Below, piece after piece: positions 1 through 45,116 of a stretch of DNA of 45,116 bases. The stretch lies in NCBI GenBank assembly GCA_900319225.1, contig ONNV01000015.1:1-45116 (forward strand), written 5' to 3'. Position numbers and translations under genes: made by a program. The notes beneath the pieces were generated by a model that saw only the letters and a program-made list of their open reading frames with translations, was not told the origin of the DNA and made no database searches. The stretch is from an uncultured Prevotellaceae bacterium (GTDB taxonomy: Bacteria > Bacteroidota > Bacteroidia > Bacteroidales > Bacteroidaceae). Numbering within the stretch: the first letter of the stretch is position 1; the number at the start of each line of letters is the position of its first letter.

Positions 1-490
1 TCTTTAGTGCCAGATTGCAGGAGATGCAACAAATTAGAGTAATAGACACGGGTCTAATCAAAGTAATAGTATCGCTCCACTCCTGTTAACTATATGATCA
101 GGATAGCAAATACCGGCCTGAAACTATAATCATCCCTTCTTGTAACAAAACTATAAAGAAGGGTTTACTCAGTTGGTAATATCGGAAACGAGGGACACCA
201 TTAGAGGGCGTCCCCCGCGATATCCGCATTGTAACAAACTCAGCGATAACAGCTTCTAAAAAAACGTCCAAAAATATTTGGAAAAGTCTTAGAATACTGT
301 TACGCGCCGCAGGTGCGTAAAATGGAGGCGATCGATGTTTAGGTCTCGTAGGGGTACGGAGTAGCCCCGGAACGTTGTCTCTCCAACCCCATAGTCCGGC
401 GTTGTCCCGGAACGTTGTGTCCCCAAGGGGGATAGTCCGGCGGAGGCTTCGGAACGTTGCGTCCCCAATACGTATGTCCGGCGGAGACCA
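1..490. other. Non-coding left edge, no supportable gene
   Basis: No recognisable gene is seen here. Open frames cross it on the minus strand, but they run through the tandem repeat at 368-484 and their translations are repeats of that DNA, so I do not call them. A hairpin with 8-bp arms (cccttctt at 134-141, aagaaggg at 156-163) is followed by ttta on the plus strand and could be a weak terminator of a gene ending left of the window. The stretch 297-317 holds another small dyad (ttacgc...gcgtaa). Confidence 0.5.
368..484. repeat. Three tandem hairpin repeat units of about 40 bp
   Basis: Three direct copies start at 368, 408 and 450 (periods 40 and 42). Each begins cggaacgttg, has a middle close to gtccccaaggggata, and ends tagtccggcg or tgtccggcg. 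The outer CCGGA/TCCGG and, in the second unit, the inner CCCC/GGGG are complementary, so each unit can fold as a hairpin. The same unit occurs at 32259-32293 and, inverted, at 32098-32120. The flank just before the array (about 331-367) also resembles 32221-32258. This marks a dispersed repeat family. Confidence 0.8.
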
Positions 491-527
491 TAAAAAAGAG
501 CCCCGCATGCATTAGCAAGCAGGGCTC
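491..527 (-). terminator. Intrinsic terminator of the ara/gal operon
   Basis: Read on the minus strand, a GC-rich stem (gagccctgc at 527-519 pairing with gcggggctc at 506-498, one mismatch) is followed directly by a run of T (497-492). It lies 42 bp past the stop of the last leftward gene and fits a Rho-independent terminator for the whole operon. Confidence 0.85.
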
Positions 528-541
528 CTATCAAAGAAAAA

Positions 542-571
542 TGACACAGGGGGACAGTCCCCAATGGGTCA
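542..571. repeat. 30-bp imperfect palindrome over the galM stop codon
   Basis: The stretch pairs tgac with gtca at the ends and ggggac with gtcccc inside. Its right end supplies the TGA stop (571-569) of the mutarotase gene. This looks like a REP-type short palindrome. Related GGGGACAGTCCCC-containing palindromes are, from memory, common in bacterial intergenic DNA. Confidence 0.55.
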
Positions 572-1699
572 TTTTACAGAAAGCTTGTAAATCACAGTGT
601 GCTTGTACTTCTCACCCGGACGCAAAGTAGTGCTGGGGAATGAGTCATGGTTAGGAGAGTCAGGATACATCTGTGACTCAAGAGCTATAGCGGTGCGGGC
701 ACCGGTATAAACCTGAAGTCCCGGATGGTTGTTCCAAACCTCCATGAAACGGCCGGACTTGGGAGAGTAGAGAGTTGCAACCTTCTCAACCTTACCCTGC
801 TGCTCATGAATGAGGCAGAAGTTGTTGTCATAGTTGCGAACCATGCCCTCGGGAACCTGTCCGCCAAAACCGCCGAATCCGCCACGGCCACCCTGGCCGG
901 GAGCAGGAGAGTACTGACGGTCACCAATGCGTACCGGCTTCTGGAAGTCATAAGGAGTTCCGTCTACGATACCCCAGTCACCTGTAGGAATGTTGCTGCG
1001 GTCAGTCTCGGTAATGAAACCGGCGTTGATCATCAGCTCATGATCCATGATGTCACCGTTGCCGGCACCATCCAGGTTGAAATAGGTGTGGTTGGAAAGG
1101 TTAACTACAGTAGCCTTATCGGTAGTAGCCTCATAACTGATCTGCAGTCCGCCATCCTTTGTGATGGAGTAGGTAAGGGTAGTGGTCAGAGTACCGGGGA
1201 ATCCGTCAAGACCATCGGGAAGAACGCAACTCAGGATAAGCTTGTCCTTCTTAGCCTTTACAACAGTCCATACGGTATGGTCAAAACCTTTAGTACCTCC
1301 GTGCAGTGTGTGCTGTCCGCTGTTCTTGGTAATGTTGTACTCAACACCGTCAAGAGTGAACTTGCCGTTCGCAATACGGTTGGCATAACGACCCAGAGCC
1401 GGGCCAATCATACCCATATTGTAATTGAAGTACTGCTTGATGTTGTCATAATGGTTTACCAGATTAGCGTACTCACCGTTCTTGTCTGGTGAATAGAGAC
1501 CTACAACGAATCCGCCGTAGTTAATTATCTGAGCGGCTACCTTACCTTTCTGTATGGTATAAAGGGCAACCTTCTGGCCATCTATGATGGTATCATATGG
1601 TGCGCTGGGCAGAAGCGGGAACTGGGGCTTTGCTGCATTGGCCGATGCGCAGAAAACAACTGCAACAACAGCCATAAAAACTTTGGATAAACTCTTCAT
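569..1699 (-). CDS. galM: Aldose 1-epimerase (mutarotase), secreted form
   Basis: Interconverts alpha and beta anomers of aldoses, here probably galactose or arabinose released outside the cytoplasm. The family residues are present: HGGTKGF, the catalytic-His region LSNHTYFNL and the catalytic-Glu region ALESQMYPDSPNH. The start is placed at the ATG at 1699 (MKSLSKVF; ATG at 1705 is equally possible), because upstream codons lie inside a low-complexity hairpin and because MKSLSK begins a normal signal peptide ending about ASANA. A Gly-rich insertion ([14 protein letters not shown]) near the C-terminal third is unusual. It is the last gene of the leftward ara/gal operon, after araB. It is probably periplasmic since no lipobox Cys is seen. 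The function call is firm; the substrate is inferred from neighbours. Confidence 0.92.
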   Translation of the reverse strand: MKSLSKVFMAVVAVVFCASANAAKPQFPLLPSAPYDTIIDGQKVALYTIQKGKVAAQIINYGGFVVGLYSPDKNGEYANLVNHYDNIKQYFNYNMGMIGPALGRYANRIANGKFTLDGVEYNITKNSGQHTLHGGTKGFDHTVWTVVKAKKDKLILSCVLPDGLDGFPGTLTTTLTYSITKDGGLQISYEATTDKATVVNLSNHTYFNLDGAGNGDIMDHELMINAGFITETDRSNIPTGDWGIVDGTPYDFQKPVRIGDRQYSPAPGQGGRGGFGGFGGQVPEGMVRNYDNNFCLIHEQQGKVEKVATLYSPKSGRFMEVWNNHPGLQVYTGARTAIALESQMYPDSPNHDSFPSTTLRPGEKYKHTVIYKLSVK

Positions 1700-1717
1700 A
1701 TGCATAAGGACTTTTAT

Positions 1718-1771
1718 AATTGAGAATTGAGAGTTGTTCCGCACCGGATGGCCAATTCTCAATTCTCAATT
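1718..1771. repeat. 15-bp perfect stem in AATTGAGAATT low-complexity DNA
   Basis: aattgagaattgaga (1718-1732) and tctcaattctcaatt (1757-1771) are perfect reverse complements around a 24-nt loop. More copies of the caattctc unit run to the araB stop at 1784. It occupies the whole gap between araB and the last mutarotase gene, so the mRNA can form a strong AT-rich hairpin just before the galM start. Confidence 0.8.
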
Positions 1772-1783
1772 TTCAATTCTCAA

Positions 1784-3382
1784 TTAATTCTTGTACTTAA
1801 CTGCTGCTTCCTCAATAGGCAGGCATTTCTTGTAGTTCTCAATGTAGGCATTGAAACCTGCAACATCCTCGGGTGAGGGTGTAACGGAAGTACCGGTATC
1901 GCCGGCAAATACCTGATCGTCAAGGAACTCAGCCAGTGACTGGTTCTTCTTGTTGTTGATAAGGTATGATGCCAGGATTGCCATACCCCAAGGACCGCCT
2001 TCACCTGCAGTCTTCATGCAGGAGATAGGTGAGTTCAGGGCAGCACCCAGTATTCTCTGACCTACACCGGGAGTGGTGAACAGACCGCCGTGACCGGTTA
2101 TGCGGTCAACCTTGATCTTCTCCTCGTTGAACAGGATATCGTTACCAACCTTGAGCACACCTATGGCACCGCTTATGATAGCGCGCATAAAGTTAGCCAG
2201 GTTGAACTTGTCATTTGCAGAACGTACAAACAGCGGGCGACCATCGGCAAAACCGGTAACAGGCTCACCTGATACGTAGTTGTAGCTCATGATGCCGCCG
2301 CAGTCAGGATTACCCTTGAGTGCTGCATTGAACAGGTTTGTGAATATCTTACCCATGTCAACGGGAATACCCATAATCTCCTCAAACTCCTTGAACAGGT
2401 TAACCCATGCATTCAGGTCACTTGTGCAGTTGTTGCAGTGAACCATTGCCACGGGGCTGCCGTCAGGTGTGGTCACGATATCAATCACCTCATGAGGCTT
2501 GTTGAGATCCTTCTCAAGCACGATCATGGAGAATGATGATGTTCCGGCCGATACGTTACCGGTGCGCGGACGTACGGCGTTTGTGGCAACCATACCGGTA
2601 CCTGCATCGCCCTCAGGGGGACAGATGGGAGCACCCGGTTTGAGGTGACCGCTTATGTCAAGTTTCTTGGCACCCTGCTCAGTGAGCACGCCTGCATCCT
2701 GGCCGGCGTCGAGTGACTCAGGCAGGATATCCAGGAGCTTCCAGGGGAATCCCTTACCTTCAATGAGCTTGTCGAACTTGGCAACCATATCGGCATTGTA
2801 GGTCTTGGTCTTGGGATCGACGGGGATCATACCCGATGCATCACCTACGCCCAGGACTCTCTTACCGGTGAGCTGCCAGTGGATATAACCGGCCAGAGTG
2901 GTAAGGAAATCTATGTCCTTAACGTGAGGCTCGTTATCCAGGATAGCCTGATAGAGGTGTGAGATACTCCAACGGAGAGGAATGTTGAACACAAAGAGTT
3001 CTGACAGCTCTGCTGCAGCCTTTGCGGTATTGGTGTTACGCCATGTACGGAAAGGAGTCAGGATCTGAGCGTGCTTGTCAAAAGGCATGTAACCGTGCAT
3101 CATAGCACTGATACCTATGGCGGCAAGGTTCTCAATCTCTATGTCGTATTTCTCCTTTACGTTTCTACGAAGGTCCTGGTAGCAATCCTGAAGACCGTAC
3201 CAGATGCTCTCAACGCTGTATGTCCAGAGACCGTTCTCCAGCTGGTTCTCCCAGGTATGGCTACCTTGGGCGATAGGCACGTAATAAGGGTCAATGAGCA
3301 CAGCCTTGATACGGGTCGAGCCAAACTCGATACCGAGTATGGCCTGACCTTTCTCAATAACGGATTTAGGATCGTATGCCAT
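1784..3382 (-). CDS. araB: L-ribulokinase-type FGGY sugar kinase
   Basis: ATP-dependent kinase of 532 residues that most likely phosphorylates L-ribulose to L-ribulose 5-phosphate. FGGY-family features visible are the N-terminal nucleotide-binding turn GIEFGSTRIKAVLID (about residues 17-31), the domain-II phosphate motif GNVSAGTSSFSM and a C-terminal GHGGLFTTPGVGQRIL segment. By sequence alone it could be labelled xylulokinase. Its place one base from araA and next to araD makes ribulokinase the better call. Bacteroidota arabinose operons are known to use such an FGGY kinase as AraB. Start ATG at 3382. Confidence 0.85.
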   Translation of the reverse strand: MAYDPKSVIEKGQAILGIEFGSTRIKAVLIDPYYVPIAQGSHTWENQLENGLWTYSVESIWYGLQDCYQDLRRNVKEKYDIEIENLAAIGISAMMHGYMPFDKHAQILTPFRTWRNTNTAKAAAELSELFVFNIPLRWSISHLYQAILDNEPHVKDIDFLTTLAGYIHWQLTGKRVLGVGDASGMIPVDPKTKTYNADMVAKFDKLIEGKGFPWKLLDILPESLDAGQDAGVLTEQGAKKLDISGHLKPGAPICPPEGDAGTGMVATNAVRPRTGNVSAGTSSFSMIVLEKDLNKPHEVIDIVTTPDGSPVAMVHCNNCTSDLNAWVNLFKEFEEIMGIPVDMGKIFTNLFNAALKGNPDCGGIMSYNYVSGEPVTGFADGRPLFVRSANDKFNLANFMRAIISGAIGVLKVGNDILFNEEKIKVDRITGHGGLFTTPGVGQRILGAALNSPISCMKTAGEGGPWGMAILASYLINNKKNQSLAEFLDDQVFAGDTGTSVTPSPEDVAGFNAYIENYKKCLPIEEAAVKYKN

Positions 3383-3383
3383 A

Positions 3384-4916
3384 TTACTTCAGGGCTTTGT
3401 TAAGCATGTAATAAACCTCGTTGTTACGGAGCTGCTGCTTGAATCCGCTGATAGTAGTATTCTTGTCGATTCCGATGTACTCTATGTCGCACATCTCGGC
3501 AAAATCCTCCCAATACTCGGCAGTGATGTCATAAGAGAAAGCACTGTGGTGTGTTCCACCTGCCAGTATCCATGCGCCTGCACCAATCTCAAATGTAGGC
3601 TGCGGAACCCAGAGGGCCGATGCAACCGGCAGTTTGGGCATTGGTTTGGGCTCGATGCACTCAACCTCGCTGGTGATAAGACGGAAACGGTTACCCAGGT
3701 CAACAACTGTAGCCTTGATACCGCGGCCGGTCTTTGAGGTGAATACCAGACGGGCGGTCTGCTGCTTGCGGATACCTATGCCAAGGAAATGAACCTCCAG
3801 CTTGGGCTTCTCGGTAGCAATAAGCGGGCAGATCTCCAGCATGTGGCTCTGCAGGCTTGATGTGCAGTCAGCGGCAAAGTTCAGGGTGTAGTCCTCAAGG
3901 AATGAGCAACCCTTAGGCATCCCCTGGTTCATAACCCAGAGAGTACGCTGCAGGCAGGCTGTCTTCCAGTCACCCTCAGCACCGAAACCGTAACCCTCCT
4001 GCATCAGACGCTGTGATGCCAGACCGGGAATCTGGTCAAAACCGCAGAAATCAGGGGCGTCGATATCGGCATCACCCAGGTCATCAAAGTTGGTGGTGAA
4101 AGCGGTAGCGTTCTCATCCTTGAGCACGCGACGCAGAGCAATCTCAGCCTTGGCTGCGTTATGGACCTTCTCCCAATATACCTTCTCGCCGCTCTCATCG
4201 ATCTTGATGGTGTAGAGCTTCTTGTACTCCTCAACAAGGGCGTCAGCCTCAGCGTCGGTAACCTTCTTGAAGTAGTCCATCAGTGATGATACTGGGTAGT
4301 AGTCTACATGATAACCCATGCGCTGCTCAAACTCAACGCGGTCACCGTCAGTAACGGCCACGTTGTTCATGTTCATACCGAACATGAGGCAGCGTACGTT
4401 ATGTGCATCGGCACGGCCGGCAGCGGCGCGAGCCCATACGGCAATCTGCTTCTGAGCATCAGCGCTCTTCCAGTGACCTACAACGACCTTGCGGGCTACA
4501 CGCATACGTGTGCAGATATGACCGAACTCGATATCGCCGTGGGCGCTCTGGTTCAGGTTCATAAAGTCCATATCGATGGTATCCCAAGGAATATCGGTGT
4601 TGTACTGGGTATGGAAATGGAGCAGAGGTTTCTCAAGAGCCTGCAGACCCTTGATCCACATCTTGGCGGGGCTGAATGTGTGCATCCAGGTGATGATACC
4701 TATGCACTTGCTGTCATTGTTGGCAGCCTTCATGATGGCCTCAACCTCGTTGCTGCTGTTGGCAGTACCTTTATATACTATCTTAACGGGGATGTTACCG
4801 CTCTTGTTCAGACCATCTACCATCTCCTTTGAGTGACCGTCAACCTTAACGACTGCGTCACCTCCGTAAAGTAACTGGGCTCCAGTTACCCACCATATCT
4901 CATTGTTCTCAAACAT
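3384..4916 (-). CDS. araA: L-arabinose isomerase
   Basis: Converts L-arabinose to L-ribulose in the cytoplasm, the first step of the bacterial arabinose pathway; it needs Mn2+. The protein has 510 residues, the usual length. The metal and catalytic positions of the family are recognisable: Glu in LMQEGYGFGAEGDWK, Glu in SFLEDYTLNF, His in SLQSHMLEICPL and His in GGTHHSAFS. The start at 4916 gives MFENNEIWWVTGAQLLYG, matching the conserved N-terminus. It lies between araD (18-bp gap) and araB (1-bp gap) in one transcription unit. Confidence 0.97.
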   Translation of the reverse strand: MFENNEIWWVTGAQLLYGGDAVVKVDGHSKEMVDGLNKSGNIPVKIVYKGTANSSNEVEAIMKAANNDSKCIGIITWMHTFSPAKMWIKGLQALEKPLLHFHTQYNTDIPWDTIDMDFMNLNQSAHGDIEFGHICTRMRVARKVVVGHWKSADAQKQIAVWARAAAGRADAHNVRCLMFGMNMNNVAVTDGDRVEFEQRMGYHVDYYPVSSLMDYFKKVTDAEADALVEEYKKLYTIKIDESGEKVYWEKVHNAAKAEIALRRVLKDENATAFTTNFDDLGDADIDAPDFCGFDQIPGLASQRLMQEGYGFGAEGDWKTACLQRTLWVMNQGMPKGCSFLEDYTLNFAADCTSSLQSHMLEICPLIATEKPKLEVHFLGIGIRKQQTARLVFTSKTGRGIKATVVDLGNRFRLITSEVECIEPKPMPKLPVASALWVPQPTFEIGAGAWILAGGTHHSAFSYDITAEYWEDFAEMCDIEYIGIDKNTTISGFKQQLRNNEVYYMLNKALK

Positions 4917-4934
4917 AGTGTTTACTGTTTTAAG

Positions 4935-5639
4935 TTATTTCTTTTTTTGGCCGTAGTAGGCGTTGGGGCCATGCTTACGGCTGTAGTGCTTCTCAATGAG
5001 AAGCGGATTCATTGTGAGTCCCGGATTCACAGACAGGGCCACGAACGCCATCTTGGCGCACTGCTCCATCACCTTTGCGTTGTAAACAGCGTTGTCAGGT
5101 GATGTTCCCCATGAGAACGGGCCATGGTTCTTTACCAGAACGGCCGGAGTGTGGTCGGGGTTGATCTTGCGGATGTTCAGGATCTCATCCACAATCACGT
5201 TACCGGTCTCCAGCTCATACTGTCCCTTAACCTCAGCCTCGGTCATGTCACGCGTACAGGGAATGTCCTTGTAGAAATAGTCGGCGTGTGTGGTGCCGAT
5301 GTTGGGGATGTCACGGCCGGCCTGTGCAAAGGCGGTGGCATAGGTGGAGTGGGTGTGAACCACGCCCTGAATGTTGGGGAATGCCCTGTACAGAACCAGG
5401 TGTGTAGGGGTGTCCGATGAAGGATTGAGGTCCCCCTCAACAACCTTACCGGTCTCGAGGGAGACAACAACCATATCACTTGCCTTCATCTCGTCATAGC
5501 TCACACCGCTGGGCTTGATAACGACCAGACCTTTCTCACGGTCTATGCCCGATACATTACCCCAGGTGAATATGACCAAACCCTGCTTTACAAGGTCCAG
5601 ATTGGCACGGAATACCTTCTCTTTAAGCTCTTCAAGCAT
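4935..5639 (-). CDS. araD: L-ribulose-5-phosphate 4-epimerase
   Basis: Zinc enzyme that epimerises L-ribulose 5-phosphate to D-xylulose 5-phosphate, which enters the pentose phosphate pathway. It has 234 residues (family about 230). Class II aldolase fold motifs are visible: [21 protein letters not shown] near the N-terminus, the zinc pair in [14 protein letters not shown] and the third ligand in NHGPFSWG. It sits 1 bp after the symporter gene and 18 bp before araA. Confidence 0.96.
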
Positions 5640-5640
5640 A

Positions 5641-7566
5641 TTACCAGAGACTTACGTAAAGGATGAACAGAATTACGATAACACCCAGAGCACCCAGGTT
5701 GAATGTTCTGTCGGTGCGGAAGAGAGCCAGGTCAATACCAACTGCCTTGGCATCCTGAACCTTATCCTTGGCATTTGAACGCAGGTAGAGACCAAGAACA
5801 CCCAGGATAGCAGCCAGGAAGAACATAGCCTCAAATCCCCAACCGCGCAGAACCGGATCGATAACGCCGTAGATGGCAGCTACCAGGCAGATTGCAGCGC
5901 AGGCGAACAGGATTGATGACCACTTCATCTGAGCGTCGATGGTGTGCTGGTCAAGCTTATCGGCCTCAACGACATTCTTCTTGCCATAGAGTGACATCGG
6001 GATAAAGATGGCAACCAGACAGAGGAATACGTAACCCATGCGGAGCATGAACGGTACGTTGGGCAGCAGGAACTTGAATGCGATTGAGAATACGAATGTT
6101 CCGATAGCGGCTACAACGGCTGCGGGACCGGAAGCGCGCTTCCAGAGCAGACCCAGACCAAAGATAACTACAACACCCGGATATACAAATCCTGAGTACT
6201 CCTGAATGATTTGGAATGCCTGATCTGCACCACCCATGATAGGATAAACGGCAATCATGGCGATGATAAGAGCAGAAACTGATGTGATACGGCCTACGTT
6301 CACAAGGCGCTTCTCAGATGCATCCTTCTTGAAGTACTGCTTGTAGATATCCATCGTGAAGATGGTTGATGTTGAGTTGAACATTGAAGCCAGTGATGAG
6401 ATAACGGCTGCACTCAGGGCGGCGAATGACAGACCCTTTACGAATACCGGAGTGAAGTTGCGGATAAGGAAAGGATAAGCGTCATCAGCAACACTGATAC
6501 CACCGGCAAGCTGTGAGAACAACTCAGGCTGCTGTGTCTTGATGTAGAATGCGCATACACCGGGAATACATACAATGAACGGGATCAGGATCTTGAGGAA
6601 TGCGGCAAATACCATACCCTTCTTGGCCTCGTCCAGACTCTTGGCAGCAAGACCCTTCTGGATGATGTACTGGTTGAATCCCCAGTAACCCAGATTGGTC
6701 AGCCAAAGGGCACCTACGATAACTGCTATACCCGGAATGTCAAAGTATGCATCGGGAGTCTTGGCCTGGTTCACAACCAGGTTGAAGTGCGAGTCACCCG
6801 GTACTGATTTGAGTTTCTGGTAAACCTCACCGAGAGCGGCCATTGCACCACCCTGGAGTTCCAGCTTGTCAGCAATAACGTCCAGAGCTGCATAAGCGGT
6901 GATAAGACCGCCACCAACCAGGAATGTAACCTGCATAACATCAGTCCATGCAACTGATGACAGACCACCGTAGATTGAATAAATACCGGCAATCAGATAC
7001 AGAACCAGAATGATGATGAGACGTACTGAAACAGCAGTTCCACCAATCATGATTGAGATGCCGCGAAGGCCAAGGATCTGCTCAATGGCAAGAGCACCCA
7101 GCCATGCAACTGATGTAAGGTTGATGAATACATAAAGGAAAAGCCAGAAGATAGAGAAGGCAAGACCTGTACCCGGGTTGTAACGGTCACGCAGGAACTG
7201 CGGGATGGTGAATATCTTCTTCTCAATCATCACGGGGAGCAGGAACTTACCTACAACGATCAGGGTTGCAGCTGCCATGAGCTCATAAGCGGCGATTGCA
7301 ATACCTGATTTGAACGCAGAACCGGACATACCGATGAACTGCTCGGCACTGATGTTTGCGGCTATAAGTGATGCACCAACTGCCCACCATGTCAGGGTGT
7401 TACCTGCAAGGAAGTAGTCTTTTGAATCTTTCTCCTTGCCGTCTTTGCTGCGTGACAGGAAGAATCCCAGGAAAATAAGTATTGCCAGATAGGCAACGAA
7501 TACTACATAGTCAATAGGTTTGAAACCGTTGTTTGACAATGCTTCAATAAAACCAGTATTGTTCAT
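5641..7566 (-). CDS. Sodium:solute symporter (SSS family), probable sugar importer
   Basis: Inner-membrane sodium-coupled transporter of 641 residues. About 14 hydrophobic segments are seen from residue 18 onward. SGLT-like signatures include the loop [20 protein letters not shown], the segment [12 protein letters not shown] and the [13 protein letters not shown] region. The last helix lies after a short basic linker (residues about 595-620), as in other SSS sugar carriers. Its location inside the ara/gal operon suggests L-arabinose and/or galactose as substrate. Bacteroides arabinose operons carry a similar SSS gene. Substrate is inferred, not shown. Confidence 0.93.
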
Positions 7567-7599
7567 TTAGTTATTTAATTAGTTAGTTGATTTTCGTGA

Positions 7600-8751
7600 T
7601 TATTCAACACCGAACTGATAGATGCAATGGCTGTAATACTCCTGACCGGGAACCAGCTCTGCGCTGTACCAACCGGGAAGATTTGACTTGTTGGGGCTGT
7701 CGGGGAACTTCTGGGTCTCCAGGCAGCAGCCGGTACGCTGCTCCATCTTGTTGCCCTGCTTGTCCAGACCTGAACCATCCAGGAAGTTACCTGAATAGAA
7801 CTGGATACCCGGCTCGTTGGTGTAAACCTCAACATAGATACCGGTGATGGGGCTGTAGAGCTTGGCGGCGCACTTGGTATCGTCACCCTTGGTGTTCAGA
7901 ACCCAGTTGTGGTCGTAACCGTTACCGTTCTTGAGCTGTACATAGTCATAGTTGTTGATCTCCTTGCCAATCTCCTTACCCTTTGTGAAGTCCATGGGAG
8001 TGCCGGCTACAGGAAGGATCTCACCTGTTGTCATGTATGTGCTGTCACAGGGTGTGAAGTTGTCGGCATTAAGGGTAAGGATGTGGTTGGTTACAGGAAT
8101 TGAGTGGTCACCGTTCAGGTTGAAGTAACTGTGGTTGGTCATGTTTACTACAGTCTTCTTGTCGGTTGTAGCCTTCCATACTATGTCAATGGCGTTCTTG
8201 TCATTGAGGGTGTAGGTGGCGGTGGCAACTACGTTACCCGGGAAACCGGCCTCACCGTCGGCTGAGTTCATCTGGAGGGTGATGCTGTTCTTCTTAACCT
8301 CTTTGACATCCCAAACCAGGTTCTGCCAACCCATGGGGATTGTGATGTCGCAACCTCCGTGCAGGCAGTGACCGAAGTTGTTCTGGGGCAGCTGATATGT
8401 AACTCCGTCCAGAGTGATACGACCCTGGTCGATACGGTTGGCGTAACGTCCTACGGTTGAGCCGAAGTCGCTGGCCAGAGTGGTGTAATCCTTGATGTTA
8501 CCGAATCCGATAACAGCGTCCTGCATCTTGCCGTCCTTGTCAGGAACCATGATGGCAACGATACGTGCACCAAAGTTGGTTACCCAAACCTCGCAACCGT
8601 TCTTGTTGCTGAGTTTGTACAGGTCAGTCTTCTTACCTGTAAACTCCATCTGGAAGTCGGCCTTGTTCAGGACCGGAGCCTCCTGCTTCTGTGAGCAGGC
8701 TGTCATTGCGATCATACCTGCCATCAAAGCGATAAAACTTGATTTTCTCAT
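7600..8751 (-). CDS. galM: Aldose 1-epimerase (mutarotase), lipoprotein form
   Basis: A second mutarotase of 383 residues. It starts with a lipoprotein signal peptide with a lipobox ending TAC-SQKQ (Cys19), so it is predicted to be lipid-anchored on the periplasmic side or the outer membrane. Catalytic regions are intact: NRIDQGRITLDG, HCLHGG, MTNHSYFNLNG and the Glu segment CLETQKFPDSPNKSNLPG. It lies 33 bp ahead of the symporter gene and 27 bp after galK. With the adjacent symporter it may raise the supply of the transported anomer. Confidence 0.94.
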   Translation of the reverse strand: MRKSSFIALMAGMIAMTACSQKQEAPVLNKADFQMEFTGKKTDLYKLSNKNGCEVWVTNFGARIVAIMVPDKDGKMQDAVIGFGNIKDYTTLASDFGSTVGRYANRIDQGRITLDGVTYQLPQNNFGHCLHGGCDITIPMGWQNLVWDVKEVKKNSITLQMNSADGEAGFPGNVVATATYTLNDKNAIDIVWKATTDKKTVVNMTNHSYFNLNGDHSIPVTNHILTLNADNFTPCDSTYMTTGEILPVAGTPMDFTKGKEIGKEINNYDYVQLKNGNGYDHNWVLNTKGDDTKCAAKLYSPITGIYVEVYTNEPGIQFYSGNFLDGSGLDKQGNKMEQRTGCCLETQKFPDSPNKSNLPGWYSAELVPGQEYYSHCIYQFGVE

Positions 8752-8778
8752 TTTTGGTTTGTTATTAGTGATTAATGA

Positions 8779-9930
8779 TTATAATTTTCTCGATCCGTCG
8801 CCTATGGTGACATCGTAAACCTTGGGTATCACGCCGAACTTGCGTGAATATTCACGGGTAGCTTTTGATACGAACTTGTCATAGAGGGTCTCGCGTACCA
8901 GGTTGATGGTGCATCCGCCAAATCCGCCACCCATGATACGGCTTCCGGTTACGCCGCAAGCCTGTGCTGTCTCCACCAGGAAATCCAACTCAGGGCAGCT
9001 TACCGTAAAGTCGCGGCTAAGTCCCCAGTGGGTCTCATACATTTTCTTGCCTACCAACTCGTAGTTGCCCTCGTTCAGGGCGTCGCAGACGGCAAGGACA
9101 CGTTCCTTCTCGTCAAGGATATACTTGGCGCGGCGGTAATCGTCATCGGTAAGGTCCGCCTTTACGGCCTCCAGCATCTGATAGTTGGCGTCACGAAGTG
9201 TCTCAACTCCTCCAAACTGCTCATTCATGAGTGCCACGGCTTTCTCGCAGCTCTCACGACGCTCATTGTACTCGGTGCCCAGCCTGTGCTTTACGCATGA
9301 GTCAATGAGAACCAGTTTGTAACCCTCCGGGTCAAACGGGAAATACTCATACTCCAGTGTACGGCAGTCAAGACGTATCAGGCAGCCCTCACGTCCAAAT
9401 ACGGATGCAAACTGGTCCATGATGCCGCATTTTACGCCGCAGTAGTTATGCTCAGTGGCCTGACCTATCTTGGCAAGCTCAAACTTGTCAACGCGTCCGC
9501 CTGCGAACATGGTGTTCAGTGCAAAGGCAAATGCACACTCCAGTGCGGCCGATGACGACATGCCGGCACCCAGGGGAACATCACCGGTAAAGGCAGCGTT
9601 GAATCCGCCCAGTGTGACGCCCCGTTTCTCCAGCTCCTTGCACACTCCGAATATGTAGCATGCCCAGTGAGCTGACGGCTTCTCAGTGTCATCAAGTGAG
9701 AACTCCTGATACCCATCATCCTTGCTGTCAAGTGCCAGAAGGCAGACCTTGCGTGAGCCGTTACGGTAAATCTCTACTGTAATACCCTTGTCAACGGCAC
9801 CTGGGAACACAAAACCTCCGTTGTAGTCAGTGTGTTCACCTATCAGGTTTATGCGGCCCGGTGAAAAGTACAGGTCACCGCTTGTGCCGAACTGTTCGCG
9901 GAACCTGTTTCTCAAAGTGGATGTATCCAT
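8779..9930 (-). CDS. galK: Galactokinase
   Basis: GHMP-family kinase that phosphorylates alpha-D-galactose at C1 (Leloir pathway), in the cytoplasm. It has 383 residues. The galactokinase signature PGRINLIGEHTDYNGG is at about 25-40, the ATP loop PLGAGMSSSAALE near 120, and the C-terminal GHMP motif GSRIMGGGFGG near 335. The catalytic Asp region CGIMDQFAS is present. Co-transcription with three mutarotases is logical since GalK needs the alpha anomer. galT and galE are not in this window. Confidence 0.97.
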   Translation of the reverse strand: MDTSTLRNRFREQFGTSGDLYFSPGRINLIGEHTDYNGGFVFPGAVDKGITVEIYRNGSRKVCLLALDSKDDGYQEFSLDDTEKPSAHWACYIFGVCKELEKRGVTLGGFNAAFTGDVPLGAGMSSSAALECAFAFALNTMFAGGRVDKFELAKIGQATEHNYCGVKCGIMDQFASVFGREGCLIRLDCRTLEYEYFPFDPEGYKLVLIDSCVKHRLGTEYNERRESCEKAVALMNEQFGGVETLRDANYQMLEAVKADLTDDDYRRAKYILDEKERVLAVCDALNEGNYELVGKKMYETHWGLSRDFTVSCPELDFLVETAQACGVTGSRIMGGGFGGCTINLVRETLYDKFVSKATREYSRKFGVIPKVYDVTIGDGSRKL

Positions 9931-9939
9931 AGATGGGGC

Positions 9940-11025
9940 TTATTCCACTCCGAAACGGTAAATAGTAGTCTGTGTGTAAACCTCTCCCGGGTTCAGTACC
10001 GTAGTGGGGAAATACGGATGATTGGGGCTGTCGGGGAAGTGCTCTGCCTCAAAGCAGATTGCGCAGCGCTTGGGCAGTGTCGATCCGTGTGCGCAGGTGC
10101 TGCCGCTGCAGTAGTTACCGGTATAGCACTGAACGCCGGGCTCAGTGGTGTAGCACTCCATGGTGCGGCCGCTTGCGGGATCGGCGCACTTTACGGCCAG
10201 GCTCAGCTCACCGGGCTCACGCTTGTTGAGTACCCAGCAGTGGTCATAACCGTTACCGTTCTTGGTCTGCTCACCCTTCTCGATGCGCTCGCCCACCTTG
10301 TGCGGGGTGCGGAAGTCGAATGATGTACCCTCAACCTTGTCGATGGTACCCAGGGGAATTGCAGTATTGTCAATCGGAATGTAGTGGTCAGCGTTGATCA
10401 TCAGGTCGTAGTCCAGAACGGTCAGAGGGTTCTTTTTCATGCCGTTCAGAGTAAAGTAGGCGTGCTGTGTCAGGCAGACTACTGTCTTCTTGTCTGTGGT
10501 TGCCTCATACTCTATGGCCAACTCGTTCTCATCGGTAAGACGGTAGATTACGTTTACGTCAAGGTTGCCGGGGAATCCCTCCTCACCGTCCTTGCACAGG
10601 TAGTGCAGGTGGAGTGTCTGGGCATCGGTCTGCTCTGCGTCGAACACGCGCTTGTGGAAACCGGTGGGACCTCCGTGAAGGCTGTTGGGGTCATTGTTGA
10701 TGGCCAGAGTGTACTGCTTGCCGTCAAGTGTGAACTTGCCGTTTGCAATGCGGTTGCCGTAACGGCCGATGAGTACGCTCAGGAATGTCTCCTCGCTGTC
10801 CATGACATGCTGGATGCTGTCATGTCCCCATACCACGCTCTCCATCTTTCCGTTGCGGTCAGGCATCATGATTGCGCACAGCGCACCGGCAAAGTTGGTT
10901 ACGGCTATCTCTGCTCCCCTCTTGTTCTTGAGTATGTAAAGATCTGTTTTCTTACCCTGGACTGTGGCCTGGAAATCCTCTCTTTTGAGACCGGCCAGAT
11001 TCTCTTTTACAAAGAAATCGCTCAT
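9940..11025 (-). CDS. galM: Aldose 1-epimerase (mutarotase), cytoplasmic form
   Basis: First gene of the operon. The start is placed at the ATG at 11025 (MSDFFVKENL), since earlier in-frame codons fall in the intergenic inverted repeat and resemble no family N-terminus. This form has no signal peptide, unlike the two other mutarotases, so it is expected in the cytoplasm beside GalK (9-bp gap). Active-site regions are intact: NRIANGKFTLDG, SLHGGPTGFHK, LTQHAYFTLNG, and FEAEHFPDSPNHP holding the catalytic Glu. About 361 residues, normal for the family. Confidence 0.94.
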   Translation of the reverse strand: MSDFFVKENLAGLKREDFQATVQGKKTDLYILKNKRGAEIAVTNFAGALCAIMMPDRNGKMESVVWGHDSIQHVMDSEETFLSVLIGRYGNRIANGKFTLDGKQYTLAINNDPNSLHGGPTGFHKRVFDAEQTDAQTLHLHYLCKDGEEGFPGNLDVNVIYRLTDENELAIEYEATTDKKTVVCLTQHAYFTLNGMKKNPLTVLDYDLMINADHYIPIDNTAIPLGTIDKVEGTSFDFRTPHKVGERIEKGEQTKNGNGYDHCWVLNKREPGELSLAVKCADPASGRTMECYTTEPGVQCYTGNYCSGSTCAHGSTLPKRCAICFEAEHFPDSPNHPYFPTTVLNPGEVYTQTTIYRFGVE

Positions 11026-11033
11026 ATAGTATG

Positions 11034-11081
11034 ATTGGCTTAATTTGGTTATTAAAAATAAAACACGCAAATTAAGCCAAT
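11034..11081. promoter_or_regulatory. 14-bp perfect inverted repeat before the ara/gal operon, operator candidate
   Basis: attggcttaatttg (11034-11047) and caaattaagccaat (11068-11081) are perfect reverse complements separated by 20 AT-rich bases. It lies 8 bp upstream of the first operon start and just past the folC stop. The size and symmetry fit an operator for a dimeric sugar regulator overlapping the promoter. An mRNA hairpin is also possible. Confidence 0.6.
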
Positions 11082-11116
11082 TTCAGATACTGATGCAAGC
11101 GATTGGGCTAAAAAAA

Positions 11117-12430
11117 TCAGCCGTGGATGAAGAATTCCGGCATGGTCAGCAGGTCAGCCACCACGAATGTGCTTCCGCCTACAAAAATCAGGTCATTGGG
11201 AGCTGCCTCACGCTGGGCTGTAGAGACTGCCTGGGCTACGGTTCCGTAAACCATTCCGGTCAGTCCGGCCTGTCTGGCCATATCTCTCAGGGTACCGGCC
11301 TCAAGCGCTCTCTTGACCGATGCCTGTGTGAAATAGTACCTGGCGTTGCGGGGCATCAGGGCAAGTACGTCAGCCACGTCCTTGTCATTCACCATGCCTA
11401 TCACTATGCGCAACTGGCCAGCTCCCGGTTTTGCGGAGAGCTCCTCCAGATGTTTTGCTATATATTTGAGTCCGTGGCTGTTGTGGCCTGTGTCACAAAT
11501 GATGTCAGGCTTCTTGCTTACCAGCTGCCAGCGGCCGCGCAGTCCTGTCATTCGGCATACATCCTTGAATCCCTTACGGATGGCAGTTTCGGGTATGCTG
11601 AATCTCTTGCGCTTAAGCTCGTCAATGGCTGTCAGTATGGTGTTGGCGTTGTTCTCCTGACACAATCCGGCCAGTCCGCTCTCCAGTGCGGGTAGGGCAT
11701 CGGTCTCATAAACGACCTTTGACGGATTTATGTATTTATGCGAAATTATCTTACAATTATCCTGTGCAAACAGAACCTTGGTCCCAATCTCCTCGGCCCT
11801 GCGCTCAAACACCTTGCGGGTCTCATCAGTGTGCTCTCCTATGATTACAGGAACGTTTTTCTTCATGATTCCTGCCTTCTCAAAAGCAATCTGCTGCAGT
11901 GTGTCGCCCAGGAATTTCATGTGGTCATAACCTATGTTGGTTATGATTGAAAGTACCGGAGTTATTATGTTGGTGCAGTCCAGTCTGCCTCCCAGGCCGG
12001 TCTCTATGACAGCTACGTCAACCTCCTGCTCTGCAAACCAGCTGAACGCCATAGCGGTGGTCACCTCAAAGAATGACGGGTGCAGCGGCTCCAGGAAATC
12101 CCTGTTGTTCTCTATGAATTTTACCACGTAATCGGGGCTTACGGGCTTTCCGTTCACCCTGATGCGCTCGCGGAAATCGGTCAGGTGGGGTGATGTGTAG
12201 AGTCCGGTCTTTAGACCCGATGCCTGCAGGATGGCGGCCAGCGTGTGTGATACGCTGCCCTTGCCGTTGGTGCCGGCTACGTGTATTGTCTTGAACAGTT
12301 TGTGGGGGCATCCAAGGTGGCGGTCAATCGTCACCGTGTTGTAAAGGCCTTCTTTATATGCCTCCTGGCCTACGTTCTGGAAAAGGGGCGTCTGTGTGTA
12401 GAGATACTCTACAGCTTCTTGGTAATTCAT
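11117..12430 (-). CDS. folC: Folylpolyglutamate synthase / dihydrofolate synthase
   Basis: Mur-ligase-family enzyme that adds glutamate to dihydropteroate and to reduced folates using ATP. It has 437 residues. The ATP loop HVAGTNGKGSVSH is at about 49-61, followed by the folate-binding SPHLTDFRERIRVNG and VIETGLGGRLDCTNI; the later GYDHMKFLGDTLQQIA and DTGHNSHG segments are also typical. Its start ATG overlaps the dnaJ stop by one base (12430), so the two are translated from one message. Confidence 0.96.
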   Translation of the reverse strand: MNYQEAVEYLYTQTPLFQNVGQEAYKEGLYNTVTIDRHLGCPHKLFKTIHVAGTNGKGSVSHTLAAILQASGLKTGLYTSPHLTDFRERIRVNGKPVSPDYVVKFIENNRDFLEPLHPSFFEVTTAMAFSWFAEQEVDVAVIETGLGGRLDCTNIITPVLSIITNIGYDHMKFLGDTLQQIAFEKAGIMKKNVPVIIGEHTDETRKVFERRAEEIGTKVLFAQDNCKIISHKYINPSKVVYETDALPALESGLAGLCQENNANTILTAIDELKRKRFSIPETAIRKGFKDVCRMTGLRGRWQLVSKKPDIICDTGHNSHGLKYIAKHLEELSAKPGAGQLRIVIGMVNDKDVADVLALMPRNARYYFTQASVKRALEAGTLRDMARQAGLTGMVYGTVAQAVSTAQREAAPNDLIFVGGSTFVVADLLTMPEFFIHG

Positions 12431-13602
12431 TAGTCAAAATAACTACGGAACTTGCGGAATAGTTTCTCCTTGATGGATGGGGTGGGCTGGAAATGGTCCG
12501 ATGTCTGGAGCTTTTCCATAGCTGCCTTCTCATCCTTGGAGAGAGTCTCCGGTATGTATACGCTTACGTTTACAATCATGTCGCCGCGACGGCTGGTGTT
12601 GACCTCGGGCAGTCCCTTGCCACGCAGACGCAGCATCTTGCCCGGCTGTGTGCCCGGCTCGATCTTGAGTTTTACCGCACCGTCCAGGGTGGGTATCTCA
12701 ATTGCACCGCCCAGAGCAGCCTGCGGAACTGTCAGCAGCAGGTTGTATACCAGGTCATTCTCGTCACGTACCAGGTCTTTGTGCGGTATCTCCTCAATCT
12801 GAACCAGCAGGTTGCCGTTGTATCCGTTGTGCTTGCCGGCATTACCCTTGCCCTCAACTGAGAGCTGCATGCCTTCTGCTACACCTGCAGGTATGTTGAT
12901 CTCAACAATCTCCTCTCCGTACACCACTCCGTCACCGCTGCAGTGCGGGCAACGGTCCTTGATGATCTTACCTTCACCTCCGCAACGGGGGCAGACGGTC
13001 TGAGTCTGGACCATGCCGAAGAAACTCTGCTGGGTGCGCATTACCACACCTGAGCCGTGGCAGTCGGGGCAGGTCTCTGCGGCCGATCCGTCCTTGGCGC
13101 CGGTACCCTTACAGTGCTGGCAGGGAACCAGTTTCTTGAGCTTGAATTTCTTGGTGACACCTGTGTTGATCTCTTCCAGTGTCAGGGCAACCTTGACCCT
13201 GAGGTCTGATCCGCGTGACTTGCGCTCTCCGCTGCGACCGCGTGTGCGGCTGCCTCCGAATCCGCCGAATCCACCGAATCCGCCGCCTCCGAATATGTCG
13301 CCGAACATTGAGAATATGTCATCCATGGACATGCCGGCACCGCTGAATCCGCCGCCTCCGCCAAATCCGCTGGCGCCGTTCAGGCCGTCAAATCCAAACT
13401 GGTCATACTTGGCTCTCTTGTCCGGGTCGCTAAGTACGCTGTATGCCTCGGCTGCCTCCTTGAACTTCTCCTCGGCCTCTTTGTCGCCGGGGTTCTTGTC
13501 AGGATGGTACTGTATGGCTTTCTTGCGGTAAGCCTTCTTTATCTCATCGGCTGTTGCGGTCTTTGGGACCTCAAGCACTTCATAGTAGTCTCTTTTTGCC
13601 AT
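12430..13602 (-). CDS. dnaJ: Chaperone DnaJ (Hsp40)
   Basis: Co-chaperone that delivers substrates to DnaK and stimulates its ATPase. It has 390 residues in the full type-I layout: J domain at 1-70 with HPD in [10 protein letters not shown], a Gly/Phe-rich stretch (about 75-125, rich in GGFGG), and a zinc domain with four CxxCxGxG-type repeats ([32 protein letters not shown]), then the C-terminal substrate domain. It follows grpE by 12 bp. dnaK is not in the window, so grpE-dnaJ is a separate unit here. Confidence 0.97.
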
Positions 13603-13614
13603 ATTTCCGTGGTA

Positions 13615-14214
13615 TTACTGTCCTACGGCCACCTTGGCGTGGCGCAGAACCTTGTCATTAAGTTTGTATCCGTCTATGGCGCAGTCCAGAACCTTGCCCT
13701 TTGACTCCTCGTCGGGGGCGGGTATCATGGCTATGGCCTCATGGAAATCAGTGTCGAACGGCTCGTTCTTGGGGCTGATTTTCTGCAGGCCTTTCTGCTC
13801 CAGGGTATGCATCAGTTTGTTGTAGATCAGTTCGACGCCCTCCTTAAGTGCACCAAAATCCTCAGACTTGGCTGAGTTTGCAATGGCTCTTTCCAGGTCA
13901 TCTATTACGGGCAGGATGTCCGTCACCACGCTGGCGCTTCCGTTCAGTATGATTTCGGCCTTCTCCTTCATGGTGCGTTTGCGGAAATTGTCAAACTCGG
14001 CCATCTGGCGTAACAGACGGTCCTTGAGATCAGCCACCTCGGCTTCACTCTTGGCCAGTTTGTCCTCTACGGTCTCCTCCTGCGGGGTATCCTGTCCGTC
14101 GGCATTATCGGCCTGTGCCTGCTCAGTCTCCTGTGTGGCACCGTCCAGAATATCCTTCTCTTCTTCCTTCTTTTGGAAATTTTCTGACATTTTATGTTTG
14201 TTTCCTTTACTCAT
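13615..14214 (-). CDS. grpE: Nucleotide exchange factor GrpE
   Basis: Releases ADP from DnaK. It has 199 residues with a long acidic, low-complexity N-terminus (to about residue 55), then a charged coiled coil (EAEVADLKDRLLRQMAEFDNFRKRT) and a C-terminal beta domain with the conserved NEPFDTDFHEAIAMIPAPD segment. The start could be ATG 14214 or ATG 14190 (MSENFQKK); the first is preceded by an A-rich stretch (aagaaaataagaa), so I keep it. A palindrome lies upstream at 14276-14288. Confidence 0.95.
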   Translation of the reverse strand: MSKGNKHKMSENFQKKEEEKDILDGATQETEQAQADNADGQDTPQEETVEDKLAKSEAEVADLKDRLLRQMAEFDNFRKRTMKEKAEIILNGSASVVTDILPVIDDLERAIANSAKSEDFGALKEGVELIYNKLMHTLEQKGLQKISPKNEPFDTDFHEAIAMIPAPDEESKGKVLDCAIDGYKLNDKVLRHAKVAVGQ

Positions 14215-14275
14215 TTCTTATTTTCTTTCAACGTCACCCCATATACAGCAAAGATTGTGCCACGGCAAGATGCGG

Positions 14276-14288
14276 TGACACAGTGTCA
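14276..14288. promoter_or_regulatory. Perfect 13-bp palindrome upstream of grpE-dnaJ
   Basis: tgacacagtgtca is symmetric about its central base. On the minus strand it is 19 bp ahead of AATCTTTG (14256-14249), a near match to the TAnnTTTG minus-7 box, so it takes the place of the minus-33 element. It could be an operator or activator site for this heat-shock operon. It does not resemble CIRCE. Confidence 0.45.
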
Positions 14289-14307
14289 TATTAAAAAACC
14301 AAAAAGG

Positions 14308-14790
14308 TTACTTCATTGAGTCAGCACCAAAGCAGAACGGGAGTATTGCGTCGGTGCCTCCTTCAATGACCATCGTACCCTGAGTTCCGTAAAGAATGTA
14401 GCGGATGGGCTTGCCGCCGCGCTGCTCGGTCTCGGCCAGAACCTGCCGGCATGCTCCGCACGGAGTGATGGGCTGGGCTGTGAAACCGTTGTCATTACGT
14501 GCGGCGATGGCCAATGCCGTGACAGCCTTGTCGGGGTGGGCATGTCCTGCCGCAAACAGAGCTGTCCGCTCGGCGCATAAACCGGACGGGTAGGCTGCAT
14601 TCTCCTGGTTGCTGCCTGTCACTACCGTTCCGTCCTCAAGCAGCAGCGCCGCTCCAACCTTGAATCCGGAGTAGGGTGACCAGCTGCCCGATGTGGCATT
14701 CTTGGCGGCCTCAACCAACTTCCGGTCGTTACTGCTCAGTTCATCATCACTAAGTATGCTCCAGTCTATGGTCTTGCTCAGTCTCTTCAT
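14308..14790 (-). CDS. cdd: Cytidine deaminase
   Basis: Zinc enzyme that deaminates cytidine and deoxycytidine to uridine forms (pyrimidine salvage). It has 160 residues. The active-site motif SGLCAERTALFAAG holds the first zinc Cys and catalytic Glu, and PCGACRQVLAE holds the other two zinc Cys. The N-terminal SWSPYSGFKVGAAL motif binds substrate. It is divergent from the lipoprotein gene at 14871 with an 80-bp gap that contains a taagttac/gtaactta dyad (14817-14824 and 14855-14862). Confidence 0.95.
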   Translation of the reverse strand: MKRLSKTIDWSILSDDELSSNDRKLVEAAKNATSGSWSPYSGFKVGAALLLEDGTVVTGSNQENAAYPSGLCAERTALFAAGHAHPDKAVTALAIAARNDNGFTAQPITPCGACRQVLAETEQRGGKPIRYILYGTQGTMVIEGGTDAILPFCFGADSMK

Positions 14791-14870
14791 AAGCTCAGGA
14801 AGATTTTACTGAGCGCTAAGTTACTCTATTTTCGGCATATTTCACTAACTTCGCGTAACTTAACGTTTAC

Positions 14871-15773
14871 ATGATGAAGATACTCCGTCCGGCTCTATTC
14901 CTATTGGCGCTTTATGTCGTGTCATGCTCCGTTTCCAAACAGACAGTCCAGACATCCGGCGCCAAGGATGCCTACTCAGCCTATATCGTTAAGTACAGCG
15001 GTATGGCTATGGAGCAGATGAAACAATACGGTATCCCGGCCAGTATCACGCTTGCCCAGGGTCTGTTGGAGTCCGATGCCGGCCGCAGCTCGCTGGCCAC
15101 CAAGTGCAACAACCATTTCGGTATCAAATGCCACAGTGACTGGACCGGCCGCAAGATGTATCACGATGATGACGAGCGCCATGAATGTTTCCGCTGTTAC
15201 CGCAGTGCTGATGAGTCATTCCGTGACCACTCCCTCTTTCTTGTCAACGGCGCCCGTTACAAGTCCCTGTTCAAACTGAGTGTAACCGATTATAAGGGGT
15301 GGGCCAAGGGTCTCAAGGCTGCAGGCTACGCTACCAGCCCCACCTATGCTACCAAACTTATTGAAATCATTGAACGCTACGGTCTGGACCGCTATGACAG
15401 CAAGACGGGAGTACGTCTCAAAGCCGGACAGCTGCCGCATCAGCCGCTGCTTGTGAACGGACAGCGTTGCGTGCGTCTGCGTGAGGGCGAGACCCTTAAG
15501 GATATAGCCCGTGAATACAGTATGCAGCTCAGGCTCCTGCGCCGTTTCAATGAGGTTGACCGTAAGTTCACACCTCCCGCAGGCACACTCATATTCCTGG
15601 AAAGAAAAAAGGCCCGTGCTGACAGTGAGCACAGGTCTTATGTAGTTAAGAAGGGTGACAGCCTCTGGTCAATATCCCAGCAGTTCGGAGTCAGGATGGG
15701 GTCGCTTGCCAACCGCAATCATCTGGGTGATGACAATCCGCTCACTGTGGGTATGACCCTGATACTGCGTTAA
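14871..15773 (+). CDS. Peptidoglycan hydrolase lipoprotein (glucosaminidase plus LysM)
   Basis: Probably cleaves peptidoglycan glycan strands. It has 300 residues: lipoprotein signal with lipobox YVVSC-S (about Cys20), then a FlgJ/LytG-type glucosaminidase domain (about 35-165) with GIPASITLAQGLLESDAGRS holding the catalytic-Glu position and NNHFGIKC, then a degenerate LysM (CVRLREGETLKDIAREY) and a clear C-terminal LysM (YVVKKGDSLWSISQQFGV). The first ATG (14871) and the second (14874) are both possible. Its TAA stop shares the palindromic TTAA at 15770-15773 with the stop of the opposing DUF4252 gene. Confidence 0.9.
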   Translation: MMKILRPALFLLALYVVSCSVSKQTVQTSGAKDAYSAYIVKYSGMAMEQMKQYGIPASITLAQGLLESDAGRSSLATKCNNHFGIKCHSDWTGRKMYHDDDERHECFRCYRSADESFRDHSLFLVNGARYKSLFKLSVTDYKGWAKGLKAAGYATSPTYATKLIEIIERYGLDRYDSKTGVRLKAGQLPHQPLLVNGQRCVRLREGETLKDIAREYSMQLRLLRRFNEVDRKFTPPAGTLIFLERKKARADSEHRSYVVKKGDSLWSISQQFGVRMGSLANRNHLGDDNPLTVGMTLILR

Positions 15774-16264
15774 TCCATCTCCTTTGTGGTCTTTGCCACC
15801 AGCCTCTCAAGGTCTTCGCGGCTCATGGTTCCGTCCAGGCAGATAAGGGTGAATGCATCATTCTCAGTTGCGGTCATTACAAAGTGGGTTACGGTCTTGT
15901 CGTTGCCTGACGTGTAGACTCTCACCACCTCGCCTTTCTCCTTTATCTCCATCAGCAGCTCAAACTTGTACTTGCTTATAAACTTGCTGACATCCTCCTT
16001 GATGTTCTTGCTTACCTCAGGGTCTTCGCACTCCAGTATGTACATTGAGTCCAGAGTTTTTATTATTGAACCTATGTCCATGGATTCGTCACCCATATCC
16101 ATGCTGGGCAGGTTCCCTATCAGCTTGAACATGGCCGATGAAATGTACACGGCGCTCACCTGGTCATTGTCGGAGTATTTGTTGTAGATACCCTTGCTGT
16201 CCTGCGCCCAAACGCCTGCGGTGAGCAGGAACAATGCTGCTACTATTGATACAAACCTTTTCAT
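15770..16264 (-). CDS. DUF4252 family secreted protein
   Basis: Small exported protein of 164 residues of unknown function. A signal peptide (LFLLTAGVWA-QDSKG) precedes a domain I assign to DUF4252 from its general pattern (YNKYSDNDQVSAVYIS, SKFISKYKFELLMEIKEKGE). It overlaps the preceding anti-sigma-like gene by 4 bp (ATGA type), so they are translationally coupled. DUF4252 genes in Bacteroidota often follow ECF sigma genes, which suggests it is a target or partner of that regulon. Confidence 0.8.
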   Translation of the reverse strand: MKRFVSIVAALFLLTAGVWAQDSKGIYNKYSDNDQVSAVYISSAMFKLIGNLPSMDMGDESMDIGSIIKTLDSMYILECEDPEVSKNIKEDVSKFISKYKFELLMEIKEKGEVVRVYTSGNDKTVTHFVMTATENDAFTLICLDGTMSREDLERLVAKTTKEMD

Positions 16265-16674
16265 CTCAATGCGTTTATAGTTTTATCAAATACCGGCTCG
16301 GCTACATTTGCAATATCCATTCCGGCGTTCATTTTCTCTGATATAAATCCAAATACCTGTTCCATCTGTGCGTAAGCCATCTTGGGATCGTCAAACGTAT
16401 CCTTGGGCGTGTCCGGTAATGACAGGTGCAGACCTATCACTATCAAGGCAACTGCCGCGGCTGAGTATGAGATCAGACTGAATGCCTTTCTCAGTCTCTT
16501 TCCGGTGCGGGTGTTCCCGTGGGTGTTATCCTCCTCCTTGGATGCCATTTCAAGGGCACGTGCTGTGATGGCTATGTCCCGTTTCAGGGAAGCCGGCACC
16601 ATGATGGTCTCGTCGGATGCGATCCGCTCCAGATCAAGTGCACTCAACCTTTCAATATCTTCCAACTTTTTCAT
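16261..16674 (-). CDS. Putative anti-sigma factor, single-pass membrane protein
   Basis: 137 residues. The N-terminal part (about 1-60) is charged and cytoplasmic by prediction, a transmembrane segment (SYSAAAVALIVIGLHLSL) is near 72-89, and about 45 residues follow outside. It overlaps both the sigma gene upstream (4 bp) and the DUF4252 gene downstream (4 bp). Size, topology and position fit an anti-sigma factor holding the ECF sigma at the membrane. No zinc-binding anti-sigma motif is seen, so this is inference from context. Confidence 0.65.
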   Translation of the reverse strand: MKKLEDIERLSALDLERIASDETIMVPASLKRDIAITARALEMASKEEDNTHGNTRTGKRLRKAFSLISYSAAAVALIVIGLHLSLPDTPKDTFDDPKMAYAQMEQVFGFISEKMNAGMDIANVAEPVFDKTINALR

Positions 16675-17150
16675 ATCTGGTTCCTTAGTGACTTCCGGGC
16701 ATTGCTGAGCAGTACCCTTAGAGTCAGGTTAGTCATTCCTGTTTTCTCTGCAATCTCGTCGTATGACATCTCCTCAAAAACATACATCTTCATCACGTCC
16801 CGCTGTCTGGCCGGCAGCCTCTCTATCGCTGTTATGACTCTCTCAAGTTTCTCACGGGCGTCATAGTCCTCATCAACTCTTCTGGCCTCAGCCATATCGG
16901 GCCCCGGTTCCATTACCTGTACCCTCTGCTCCTTACGCAGTCGGTCTATGCACAGGTTTTTCATCAGTGTGGTGCAGTAGGCCTTGAGGTTCAGGACCGT
17001 GTCCAGCTGTTCGCGGCTGTTCCACAGTTTTATGAAAAGGTCCTGCACGGCATCCTCTGCATCGGTCTGTGACTCAAGGATATAGTACGCCACCCTATAG
17101 AGCCCGTCGCTCAAAGACTTGAATGATTCTGTCAGGACTTCAGGTGTCAT
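16671..17150 (-). CDS. ECF RNA polymerase sigma factor (sigma-70 family)
   Basis: Alternative sigma factor of 159 residues. Region 2 is seen in DAEDAVQDLFIKLWNSRE (about 31-48) followed by LKAYCTTLMKNLCIDRLRKE. Region 4 with its helix-turn-helix is seen in LPARQRDVMKMYVFEEMSYDEIAEKTGM (about 113-140). It heads a three-gene operon with overlapping junctions. A minus-7 type box (TATTTTTG, minus strand, 17219-17212) lies about 60 bp upstream of the start. Confidence 0.94.
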   Translation of the reverse strand: MTPEVLTESFKSLSDGLYRVAYYILESQTDAEDAVQDLFIKLWNSREQLDTVLNLKAYCTTLMKNLCIDRLRKEQRVQVMEPGPDMAEARRVDEDYDAREKLERVITAIERLPARQRDVMKMYVFEEMSYDEIAEKTGMTNLTLRVLLSNARKSLRNQI

Positions 17151-17211
17151 TTATATTCTTGAATTTTCAACAATAAGACGCATCAACACGGAGAGTGTTA
17201 ACGTACAAATG

Positions 17212-17219
17212 CAAAAATA
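17212..17219 (-). promoter_or_regulatory. Minus-7 box for the ECF sigma operon
   Basis: TATTTTTG on the minus strand matches TAnnTTTG. No TTTG was found at the expected spacing upstream, so the call rests on one element and position. Confidence 0.4.
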
Positions 17220-17241
17220 TTGATTGTTTCAGAAAAAAGGG

Positions 17242-18813
17242 TTAAAGGATCTCGTGCTCCTCCTTCATGTCAATCTCCTCACCTCCGGGCTTGACGAACC
17301 TGTATGAAAGGAACGGGAGGTTCTGGTCAGGGAGTACCTTGATACCCAGACCGTAATTGAATATCCAGCGTAACTTGAGCGGGAACAATCCCTTATTTAT
17401 ATACGCGTATACGTACGGGTGTACAAAGAGGTTGAAACGGCGTATCTTCATCTGCTTTACCAGACAGTTGATCTTGTTCTCAAGCTGGTCGGTAAAGAGG
17501 ATAGACGGCCTTATGGTTCCGCTGCCGAAGCAGGTGGGGCATGTCTCGTCAACGGGCACATCCATCACCGGACGTACTCTCTGACGTGTAATCTGCATCA
17601 GACCGAATTTGCTCAGGGGCAGGATGTTGTGCTTGGCGCGGTCACGTTCCATGTTCTGGCACATACGCTCGTATAGCTTCTGCCTGTCCTCGGCCAGTGC
17701 CATATCTATGAAATCAACCACGATGATTCCGCCCATATCGCGCAGACGCAGCTGGCGTGCCAGCTCATCGGCCGCACCCAGATTCACCTCGAGGGCGTTC
17801 TCCTCCTGTGTGCCGGCTTTTACGCGGTGGCCGCTGTTCACATCTACCACGTGCAGGGCCTCGGTGTGTTCAATGATAAGGTATGCTCCGCTCTTGTAAG
17901 AGACTATGCGTCCGAACGATGACTTTATCTGCTTTGTTATGGCAAAGTTGTCAAAAATGGGGAGCTCACCTTTGTAAAGCTTTACGATCTTGGTCTTCTC
18001 AGGGTCTATCAGCTCTACATAGTCGCGAATCTCATTGTATGTCTTCTCATCATTTACATGGATTGACTCGTATGATGAGTTGAGCATGTCGCGCAGAATG
18101 GCAATTGTACGGCTGGTCTCCTCAAATATCAGGTTGGGGGCCTTCTCTGCCTTCTGGGCAAGTGTCAGACTGTCCTCCCAGCGGCGGTACAGTATTGACA
18201 GCTCGTTATCCAGCTCGGCCACGCGCTTACCCTCGGCTACGGTGCGTACTATTACGCCGCAGTTCTTGGGCTTGATGCTGTGGATGAGCTGCTTCAGGCG
18301 GGCGCGCTCCTCGTTGGACTTGATCTTTGATGAAACCGATACCTTGTCGCCGAACGGGATGAGTACCAGGAAACGTCCGGCAAATGAAATCTCGCCTGTA
18401 AGGCGCGGGCCTTTTGTGGAAATGGGCTCCTTGGTAACCTGAACCACAATCTCATCGCCCTGCTCCAAGGCAGTGCTGATGTTGCCCTGTTTCTCATCAA
18501 ACGGTACGCACTGCGCCTTGCTGAACGGAGCCAGCTTCTTGCGGTTGGAGCGAACCTGCTTGATGTATCTTTTCAATGACTCGAACTGGGGGCCCAGGTC
18601 CTGATAGTGCAGGAAAGCCTCCTTCTCAGACCCTACGTCCACGAAACATGCGTTGAGTCCGGGCATGAGTTTCTTGACACGTCCCAGATAGAGGTTACCT
18701 ACAGCAAATGATACCTCCTGGGCATCCTTCTGGTACTCAACCAGGTTGTGGTCCTCGGTGATGGCTATCTGTATGCTGTCCGGCTGGACGTTGACTGTCA
18801 GTTCGCTTGTCAT
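17242..18813 (-). CDS. rng: Ribonuclease G (Rne/Rng family)
   Basis: Endoribonuclease for 16S rRNA 5'-end maturation and mRNA turnover. It has 523 residues, RNase G length, without the long RNase E tail. An S1 domain occupies about 35-125 (GNLYLGRVKKLMPGLNACFVDVG). The DNase-I-like catalytic domain carries the Mg-binding Asp in VVDVNSGHRV and in IIVVDFIDMA, and the zinc-link CPTCFGSG follows. The upstream region holds a 45-nt imperfect palindrome (18838-18882). The neighbours bS22-like gene and HU are read in the same direction. Confidence 0.95.
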   Translation of the reverse strand: MTSELTVNVQPDSIQIAITEDHNLVEYQKDAQEVSFAVGNLYLGRVKKLMPGLNACFVDVGSEKEAFLHYQDLGPQFESLKRYIKQVRSNRKKLAPFSKAQCVPFDEKQGNISTALEQGDEIVVQVTKEPISTKGPRLTGEISFAGRFLVLIPFGDKVSVSSKIKSNEERARLKQLIHSIKPKNCGVIVRTVAEGKRVAELDNELSILYRRWEDSLTLAQKAEKAPNLIFEETSRTIAILRDMLNSSYESIHVNDEKTYNEIRDYVELIDPEKTKIVKLYKGELPIFDNFAITKQIKSSFGRIVSYKSGAYLIIEHTEALHVVDVNSGHRVKAGTQEENALEVNLGAADELARQLRLRDMGGIIVVDFIDMALAEDRQKLYERMCQNMERDRAKHNILPLSKFGLMQITRQRVRPVMDVPVDETCPTCFGSGTIRPSILFTDQLENKINCLVKQMKIRRFNLFVHPYVYAYINKGLFPLKLRWIFNYGLGIKVLPDQNLPFLSYRFVKPGGEEIDMKEEHEIL

Positions 18814-18837
18814 TATCTATATTCCTTTATTTAAAGC

Positions 18838-18882
18838 AAAGAACAAACCTGACGAAAACATTTTGCGGCAAGTTTGTTCTTT
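18838..18882. terminator. 45-nt near-palindrome between the small ribosomal gene and rng
   Basis: aaagaacaaac (18838-18848) pairs perfectly with gtttgttcttt (18872-18882), and most inner bases also pair, leaving a tiny loop. On the minus strand it lies 24 bp after the stop of the small basic protein and 24 bp before the rng start. It may be a terminator or attenuator, or a leader structure that controls rng. The downstream T-run is weak. Confidence 0.55.
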
Positions 18883-18906
18883 TAGAGTCGATAACACAGA
18901 CGGAGC

Positions 18907-18996
18907 TTACTTGCTCTTATGTCTGTTCTTTCTCAGTCTTTTTTTACGCTTGTGCGTAGACATCTTATGTCTTTTTTTCTTTTTACCGCTTGGCAT
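18907..18996 (-). CDS. Small basic ribosomal-type protein (bS22/mS38-like)
   Basis: A 29-residue protein starting MPSGKKKKRHKMSTH, almost entirely Lys, Arg and His, ending RHKSK. I translated it by hand from ATG 18996 to TAA 18909-18907. Very similar short peptides (MPSGKK.KRHK..THKRKKR) are, as I recall, conserved in Bacteroidota and related to the AURKAIP1/COX24 (mS38, bS22) ribosomal family. It probably binds rRNA in the small subunit. It lies between HU (26-bp gap) and rng. The family assignment is from memory; the reading frame is certain. Confidence 0.8.
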   Translation of the reverse strand: MPSGKKKKRHKMSTHKRKKRLRKNRHKSK

Positions 18997-19022
18997 AACT
19001 GTAAATATTTTGAAGTTAACTA

Positions 19023-19298
19023 TTACTTTCTAACAGCAAGTGCGAATGTCTTGGCCGGCTTGAAAGCGGGAATCTTGTGCTCAGGAACGGTGATAGTGGT
19101 GTTCTTAAGGATGTCACGTGCAGCCTTGGCAGCTCTCTTCTTTGTGATGAAACTACCGAAACCTCTCAGGTAAACGTTCTCATCATTCTCAAGTGAAGCC
19201 TTAACTACCTCCATGAAACCCTCAACGCAAGAAAGAACGTCGGCCTTGTCAATGCCGGTCTTCTTTGCAATCTCGCTAACAACTTCTGCTTTTGTCAT
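19023..19298 (-). CDS. HU family DNA-binding protein
   Basis: Histone-like architectural protein of 91 residues that bends DNA as a dimer. Features: N-terminal MTKAEVVSEIAKKTGI helix pair, GFMEVVKASLENDENVYLRGFGSF core, the basic arm region KKRAAKAARD and the end HKIPAFKPAKTFALAV. Divergent from ssb with a 229-bp shared control region containing a dyad at 19414-19434. Confidence 0.96.
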   Translation of the reverse strand: MTKAEVVSEIAKKTGIDKADVLSCVEGFMEVVKASLENDENVYLRGFGSFITKKRAAKAARDILKNTTITVPEHKIPAFKPAKTFALAVRK

Positions 19299-19345
19299 AT
19301 TGTCAATAATTTAAGTCTAAAATGTCGCGTTTCGTTTTCGGATTG

Positions 19346-19353
19346 CAAATGTA
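19346..19353 (-). promoter_or_regulatory. Minus-7 box of the HU gene
   Basis: TACATTTG on the minus strand is a full match to TAnnTTTG, about 48 bp upstream of the HU start. No clear TTTG occurs at the minus-33 position. Confidence 0.5.
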
Positions 19354-19413
19354 GACTATTTTGGCGATATGGAAAAAATTTTCATCTGTTTTTGTGCTAA
19401 AAAAAGCAGTATT

Positions 19414-19434
19414 TACAAATGATTATGATTTGTA
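19414..19434. promoter_or_regulatory. Dyad between the divergent HU and ssb promoters
   Basis: tacaaat (19414-19420) and atttgta (19428-19434) form a perfect 7-bp inverted repeat around 7 bases. It is upstream of both promoters and could be a shared operator. Confidence 0.35.
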
Positions 19435-19465
19435 GCGGCGGCATCCTAAAAAAACGTTGTCAGTT

Positions 19466-19497
19466 TTTGGTTTCATCTCAGTGAGTGACTATATTTG
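19466..19497 (+). promoter_or_regulatory. ssb promoter, Bacteroidota type
   Basis: TTTG at 19466-19469, a 20-bp spacer, and TATATTTG at 19490-19497 match the minus-33/minus-7 consensus closely. The ssb start follows 30 bp later. Confidence 0.8.
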
Positions 19498-19527
19498 CTG
19501 CTGTAAATAATACCTAATCTAATTATT

Positions 19528-19935
19528 ATGTCAGTTAACAAAGTTATTTTAATTGGAAATGTGGGTAAGGATCCGGATGTAAGGTATCTGGACAACCATG
19601 TTTGTGTAGCTAATCTTACCCTCGCCACGACAGACCGTGGTTACACTGCTCAGAACGGCACTCAGGTGCCTGATCGTACCGAATGGCACAACCTTGTTTT
19701 TTGGAGAGGACTGGCCGAGACTGTAGAGAAATATGTCCACAAAGGTGACAAACTCTACGTTGAGGGCAGCATTCGCAATCGCAGTTATGATGATCAGAAC
19801 GGAGTTAAACGCTACGTGACTGAAATCTTTGTGGATTCCATGGAGATGCTCACTTCACGTCCGGGCAAGCAGGAGGCCCCGCAGGCTCAGGCAGCTCCCG
19901 AGCAGCCGGGTGAATCCCAGGGAATTCCGTTCTAA
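19528..19935 (+). CDS. ssb: Single-stranded DNA-binding protein
   Basis: Coats single-stranded DNA in replication, repair and recombination. It has 135 residues: an OB fold (about 1-108) with VNKVILIGNVGKDPDVRYL, RTEWHNLVFWRGLAETVEKYV and GDKLYVEGSIRNRSYDD, then a short Gln/Ala/Pro-rich linker and the acidic-type tip ESQGIPF. The terminal residues match the usual IPF tail that recruits partner proteins, although acidic residues are few. gldE follows after 35 bp. Confidence 0.97.
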   Translation: MSVNKVILIGNVGKDPDVRYLDNHVCVANLTLATTDRGYTAQNGTQVPDRTEWHNLVFWRGLAETVEKYVHKGDKLYVEGSIRNRSYDDQNGVKRYVTEIFVDSMEMLTSRPGKQEAPQAQAAPEQPGESQGIPF

Positions 19936-19970
19936 CTTAAAATCACAGCATTATAGAACCCGTAATTATT

Positions 19971-21299
19971 TTGATTTCGGAGGCTGCTGCCCGGTGGGCT
20001 GTCAGTTTTAATGCTCCTACAGCGGGGTCCGTCATAGCTATTGTGACGGCCCTGCTTCTTTTGGTTCTGTCGGGGCTCGTGTCAGCATCCGAGACCTCTT
20101 TCTTTTCACTCTCTCCCGATGAACTGCAGCGCATATCGCAGGATGAGTCACCCCGTTACCGCAGAGCGTCGGCTCTGCTTTCTGACTCGGAGCGTCTGCT
20201 GGCAACCATACTGACAGCCAACAATCTGGTCAATGTGGCCATAATCCTGCTGCTTGACCTGGCGTTCGCCCAGATGATAGTGTTCGGCGTGGAGTGGCTG
20301 GAGTTCCTGGTGCTTACGGTATTGCTCACCTTTATACTGTTGCTGTTCGGTGAGATAATACCCAAACTCTATTCCGCTCACAACTCCCTTTCTTTCAGCC
20401 TCAGGGCTGCTCCGCTGCTGTCTCTGCTTACTGTACTGCTGCGTCCGGTCTCCACGCTGCTCATGCGTTCCAAGGCCATATCCGACCGCGTACAACCTAA
20501 GAAAAATATTAACATATCCGTAGATCAGCTGGAACATGCTCTCGAGCTCACAGACCAGGAGGATATCCAGGATGAGCACCAACTCCTGGAGGGCGTCATC
20601 CGTTTTGGTGATGAGACGGTCGTGGATATCATGACATCGCGTATTGACATGATAATGCTGGATATAAAAGCCAGCTACGGCGATGTTATCCGTTGCGTTA
20701 AGGAGAACTTCTACTCACGTGTCCCCGTATATTCCGGCACGTCCGATAATATTAAGGGAATTCTTTACATCAAAGACCTGCTTCCATACCTGGAGAAAAA
20801 TGACGGTTTCCGTTGGCAGTCACTTATCCGTCCGGCATTCTTCGTACCCGAGACCCGTAAGATTGATGACCTTCTGCATGACTTCCAGACAGGCCGCATC
20901 CATATGGCCATCGTGGTCGATGAGTTTGGGGGCACATCGGGCCTGGTAACCCTTGAGGATGTCATTGAGGAGATACTGGGTGAGATAAATGATGAGTTTG
21001 ACGATGACTCCGTTAGCTATCGCAAGACCGGTCCTGACACATACGTCTTTGAGGGCAAGACCCTGCTCTCCGATTTCTTCCGCATCGTTGACCTGGATGA
21101 GGATGATTACGCCCAGTATGTGGGTGAGGCCGATACCCTGGCCGGATTCCTTCTTGAGCTCAAGGGTGATTTTCCCAAGAAAGATGAGGAGCTTGTCTGT
21201 AAGGACCTCATACTTAAGGTTATGGAAAAGAAGGAGCGCCGCCTGTCCGGTATCCGTGTGACGGTACGCCATCAGGGCCATTCAGCTTCTCAGGAATAA
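19971..21299 (+). CDS. gldE: Gliding-motility-associated protein GldE (CNNM/CorC type)
   Basis: Inner-membrane protein of 442 residues. A CNNM (DUF21) domain with about four membrane spans occupies 15-200 ([20 protein letters not shown] and the LFGEIIPK motif). A CBS pair follows (about 205-335; [27 protein letters not shown]) and a CorC/HlyC-type domain ends the protein. There is no in-frame ATG before residue about 100, so the start must be non-ATG. TTG at 19971 is used here; ATA 19953 or ATT codons upstream are alternatives. GldE next to ssb is usual in Bacteroidota, including non-gliding species, where the role is unclear. Confidence 0.88.
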
Positions 21300-21357
21300 C
21301 TTTTTCACATTTTTTTAATTTTTTGTCCATTTACGCGCGTGTGTGGTTGTTATTTAG

Positions 21358-21365
21358 TATCTTTG
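21358..21365 (+). promoter_or_regulatory. Minus-7 box of the large lipoprotein gene
   Basis: TATCTTTG is a full TAnnTTTG match, 55 bp upstream of the start at 21420. The upstream TTTG at 21322-21325 is too far away (32 bp), so only the minus-7 element is called. Confidence 0.55.
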
Positions 21366-21419
21366 CAGTAAATGCATTTTGCATTCAGCAGGAAATACTA
21401 ACAAAACCAATAACTGATT

Positions 21420-24400
21420 ATGGACAAATTTAAAAGAACATTGGCCTTGTGCAGCATCATTGCAGCATTTTGCCTTAGCTCATGTATCTCCACGTCCAAT
21501 GATATCGACCTTAACAAGGATATCAGCCTGGACGTTCAGATTGGCCGAGGAGGATTATCTATTCCCGTTGGCAGCCTGAGTAAGATCTATTTGGATTCAC
21601 TCATTAAGACTGATGGTGATGACTCCGTCCTGGATACCCTTGACGGAGGCTTGTTCGGTTTTACTATGGATGGCACCATTGACAATGTCGAGATTGATTT
21701 CGATCAGGTCAAGCTGGGTATTCCGGCTCCTGATATGAATGTCATCACAACCAGCTTCAATGCACCTACCAAGGATGACCTCTCCCTGAATATACCCGAG
21801 GAGAGCAATGAGACGACTCTTGAGATCGCTTCAATAGACCTCGATGAGATCAACAGCAAGCTCCCTGCATTTGAGACTGAATTCACCACTGACACCTATA
21901 ACCTGTCAATGGTTCCCGCCGGTCAGACCATCAACTACACATTCAACGTTCCTCTTACAGGTACAATCTCAAAGCAGATCTCTTTCAAGTACGATCTCCC
22001 TGAGGATGTTGAGAAACTGGATACCATCTATTTCGGTGACGGCACCTACCAGGCCGGTCAGCTGATCACTCTTGATGTTGACCTGGGCGGTATCTATTCT
22101 GCTCTTAACAATCCTACGGTTACCATATCGGAACTGAACATAGCATTCCCTGACAACTTCATCCTCCTTAAGGATAACAACCTTTCCGGTTACATCACTC
22201 AGGGTACCATCAACGTTGCCGGTAACCAGTTCAGCATCACAGGCGGTAAGGTCAAGGACATGACCTCAAGCACCAGCAAAAAACTGCCTATCACGTTCTT
22301 TATGAGCAAGGCCTCTTTCGGTAACTACGGAAAGAACATCAACTACACCGGTACAATCAGCTACTCACTTAAGATCGGTGTTAACGGCAAGACCAAGGGC
22401 GGCGGCTCAATGTTCGTATACGTGAACATGAGTGACGCTCTCAAGATGGCCGATTTCTCTGTTCAGACCAAAGCTAAGAAGGTAGAGCTGGAGTCAGAGG
22501 ATATCGAGTCTTCATGTAAGATCGACGGTCTGGACGGTATGCAGAGAATCAACTACATCACCTTCGTGCCCGATGACAGTTACTTCAAGATGTCCCTTTC
22601 AGATTTCAGTATTGATCCGTTCAAGTTCGGTGATGACAGTTACATACGTCTTGTGTTCTCCAATGATTTCGTCTTTGACAAGACCTATGACATGGGTGGC
22701 AAGGCAACCTGGACTACTGTAGGCACCAATAACAACGTTCTGGATATCAATCCCGCCAAGGCCAAGGGCCAGGATATATTCCTGCATGTGGAAAGACTGG
22801 ATCTGTATCAGGATGTGGATACCATGAACGCCTCAATCACTCTTGACAACAAGGTTTCATACAGTGCCGATATCGAGATTGCAGGAAAGAATGACCTGCA
22901 TGCCACTGATCTGGAAAATCTGGGTGACAAGGATATAAAGTTCACGGTATCCGGACAACTGGTGATTGATGATGCCAACTTCATGACATCTGAGATTACC
23001 ACTGATTTTGACCAGACTACAGACATATCCATCAACTCCAAGGTTGATACATCACTTATCGCACTCAGTGAGATAGAGCTTGTGCAGGATGCCGGCGTTA
23101 AGTTCAAACTGAAATTCAACGGTGTTCCAACCATGTTGGATTCAATGAGAATTTCTAACCTCACTATCGGACTTCCTGATTTCCTCAAGATCAGCTACAC
23201 AGGTGATCCCAACATCCGTATCGGTGATGACGGACACTCACTTATCATAAGCAAGCTGCTTACTCAGGCAGAACTTGCCGACAACAGTCCCGGCTTCATC
23301 ATGGATGGCCTCAAGATCCAGGGTCTTGCATTCAAGACACCTCAGAGACTGCAGGATGGCAAGCTTATAATTGATGACTCAGTTACCGTAAAGGGTAAGG
23401 CCGTTGTAGGCTCACAGAAACTTGAGCTGGGCGGTCTGAATGATATCGTGGTTACTCCTACCGTTGAGTTTGACTCAATCATAGTCAAGGCAGTTTCAGG
23501 TAAGGTAAGCCCCAAGATCGATGCCATCACAGAGAGTATCAGTCTTGACCTGGGTGATGATGTTGACTTCCTCAAGGATGCATCACTCAAACTTAAGGAT
23601 CCCAGAATCACCATCAACCTTAACAGCACAGTGTCAGTTCCCATCAAACTTGACCTGAGTCTCTCGTCAAAGGATTCTGACGGTGACTTCATTGCCGAGA
23701 GCATAACTCCTGATAAGGGTACCATTAACCTGACACCTTGTGATCCGGGAGCTCCCAGCCGTACCACCACACTCGTGATAGGTCAGGCCGTCCAGGATGC
23801 TGAAAGCGGTGACACGCTGTTCGTAGGTATGAGCCGTCTGTCAGAACTTATGACCACGGTTCCGGATTCAATCCTGTTCCGTCTCAATGCATATACCGAT
23901 ACAACCGTATGGCATTACATAGACATAACCAAGGATCTCACCGTATCGGGTGACTATCTGGTTACCATACCTCTGTCATTTGACAGCCTGTTCGTATCGT
24001 ACTCAGATACCATCAAGGACCTTGGCGAGGACCTTAAGGACTTTGCCGATAAGGTAATTGAGAACCTCACGATGGAGGTACGTGCCGACAGCATCATCAG
24101 CACCATCCCGCTTGGAGTAAAGCTCAAGGCAACCGCTCTTGACAAACAGGGTGTTCCTGTTCCTGAGATAACGGTTGACTCATGCGTGATAGCTGCAGGT
24201 GACGATGAGGGCCGACTGCTTGATCCTATGGTTCTCAAACTCTTTGTTGAGAAGGGTGGACTTGAAAAACTGGATGCCTTCCAATTCACCGCCGAGTGCC
24301 AGTCTGATGACAACAACAGCAACGGTGCAATCAAGAAGGGCCAGTACCTGCATGTGAAGGGTGTCAAGCTTAAGTTCCCGCAGGGAATCGTACTTGACCT

Positions 24401-24428
24401 CAGTGAGAAGAAAAAAGAAGACAAGTAA
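21420..24428 (+). CDS. Large beta-rich lipoprotein of unknown function
   Basis: 1002 residues. The signal peptide ends in a lipobox (FCLSSC-ISTS, about Cys22), so it is a lipoprotein. The rest is almost all alternating hydrophobic and polar short segments rich in Asp, Ser, Thr, Ile and Leu, with many LxLxxLxDIxxT-like stretches, suggesting a long run of beta-sandwich or beta-solenoid modules. There is no enzyme motif. It ends in a lysine- and glutamate-rich tail (SEKKKEDK). It is followed 19 bp later by a DUF5723 outer-membrane protein gene, so the two probably act together at the outer membrane. I do not recognise a named family. Confidence 0.85.
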   Translation: MDKFKRTLALCSIIAAFCLSSCISTSNDIDLNKDISLDVQIGRGGLSIPVGSLSKIYLDSLIKTDGDDSVLDTLDGGLFGFTMDGTIDNVEIDFDQVKLGIPAPDMNVITTSFNAPTKDDLSLNIPEESNETTLEIASIDLDEINSKLPAFETEFTTDTYNLSMVPAGQTINYTFNVPLTGTISKQISFKYDLPEDVEKLDTIYFGDGTYQAGQLITLDVDLGGIYSALNNPTVTISELNIAFPDNFILLKDNNLSGYITQGTINVAGNQFSITGGKVKDMTSSTSKKLPITFFMSKASFGNYGKNINYTGTISYSLKIGVNGKTKGGGSMFVYVNMSDALKMADFSVQTKAKKVELESEDIESSCKIDGLDGMQRINYITFVPDDSYFKMSLSDFSIDPFKFGDDSYIRLVFSNDFVFDKTYDMGGKATWTTVGTNNNVLDINPAKAKGQDIFLHVERLDLYQDVDTMNASITLDNKVSYSADIEIAGKNDLHATDLENLGDKDIKFTVSGQLVIDDANFMTSEITTDFDQTTDISINSKVDTSLIALSEIELVQDAGVKFKLKFNGVPTMLDSMRISNLTIGLPDFLKISYTGDPNIRIGDDGHSLIISKLLTQAELADNSPGFIMDGLKIQGLAFKTPQRLQDGKLIIDDSVTVKGKAVVGSQKLELGGLNDIVVTPTVEFDSIIVKAVSGKVSPKIDAITESISLDLGDDVDFLKDASLKLKDPRITINLNSTVSVPIKLDLSLSSKDSDGDFIAESITPDKGTINLTPCDPGAPSRTTTLVIGQAVQDAESGDTLFVGMSRLSELMTTVPDSILFRLNAYTDTTVWHYIDITKDLTVSGDYLVTIPLSFDSLFVSYSDTIKDLGEDLKDFADKVIENLTMEVRADSIISTIPLGVKLKATALDKQGVPVPEITVDSCVIAAGDDEGRLLDPMVLKLFVEKGGLEKLDAFQFTAECQSDDNNSNGAIKKGQYLHVKGVKLKFPQGIVLDLSEKKKEDK

Positions 24429-24447
24429 CCCTTAAACAGAAAACGTT

Positions 24448-25866
24448 ATGAAAAAGCATATTATCAGAAAGTCATTGATAGCAGCCTCAATGCTGCTTGT
24501 GACCGCTATGTCATACGGCCAGAGCTCAAGTTCAGGCTATTTCGTTGAGGGTTTCAGCCAGCGTTATCAGTTGAACCCGGCCTTTGCCCCTGAACGCTCA
24601 TTCTATCTGGAGATTCCCGGCGTGAGCAATATCCAGATGGAGGCACAGAGTAATGTGGGTATCTCAAACTTCGTGTTTGACACAGGTGATGAGAAACTCC
24701 ACACATTCATGAGTCCCAAGATATCTGCCGACAAGTTCCTCGACAGGATGCCTTCTACCACTCAGATCACCTCAAACATCAGCATGGACCTGTTCGGATT
24801 CGGATTCGGCGGAAAGAAATGGTTCACCTCATTCAACATCAAGATGAGGAACAATGAGGAGGTGCTCCTGCCCAAGAGTCTGTTCAAGTTTATGAAGAAC
24901 AGCCTCTCGGAGGGTAGCTATGAGATAGAGGATATCAATATCAAGACCAATACTTATCTGGAGGTTGGGCTTACCCACTCACAGAAAGTTATGGAGAACC
25001 TGACCGTGGGTCTGGGACTCAAGTTCCTTGTTGGTGCTGAGTATGCCGATATCAACATTGACCGCATCGATGCCGATCTTAACGGTGACTCATGGAAGGT
25101 CAAGACTCAAGCCACCGTAAACGCGGCTCTGCCCGGTGTCAAGTACAAGTACAAGACTGATGAAGAGACCGGTCGCCGTATTGTTGAAGGAGCCGAGGAG
25201 TATAAGGTCAACGCCAACGATTTGATTCCCCAGAGTTACGGTTTTGCAGTAGACCTGGGTGCCGAGTATGATTTCAAGGATATCGTTGATGGACTTAAGG
25301 TTTCAGCTTCTATAACAGATCTTGGCTTTATCAATTGGAAAGGAATGTATACCTTTGCAACCGATAAGGACAAGTATGTAGAGTTTGCAGGTTTCAACAA
25401 CTACGACGTCAACGGTAACAACGAGGATGACGATACTATGGATAAGATCCAGGATGACTTTGAGGACATGATGCAGTTCTATCCTGAGATGGAGGATGAT
25501 ACCAAGAAAGTCAGTCTCAATGCAACATTCCGTCTGGGTGCCGAGTATACCGTTCCTACAATGGAGTGGCTGTCTGTGGGTGAGTTGTTCACTTACCGTT
25601 CAGGTTCCCTGCCGTATGTATCTTCAAAGACATCTGTTACTCTCACACCTTGCGGATGGTTTGACCTAACCGGTAGCTACGCGTTTACATCAACAGGCTC
25701 CTCGTTCGGCATGCTGTTCAACCTTCATCCGGCAGGAATCAACTTCTTTGTTGCAGTTGACCGCATCAAGGCCAAGTTCAACCCGCAGTTTGTTCCTGTT
25801 GACGATTTCGGACTTAATTTCAGTATTGGTTTGAATCTGGCAGTCGGAGGAAAACGTAATAGGTGA
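24448..25866 (+). CDS. DUF5723 family outer-membrane beta-barrel protein
   Basis: 472 residues with a signal peptide (MLLVTAMSYG-QSSSS). The N-terminal motif VEGFSQRYQLNPAFAPE and repeated amphipathic strands with Gly/aromatic ends (DLFGFGFGGKKWFTSFNIKM, GLTHSQKVMENLTVGLGLKF) and a final LNFSIGLNLAVGG strand fit a FadL/PorV-like barrel, as in DUF5723. An acidic loop (NNEDDDTMDKIQDDFED) near residue 330 may bind cations. Function unknown; pairing with the large lipoprotein suggests a surface complex. Confidence 0.82.
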   Translation: MKKHIIRKSLIAASMLLVTAMSYGQSSSSGYFVEGFSQRYQLNPAFAPERSFYLEIPGVSNIQMEAQSNVGISNFVFDTGDEKLHTFMSPKISADKFLDRMPSTTQITSNISMDLFGFGFGGKKWFTSFNIKMRNNEEVLLPKSLFKFMKNSLSEGSYEIEDINIKTNTYLEVGLTHSQKVMENLTVGLGLKFLVGAEYADINIDRIDADLNGDSWKVKTQATVNAALPGVKYKYKTDEETGRRIVEGAEEYKVNANDLIPQSYGFAVDLGAEYDFKDIVDGLKVSASITDLGFINWKGMYTFATDKDKYVEFAGFNNYDVNGNNEDDDTMDKIQDDFEDMMQFYPEMEDDTKKVSLNATFRLGAEYTVPTMEWLSVGELFTYRSGSLPYVSSKTSVTLTPCGWFDLTGSYAFTSTGSSFGMLFNLHPAGINFFVAVDRIKAKFNPQFVPVDDFGLNFSIGLNLAVGGKRNR

Positions 25867-25878
25867 TAACGATTCAGA

Positions 25879-26526
25879 ATGAGTGAAATATCCGTCCTTG
25901 AGATAATCCTCAAGGGCATGGCGATAGGTTTTCTGGCAGCAGCCCCGACGGGTCCGTCGGGGGTGCTTGTCATTCAGAGAACACTTAACAAAGGCCGGTG
26001 GAAAGGATTTCTTACCGGCCTTGGAGTGTCTGTCAGTGATGCCATATACATCATGATCACCATGATGTGCCTGTCACTGGTGCTGGGCTATCTTGAGGAT
26101 CCCACCATCGCGCTGGTGGTCAAGCTTATCGGATGCGCCCTGCTGCTGGTGTTCGGTTTCACGACCGTAAGGAACAACCCCCTTGCGTCATCAAAAGAGG
26201 TTAAGGTAAAGAAAGACTCGCTGTGGCAGATAATGCTTACCGGATTCGGAGTTGCCATAGTAAACCCTCTGGTAGTCTTTTTTTACATGGGTCTGTTTGC
26301 GTTCTTTTCACTGCCGGTCGATGATTTCACCACCGGACTTAAGTTGCAGACGTACCTGTTCGTCCTGTTGGGCGATTTTTGCTGGTGGTTTACCCTGTCC
26401 ACCCTCATAAACAAACTACGTAACCGTTTTGACCTGCGTGGTCTGTGGATGATAAACAGAATACTGGGTACCATACTGATTGTAGCCGCCGTAGCTTGGC
26501 TGACCATGATTTTGATAAAGTTGTAG
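25879..26526 (+). CDS. LysE-family transporter
   Basis: Inner-membrane protein of 215 residues with about six hydrophobic spans. The LysE/RhtB family pattern is seen at the N-terminus (GMAIGFLAAAPTGPSGVLVI) and in GVSVSDAIYIMITM and NPLVVFFYMGLFAF. Family members export amino acids; the substrate here is unknown. It starts 12 bp after the DUF5723 stop and ends one base before the DUF4924 start, so it begins or belongs to the rightward operon that leads to fmt. Confidence 0.85.
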   Translation: MSEISVLEIILKGMAIGFLAAAPTGPSGVLVIQRTLNKGRWKGFLTGLGVSVSDAIYIMITMMCLSLVLGYLEDPTIALVVKLIGCALLLVFGFTTVRNNPLASSKEVKVKKDSLWQIMLTGFGVAIVNPLVVFFYMGLFAFFSLPVDDFTTGLKLQTYLFVLLGDFCWWFTLSTLINKLRNRFDLRGLWMINRILGTILIVAAVAWLTMILIKL

Positions 26527-26527
26527 G

Positions 26528-27073
26528 ATGTTCGTACAGAAGGAACTTAGAGAGAAGAATATTGCCGAGTACCTGCTCTACATGTGGCAGGTTGAGGATA
26601 TGATACGTGCAGCCGGGCTTGACAGCGACCGTCTGTACGACTCCGTCATTAAGAACAGCGGCCGCAGTGAGGCCGATTGTCGCGAGTGGCGTCAGTGGTA
26701 TGATGACCTGATTGAGATGATGCGCGCCGAGGGTAAGACCGATAGCGGTCATCTGCAGATAAATGAGAACGTGCTCATTCTGCTTGAGGACCTTCATACA
26801 CGCCTGCTGGAGTCACACAAGCAGCCCCAGTACAGGGACCTGTATTACAAGGCACTGCCGTTCATCGTTGAGTTCCGTGCCAAGAACCACAGCACGGAGA
26901 ATGAGGAACTGCGTGACTGTTTCAATATGTTGTACGGAGTCTGGCTGCTCAAGGTGCAGGGCAAACCTGTAAGCACCGCGACTGAGCAGGCCGTTAAGGC
27001 TGTATCGGCTTTCATCGGAAAGCTGGCAGTGCTCTACCGTGAGGATAAGGAGGGCACACTTGAGTTGGATTGA
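26528..27073 (+). CDS. DUF4924 family protein
   Basis: Cytoplasmic, helical protein of 181 residues with no signal peptide or membrane span. The pattern [20 protein letters not shown] at the start and [19 protein letters not shown] near the end fits DUF4924, a Bacteroidota-restricted family of unknown function. It sits 4 bp ahead of prfC, which suggests a link to translation, but that is only context. Confidence 0.8.
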
Positions 27074-27077
27074 TATT

Positions 27078-28643
27078 ATGGAAGAGATAAATAGACGTAG
27101 AACATTTGCGATTGTATCGCACCCTGATGCCGGTAAGACCACACTTACTGAGAAATTCCTGCTGTTCGGCGGCCAGATACAGGTGGCCGGCGCGGTCAAG
27201 TCAAACAAGATACGCAAGACCGCTACATCGGACTGGATGGATATTGAGAAACAGCGTGGAATCTCTGTGACTACATCGGTCATGGAGTTTGATTATGAAG
27301 GTTACAAGATAAACATTCTGGATACCCCGGGTCACCAGGATTTTGCCGAGGATACGTTCCGTACCCTGACCGCGGTTGACAGCGTAATCATAGTGATTGA
27401 CTGCGCCAAGGGCGTTGAGATGCAGACCCGCCGCCTCATGGAGGTGTGCCGTATGCGCAAGACCCCTGTAATCGTGTTCGTCAACAAGATGGACCGTGAG
27501 GGTAATGACCCGTTTGACCTGCTCGATGAGCTCGAGGAGGAACTCAAGATACATGTACGCCCGCTCAGCTGGCCTATCGAGAAAGGTGCCCGCTTCAAGG
27601 GCGTTTACAACATATATGAGCAGAAACTTGACCTTTTCACCCCCGATAAGCAGAAGGTGACCGAGAAGGTCAACGTAGATATTAACAGCACTGACCTTGA
27701 GGCTCACGTGGGTGAGCGTGAGGCTCAGAAGCTGCGTTCAGACCTGGAACTGATAGATGGTGTATATGAGCCGTTTGACCGCCAGCAGTATCTGGATGGT
27801 GAGCTGGCTCCGGTATTCTTCGGTTCGGCCCTGAACAACTTCGGTGTGCAGGAACTGCTCAACTGCTTCGTGCAGATTGCACCCAGCCCGCGTCCCACAC
27901 AGGCATTGGAGCGTGTGGTGGAACCCGAGGACAGCAAGTTCACCGGATTCATATTCAAGATAACCGCCAATATCGACCCCAACCACCGCTCATCGGTAGC
28001 CTTCTGTAAGGTTTGCTCCGGCAGGTTTCAGCGTAATGAGCCCTACTATCATGTGAGGTTGGACAAGACCTTCCGCTTCTCGTCGCCCACCCAGTTCATG
28101 GCACAGCGCAAGAGCACCATTGAGGAGGCCTGGCCGGGCGATATCATCGGACTTCCCGATACCGGAAACTTTAAGATAGGTGATACTCTCACTCAGGGTG
28201 AGAAACTCCATTTCAAGGGCCTGCCCAGCTTCTCGCCCGAGATGTTCAAATACATTGAGAACGCTGACCCCATGCGCGCCAAGCAGCTTGCCAAGGGTAT
28301 TGACCAGCTGATGGGAGAGGGTGTTGCACAGATGTTCGTGAACCAGTTCAACGGCCGCAAGCTTATCGGCACGGTCGGTCAGCTGCAGTTTGAGGTTATC
28401 CAGTACCGTCTGGAGCATGAGTACAACGCCCTGTGCCGCTGGGAGCCCGCCAGCCTCTATAAGGCCTGCTGGATTGAGAGCGATGATGAGGCCGAGCTGG
28501 ATGCGTTCAAGAAACGCAAGTATCAGTTCATGGCTACCGATATGGAGGGCCGTGACGTCTTCCTGGCCGACAGCGGATATGTGCTGCAGATGGCTCAGAT
28601 AGATTTCAAGCATATCAAGTTCCACTTTACAAGTGAGTTCTAA
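27078..28643 (+). CDS. prfC: Peptide chain release factor 3
   Basis: Translational GTPase that removes RF1/RF2 from the ribosome after termination. The start at 27078 ([20 protein letters not shown]) is chosen over an upstream in-frame ATG at 27039 that lies inside DUF4924. All G motifs are intact: [14 protein letters not shown], the switch-I region [19 protein letters not shown] and NKMDREG. RF3 domains follow to the usual length of 521 residues. This intact GTPase contrasts with the degenerate EF-G paralogue at 40006. Confidence 0.97.
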
Positions 28644-29216
28644 ATGAAAGAGTATATAGATGATGTCAAAAAGGCTGTTGAGGTGATGCGGGCCGGCGGC
28701 ATAATCCTCTATCCCACGGATACCATCTGGGGGATTGGTTGTGATGCCTCCAACTCCGCAGCCGTACGCCGCATCTTTGAACTCAAACAGCGCAGTGACA
28801 GCAAGTCCATGCTGTCGCTCATAGATTCCGATGCCAAACTGGGCTATTACGTGCCGGATATCCCCGATGTCGCGTATGACCTTATGGACCTGTCGGAGAA
28901 ACCGCTCACCATCATCTATGACAATGTCCGTCACCTGGCTCCCGAGCTTATTGCCGATGACGGCAGTGCAGGCATTCGTGTTACACGTGAGGATTTCTCT
29001 CGTGACCTCTGCGCCCGTCTGGGTGGTGCTGTGGTGTCTACATCGGCCAATATAAGCGGTGAACCGTCACCGGGTAACTTCAGTGACATATCTGACCGTA
29101 TCAGGGCCGGCGTGGACTATATTGTGGGCTATCGTCAGGATGAGAAGTCCCGTGCGGTGGCATCGAGCATAATCAAACTGGGTTCCGGCGGACTCGTTAA
29201 AGTAATCAGGGAATAA
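28644..29216 (+). CDS. tsaC: L-threonylcarbamoyladenylate synthase (Sua5/YrdC family)
   Basis: Makes threonylcarbamoyl-AMP from threonine, bicarbonate and ATP for the t6A37 modification of tRNAs. It has 190 residues: a single YrdC domain without the extra Sua5 C-terminal domain. Motifs: ILYPTDTIWGIGCDA, LKQRSDSKSM and STSANISGEPSPGNF. It starts directly after the prfC stop, and its TAA overlaps the ATG of the ClC gene by one base (29216). Confidence 0.93.
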   Translation: MKEYIDDVKKAVEVMRAGGIILYPTDTIWGIGCDASNSAAVRRIFELKQRSDSKSMLSLIDSDAKLGYYVPDIPDVAYDLMDLSEKPLTIIYDNVRHLAPELIADDGSAGIRVTREDFSRDLCARLGGAVVSTSANISGEPSPGNFSDISDRIRAGVDYIVGYRQDEKSRAVASSIIKLGSGGLVKVIRE

Positions 29217-31015
29217 TGAACAATTCAACTGAGGAGATAGAGAAACAGACCGAATCGCTGCTCAACAAGTTCAATCTGTGGCGGCGCAGTCATATCAGCG
29301 AGCGACAGTTCATCCTGCTGCTCAGTCTGATGGTTGGCGTTTTCACCGCTTTTGCGGCTATACTGCTCAAGTACCTTATTTCACTTATCCACGGTACCAT
29401 TTACGGTAACCTGGTGATGAACTCTGAGAACTACAGCCTGCTGCTCTATCCGGTAGTGGGCATCCTGGTATCGGGCCTTTTCATCCGTCTGATCGTACGT
29501 GATGACATAGGTCACGGCGTAACCAAGATTCTCTATGCGCTGTCCAAGAAAAACGGCCGCATCAAACCTCACAACATGTACTCATCGGTCATTGCCAGTG
29601 CCATCACCATCGGTATGGGCGGATCTGTGGGTGCCGAGTCTCCTATAGTGCTTACGGGCTCCGCAATCGGCTCCAATATCGGCCGTATGTTCAAGATGGA
29701 GCACCGCACGCTGATGCTGCTTGTGGGCTGCGGATCGGCCGGTGCCATTGCCGGCATCTTCAAGGCTCCTATTGCAGGACTTGTGTTTGTGCTTGAGGTG
29801 CTTATGTTTGACCTGAGCATGGGATCGCTGCTGCCGTTGCTGGTATCATCCGTGACAGCTGCCACCATATCATACGTATTCACCGGAACGGATTCCATGT
29901 TTCATTTCGTCTCCGAGCACGGATTTGAACTGGCACGTATACCGTATGCGCTGCTGCTGGGCATCACCTGCGGTCTTGTGTCACTCTATTTCTCCCAGAC
30001 CATGCACTGGTTTGAGACCTGGTTCAAGAGATTCCACAACCCCTGGGTCAAATTCGTTATCGGCGCAGTGGTACTGAGTATACTCATATTCCTGTTCCCG
30101 TCCCTGTTCGGTGAGGGTTATGACACCATAGGCATGCTGCTCAATGTGAACGAGAACCCTGAGAAGGTAATGGAGGGCTCCCTGTTCTACGGCGGCAATA
30201 TCCTGCTTTATCTGGGGCTTGTGGTGCTTACCAAGGTGTTTGCATCGACCGCAACAAATGCGGGAGGCGGATGCGGCGGTATATTCGCACCCAGCCTGTT
30301 CCTGGGCTGTCTCACGGGATTCATATTCGGAACGCTCATGAACCGCCTCTCACCGGGTGCCGATATATCGGTCCAGAACTTTGCACTGCTGGGTATGGCC
30401 GGTCTCATGTCGGGCGTCATGTTCGCTCCGCTTACCGGCGTGTTCCTCATAGCCGAACTCACCGGCGGTTACTCCATGTTCCTGCCGCTCATGATGGTAT
30501 CCATCATGTCATACCTCACCATACGCCTGTTCCAACCGCACTCCATCTACTCCATGCGTCTTGCGCAGAAGGGTGAACTCATGACACACCACAAGGACCA
30601 GTCAGTCCTGCTCCTTATGAGTATGGACAACCTTATAGAGAAGGAGTTCCTCAAGGTCAGTCCCGATATGGACCTGGGGCAGCTGGTAAATATCATTGCC
30701 CGCTCCAAGCGTAATCTTTTCCCGGTTGTGGATGAGGCTGAAAGCCTGGTGGGCATCGTCAGTCTGGAGAGTATCCGTAACATCATGTTCCGTCAGGAAC
30801 TGTATCATAGGTTTACGGTGCAGAAACTCATGGAACTGCCGCCTGCCCGTCTGTCGGTAAAGGACCCCATGGAAACGGTGATGAAAAAGTTTGATGAGAC
30901 CGGAGCCTGGAACCTCCCCGTAGAGGACGAGAACGGCCATTACGTAGGTTTCGTCTCCAAGTCCAAGATTTTCAACTCATACAGAAATGTCTTACTTGAG
31001 CTTTCTGAGGAGTGA
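29216..31015 (+). CDS. ClC-family chloride channel or transporter with CBS pair
   Basis: Inner-membrane anion transporter of 599 residues. The ClC core spans about 30-440 with the ion-path motifs GMGGSVGAESPIVLTG (gating Glu in the GxEGP-like GAESP), GHGV in place of GSGIP, and GGGCGGIFAPSLFLG (the GxFAP motif). Two CBS repeats form the cytoplasmic C-terminus (about 470-590; KVSPDMDLGQLVNIIARS and LSVKDPMETVMKKF). Keeping the gating Glu suits either a Cl-/H+ exchanger or a gated channel. fmt begins 46 bp after its stop. Confidence 0.93.
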   Translation: MNNSTEEIEKQTESLLNKFNLWRRSHISERQFILLLSLMVGVFTAFAAILLKYLISLIHGTIYGNLVMNSENYSLLLYPVVGILVSGLFIRLIVRDDIGHGVTKILYALSKKNGRIKPHNMYSSVIASAITIGMGGSVGAESPIVLTGSAIGSNIGRMFKMEHRTLMLLVGCGSAGAIAGIFKAPIAGLVFVLEVLMFDLSMGSLLPLLVSSVTAATISYVFTGTDSMFHFVSEHGFELARIPYALLLGITCGLVSLYFSQTMHWFETWFKRFHNPWVKFVIGAVVLSILIFLFPSLFGEGYDTIGMLLNVNENPEKVMEGSLFYGGNILLYLGLVVLTKVFASTATNAGGGCGGIFAPSLFLGCLTGFIFGTLMNRLSPGADISVQNFALLGMAGLMSGVMFAPLTGVFLIAELTGGYSMFLPLMMVSIMSYLTIRLFQPHSIYSMRLAQKGELMTHHKDQSVLLLMSMDNLIEKEFLKVSPDMDLGQLVNIIARSKRNLFPVVDEAESLVGIVSLESIRNIMFRQELYHRFTVQKLMELPPARLSVKDPMETVMKKFDETGAWNLPVEDENGHYVGFVSKSKIFNSYRNVLLELSEE

Positions 31016-31061
31016 GCGTAAAAATGCCGATATCCCTAATCTGTTTGATATAATGCCTGCT

Positions 31062-32027
31062 ATGGAAAAGAAAGAGCTGAGGATAGTGTTCATGGGAACC
31101 CCGGAGTTTGCGGAGTTCACCCTGCGTCGTCTGGTAGAGGACCAATATAATATAGTAGGTGTGGTAACCATGCCCGATAAACCCATGGGCCGTCACGGCA
31201 GCGTGCTCCAGAGCAGCCCCGTCAAGAAATATGCGGTGGAGCAGGGGATACCCGTTCTCCAGCCCGAGAAACTTAAGGATCCTCTGTTCATCGAACAGCT
31301 CCGTGCCCTTAAGGCCGATCTCCAGATAGTCGTTGCCTTCCGTATGCTCCCCGAGATAGTATGGAACATGCCCCGTCTGGGCACATTCAACCTCCACGGC
31401 TCACTGCTGCCCCAGTACCGCGGTGCCGCTCCCATAAACTGGGCCATCATAAACGGTGACAAGGAGACAGGAGTAACCACCTTCTTCCTCAAGCATGAGA
31501 TAGACACCGGTGACATCATCTATCAGGAGCGCATACCCATCCTCCCGGATGACAATGCCGAGACCATGCATGACAAACTGATGGCGCTTGGAGCAGACCT
31601 CACAGCCCGCACCCTCCAGGATATCCTTGCCGGTACCATCAAACCTATCCCGCAATCAGAGATCCCGGCCGATGAGCTCCGTCCCGCTCCCAAGATCTTC
31701 AAGGAGACCTGCCGCATAGACTGGAACCAACCCACCACGCGCGTCCGTGACTTCATCCGCGGTCTCTCCCCATACCCCGCCGCCTGGACCGTCCTCAGAA
31801 CCCCCGACGGCACCGATAGCGACTTCAAGATCTTCTCGGCCCAGCCCGTCCCCGATGCCCCCCTCCAGACACCCGGCACCATAACCTGCGACGGTCGCAA
31901 GAACCTGATCGTATCAACCGCCGACGGAGCCCTCCGCCTTGATGACGTCCAGCTAGCCGGCAAGAAGAGAATGCCCATCTGCGCCTTCCTCTGCGGCAAC
32001 GACCTCTCCGCCTGCACCTTCATCTGA
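31062..32027 (+). CDS. fmt: Methionyl-tRNA formyltransferase
   Basis: Formylates initiator Met-tRNA using 10-formyltetrahydrofolate. The start is placed at ATG 31062 (MEKKELRIVFMGTPEFAEF), which gives a normal N-terminus; ATG 31053 is also possible, and ATG 30987 overlaps the ClC gene and is unlikely. Motifs: VVTMPDKPMGRHG, the folate-binding NLHGSLLPQYRGAAPINWAIING and TGVTTFFLKHEIDTGDI. The last third uses C-ending codons more heavily than its neighbours. The structured repeat at 32047 begins 19 bp past its stop. Confidence 0.96.
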   Translation: MEKKELRIVFMGTPEFAEFTLRRLVEDQYNIVGVVTMPDKPMGRHGSVLQSSPVKKYAVEQGIPVLQPEKLKDPLFIEQLRALKADLQIVVAFRMLPEIVWNMPRLGTFNLHGSLLPQYRGAAPINWAIINGDKETGVTTFFLKHEIDTGDIIYQERIPILPDDNAETMHDKLMALGADLTARTLQDILAGTIKPIPQSEIPADELRPAPKIFKETCRIDWNQPTTRVRDFIRGLSPYPAAWTVLRTPDGTDSDFKIFSAQPVPDAPLQTPGTITCDGRKNLIVSTADGALRLDDVQLAGKKRMPICAFLCGNDLSACTFI

Positions 32028-32046
32028 TCCACTGCCCCCATCGAGC

Positions 32047-32340
32047 GAAAAACTTGGATTCCGCGGCCCGGACTATGCAATGTTTCCATTTGCAGTAGCC
32101 GGACTATCCCCTTTGGGGACCATCAGTGCAGCGACGTTAAGCGGAGCCCCCTGGAGGATCCCGTTAAGAACGGCGCATGTCTGACGAACGTTAGACCCCG
32201 AAGGGGGCTATAAGGAGGAGTTCGACGTTTAGGGTCCGGAAGGGAGGCGTAGTAGTCGCGGAACGTTGTGTCCCCAAAGGGGATAGTCCGGCGTAGTTAG
32301 AAAAAGCAACATGGTCCGGACCACGAAATCCAAGTTTTTC
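32047..32340. repeat. Structured 294-bp inverted-repeat element (MITE-like)
   Basis: Ends are perfect 14-bp inverted repeats (gaaaaacttggatt at 32047-32060, aatccaagtttttc at 32327-32340). Similarity between the arms continues inward over 74 and 71 bases, ending in a perfect 23-bp inverted pair (32098-32120 and 32270-32292). A further internal pair agccccct/agggggct lies near 32145 and 32202. The right arm contains one copy of the unit found in tandem at 368-484. No target-site duplication or coding capacity is seen. It fills the fmt to ECF sigma gap. Confidence 0.8.
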
Positions 32341-32370
32341 CCCTCCAAAGTGTTAAAATCTACATTTTGT

Positions 32371-32402
32371 TTTGGTTTTAAGAAATATTCACATTATCTT
32401 TG
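32371..32402 (+). promoter_or_regulatory. Promoter of the second ECF sigma gene
   Basis: TTTG at 32371-32374, a 20-bp spacer, and TATCTTTG at 32395-32402 match the Bacteroidota consensus. The leader before ATG 32487 is about 80 nt. It starts 31 bp after the inverted-repeat element. Confidence 0.8.
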
Positions 32403-32486
32403 CCACAACAATAACACAATTATCAACTAAAACCGAACTGCCTATAGACTGAACTTTACTCCTACAAACTAAGTAAAGAAGAAGTA

Positions 32487-33083
32487 ATGCAGAATTTAAT
32501 TCAGCTCACCGACGACCAGTTGGTAGCACTCTATTCTAACGGAAACACAAAGGCGTTCGATACCCTTTTATCACGTTATCAGGATAAGTTGTACTCGTAC
32601 ATCAACTTTGTTGTACGCAACCGCGACCTTGCCGATGACATATTCCAGGATACATTCGTAAAAGCAATAGTAACCCTTCAGAAAGGCAATTATACCAGTA
32701 CCGGCAAGTTCGGTGCCTGGCTCACACGTATAGCCCATAACCTCATAATTGACTACTTCCGTCAGGACAAGAATGAGAATACCGTGAGCAATGACGCTCA
32801 GGAGTACGATCTTCTCAATGACGCCAGCCTGGCCGAGTCAAACGTAGAGGACTGCATGATCAATGACCAGACCCTGCGTGACGTGCGCCGCCTGGTCGAT
32901 GCGCTCCCCGACAACCAGCGTGAGGTAGTGTTCATGCGCTATTATCAGGACCTCAGTTTCAAGGAGATTGCCGATATCACAGGCGTATCCATCAATACTG
33001 CATTGGGCCGTATGCGCTACGCACTCATCAATATCCGCAAGATGGCCGGTGAGAAGGGCATTGCGCTCACACTCGCAAGCTAA
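32487..33083 (+). CDS. ECF-type RNA polymerase sigma factor
   Basis: Sigma-70 family protein of 198 residues. Region 2 appears as LADDIFQDTFVKAIVTLQKG with the DNA-melting segment KFGAWLTRIAHNLIIDYFRQ, and region 4 as LPDNQREVVFMRYYQDLSFKEIADITGVSINTALGRMRYAL with its helix-turn-helix. Unlike the sigma gene at 16671 it is not followed by a membrane anti-sigma gene, but by a small soluble protein gene (33184). A strong promoter of its own lies upstream. Confidence 0.94.
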   Translation: MQNLIQLTDDQLVALYSNGNTKAFDTLLSRYQDKLYSYINFVVRNRDLADDIFQDTFVKAIVTLQKGNYTSTGKFGAWLTRIAHNLIIDYFRQDKNENTVSNDAQEYDLLNDASLAESNVEDCMINDQTLRDVRRLVDALPDNQREVVFMRYYQDLSFKEIADITGVSINTALGRMRYALINIRKMAGEKGIALTLAS

Positions 33084-33096
33084 CTTGCACAGATTG

Positions 33097-33119
33097 TTGA
33101 GTTAAACTCAAAATTTTTT
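33097..33119 (+). terminator. Possible weak terminator after the ECF sigma gene
   Basis: ttgag and ctcaa (33097-33101 and 33107-33111) form a short stem with a 5-base loop, followed by aa and six T. It is 13 bp past the sigma stop. The stem is AT-rich, so it may only partly stop transcription and let the next small gene be expressed at a lower level. Confidence 0.5.
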
Positions 33120-33139
33120 ATCGGTTCATATACTAATTC

Positions 33140-33172
33140 CGTTCGGTTCGCGTTTTAATAGTGAACCAAACG
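33140..33172 (+). promoter_or_regulatory. Hairpin next to the ribosome site of the small gene
   Basis: cgttcggttc (33140-33149) pairs with gaaccaaacg (33163-33172), one mismatch, 13-nt loop. The purine-rich aaagga ribosome site (33173-33178) starts right after the stem, so the fold could mask or expose translation of the 47-residue gene. Confidence 0.45.
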
Positions 33173-33183
33173 AAAGGACGCCT

Positions 33184-33327
33184 ATGGATCAAACTTTTAC
33201 TACTTCTTCTTATCTTTCTGAAAACATTATCCGCGCTGCCGTAAGGGGCGGCTCATACGGTCAGCCTGCGCAGCACACCCTGGATTTTATCCGCAATTTC
33301 GCGGCTCAAATGAGTATCGCAGGATAA
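33184..33327 (+). CDS. Small protein of 47 residues, unknown function
   Basis: Translated by hand: begins MDQTFTTSSYLSENIIRAAV, has RGGSYGQPAQHTLDF in the middle, and ends QMSIAG before TAA (33325-33327). A Shine-Dalgarno-like aaagga is 5 bases before the ATG, which is better than most sites in this window. It is 100 bp after the ECF sigma stop and in the same direction. It has no membrane segment, so it is not a classic anti-sigma. It may be a small regulator tied to the sigma. I do not recognise the family with certainty; coding status is supported by the ribosome site and protein-like composition. Confidence 0.6.
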   Translation: MDQTFTTSSYLSENIIRAAVRGGSYGQPAQHTLDFIRNFAAQMSIAG

Positions 33328-33334
33328 AATTGAC

Positions 33335-33342
33335 TACTTTTG
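33335..33342 (+). promoter_or_regulatory. Minus-7 box of rpe
   Basis: TACTTTTG matches TAnnTTTG, 42 bp upstream of the rpe ATG. No TTTG at the expected minus-33 distance. Confidence 0.5.
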
Positions 33343-33384
33343 TGGCTGGATTCGGTATCGGATCTGATTCTTAATACTGGATAA

Positions 33385-34035
33385 ATGAGCACAATAGTAG
33401 CACCTTCTCTTCTGTCGGCCGATTTCGGCGACCTCCGTAAGGACATTGAGATGATTAACCGCAGTCAGGCGGATTGGCTCCATTTGGATATCATGGATGG
33501 AGTATTCGTACCCAATATTTCATTCGGATTCCCTGTTCTCAAGTATGTGGCCAAGTATTGCACCAAGCCTCTTGACCTGCATCTTATGATTGTGGAGCCC
33601 GATAAGTTCATGGACCGTTTCCAGGAACTGGGCGTTACAACCTACAATGTGCACTATGAGGCATGTACTCATCTTAACCGTACTATCTATGAGATTAAGA
33701 ACCGTGGCATGAAAGCCGCAGTTACTCTTAATCCCTCTACACCCGTCAGCATGCTTACCGATGTCATTCGTGACGTTGATATGGTACTGCTCATGACCGT
33801 GAATCCCGGATTCGGTGGCCAGAAATTCATCGAGCACTCCATTGACAAGGTCAAGGAGTTGCGTAAACTCATTAATGAGACCGGTTCCAAGGCTCTGATT
33901 GAGGTTGACGGAGGTGTCACCTTTGAGACAGCTCCGCGTCTCGTCAAGGCCGGTGTCGATGTCCTGGTATCGGGCAACACCGTATTCTCCGCACCAGATC
34001 CGGAGCAGGCTATCATAAATCTCAAGAACTTGTAA
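33385..34035 (+). CDS. rpe: Ribulose-phosphate 3-epimerase
   Basis: Interconverts D-ribulose 5-phosphate and D-xylulose 5-phosphate in the pentose phosphate pathway. It is a TIM barrel of 216 residues. Conserved metal and catalytic regions: PSLLSADFGDL, WLHLDIMDGVFVPNISFG, DLHLMIVEP, MTVNPGFGGQKFI and EVDGGVTFETAP. It handles the same pentose product as the araBAD operon, though the genes are far apart. comEC starts 7 bp later. Confidence 0.97.
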   Translation: MSTIVAPSLLSADFGDLRKDIEMINRSQADWLHLDIMDGVFVPNISFGFPVLKYVAKYCTKPLDLHLMIVEPDKFMDRFQELGVTTYNVHYEACTHLNRTIYEIKNRGMKAAVTLNPSTPVSMLTDVIRDVDMVLLMTVNPGFGGQKFIEHSIDKVKELRKLINETGSKALIEVDGGVTFETAPRLVKAGVDVLVSGNTVFSAPDPEQAIINLKNL

Positions 34036-34042
34036 GGTAGCA

Positions 34043-35599
34043 GTGAGACTCTCGGACTGGCCCTCTTTAAGGCTGGTCATTCCCCTTTCTGCAGGGATCA
34101 TCATATCGGATACCATTGGAAACGCCTGGGCTGAGGTGCCGTTTTGGTGTGCCCTCATTGCAGTAGCTCTGTCAATTACAATCTCTATAATATTGGGTGG
34201 CAGGAAACCCCGTCTTTCCGGGTTGTTCCTGTCACTCTCTTTTGTGCTCGCCGGTGCATTGTCCCATAGCCTCCAGATGCGTAAGGTCAGGGTGGAGTGG
34301 CCTGACCGATACGGGATCTATCACGGGGTGGTGACCTCGTACCCGCTTGAGCGTGAACGCACCTACAAGGTTGAGCTGACCCTTACCGATAGCCTCTATG
34401 ACGGCCGCAACATATACCTCTATCTGCCCAAAGACAGTATGGCACGGGCTGTCGAGCCGGGCCATGTGATAGAGTTTGACGGTAAGATAAACAAACCGTC
34501 CAGTGATGGGGTTGATTTTGATTATGCGTCATATCTCTTAAGTCATGGCGTGTCCGGAACGCTAAGGGTTCAGGCCAAGGACTGGCATGTCATGCCGGAT
34601 CGTGATGGCGCCACCCTGCGCATCCGTTCCGTCAGGTTCCGCCGCAGCATAATACGCAAGTATCAGGAGTGGGGGCTGAGCGGTAACGCACTGGCGGTGG
34701 CATCGGCCGTATCATTGGGTGAGAAACGTGCTCTCGATGACAGCCTGCGTCAGGTCTATTCCACATCGGGAGTGAGTCATGTGCTGGCCGTGTCGGGACT
34801 GCATGTGGGTATCATGTGCTGGTTCCTGTATCTTATATTCCCGTCTTTCCTGTTCCGTCGCAGGGCGTGGATACGTGAGCTGATGGTAATGGGCATTCTC
34901 TGGAGCTATGCATTCCTGATTGGACTGCCGGTCTCCATAACACGCTCTCTTGTCATGTTCTCCATAGTGGCCGTGTGCCGCGCCATAGACCGGGAGAGCT
35001 CGGCCCTGAACTCGTTGGGCATTGCGGCCTTGCTGCTGCTTGTGGTCAATCCGTCAGCGCTGTTTGACATGAGCTTCCAGCTCTCGTTCAGCGCAGTGCT
35101 GTTCATCGTCATACTTACGCCCGCATTCCTGGAGATTTATGAGCCGCGTAATCCGCTGGCCCGATATGTTTGGCGCGTCACGGTGCTCTCCTTATCGGCC
35201 CAGATAGGCACCACGCCCATAGTGCTGTACCATTTTTCCGGTTTCTCCACTTACGTGCTGCTGGCCAATCTCTTTGTGGTGCCCGTCATGTTCGTTGTCG
35301 TGGCCCTCTCCATGTCCCTGTGGCTGACTGGATGGATTCCGCTGCTCCGGGGTGTCACGGTATCGGTACTCACCTGGATAATCAACCTGCTTACCCGGGT
35401 GCTCACGTTCATATCGGAATTGCCATATGCCCGCGTGGAACTTTCCGTGAGCAGTTGGTGGCAGGTTCTGACCATCTACGCGGTCGTGATACTGGTGTTC
35501 CTCTGGTATAAGGAGAAACGTACGCACCATCTTGTCCAGGCGCTTGCGTGCATAGCGGCCTGCGGTATTTTGGGCATAATCAGGGGCTTTGTCATTTGA
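34043..35599 (+). CDS. comEC: ComEC/Rec2-type membrane protein
   Basis: Putative DNA-uptake channel in the inner membrane, 518 residues. It begins at a GTG (34043). The N-terminal OB-like soluble part (about 75-175) carries VVTSYPLERERTYKVELTL, followed by the competence domain with the signature STSGVSHVLAVSGLHVGIM and about eight more spans. The C-terminal metallo-beta-lactamase domain of long ComEC proteins is absent. It ends 26 bp before the DHH phosphoesterase start. Confidence 0.92.
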   Translation: MRLSDWPSLRLVIPLSAGIIISDTIGNAWAEVPFWCALIAVALSITISIILGGRKPRLSGLFLSLSFVLAGALSHSLQMRKVRVEWPDRYGIYHGVVTSYPLERERTYKVELTLTDSLYDGRNIYLYLPKDSMARAVEPGHVIEFDGKINKPSSDGVDFDYASYLLSHGVSGTLRVQAKDWHVMPDRDGATLRIRSVRFRRSIIRKYQEWGLSGNALAVASAVSLGEKRALDDSLRQVYSTSGVSHVLAVSGLHVGIMCWFLYLIFPSFLFRRRAWIRELMVMGILWSYAFLIGLPVSITRSLVMFSIVAVCRAIDRESSALNSLGIAALLLLVVNPSALFDMSFQLSFSAVLFIVILTPAFLEIYEPRNPLARYVWRVTVLSLSAQIGTTPIVLYHFSGFSTYVLLANLFVVPVMFVVVALSMSLWLTGWIPLLRGVTVSVLTWIINLLTRVLTFISELPYARVELSVSSWWQVLTIYAVVILVFLWYKEKRTHHLVQALACIAACGILGIIRGFVI

Positions 35600-35618
35600 A
35601 TCATATTGACTACCTTTG
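35588..35618 (+). promoter_or_regulatory. Promoter of the DHH phosphoesterase gene, near-leaderless
   Basis: TTTG at 35588-35591, a 19-bp spacer, and TACCTTTG at 35611-35618. The ATG at 35626 is only 7 bases past the minus-7 box, so the mRNA would have little or no leader. The promoter overlaps the end of comEC. Confidence 0.7.
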
Positions 35619-35625
35619 CGGTGTT

Positions 35626-36684
35626 ATGATAGAAAATGTTTTTTCCGGCAGTGACATATCTGAATTCCGTATTTGGATGGGGTGGGCTGACCGGTATGTC
35701 ATATTGACCCACATGGGTCCCGATGGTGATGCCATCGGCTCATCACTTGGCTTGTATCATTACCTTAAGAGCAAGGGCAAGGAAGTCGTAGTGATAGTCC
35801 CTGATTCGGCTCCTGATTACCTCATGTGGTTGCCCGGGGCCCAGGATATCCGCGTCTTTGCCGATGACCCTGATGCATCCGAGGACCTGGTTTATAAGGC
35901 CGATGTCATCTGCTGCCTTGATTTCAACGTGGTAGGCCGCATTGGTAAGATTGCAGCCAGCTTCCTGTACTCCAAGGCCAAGAAGTTCCTTCTGGACCAT
36001 CACCCGTATCCCGGTGCCAATTATGATGTGATACTGTCTCATCCTGAGGCTTCGTCCACATCGGAACTCGTGTTCCATCTCATTTGTGCGCTGGGCGGTT
36101 TCAAGTCAATCGATAAGGATCTTGCACAGTGCATCTATACCGGAATCATGACCGATACGGGCGCACTCTCATATAACAGCAACAACAGCAACCTATTCAT
36201 GGTCGTTGCCCATCTGTTGGAGAAAGGTGTCGATAAGGATCTCACTTATCGCCGTGTCTACAATACCTATTCCGAGTCCCGTCTGCGTCTGCAGGGATAT
36301 GTGCTCAATGAGAAGATGCAGATCCTGGCGGACTGCTCAACATCACTTATCACCCTTGATGATGATGAACTGCGTCGTTTCAACTACAAGAAAGGTGATA
36401 CTGAGGGCTTTGTCAACATGCCGCTTCAGATCAACGGCGTGCTCATGAGCGCATTCTTCCGTGAGGATAAGGAACAGGGCGTCATAAAACTCTCGTTCCG
36501 TTCTGTGGGTGATGTGCCGTGCAACCGTTTCAGCAGTGACGTCTTTAATGGCGGCGGTCATCAGAATGCTGCCGGCGGTGAGTTTCACGGAACCCTTGAT
36601 GAGGCTGTGGCACGTTTCCGTAAAGGTCTTGAAAAATGGTCCAAGTCTGATGAAGAGTGTATCAGAATATTATTTGCTAAGTAA
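35626..36684 (+). CDS. nrnA: DHH-family phosphoesterase (NrnA-type oligoribonuclease)
   Basis: Degrades nano-RNA and/or pAp using Mn2+. Start ATG 35626 (MIENVFSGSDISEF), chosen because the promoter sits just before it and upstream in-frame codons lie within comEC. It has 352 residues. Metal motifs: ILTHMGPDGDAIGSSLGL, CCLDFN, FLLDHHPYPGANYD and GIMTDTGALSY; the DHHA1 part ends with FNGGGHQNAAGGEF. It is followed directly by the DUF4827 lipoprotein gene. Confidence 0.92.
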   Translation: MIENVFSGSDISEFRIWMGWADRYVILTHMGPDGDAIGSSLGLYHYLKSKGKEVVVIVPDSAPDYLMWLPGAQDIRVFADDPDASEDLVYKADVICCLDFNVVGRIGKIAASFLYSKAKKFLLDHHPYPGANYDVILSHPEASSTSELVFHLICALGGFKSIDKDLAQCIYTGIMTDTGALSYNSNNSNLFMVVAHLLEKGVDKDLTYRRVYNTYSESRLRLQGYVLNEKMQILADCSTSLITLDDDELRRFNYKKGDTEGFVNMPLQINGVLMSAFFREDKEQGVIKLSFRSVGDVPCNRFSSDVFNGGGHQNAAGGEFHGTLDEAVARFRKGLEKWSKSDEECIRILFAK

Positions 36685-36685
36685 G

Positions 36686-37336
36686 ATGAAAAAGATTCTC
36701 TATATAGCCGTTGCCATTCTCGCGTCATCCGTGGCATTCATTTCCTGTGATGATGAGGAGACTTATGCCGATCAGAAAGAGCGTGAGGCCAGGCAGATCC
36801 GTAAGTGGATATCGGATAATGACATCGATGTAATATCCCTGTCAGATTTCCTTAAGGATACCGTAACCAATAATCCCGAGACAGGACCGGACTTTACCCG
36901 TAATGAGTATGTCCTCTTTGAGGATAACGGAGTCTACATGCAGATCATCCGTCGCGGAACCGGTAAAATCATGCAGTCAGGTGACCGTTGGAAGATGAAT
37001 GCCCGTTACGTTGAGAGATATGTCTCAAACGGTGATACCCTCTCCATGAACCATTACAGTTCAGACAGTGAGCCGGATGTCATGTTCGTAGAGCGTACAG
37101 GAGACAACTATACGGCCCGTTTCCTGAGCGGAATCATGTATAAGATGTACTCTTCGCCGGCTGTGCCCAGCGCATGGATTATGGTTATGCCATATATCAA
37201 ACCTAAACTGCTCAACGGCGAAAGTTCTGCTCTGGTCCGTCTCATAGTACCTCACAACCAGGGAACCCAGACGGCATCGGCAAATGTATATCCCACTTTT
37301 TACGAGATTGTAATAACCAAGCAACAAAATAACTAA
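36686..37336 (+). CDS. DUF4827 family lipoprotein
   Basis: 216 residues, starting at ATG 36686 (MKKILYIAVAILASSVAFIS). The lipobox ends SVAFISC, and the mature N-terminus is CDDEETYAD. Acidic residues right after the lipid Cys resemble the lipoprotein export signal described for Bacteroidota, so display on the cell surface is likely. The rest has an FKBP-like look (YMQIIRRGTGKIMQSGDRW, VMPYIKP). Assigned to DUF4827 from overall pattern and its place before glmM. Function unknown. Confidence 0.8.
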   Translation: MKKILYIAVAILASSVAFISCDDEETYADQKEREARQIRKWISDNDIDVISLSDFLKDTVTNNPETGPDFTRNEYVLFEDNGVYMQIIRRGTGKIMQSGDRWKMNARYVERYVSNGDTLSMNHYSSDSEPDVMFVERTGDNYTARFLSGIMYKMYSSPAVPSAWIMVMPYIKPKLLNGESSALVRLIVPHNQGTQTASANVYPTFYEIVITKQQNN

Positions 37337-37342
37337 GCGACT

Positions 37343-38725
37343 ATGGCAATGATCAAATCAATCTCCGGATTCCGCGGAGAGATTGGAGGACCTGCCGGTG
37401 ATGGCTTGACTCCACTTGATATAGTAAAGTTCGTGTCGGCTTACGCCACATGGGTACGTGAGGGAAACCCCTCTGCAAAACATATCGTTGTAGGCCGTGA
37501 TGCCCGCCTCTCCGGACAGATGGTCCGTCTGGTGGTATGCGGTACCCTCATGGGTATGGGCTTTGACGTTACGGATATAGGTCTGGCTACCACACCTACT
37601 ACAGAACTTGCCGTAACATGGCTTAAGGCCGATGGTGGTATCATCCTCACAGCCAGCCACAACCCGCGCCATTGGAATGCGCTTAAACTGCTCAACCGTG
37701 ACGGTGAGTTCCTTAGTGCAGCCGATGGTAAGCGTGTCCTGGAGCTTGCTGATGCCGAGGCCTTCTCATACGCCTATGTGGATGACCTGGGTAAGTATCG
37801 TACCGATGACACCATGAACCGTCGTCATATAGATGCTGTCCTGGCTCTTGACCTGGTTGATGTAGAGGCTATCCGCAAGGCCGGCTTCAAGGTTGCCATA
37901 GACTGCGTGAACTCAGTAGGCGGTGTGATCCTGCCTGATCTGCTCAGTGCCCTTGGCGTAAAGAGCGTAGACAAGCTCTACTGCGAACCCACCGGTGATT
38001 TCCAGCATAATCCTGAGCCGCTCGAGAAGAATCTGGGTGACATAATGAACCTCATGAAACAGGGTGGTCGTGACGTGGCATTCGTTGTTGACCCTGATGT
38101 TGACCGTCTTGCATTTATCGATGAGAACGGTGCTATGTACGGTGAGGAGTATACGCTCGTTACCGTTGCTGATTATGTCCTCAAGCACACCCCGGGTAAT
38201 ACCGTCTCCAACCTCAGCTCAACCCGCGCCCTGCGTGATGTGACCCGTCAGTATGGCGGTCAGTATAACGCAGCTGCAGTAGGTGAGGTCAATGTAACCA
38301 CCAAGATGAAAGAGACCGGCGCCGTAATCGGTGGTGAGGGTAATGGCGGAGTCATCTATCCCGCTCTTCACTACGGACGTGACGCACTTGTAGGTATCGC
38401 TCTCTTCCTGAGCCATCTGGCACATGAGGGTAAGACCGTAAGCGAGCTTCGCAAGACCTATCCTCCTTATTTCATCGCCAAGAACCGTATCGATCTCAAA
38501 CCCGGTACCGATGTCGATGCCATTCTGGCCAAAGTCAAGGGCATCTATGCCAAGGAGGAAATCAATGATATTGACGGAGTCAAGATAGACTTCCCCGATA
38601 AGTGGGTACACCTGCGTAAGAGCAATACCGAGCCTATCATCCGCGTCTACTCCGAGGCTTCAACCATGGAGGCTGCCGATGCCATCGGTCAGGATGTGAT
38701 GAAAGTCATCAACTCCATGATCTGA
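37343..38725 (+). CDS. glmM: Phosphoglucosamine mutase
   Basis: Converts glucosamine 6-phosphate to glucosamine 1-phosphate for UDP-GlcNAc and thus peptidoglycan and LPS synthesis. It has 460 residues. The phosphoserine loop is TASHNPRHWNALK (Ser105), the Mg loop is VVDPDVDRLAFID, the sugar-binding loop is GGEGNGGVIYP, and the phosphate-binding loop is LRKSNTEPIIRVYSEA. It begins 6 bp after the DUF4827 stop and precedes hemW by 12 bp. Confidence 0.94.
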   Translation: MAMIKSISGFRGEIGGPAGDGLTPLDIVKFVSAYATWVREGNPSAKHIVVGRDARLSGQMVRLVVCGTLMGMGFDVTDIGLATTPTTELAVTWLKADGGIILTASHNPRHWNALKLLNRDGEFLSAADGKRVLELADAEAFSYAYVDDLGKYRTDDTMNRRHIDAVLALDLVDVEAIRKAGFKVAIDCVNSVGGVILPDLLSALGVKSVDKLYCEPTGDFQHNPEPLEKNLGDIMNLMKQGGRDVAFVVDPDVDRLAFIDENGAMYGEEYTLVTVADYVLKHTPGNTVSNLSSTRALRDVTRQYGGQYNAAAVGEVNVTTKMKETGAVIGGEGNGGVIYPALHYGRDALVGIALFLSHLAHEGKTVSELRKTYPPYFIAKNRIDLKPGTDVDAILAKVKGIYAKEEINDIDGVKIDFPDKWVHLRKSNTEPIIRVYSEASTMEAADAIGQDVMKVINSMI

Positions 38726-38737
38726 CTTTAGACTTTT

Positions 38738-39850
38738 ATGGCGGGCATATACGTCCATATTCCGTTTTGTGCCCGACGCTGTATTTACTGCGGCTTCTTC
38801 TCCACCGTGCGTGAGGATGAAGCCGCACGTTATGTCAGTGCACTCCGTGCTGAGCTCCGCCTTCGCCGTGATTACCTTTGCGGCGCCCCCGTTACAACCG
38901 TCTATTTCGGTGGCGGCACCCCTTCGCGTCTGTCTCCTCAACAGATTGGGCAGATACTGGACTGCATCCGTAAGACCTTCGGCCTTGATCAACTCACCGA
39001 ACTGACTATAGAATGTAATCCCGATGATATTACCCCTGCATATGTAGATGCCCTTCGTGCGCTTGGAGTCAGCCGCATCAGCATGGGAGTACAGACCTTC
39101 AGTGATGACCTTCTCCGTTTCCTCGGGCGCCGTCATTCTGCTGCCCAGGCCATAAAGGCCGTAGATGTCTGTCACCGGTCCGGTATAGAGAACGTGAGTA
39201 TTGACCTTATGTTCGGTCTGCCCGGTCAGACATCGGATATCCAGATGCATGACCTGGAGACTGCAACCTCTCTCAATGTACAGCATATCTCATCCTACTG
39301 CCTGTCTTATGAGGAGGGCTCTCCGCTAGACCGTCTTCGCAGGCAAAACCGTGTCATTCCTGTCGATGATGACACCTGCGCCGCCATGTATGACCGCATG
39401 TGCAGCCATCTGCGCTCCGCCGGTTTTGAACATTATGAGATCTCCAATTTCTGCCGTCCCGGCTATCACTCCCGTCACAACAGCAGTTATTGGGACGGAA
39501 CTCCGTATCTGGGAGTAGGGGCCGGCGCTCACTCCTACAACGGCTCTTCCCGCCAGTGGAATCCCAGTGACCTTGACGTCTATCTCAACGGGATGGAGCA
39601 GGGTACCCCTCAGTTTGATGTTGAGAATCTATCCGTGACCGATCTCTACAACGAGCGCCTCATGCTCCGTCTTCGTACCTCCGCAGGCCTCGACCTCAGC
39701 ACCCTCTCTCCCCATGACCGTACCTCCATCCTCCGCTCCGCCCAAACCCTAATAAAATCCAACTCCCTCAAGTTGGAGAACAACCGCCTCCGCATCCCCG
39801 AGTCCAAATTCTTCATCAGCGACTCCATCATCTCCTCCCTCTTTAAATAA
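38738..39850 (+). CDS. hemW: Heme chaperone HemW (radical SAM)
   Basis: Heme-binding radical-SAM protein related to coproporphyrinogen dehydrogenase HemN. It has 370 residues. The Fe-S motif is CARRCIYC (Cys11, 15, 18), in the form CxxxCxxC as in HemW. TVYFGGGTPSRL, ISMGVQTFSDDLLRFLGRRH and SIDLMFGLPGQT follow. It lacks the extra N-terminal segment of true HemN. The 3' end (about 39660-39850) is strikingly rich in C-ending codons. Confidence 0.93.
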   Translation: MAGIYVHIPFCARRCIYCGFFSTVREDEAARYVSALRAELRLRRDYLCGAPVTTVYFGGGTPSRLSPQQIGQILDCIRKTFGLDQLTELTIECNPDDITPAYVDALRALGVSRISMGVQTFSDDLLRFLGRRHSAAQAIKAVDVCHRSGIENVSIDLMFGLPGQTSDIQMHDLETATSLNVQHISSYCLSYEEGSPLDRLRRQNRVIPVDDDTCAAMYDRMCSHLRSAGFEHYEISNFCRPGYHSRHNSSYWDGTPYLGVGAGAHSYNGSSRQWNPSDLDVYLNGMEQGTPQFDVENLSVTDLYNERLMLRLRTSAGLDLSTLSPHDRTSILRSAQTLIKSNSLKLENNRLRIPESKFFISDSIISSLFK

Positions 39851-39856
39851 TACCAT

Positions 39857-39893
39857 CGCACCTGCGTAAATAAATATCACCGCACCTGCGTAA
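39857..39893. repeat. Two direct copies of a 13-bp motif
   Basis: cgcacctgcgtaa occurs at 39857-39869 and 39881-39893 (period 24). A near match lies at about 44634-44646, and the core cgcacctgcg occurs inverted at 308-317. All lie in intergenic DNA. Confidence 0.6.
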
Positions 39894-39923
39894 CAAAATA
39901 CCCATAAATTGCCCCAAAAAAAC

Positions 39924-39955
39924 TTTGGAACTATACACATCATTAATTATATTTG
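39924..39955 (+). promoter_or_regulatory. Promoter of the EF-G paralogue
   Basis: TTTG at 39924-39927, a 20-bp spacer, and TATATTTG at 39948-39955, a full consensus match. The leader to ATG 40006 is about 46 nt and starts with the short dyad ccta/tagg (39960-39972). Confidence 0.8.
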
Positions 39956-40005
39956 CGTGCCTAGTATATAGGACCTAACCTAATTGACAACCAATTAATG
40001 CTTTT

Positions 40006-42156
40006 ATGAAGAATTATAACACAGAAGAGATCCGGAATATCGCCATTCTTGGCGGAGCCGGATCAGGAAAAACCACTCTCTCTGAGAGTATCCTTTTTGA
40101 GGCAGGCGTTATAAAGCGTCGCGGTTCCGTAAACTCCAAGAACACAGTTAGTGACACTGCAGCAGTAGAGCTCGAGTACGGTTATTCAGTATACTCAACC
40201 GTATTTGCAGTGGAGATGTACGGCAAGAAGTTCAACTTCTTTGATTGCCCGGGTTCAGATGATTTCTCTGGACAGGCAGTAACCGCCCTTAATATTTGTG
40301 ACGCTGCAGTTTTAGTAGTTAACGGTACAAGAGGCGTAGACGTAGGCCTTATCAACAGTTACCGTCTTGTCAAGAAACTTGGCAAACCCGCTTTCTTCCT
40401 GATCAACTTCGTTGACAGTGAGAAATGTGAGTATGACAATATCGTGGAGCAGATCCGCAGCACATTCGGCAAGTCTTCTGTTCCAATCCAGTTCCCTGAG
40501 CAGTCAGGTCCCAACTTCAAAGTAATCATTGACGTTCTCCTTAACCAGAAACTCACCTTCGTTGACGGTTCACCCGTCAAGGCCGAGGATATTCCTGATT
40601 CAGTTGCAGACAGAGCACAGAAGATGCGTGAGACTGTCACAGAGTCAGCTGCTGAGAATGATGAGGTTCTTATGGAGAAATTCTTTGACCAGGGTGAACT
40701 CACCATCGATGAGATCCGTGCCGGTTTCCGTAAGGGTATCGAGACATGCAGCCTGTTCCCCATCGTATGTGCATCAGCATCCAACAATATCGGTGTAAAC
40801 CGTCTGCTGGAGTTCCTTGGTAACGTAGCTCCTTCACCCCTGCATGGCGCAGAGATTAAGGACACTAAGGGCGATGTCGTTAAGCTCGATGCTTCCGGTA
40901 CATCACTCTTCTTCTTCAAGACTTCAATTGAGCCCCATATCGGAGCCGTCTCATATTTCAAGGTAATGTGCGGTAAGGCACATGAGGGTCAGGATATGCT
41001 TAATGCAGACCGTGGCTCAAAGGAGCGTGTAGCCCAGATCTTCGTTCCGCAGGGTAACAACCGCGTTCAGATCGCAGAGCTGATGCCCGGTGACATAGGT
41101 TGCACCGTTAAGCTTAAGGATGTCCGCACCGGCAATACCCTCAATGAGGGCGCTGAGCGTTCATTCAACTTCATCAAGTATCCTAACTCCAAGTATTCAC
41201 GTGCCCTCAAGCCCGTAAATGAAGCCGATATGGAGAAGATGATGACCATCGTCAACCGTATGCGTGAGGAGGATCCCACTCTCGTTATCGAGCAGTCCAA
41301 GGAGCTTCGTCAGGTTATCCTCTATGGTCAGGGTGAGTTCCATCTCCGTACCTTCAAATGGTGCATTGAGAACAATGATAAGATGATGATCAACTTTGAG
41401 GAGCCCAAGATTCCTTATCGTGAGACCATCACCAAGGCCGCCCGTGCCGATTACCGTCATAAGAAACAGTCAGGTGGTGCCGGCCAGTTCGGTGAGGTTC
41501 ACCTCATCGTTGAGCCTTATGAGGAAGGCAAGCCCATGCCCGATATGTTCAAGTTCGGCAACCAGGAGTTCAAGATGACCGTTAAGGGCGTTGAGGAATA
41601 TCCGCTGGAGTGGGGTGGTAAGCTCGTTTATGTAAACAGTATCGTCGGTGGTTCTATCGATGCCCGTTTCATGCCCGCTATCCTTAAGGGTATCATGCAG
41701 CGCATGGAGCAGGGACCTCTTACCGGTTCATACGCACGTGACGTACGCGTGATCGTTTATGATGGTAAGATGCACCCCGTTGATTCAAATGAAATCTCCT
41801 TCCTGCTTGCCGGCCGTAACGCATTCAGCGCAGCCTTCAAGGAGGCCGGTCCTAAGATCCTTGAGCCTGTATATGATGTAGAGGTACTTGTACCTGCCGA
41901 GTATATGGGTGATGTAATGAGTGACCTCCAGGGTCGTCGCGGTATGATCATGGGTATGGAGAGCGAGGGTAACTATCAGGTGCTCCGAGCCAAGGTACCT
42001 CTCAAGGAGATGGCCACCTATTCAACCTCCCTGAGCTCCATCACCGGTGGTAGCGGATCATTCGTAATGAGCTTCAGCAGTTACGAGCTTGTTCCTACTG
42101 ATGTTCAGGACAAACTCATCAAGGAGTTCGAGGCCAAACAGAAAGATGAGGAATAA
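40006..42156 (+). CDS. fusA2: EF-G2, elongation factor G paralogue with degenerate GTPase site
   Basis: 716 residues with the full five-domain EF-G plan, but the G domain is altered. The P-loop is GGAGSGKTTL (Lys22 kept). The switch-I ERGITI-type motif is replaced by ELEYGYSVYS. Switch II reads DCPGSDDF, with Ser84 where EF-G has its catalytic His, and NKxD is NFVD (134-137). Domain IV is intact (KKQSGGAGQFGEVHL, YPLEWGGK). It matches the Bacteroides EF-G2 reported to support translation without GTP hydrolysis and to be needed for gut colonisation under starvation. It has its own promoter and terminator. Confidence 0.9.
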   Translation: MKNYNTEEIRNIAILGGAGSGKTTLSESILFEAGVIKRRGSVNSKNTVSDTAAVELEYGYSVYSTVFAVEMYGKKFNFFDCPGSDDFSGQAVTALNICDAAVLVVNGTRGVDVGLINSYRLVKKLGKPAFFLINFVDSEKCEYDNIVEQIRSTFGKSSVPIQFPEQSGPNFKVIIDVLLNQKLTFVDGSPVKAEDIPDSVADRAQKMRETVTESAAENDEVLMEKFFDQGELTIDEIRAGFRKGIETCSLFPIVCASASNNIGVNRLLEFLGNVAPSPLHGAEIKDTKGDVVKLDASGTSLFFFKTSIEPHIGAVSYFKVMCGKAHEGQDMLNADRGSKERVAQIFVPQGNNRVQIAELMPGDIGCTVKLKDVRTGNTLNEGAERSFNFIKYPNSKYSRALKPVNEADMEKMMTIVNRMREEDPTLVIEQSKELRQVILYGQGEFHLRTFKWCIENNDKMMINFEEPKIPYRETITKAARADYRHKKQSGGAGQFGEVHLIVEPYEEGKPMPDMFKFGNQEFKMTVKGVEEYPLEWGGKLVYVNSIVGGSIDARFMPAILKGIMQRMEQGPLTGSYARDVRVIVYDGKMHPVDSNEISFLLAGRNAFSAAFKEAGPKILEPVYDVEVLVPAEYMGDVMSDLQGRRGMIMGMESEGNYQVLRAKVPLKEMATYSTSLSSITGGSGSFVMSFSSYELVPTDVQDKLIKEFEAKQKDEE

Positions 42157-42184
42157 TAACTATAGTTGTTATTTTGTTAACTTT

Positions 42185-42217
42185 AAAAGGCGGAATCACC
42201 ACGATTTCGCCTTTTTT
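42185..42217 (+). terminator. Intrinsic terminator of the EF-G2 gene
   Basis: aaaaggcggaatc (42185-42197) pairs with gatttcgcctttt (42203-42215) with one wobble, a 5-base loop and a T-run to 42217. It lies about 30 bp past the stop. Confidence 0.88.
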
Positions 42218-42272
42218 ATCTAAAAATCGCACAAAAAATTAACTTAATTGTTCGCGTTTTAGAAAACCTCTG

Positions 42273-42280
42273 TATATTTG
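42273..42280 (+). promoter_or_regulatory. Minus-7 box of rprX, near-leaderless
   Basis: TATATTTG is a full match. The rprX ATG at 42286 is only 5 bases past it, so the transcript would start at or next to the start codon. No TTTG is seen at the expected minus-33 position. Confidence 0.6.
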
Positions 42281-42285
42281 CCCAT

Positions 42286-43842
42286 ATGAAAAAACAAGTC
42301 GTTTGGATCCTGAGCGCAATAATGTGCGTCTCATTTATAGTCTTGCTGTCACTGCAGTTAAGATATATAAACATGATGACCTCAATGCGTTATCAGGAGT
42401 TTGACAAATCAGTCAAACGTAGTTTGTATGAGTTGGCATATCAGCTTGAAAAAGCTGAGGCTGAACGTTTTGTCGAGGAGGATCTGCGTGAGATGGAGCG
42501 TTATTCCAATATGGGATATGGTCCCTCTGACGGATTATACAGCCAGACGCAGACTTTCACCTTTGACAATGGTATCTTCTCATTCACTGAGACCAGACAG
42601 CTTCCCGGTTCGGCTATCCAGACTCCTCCTTCCATGCCTTCCCTGTCAGTGCCTCATGTACAGCAGGATAATAATGAAGATGTAACCAGTAGGTCACGCT
42701 CACTTCAGAACCGCCAGTTGGAGCGCTACCGCTATAATAAGTCTCTTGTTGATGAGGTTATCTATAACATGCTTAACAGCACCAGCAACAGACCGCTTGA
42801 TGAGCGTATAGACAGCGCTTTCCTGGTAAGTGAACTCACAGACCAGCTGCGCGGCAATGAGATCGATCTCCCGTTCCATTTCGCTCTTACCTCCAATACC
42901 GGACGTGTCATCTACGCCTGCTGTGATGAGGTTAACAGCAATATGCTTGCCAAGAGCTATAACCAGTCTGTCTTCCGTAAGGACCTCCCCAAGAATATGG
43001 GAGTCATAAAGGTATGTTTCCCTACACTTGATGACTATATCGGCAAGTCTGTAGGATTCATCCTGCCTTCGTTCATATTCCTGACCATTCTTCTTGTGAC
43101 TTTTGCATTCACCCTGATCGTGATAACACGTCAGCGTAAGATAACCGAGATGAAGAATGACTTCGTCAATAACATGACACATGAGTTCAAGACTCCTATA
43201 TCTACCATCTCACTTGCCGCCCAGATGCTCAATGACCAGGCTGTGGCTAAGTCTCCTCAGATGTTCAAGCATATATCTGGAGTAATCAATGATGAGACCA
43301 AACGACTTCGTTTCCAGGTAGAGAAGGTACTCCAGATGTCAATGTTTGAGCGTCAGAGCAACACCATGAAACTTAAGGAGATGGATATTGACGAGCTTAT
43401 CAACGGCGTTGTAAATACTTTCAAACTTAAGGTCGAGAATATCGGTGGAACCATTGATGCCAACTTTGAGACCGATGATCCGTTCGGCATGGTTGATGAG
43501 ATGCACTTCACCAATGTCATCTTCAACCTCATGGATAATGCCGTCAAATATAAGCGTACCGATGTTCCTCTGCATCTTGAGGTACGCACTTGGAATGAGC
43601 CGGGTAAGCTGATGATCTCCATATCTGATAACGGAATAGGCATCAAGAAAGATGACCTCAAGAAAATATTTGACCGATTCTACCGCGTTCATACCGGTAA
43701 CCGTCATGACGTAAAGGGATTCGGTCTGGGTCTTGCATATGTCAAGAAAGTAATCGTGAACCATCGTGGTTCTATCAAAGCTGAGAGTGAACTGGGCAAT
43801 GGTACCAAGTTCATTATTACACTACCTCAAAACAATGAATAA
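42286..43842 (+). CDS. rprX: Sensor histidine kinase, RprX type
   Basis: Inner-membrane sensor of 518 residues. A first membrane span (about 5-25), a long periplasmic part (about 26-258, with a short TQTFTFDNGIFSFTETRQ stretch), and a second span (about 260-282) are followed directly by HisKA with the H-box NNMTHEFKTPISTISL (His299), without a HAMP domain. ATPase boxes are the N-box FNLMDNAVKY, G1 ISDNGIGIKK and G2 GFGLGLAYVKK. The RprX name follows the B. fragilis pair; assignment rests on layout and the adjacent response regulator. The signal is unknown. Confidence 0.88.
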   Translation: MKKQVVWILSAIMCVSFIVLLSLQLRYINMMTSMRYQEFDKSVKRSLYELAYQLEKAEAERFVEEDLREMERYSNMGYGPSDGLYSQTQTFTFDNGIFSFTETRQLPGSAIQTPPSMPSLSVPHVQQDNNEDVTSRSRSLQNRQLERYRYNKSLVDEVIYNMLNSTSNRPLDERIDSAFLVSELTDQLRGNEIDLPFHFALTSNTGRVIYACCDEVNSNMLAKSYNQSVFRKDLPKNMGVIKVCFPTLDDYIGKSVGFILPSFIFLTILLVTFAFTLIVITRQRKITEMKNDFVNNMTHEFKTPISTISLAAQMLNDQAVAKSPQMFKHISGVINDETKRLRFQVEKVLQMSMFERQSNTMKLKEMDIDELINGVVNTFKLKVENIGGTIDANFETDDPFGMVDEMHFTNVIFNLMDNAVKYKRTDVPLHLEVRTWNEPGKLMISISDNGIGIKKDDLKKIFDRFYRVHTGNRHDVKGFGLGLAYVKKVIVNHRGSIKAESELGNGTKFIITLPQNNE

Positions 43843-43860
43843 CCTAAAAATATCACTATT

Positions 43861-44559
43861 ATGGAAGAAAAACTGAACATCCTGTTATGTGAGGACGACG
43901 AGAACCTGGGTATGCTCCTTCGTGAGTACCTCCAGGCAAAAGGCTACAATGCTGAGTTGTGCCCCGACGGTGAGGCCGGTTACAAGGCTTTCATCAAGAG
44001 TAAGTTTGACATCTGCGTGTTTGATGTCATGATGCCCAAGAAGGACGGATTCACACTGGCCAAGGAGATCCGCGCCATCAATTCTGATGTTCCAATCATG
44101 TTCCTTACCGCCAAGAACCTTAAGGATGATATCTTCGAGGGCTTCAAAATCGGTGCCGATGACTACATCACCAAGCCCTTCAGCATGGAGGAGCTCACAC
44201 TGCGTATGGAGGCCATCCTTCGCCGCGTTCATGGCAAGAAGAATCGTGAGGTAACCGTATATCAGATCGGTAAGTTCACATTTGATTCCAAGAAGCAGAT
44301 ACTTGCCATCGGTGATAAGTCAACCAAGCTCACCACTAAGGAGTCTGAGCTTCTGGGCCTGCTTTGCGCTCACCAGAATGAGATCCTTCAGCGTGACTTC
44401 GCCCTTAAGTCAATCTGGATTGATGACAACTACTTCAACGCCCGTAGCATGGATGTTTACATCACCAAGCTCCGTAAGCATCTCAAGGACGATGACTCAG
44501 TAGAGATCATCAACATCCACGGAAAGGGTTACAAACTCATCGCCCCCGAGGCCGAGTAA
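43861..44559 (+). CDS. rprY: Response regulator, RprY type (OmpR/PhoB family)
   Basis: 232 residues. The receiver domain (about 1-122) has the acidic pair CEDDE near the start, phospho-acceptor Asp55 in VFDVMMPKKDGF, and switch residues FLTAKN and DYITKPFSMEEL. A winged-helix DNA-binding domain follows (about 135-230; LTTKESELLGLLCAHQNEIL, SMDVYITKLRKHL, INIHGKGYKL). It starts 18 bp after rprX, so both are one operon. Strong call for family; RprY name by partner. Confidence 0.9.
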   Translation: MEEKLNILLCEDDENLGMLLREYLQAKGYNAELCPDGEAGYKAFIKSKFDICVFDVMMPKKDGFTLAKEIRAINSDVPIMFLTAKNLKDDIFEGFKIGADDYITKPFSMEELTLRMEAILRRVHGKKNREVTVYQIGKFTFDSKKQILAIGDKSTKLTTKESELLGLLCAHQNEILQRDFALKSIWIDDNYFNARSMDVYITKLRKHLKDDDSVEIINIHGKGYKLIAPEAE

Positions 44560-44580
44560 TTCCCACCCGCGCACGCGCAT

Positions 44581-44617
44581 AAGAAAGAGGTGTAGCCCCA
44601 GGCCACACCTCTTTCTT
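44581..44617 (+). terminator. Intrinsic terminator of the rprXY operon
   Basis: aagaaagaggtgt (44581-44593) and acacctctttctt (44605-44617) are perfect complements, 22 bp past the rprY stop. The A-run on one side and T-run on the other allow it to work in both directions. Confidence 0.85.
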
Positions 44618-44668
44618 ATATAATAATAGGTTCGCCCCTGCGTATCCCCGTGCGTGTCCCTAATCCGC

Positions 44669-44712
44669 ACAAGGTTTCCACTTGCACACACCAACACGGT
44701 TTCCCTTTGCAC
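44669..44712. repeat. Two direct copies of a 19-bp motif
   Basis: acaaggtttccacttgcac (44669-44687) and acacggtttccctttgcac (44694-44712) match at 16 of 19 bases, period 25. A similar string (aatgtttccatttgca) is inside the left arm of the inverted-repeat element at 32079-32094, which ties the two intergenic regions together. Confidence 0.6.
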
Positions 44713-44715
44713 CCA

Positions 44716-44919
44716 GTAAAACTAAGGCCTCGCGAGCAAAGCTAGCGAGGTCTTAGTTTTACCCGGCCTGGAAGGCCGGCAGAGCGGAATGGAATGCAGC
44801 GGGTTTGGGGCGTCGCCGCCCCAAACTAAAAAAAGGTAAGAGGCTTCTAATTCAAAAATCGGTTTCCAGTTAGCGGCTTTCAAGGCCCCAAAGGGCCAAG
44901 AAAGCCAAAAAATCCCGAT
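44716..44919. other. Hairpin-rich structured intergenic DNA
   Basis: No gene is seen. Four stems follow each other: gtaaaactaaggcctcgcgagc (44716-44737) with 44741-44762 (20 of 22 pairs), ccggcct/aggccgg (44763-44779), gtttggggcg/cgccccaaac (44803-44826), and ggctttc-aa-ggccc with gggcc-aa-gaaagcc (44875-44906). The pairs atcgg/ccgat and tagcgg/ccgcta enclose the fourth. The first could be a terminator, but none has a long T-run. An RNA gene or structured repeat is possible. Confidence 0.6.
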
Positions 44920-45019
44920 CCGCTACGCGGCGAGCCTCCCGCGTGCATCCTCCAACCCCCGTCAAAACCAGCAAGTTATATTTATTAACAAAAAATCTAA
45001 GAAAAAAGTCCCCGAATTG

Positions 45020-45051
45020 TTTGGTGGGAATCCCAAGAACCTCTACCTTTG
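45020..45051 (+). promoter_or_regulatory. Probable rRNA operon promoter
   Basis: TTTG at 45020-45023, a 20-bp spacer, and TACCTTTG at 45044-45051. The sequence after it (gcatccgctttc... and then attgaaaagatttcat... acaagta to the window end) resembles the leader in front of 16S rRNA genes in Bacteroides-like genomes, as I recall it. The 16S gene itself would begin beyond the window. Confidence 0.7.
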
Positions 45052-45116
45052 CATCCGCTTTCCGAAAGGAACAGCACAGAAAGACGAACATTGAAAAGAT
45101 TTCATACAGACAAGTA

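What the first reader, a model, noticed from the sequence alone, without database searches (positions are those of the whole stretch)
32047..32340. A 294-bp multi-arm inverted-repeat element, no coding capacity
Perfect 14-bp terminal inverted repeats, 74/71-nt arms, a perfect 23-bp inner pair and internal stems are far beyond chance. It shares its unit with the tandem array at 368-484 and a short string with 44669-44712. It may be a non-autonomous mobile element (MITE), a structured RNA, or a DNA site for a cellular protein. It sits right before an ECF sigma promoter, so it could also act on that gene.
Basis: partly seen in the sequence, partly recalled or inferred. Interest (0 to 1): 0.7.

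Follow-up and report, generated by a model that had tools for sequence, protein, structure and literature searches.

The report
Nested structured hairpin repeat, genus-specific
This stretch is one of many scattered copies of a gene-free repeat seen here in only one genus of gut bacteria; each copy folds into a long hairpin whose paired letters change together, and here it sits inside the arms of a second, different hairpin repeat.

Summary
The inverted-repeat architecture at 32047-32340 is real and far beyond chance. It is one of about 17 places in its own genome, present in 26 of 37 congeneric genomes and 0 of 64 other relatives; a structure-aware search of 301 family genomes matched one genus of 30. 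It has two layers. (1) A core of about 222 nt (32079-32302) folds into one long interrupted hairpin: across 69 filtered copies 39 of 54 pairs show compensatory changes, G-U outnumbers A-C in inner helices (63 to 8), and no Rfam family matches. (2) The outer arms, including the 14-bp ends, are not fixed: similar arms elsewhere enclose another module, or almost nothing, and the module differs between species at two orthologous sites. Copies are mostly intergenic, randomly oriented and polymorphic between species. One IS110-family element has entered the same core site in six copies. Best reading: a non-autonomous mobile structured repeat nested in another palindrome, enzyme unknown. RAYT, reverse transcriptase, replication-strand bias and a linked gene found no support. 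Transcription and function are untested; target duplications unresolved. New variant of a known kind.

The parts
32047..32077 (.). left arm of the outer palindrome; its first 14 bases are the perfect terminal inverted repeat
   Evidence: arm not shared with most other copies
32310..32340 (.). right arm of the outer palindrome
32079..32302 (+). core repeat, about 222 nt, approximate ends, conserved between copies in the genus
   Evidence: nhmmer match in the window; alignment A1 of 69 copies
32098..32120 (+). arm A, left strand: variable between copies but paired in most of them
   Evidence: helices 1-3, 80 to 96% of cells paired
32270..32292 (+). arm A, right strand
32142..32254 (+). inner conserved part with near-invariant loops (CCGTTAAGAAC, GTTTAG, GAGTA); match to covariance model R1
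32191..32213 (+). apical hairpin of the core
   Evidence: helix 13
32214..32215 (+). position that corresponds to the site where one IS110-family element has entered six other core copies (not occupied here)
292..490 (+). right half of another core copy (292-406), cut on its left by other DNA, with two extra right-arm units (396-445 and 446-490)

Best explanation
The 294 bp are a composite of two palindromic repeats. The inner one is a copy of a genus-specific, non-autonomous mobile element of about 222 nt whose active form is a folded single strand (the + strand as written here); selection keeps the fold while the stem sequences drift. The outer one is a simpler hairpin whose arms flank the core. 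Shown: dispersal, mostly intergenic position, random orientation to neighbours, presence/absence and orientation differences at orthologous sites, compensatory evolution, strand asymmetry of the inner helices, and a different module in place of the core inside similar outer arms. Inferred: that an enzyme acting in trans reads the folded strand (single-stranded DNA or RNA) and moves the core, and that insertion into, or recombination at, hairpin centres makes the nested architecture. The enzyme was not found.
For: Copies: 22 matches at about 17 places in the own genome; 26 of 37 congeners, 0 of 64 other relatives; covariance model 14 of 301 family genomes, all in one genus of 30. Structure: 39 of 54 pairs with double changes; 542 cells changed on both sides against 147 in shuffles; covariation score 0.442 against 0.151 shuffled and at most 0.109 with slid partners. 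In-place compensation of one pair: G006 AACGGCG/CGCCGTT against G020 AACGCCG/CGGCGTT in copies at the same site with nearly the same inner part. Strand: inner helices G-U 63, A-C 8; arm A 27 against 12. Polymorphism: at the formyltransferase/ECF-sigma site the core (whole, double or half) is in 7 of the 29 congeners read, a different module in 2, no core in 20. Module exchange at another site: L267/L272 hold module 2, L293/L294 the core, in similar arms and flanks. At a third site, of 13 congeners with recognisable outer arms the core is forward in 3, inverted in 7, reduced in 3. Outer arms AACTTTTTGGGGTATC enclose interiors of discrete sizes, 53 to 320 nt in total. Outer-arm matches of score 30 or more: 29 of 93 copies within a copy, 70 of 3000 random pairs between copies.
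Against: No transposition was observed and no clean target-site duplication found. No linked gene family: the most frequent one lay near copies in 4 of 46 orthology groups and far away in 7. No replication-strand bias: 55 of 100 copies, p 0.37; 21 of 46 groups, which gives no support to lagging-strand transposition of the IS200/IS605 type. The 100 copies fall into 46 groups with similar flanks, so many are inherited and current activity may be low. At the one site where I counted, the outer arms do not co-vary significantly (6 cells against 3.1 expected, 91 of 1000 shuffles as high). Where a conserved 5' extension of the outer arm is recognisable it lies on the core's left in 16 copies and on its right in 4 (20 of 29): this polarity fits arms and core moving together as one unit as well as nested insertion.
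Confidence: 0.6

Rival explanations
1. A multi-copy structured RNA with a cellular job (an sRNA or RNA-protein scaffold) that has been duplicated around the genome; the fold is kept because the RNA works.
For: Strand-specific covariation and near-invariant internal loops look like a functional RNA.
Against: No match in 11 of 37 congeners (drafts) and absent or reduced at orthologous sites; orientation to neighbours random, 14/13/12/9; no Rfam match. Promoters and transcripts were not examined.
Confidence: 0.2
2. A classical MITE: the outer inverted repeats are the ends of a DNA transposon and a DDE transposase moves the whole 294 bp.
For: Short, gene-free, multi-copy, inverted ends; one family of outer arms occurs in 16 of 37 congeners; constant polarity of arm extension and core in 16 of 20.
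Against: Ends differ between loci and are recognisable in only 29 of 93 copies; with at most 1 mismatch no arm pair encloses a gene-sized stretch in 37 genomes (read by eye); no clean target duplication.
Confidence: 0.1
3. No selection on the fold: the arms match because hairpin-templated copying (template switching or inverted-repeat conversion) keeps correcting the palindrome.
For: Outer arms show no clear G-U excess (13 against 10 in 19 copies); the palindromes beside one RAYT gene also match within each copy.
Against: Does not explain the core: asymmetric internal loops stay conserved and uncorrected, and G-U exceeds A-C 63 to 8 in the inner helices.
Confidence: 0.06
4. A REPIN mobilised by the RAYT (Y1) transposases of this genus.
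For: Y1_Tnp genes occur in 23 of 37 congeners, one in the own genome; one core copy lies inside a RAYT-type palindrome (L037; L081 has a palindrome without core there).
Against: 0 of 30 RAYT loci (of 42 Y1 matches, 1500 nt each side) held a core match at E 1; 11 of the 30 have palindromes of another type (GGGACGGTTC). Core-bearing genomes G007, G008, G026 and G033 show no Y1 gene (drafts).
Confidence: 0.03
5. A cis-acting regulator of the ECF sigma gene.
For: It lies directly upstream of the conserved promoter region.
Against: The promoter region is kept in congeners without the core; other copies sit beside unrelated genes in any orientation.
Confidence: 0.01

Closest known systems
ERIC/IRU, RPE, YPAL and similar small mobile intergenic repeats (PMC2229807, passages seen)
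   Same: Multi-copy, gene-free or nearly so, fold into long stem-loops, proposed non-autonomous mobile elements.
   Different: Sizes in the passages seen are 105-168 bp, and its table gives terminal repeats or target duplications for several; this core is about 222 nt, with unfixed outer arms and an interior that can be another module. Sequences were not compared.
BrickBuilt and other MITEs of Porphyromonas gingivalis (PMC4596501, passages seen)
   Same: Also Bacteroidales (recalled); about 10-20 copies; similar ends around unlike interiors; tandem units; a MITE found inside a BrickBuilt copy.
   Different: BrickBuilt ends resemble IS5-family ends and its array has 23-nt units. Sequences were not compared.
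REP/REPIN and TIR repeats of RAYT transposases (PMC3733652, passages seen)
   Same: Palindromes inserted within longer palindromes are described there for GTAG-15, GTAG-23 and CGTC-1 elements; other palindromes lie beside some RAYT genes in this genus.
   Different: REPs are 20-40 bp with a GTAG or CGTC tag; the core is about 222 nt and was at none of 30 RAYT loci.
REP sequences as IS110 targets (IS621; PMC11208160, passages seen)
   Same: An IS110-family element has entered the same site of six core copies.
   Different: The target is another repeat; its bridge RNA was not analysed.
HEARO-type RNAs (recalled, nothing read)
   Same: Multi-copy structured RNA, many copies without a gene (recalled).
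   Different: No Rfam match and no linked gene found.

Membership tests
MITE | short, gene-free, multi-copy, mostly intergenic | tested here: met
   (4 of 53 copies overlap a mechanically called ORF)
MITE | constant terminal inverted repeats related to an insertion sequence | tested here: not met
   outer arms vary between loci, 29 of 93 copies with score 30 or more; no arm pair around a gene-sized stretch in 37 genomes
MITE | target-site duplication | tested here: inconclusive
   empty sites could not be aligned cleanly
REP/REPIN of RAYT | same repeat flanks a Y1 transposase gene | tested here: not met
   0 of 30 RAYT loci
REP/REPIN of RAYT | 20-40 nt unit with GTAG-like tag | tested here: not met
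   core about 222 nt; GTAG or GGAG does occur beside arm A in many copies, which I take as coincidence
structured RNA | compensatory base changes beyond chance | tested here: met
   not tree-aware
structured RNA | transcribed | not testable with these tools
   no expression data
any of 4227 Rfam families | match to the covariance model | tested here: not met
   window at gathering score; nine loci at E up to 5, six matches, none over the element
retroelement moved by a reverse transcriptase | a reverse transcriptase in the genome | tested here: not met
   RVT_1 in 7 of 37 congeners, none in the own genome (drafts)
integron attC site | inverted core sites (RYYYAAC/GTTRRRY, recalled) at both ends of the hairpin | tested here: inconclusive
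   not seen by eye; no attC model was run

The most novel reading that the evidence does not exclude
The core is the RNA part of an unrecognised RNA-protein mobile system, with all copies seen so far lacking the gene; it spreads into hairpin centres and is itself the programmed landing site of an IS110 element.
Probability: 0.1. Interest if true: 0.85.

Novelty: new variant of a known kind. Interest (0 to 1): 0.52.

Why it matters
It adds a large structured repeat family without an Rfam match. My searches of the held open-licence papers listed nothing that describes it; most subscription papers are not held there. If mobile, it is a natural experiment: the same site in many species holds the core forward, inverted, reduced or replaced, so the rules by which hairpin repeats enter, swap and leave can be read from alignments. 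The IS110 insertions give a natural target set for bridge-RNA work.

Tried and rejected
RAYT/REPIN: 0 of 30 RAYT loci carry the core. Reverse transcriptase: none in the own genome. Linked partner gene: none. Lagging-strand bias: none. Insertion sequence with the same outer arms: no arm pair at gene distance. Phage or plasmid carriage: no match in 50,697 phage and 72,556 plasmid records; an exact 18-mer absent from viral contigs. Rfam: nothing over the element. My first impression that outer arms co-vary between orthologues did not hold at the site counted (9 of 13 genomes extracted). Target duplications could not be defined. The flank comparison (134 same, 51 smaller, 38 other of 223) is not used as a measure: many of its pairs are one copy fetched twice.

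Rows dropped: from 182 nhmmer hits 94 distinct near-complete copies were kept (model start at most 24, end at least 205); 69 remained after length, flank and 88% identity filters. Orientation counts use 48 of 69 copies (53 had 700-nt flanks; 4 overlapped an ORF; 1 had no neighbour on one side). The strand test on columns uses 37 of 54 pairs, picked by me for double changes; pairs that are mostly G-U were left out except one (columns 96/215, 25 G-U); without it the inner count is 38 to 7. The pairs come from a program that favours + strand folding, a bias towards G-U; arm A and outer arms were counted by a strand-neutral alignment instead. The covariance model uses 39 of 55 stretches.

Full report
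Observation. The element is as described. The inverted pairs, the perfect 23-bp inner pair and the 14-bp ends are present, and the + strand folds 10 standard deviations better than shuffles (the - strand likewise). It lies between a formyltransferase gene (30987-32027) and an ECF sigma gene (32487-33083).

Copies. A DNA search of the own genome gives 22 matches at about 17 places, several cut by contig ends; two of these places (C3:60640, C17:108) have matching arms and may be halves of one copy. Among 101 genomes 26 of 37 congeners match and 0 of 64 others. A covariance model of the inner part (R1) matches 14 of 301 family genomes; all 14 are congeners (21 congeners are listed), and no other of 30 genera matches (at most 12 candidates per genome scored, stricter filters). 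It was not found in viral contigs, phages or plasmids at the sensitivities used.

Two layers. Aligning copies separates a conserved core of about 222 nt from the outer arms. Of 93 copies 29 have outer arms of score 30 or more (70 of 3000 for random pairs between copies), and these arms differ between loci. The arm family AACTTTTTGGGGTATC (at most 1 mismatch) occurs in 16 of 37 congeners, mostly as convergent pairs of discrete total sizes, 53 to 320 nt; I saw none around a gene-sized stretch. I read 30 fetched stretches, most of them picked for interior sizes other than the core's. The core model finds the core in 6 of 30 (L283, where it lies beside the arms, and L290-L294); by eye most others hold a second module (GTCGCCACC..GGGAGGGATAG..GTAGTTT or variants), often with a further hairpin at its tip; L274 and L276 hold almost nothing; L266 reads N inside. 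Relative to a conserved 5' extension of the arm (GTGCAC or GTGAGC) the core is inverted in L290. Over 29 copies with arms the extension is recognised on the core's left in 16, on its right in 4, not in 9.

Orthologous sites. (a) L267 and L272 hold module 2 and L293 and L294 the core between similar arms and flanks. (b) Formyltransferase/ECF site, 29 of 37 congeners read: core in G000, G006, G020, G026, twice in G007, a right half at contig ends in G005 and G019; another module in G021 and G022; no core match in the remaining 20. (c) Upstream of a gene that begins MDFKYDVIVIGAG (by recall mnmG-like, not tested), 30 loci fetched, 29 printed: 13 congeners share recognisable outer arms, with the core forward in 3, inverted in 7 and reduced in 3 (two of these three are remnants by eye only); G002 keeps one arm; G007 has a core fragment without recognisable arms; G006 could not be read; the others show no arms. 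(d) At a fourth site, without outer arms in the own genome, the core is present in 5 of 30 loci and remnants are seen by eye in at least two more. One core copy with arms sits inside a RAYT-type palindrome; another genome has a palindrome without core there (L037, L081).

Structure. On 69 copies RNAalifold finds 54 pairs, 39 with a change on both sides. Counts: 95.3% of cells paired (79.1% shuffled), 542 cells with double changes (147 shuffled), score 0.442 (0.151 shuffled; 0.040 to 0.109 slid), 0 of 500 shuffles as high on any of five measures. The tool warns that related sequences can exceed shuffles, so a tree-aware test is still wanted. One in-place compensation is seen between G006 and G020 at site (b); in G026 the same helix has lost one pair. 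G-U against A-C: 63 to 8 in inner columns, 47 to 21 in arm columns; by strand-neutral alignment 27 to 12 in arm A and 13 to 10 in outer arms. The core is therefore probably folded on one strand, RNA or single-stranded DNA; the outer arms show no clear sign of it and, at site (c), no significant co-variation.

Behaviour. Orientation to the two neighbours is random (14, 13, 12, 9 of 48 copies; 4 of 53 overlap a called ORF). 100 copies in 20-kb stretches form 46 groups with similar flanks; there is no link with GC skew (55 of 100, p 0.37; 21 of 46 groups; 25 of 41 with stronger skew). No gene family recurs beside the copies. RAYT and reverse transcriptase do not fit.

Landing site. One IS110-family element (357-aa transposase with PF01548 and PF02371) joins the core at the same point (..AAG) in L136, L157, L095, L079, L058 and L123, six contexts, two of them (L095, L123) identical over the last 60 nt. 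Its right junction is read in L136; the same right-junction sequence stands at L172 and L176. Other repeated DNA cuts the core near AACGTT in own-genome copies. Extra right-arm units, as at 396-490 of the window, occur in L007, L038, L101 and L126 too; recombination at short shared strings is my inference.

Verdict. A structured, dispersed, probably mobile repeat lying inside another palindrome. Precedents exist for the kind (passages); the size, the strength of compensatory evolution and the exchange of interiors within similar arms make it a new variant. Whether arms and core move as one unit or the core enters existing hairpins is open. The enzyme and any function are unknown.

Noticed in passing
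L136:4679-6259; L157, L095, L079, L058, L123: One IS110-family element inserted at the same site of six core copies: a natural target set for its bridge RNA.
   Followed up: partly
L023:1023-1096 and 1964-2037; L200, L209, L216, L224 and others: 11 of 30 RAYT (Y1) loci of this genus have palindromes of the GGGACGGTTC type within 1500 nt; beside L023 the two palindromes differ by a base that is changed in both arms.
   Followed up: partly
L179, L181, L265, L267-L273, L275, L277-L289: A second module (GTCGCCACC..GGGAGGGGCCC..GGGAGGGATAG..GTAGTTT and variants) in similar outer arms, often with a further hairpin of about 50 nt at its tip; read by eye.
   Followed up: partly
L002, L021, L283, L290: Some core copies hold an extra short palindrome (CTTTTGCGTAGCAAAATAAAA..) in their right half.
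   Followed up: no
L003:1824-2023: Cobalamin riboswitch about 100 nt downstream of one core copy.
   Followed up: no
window 44679-44711: Two strings like the left edge of the core (TTTCCACTTGCA, TTTCCCTTTGCA) near a hairpin; the core model finds nothing there at E 10.
   Followed up: partly
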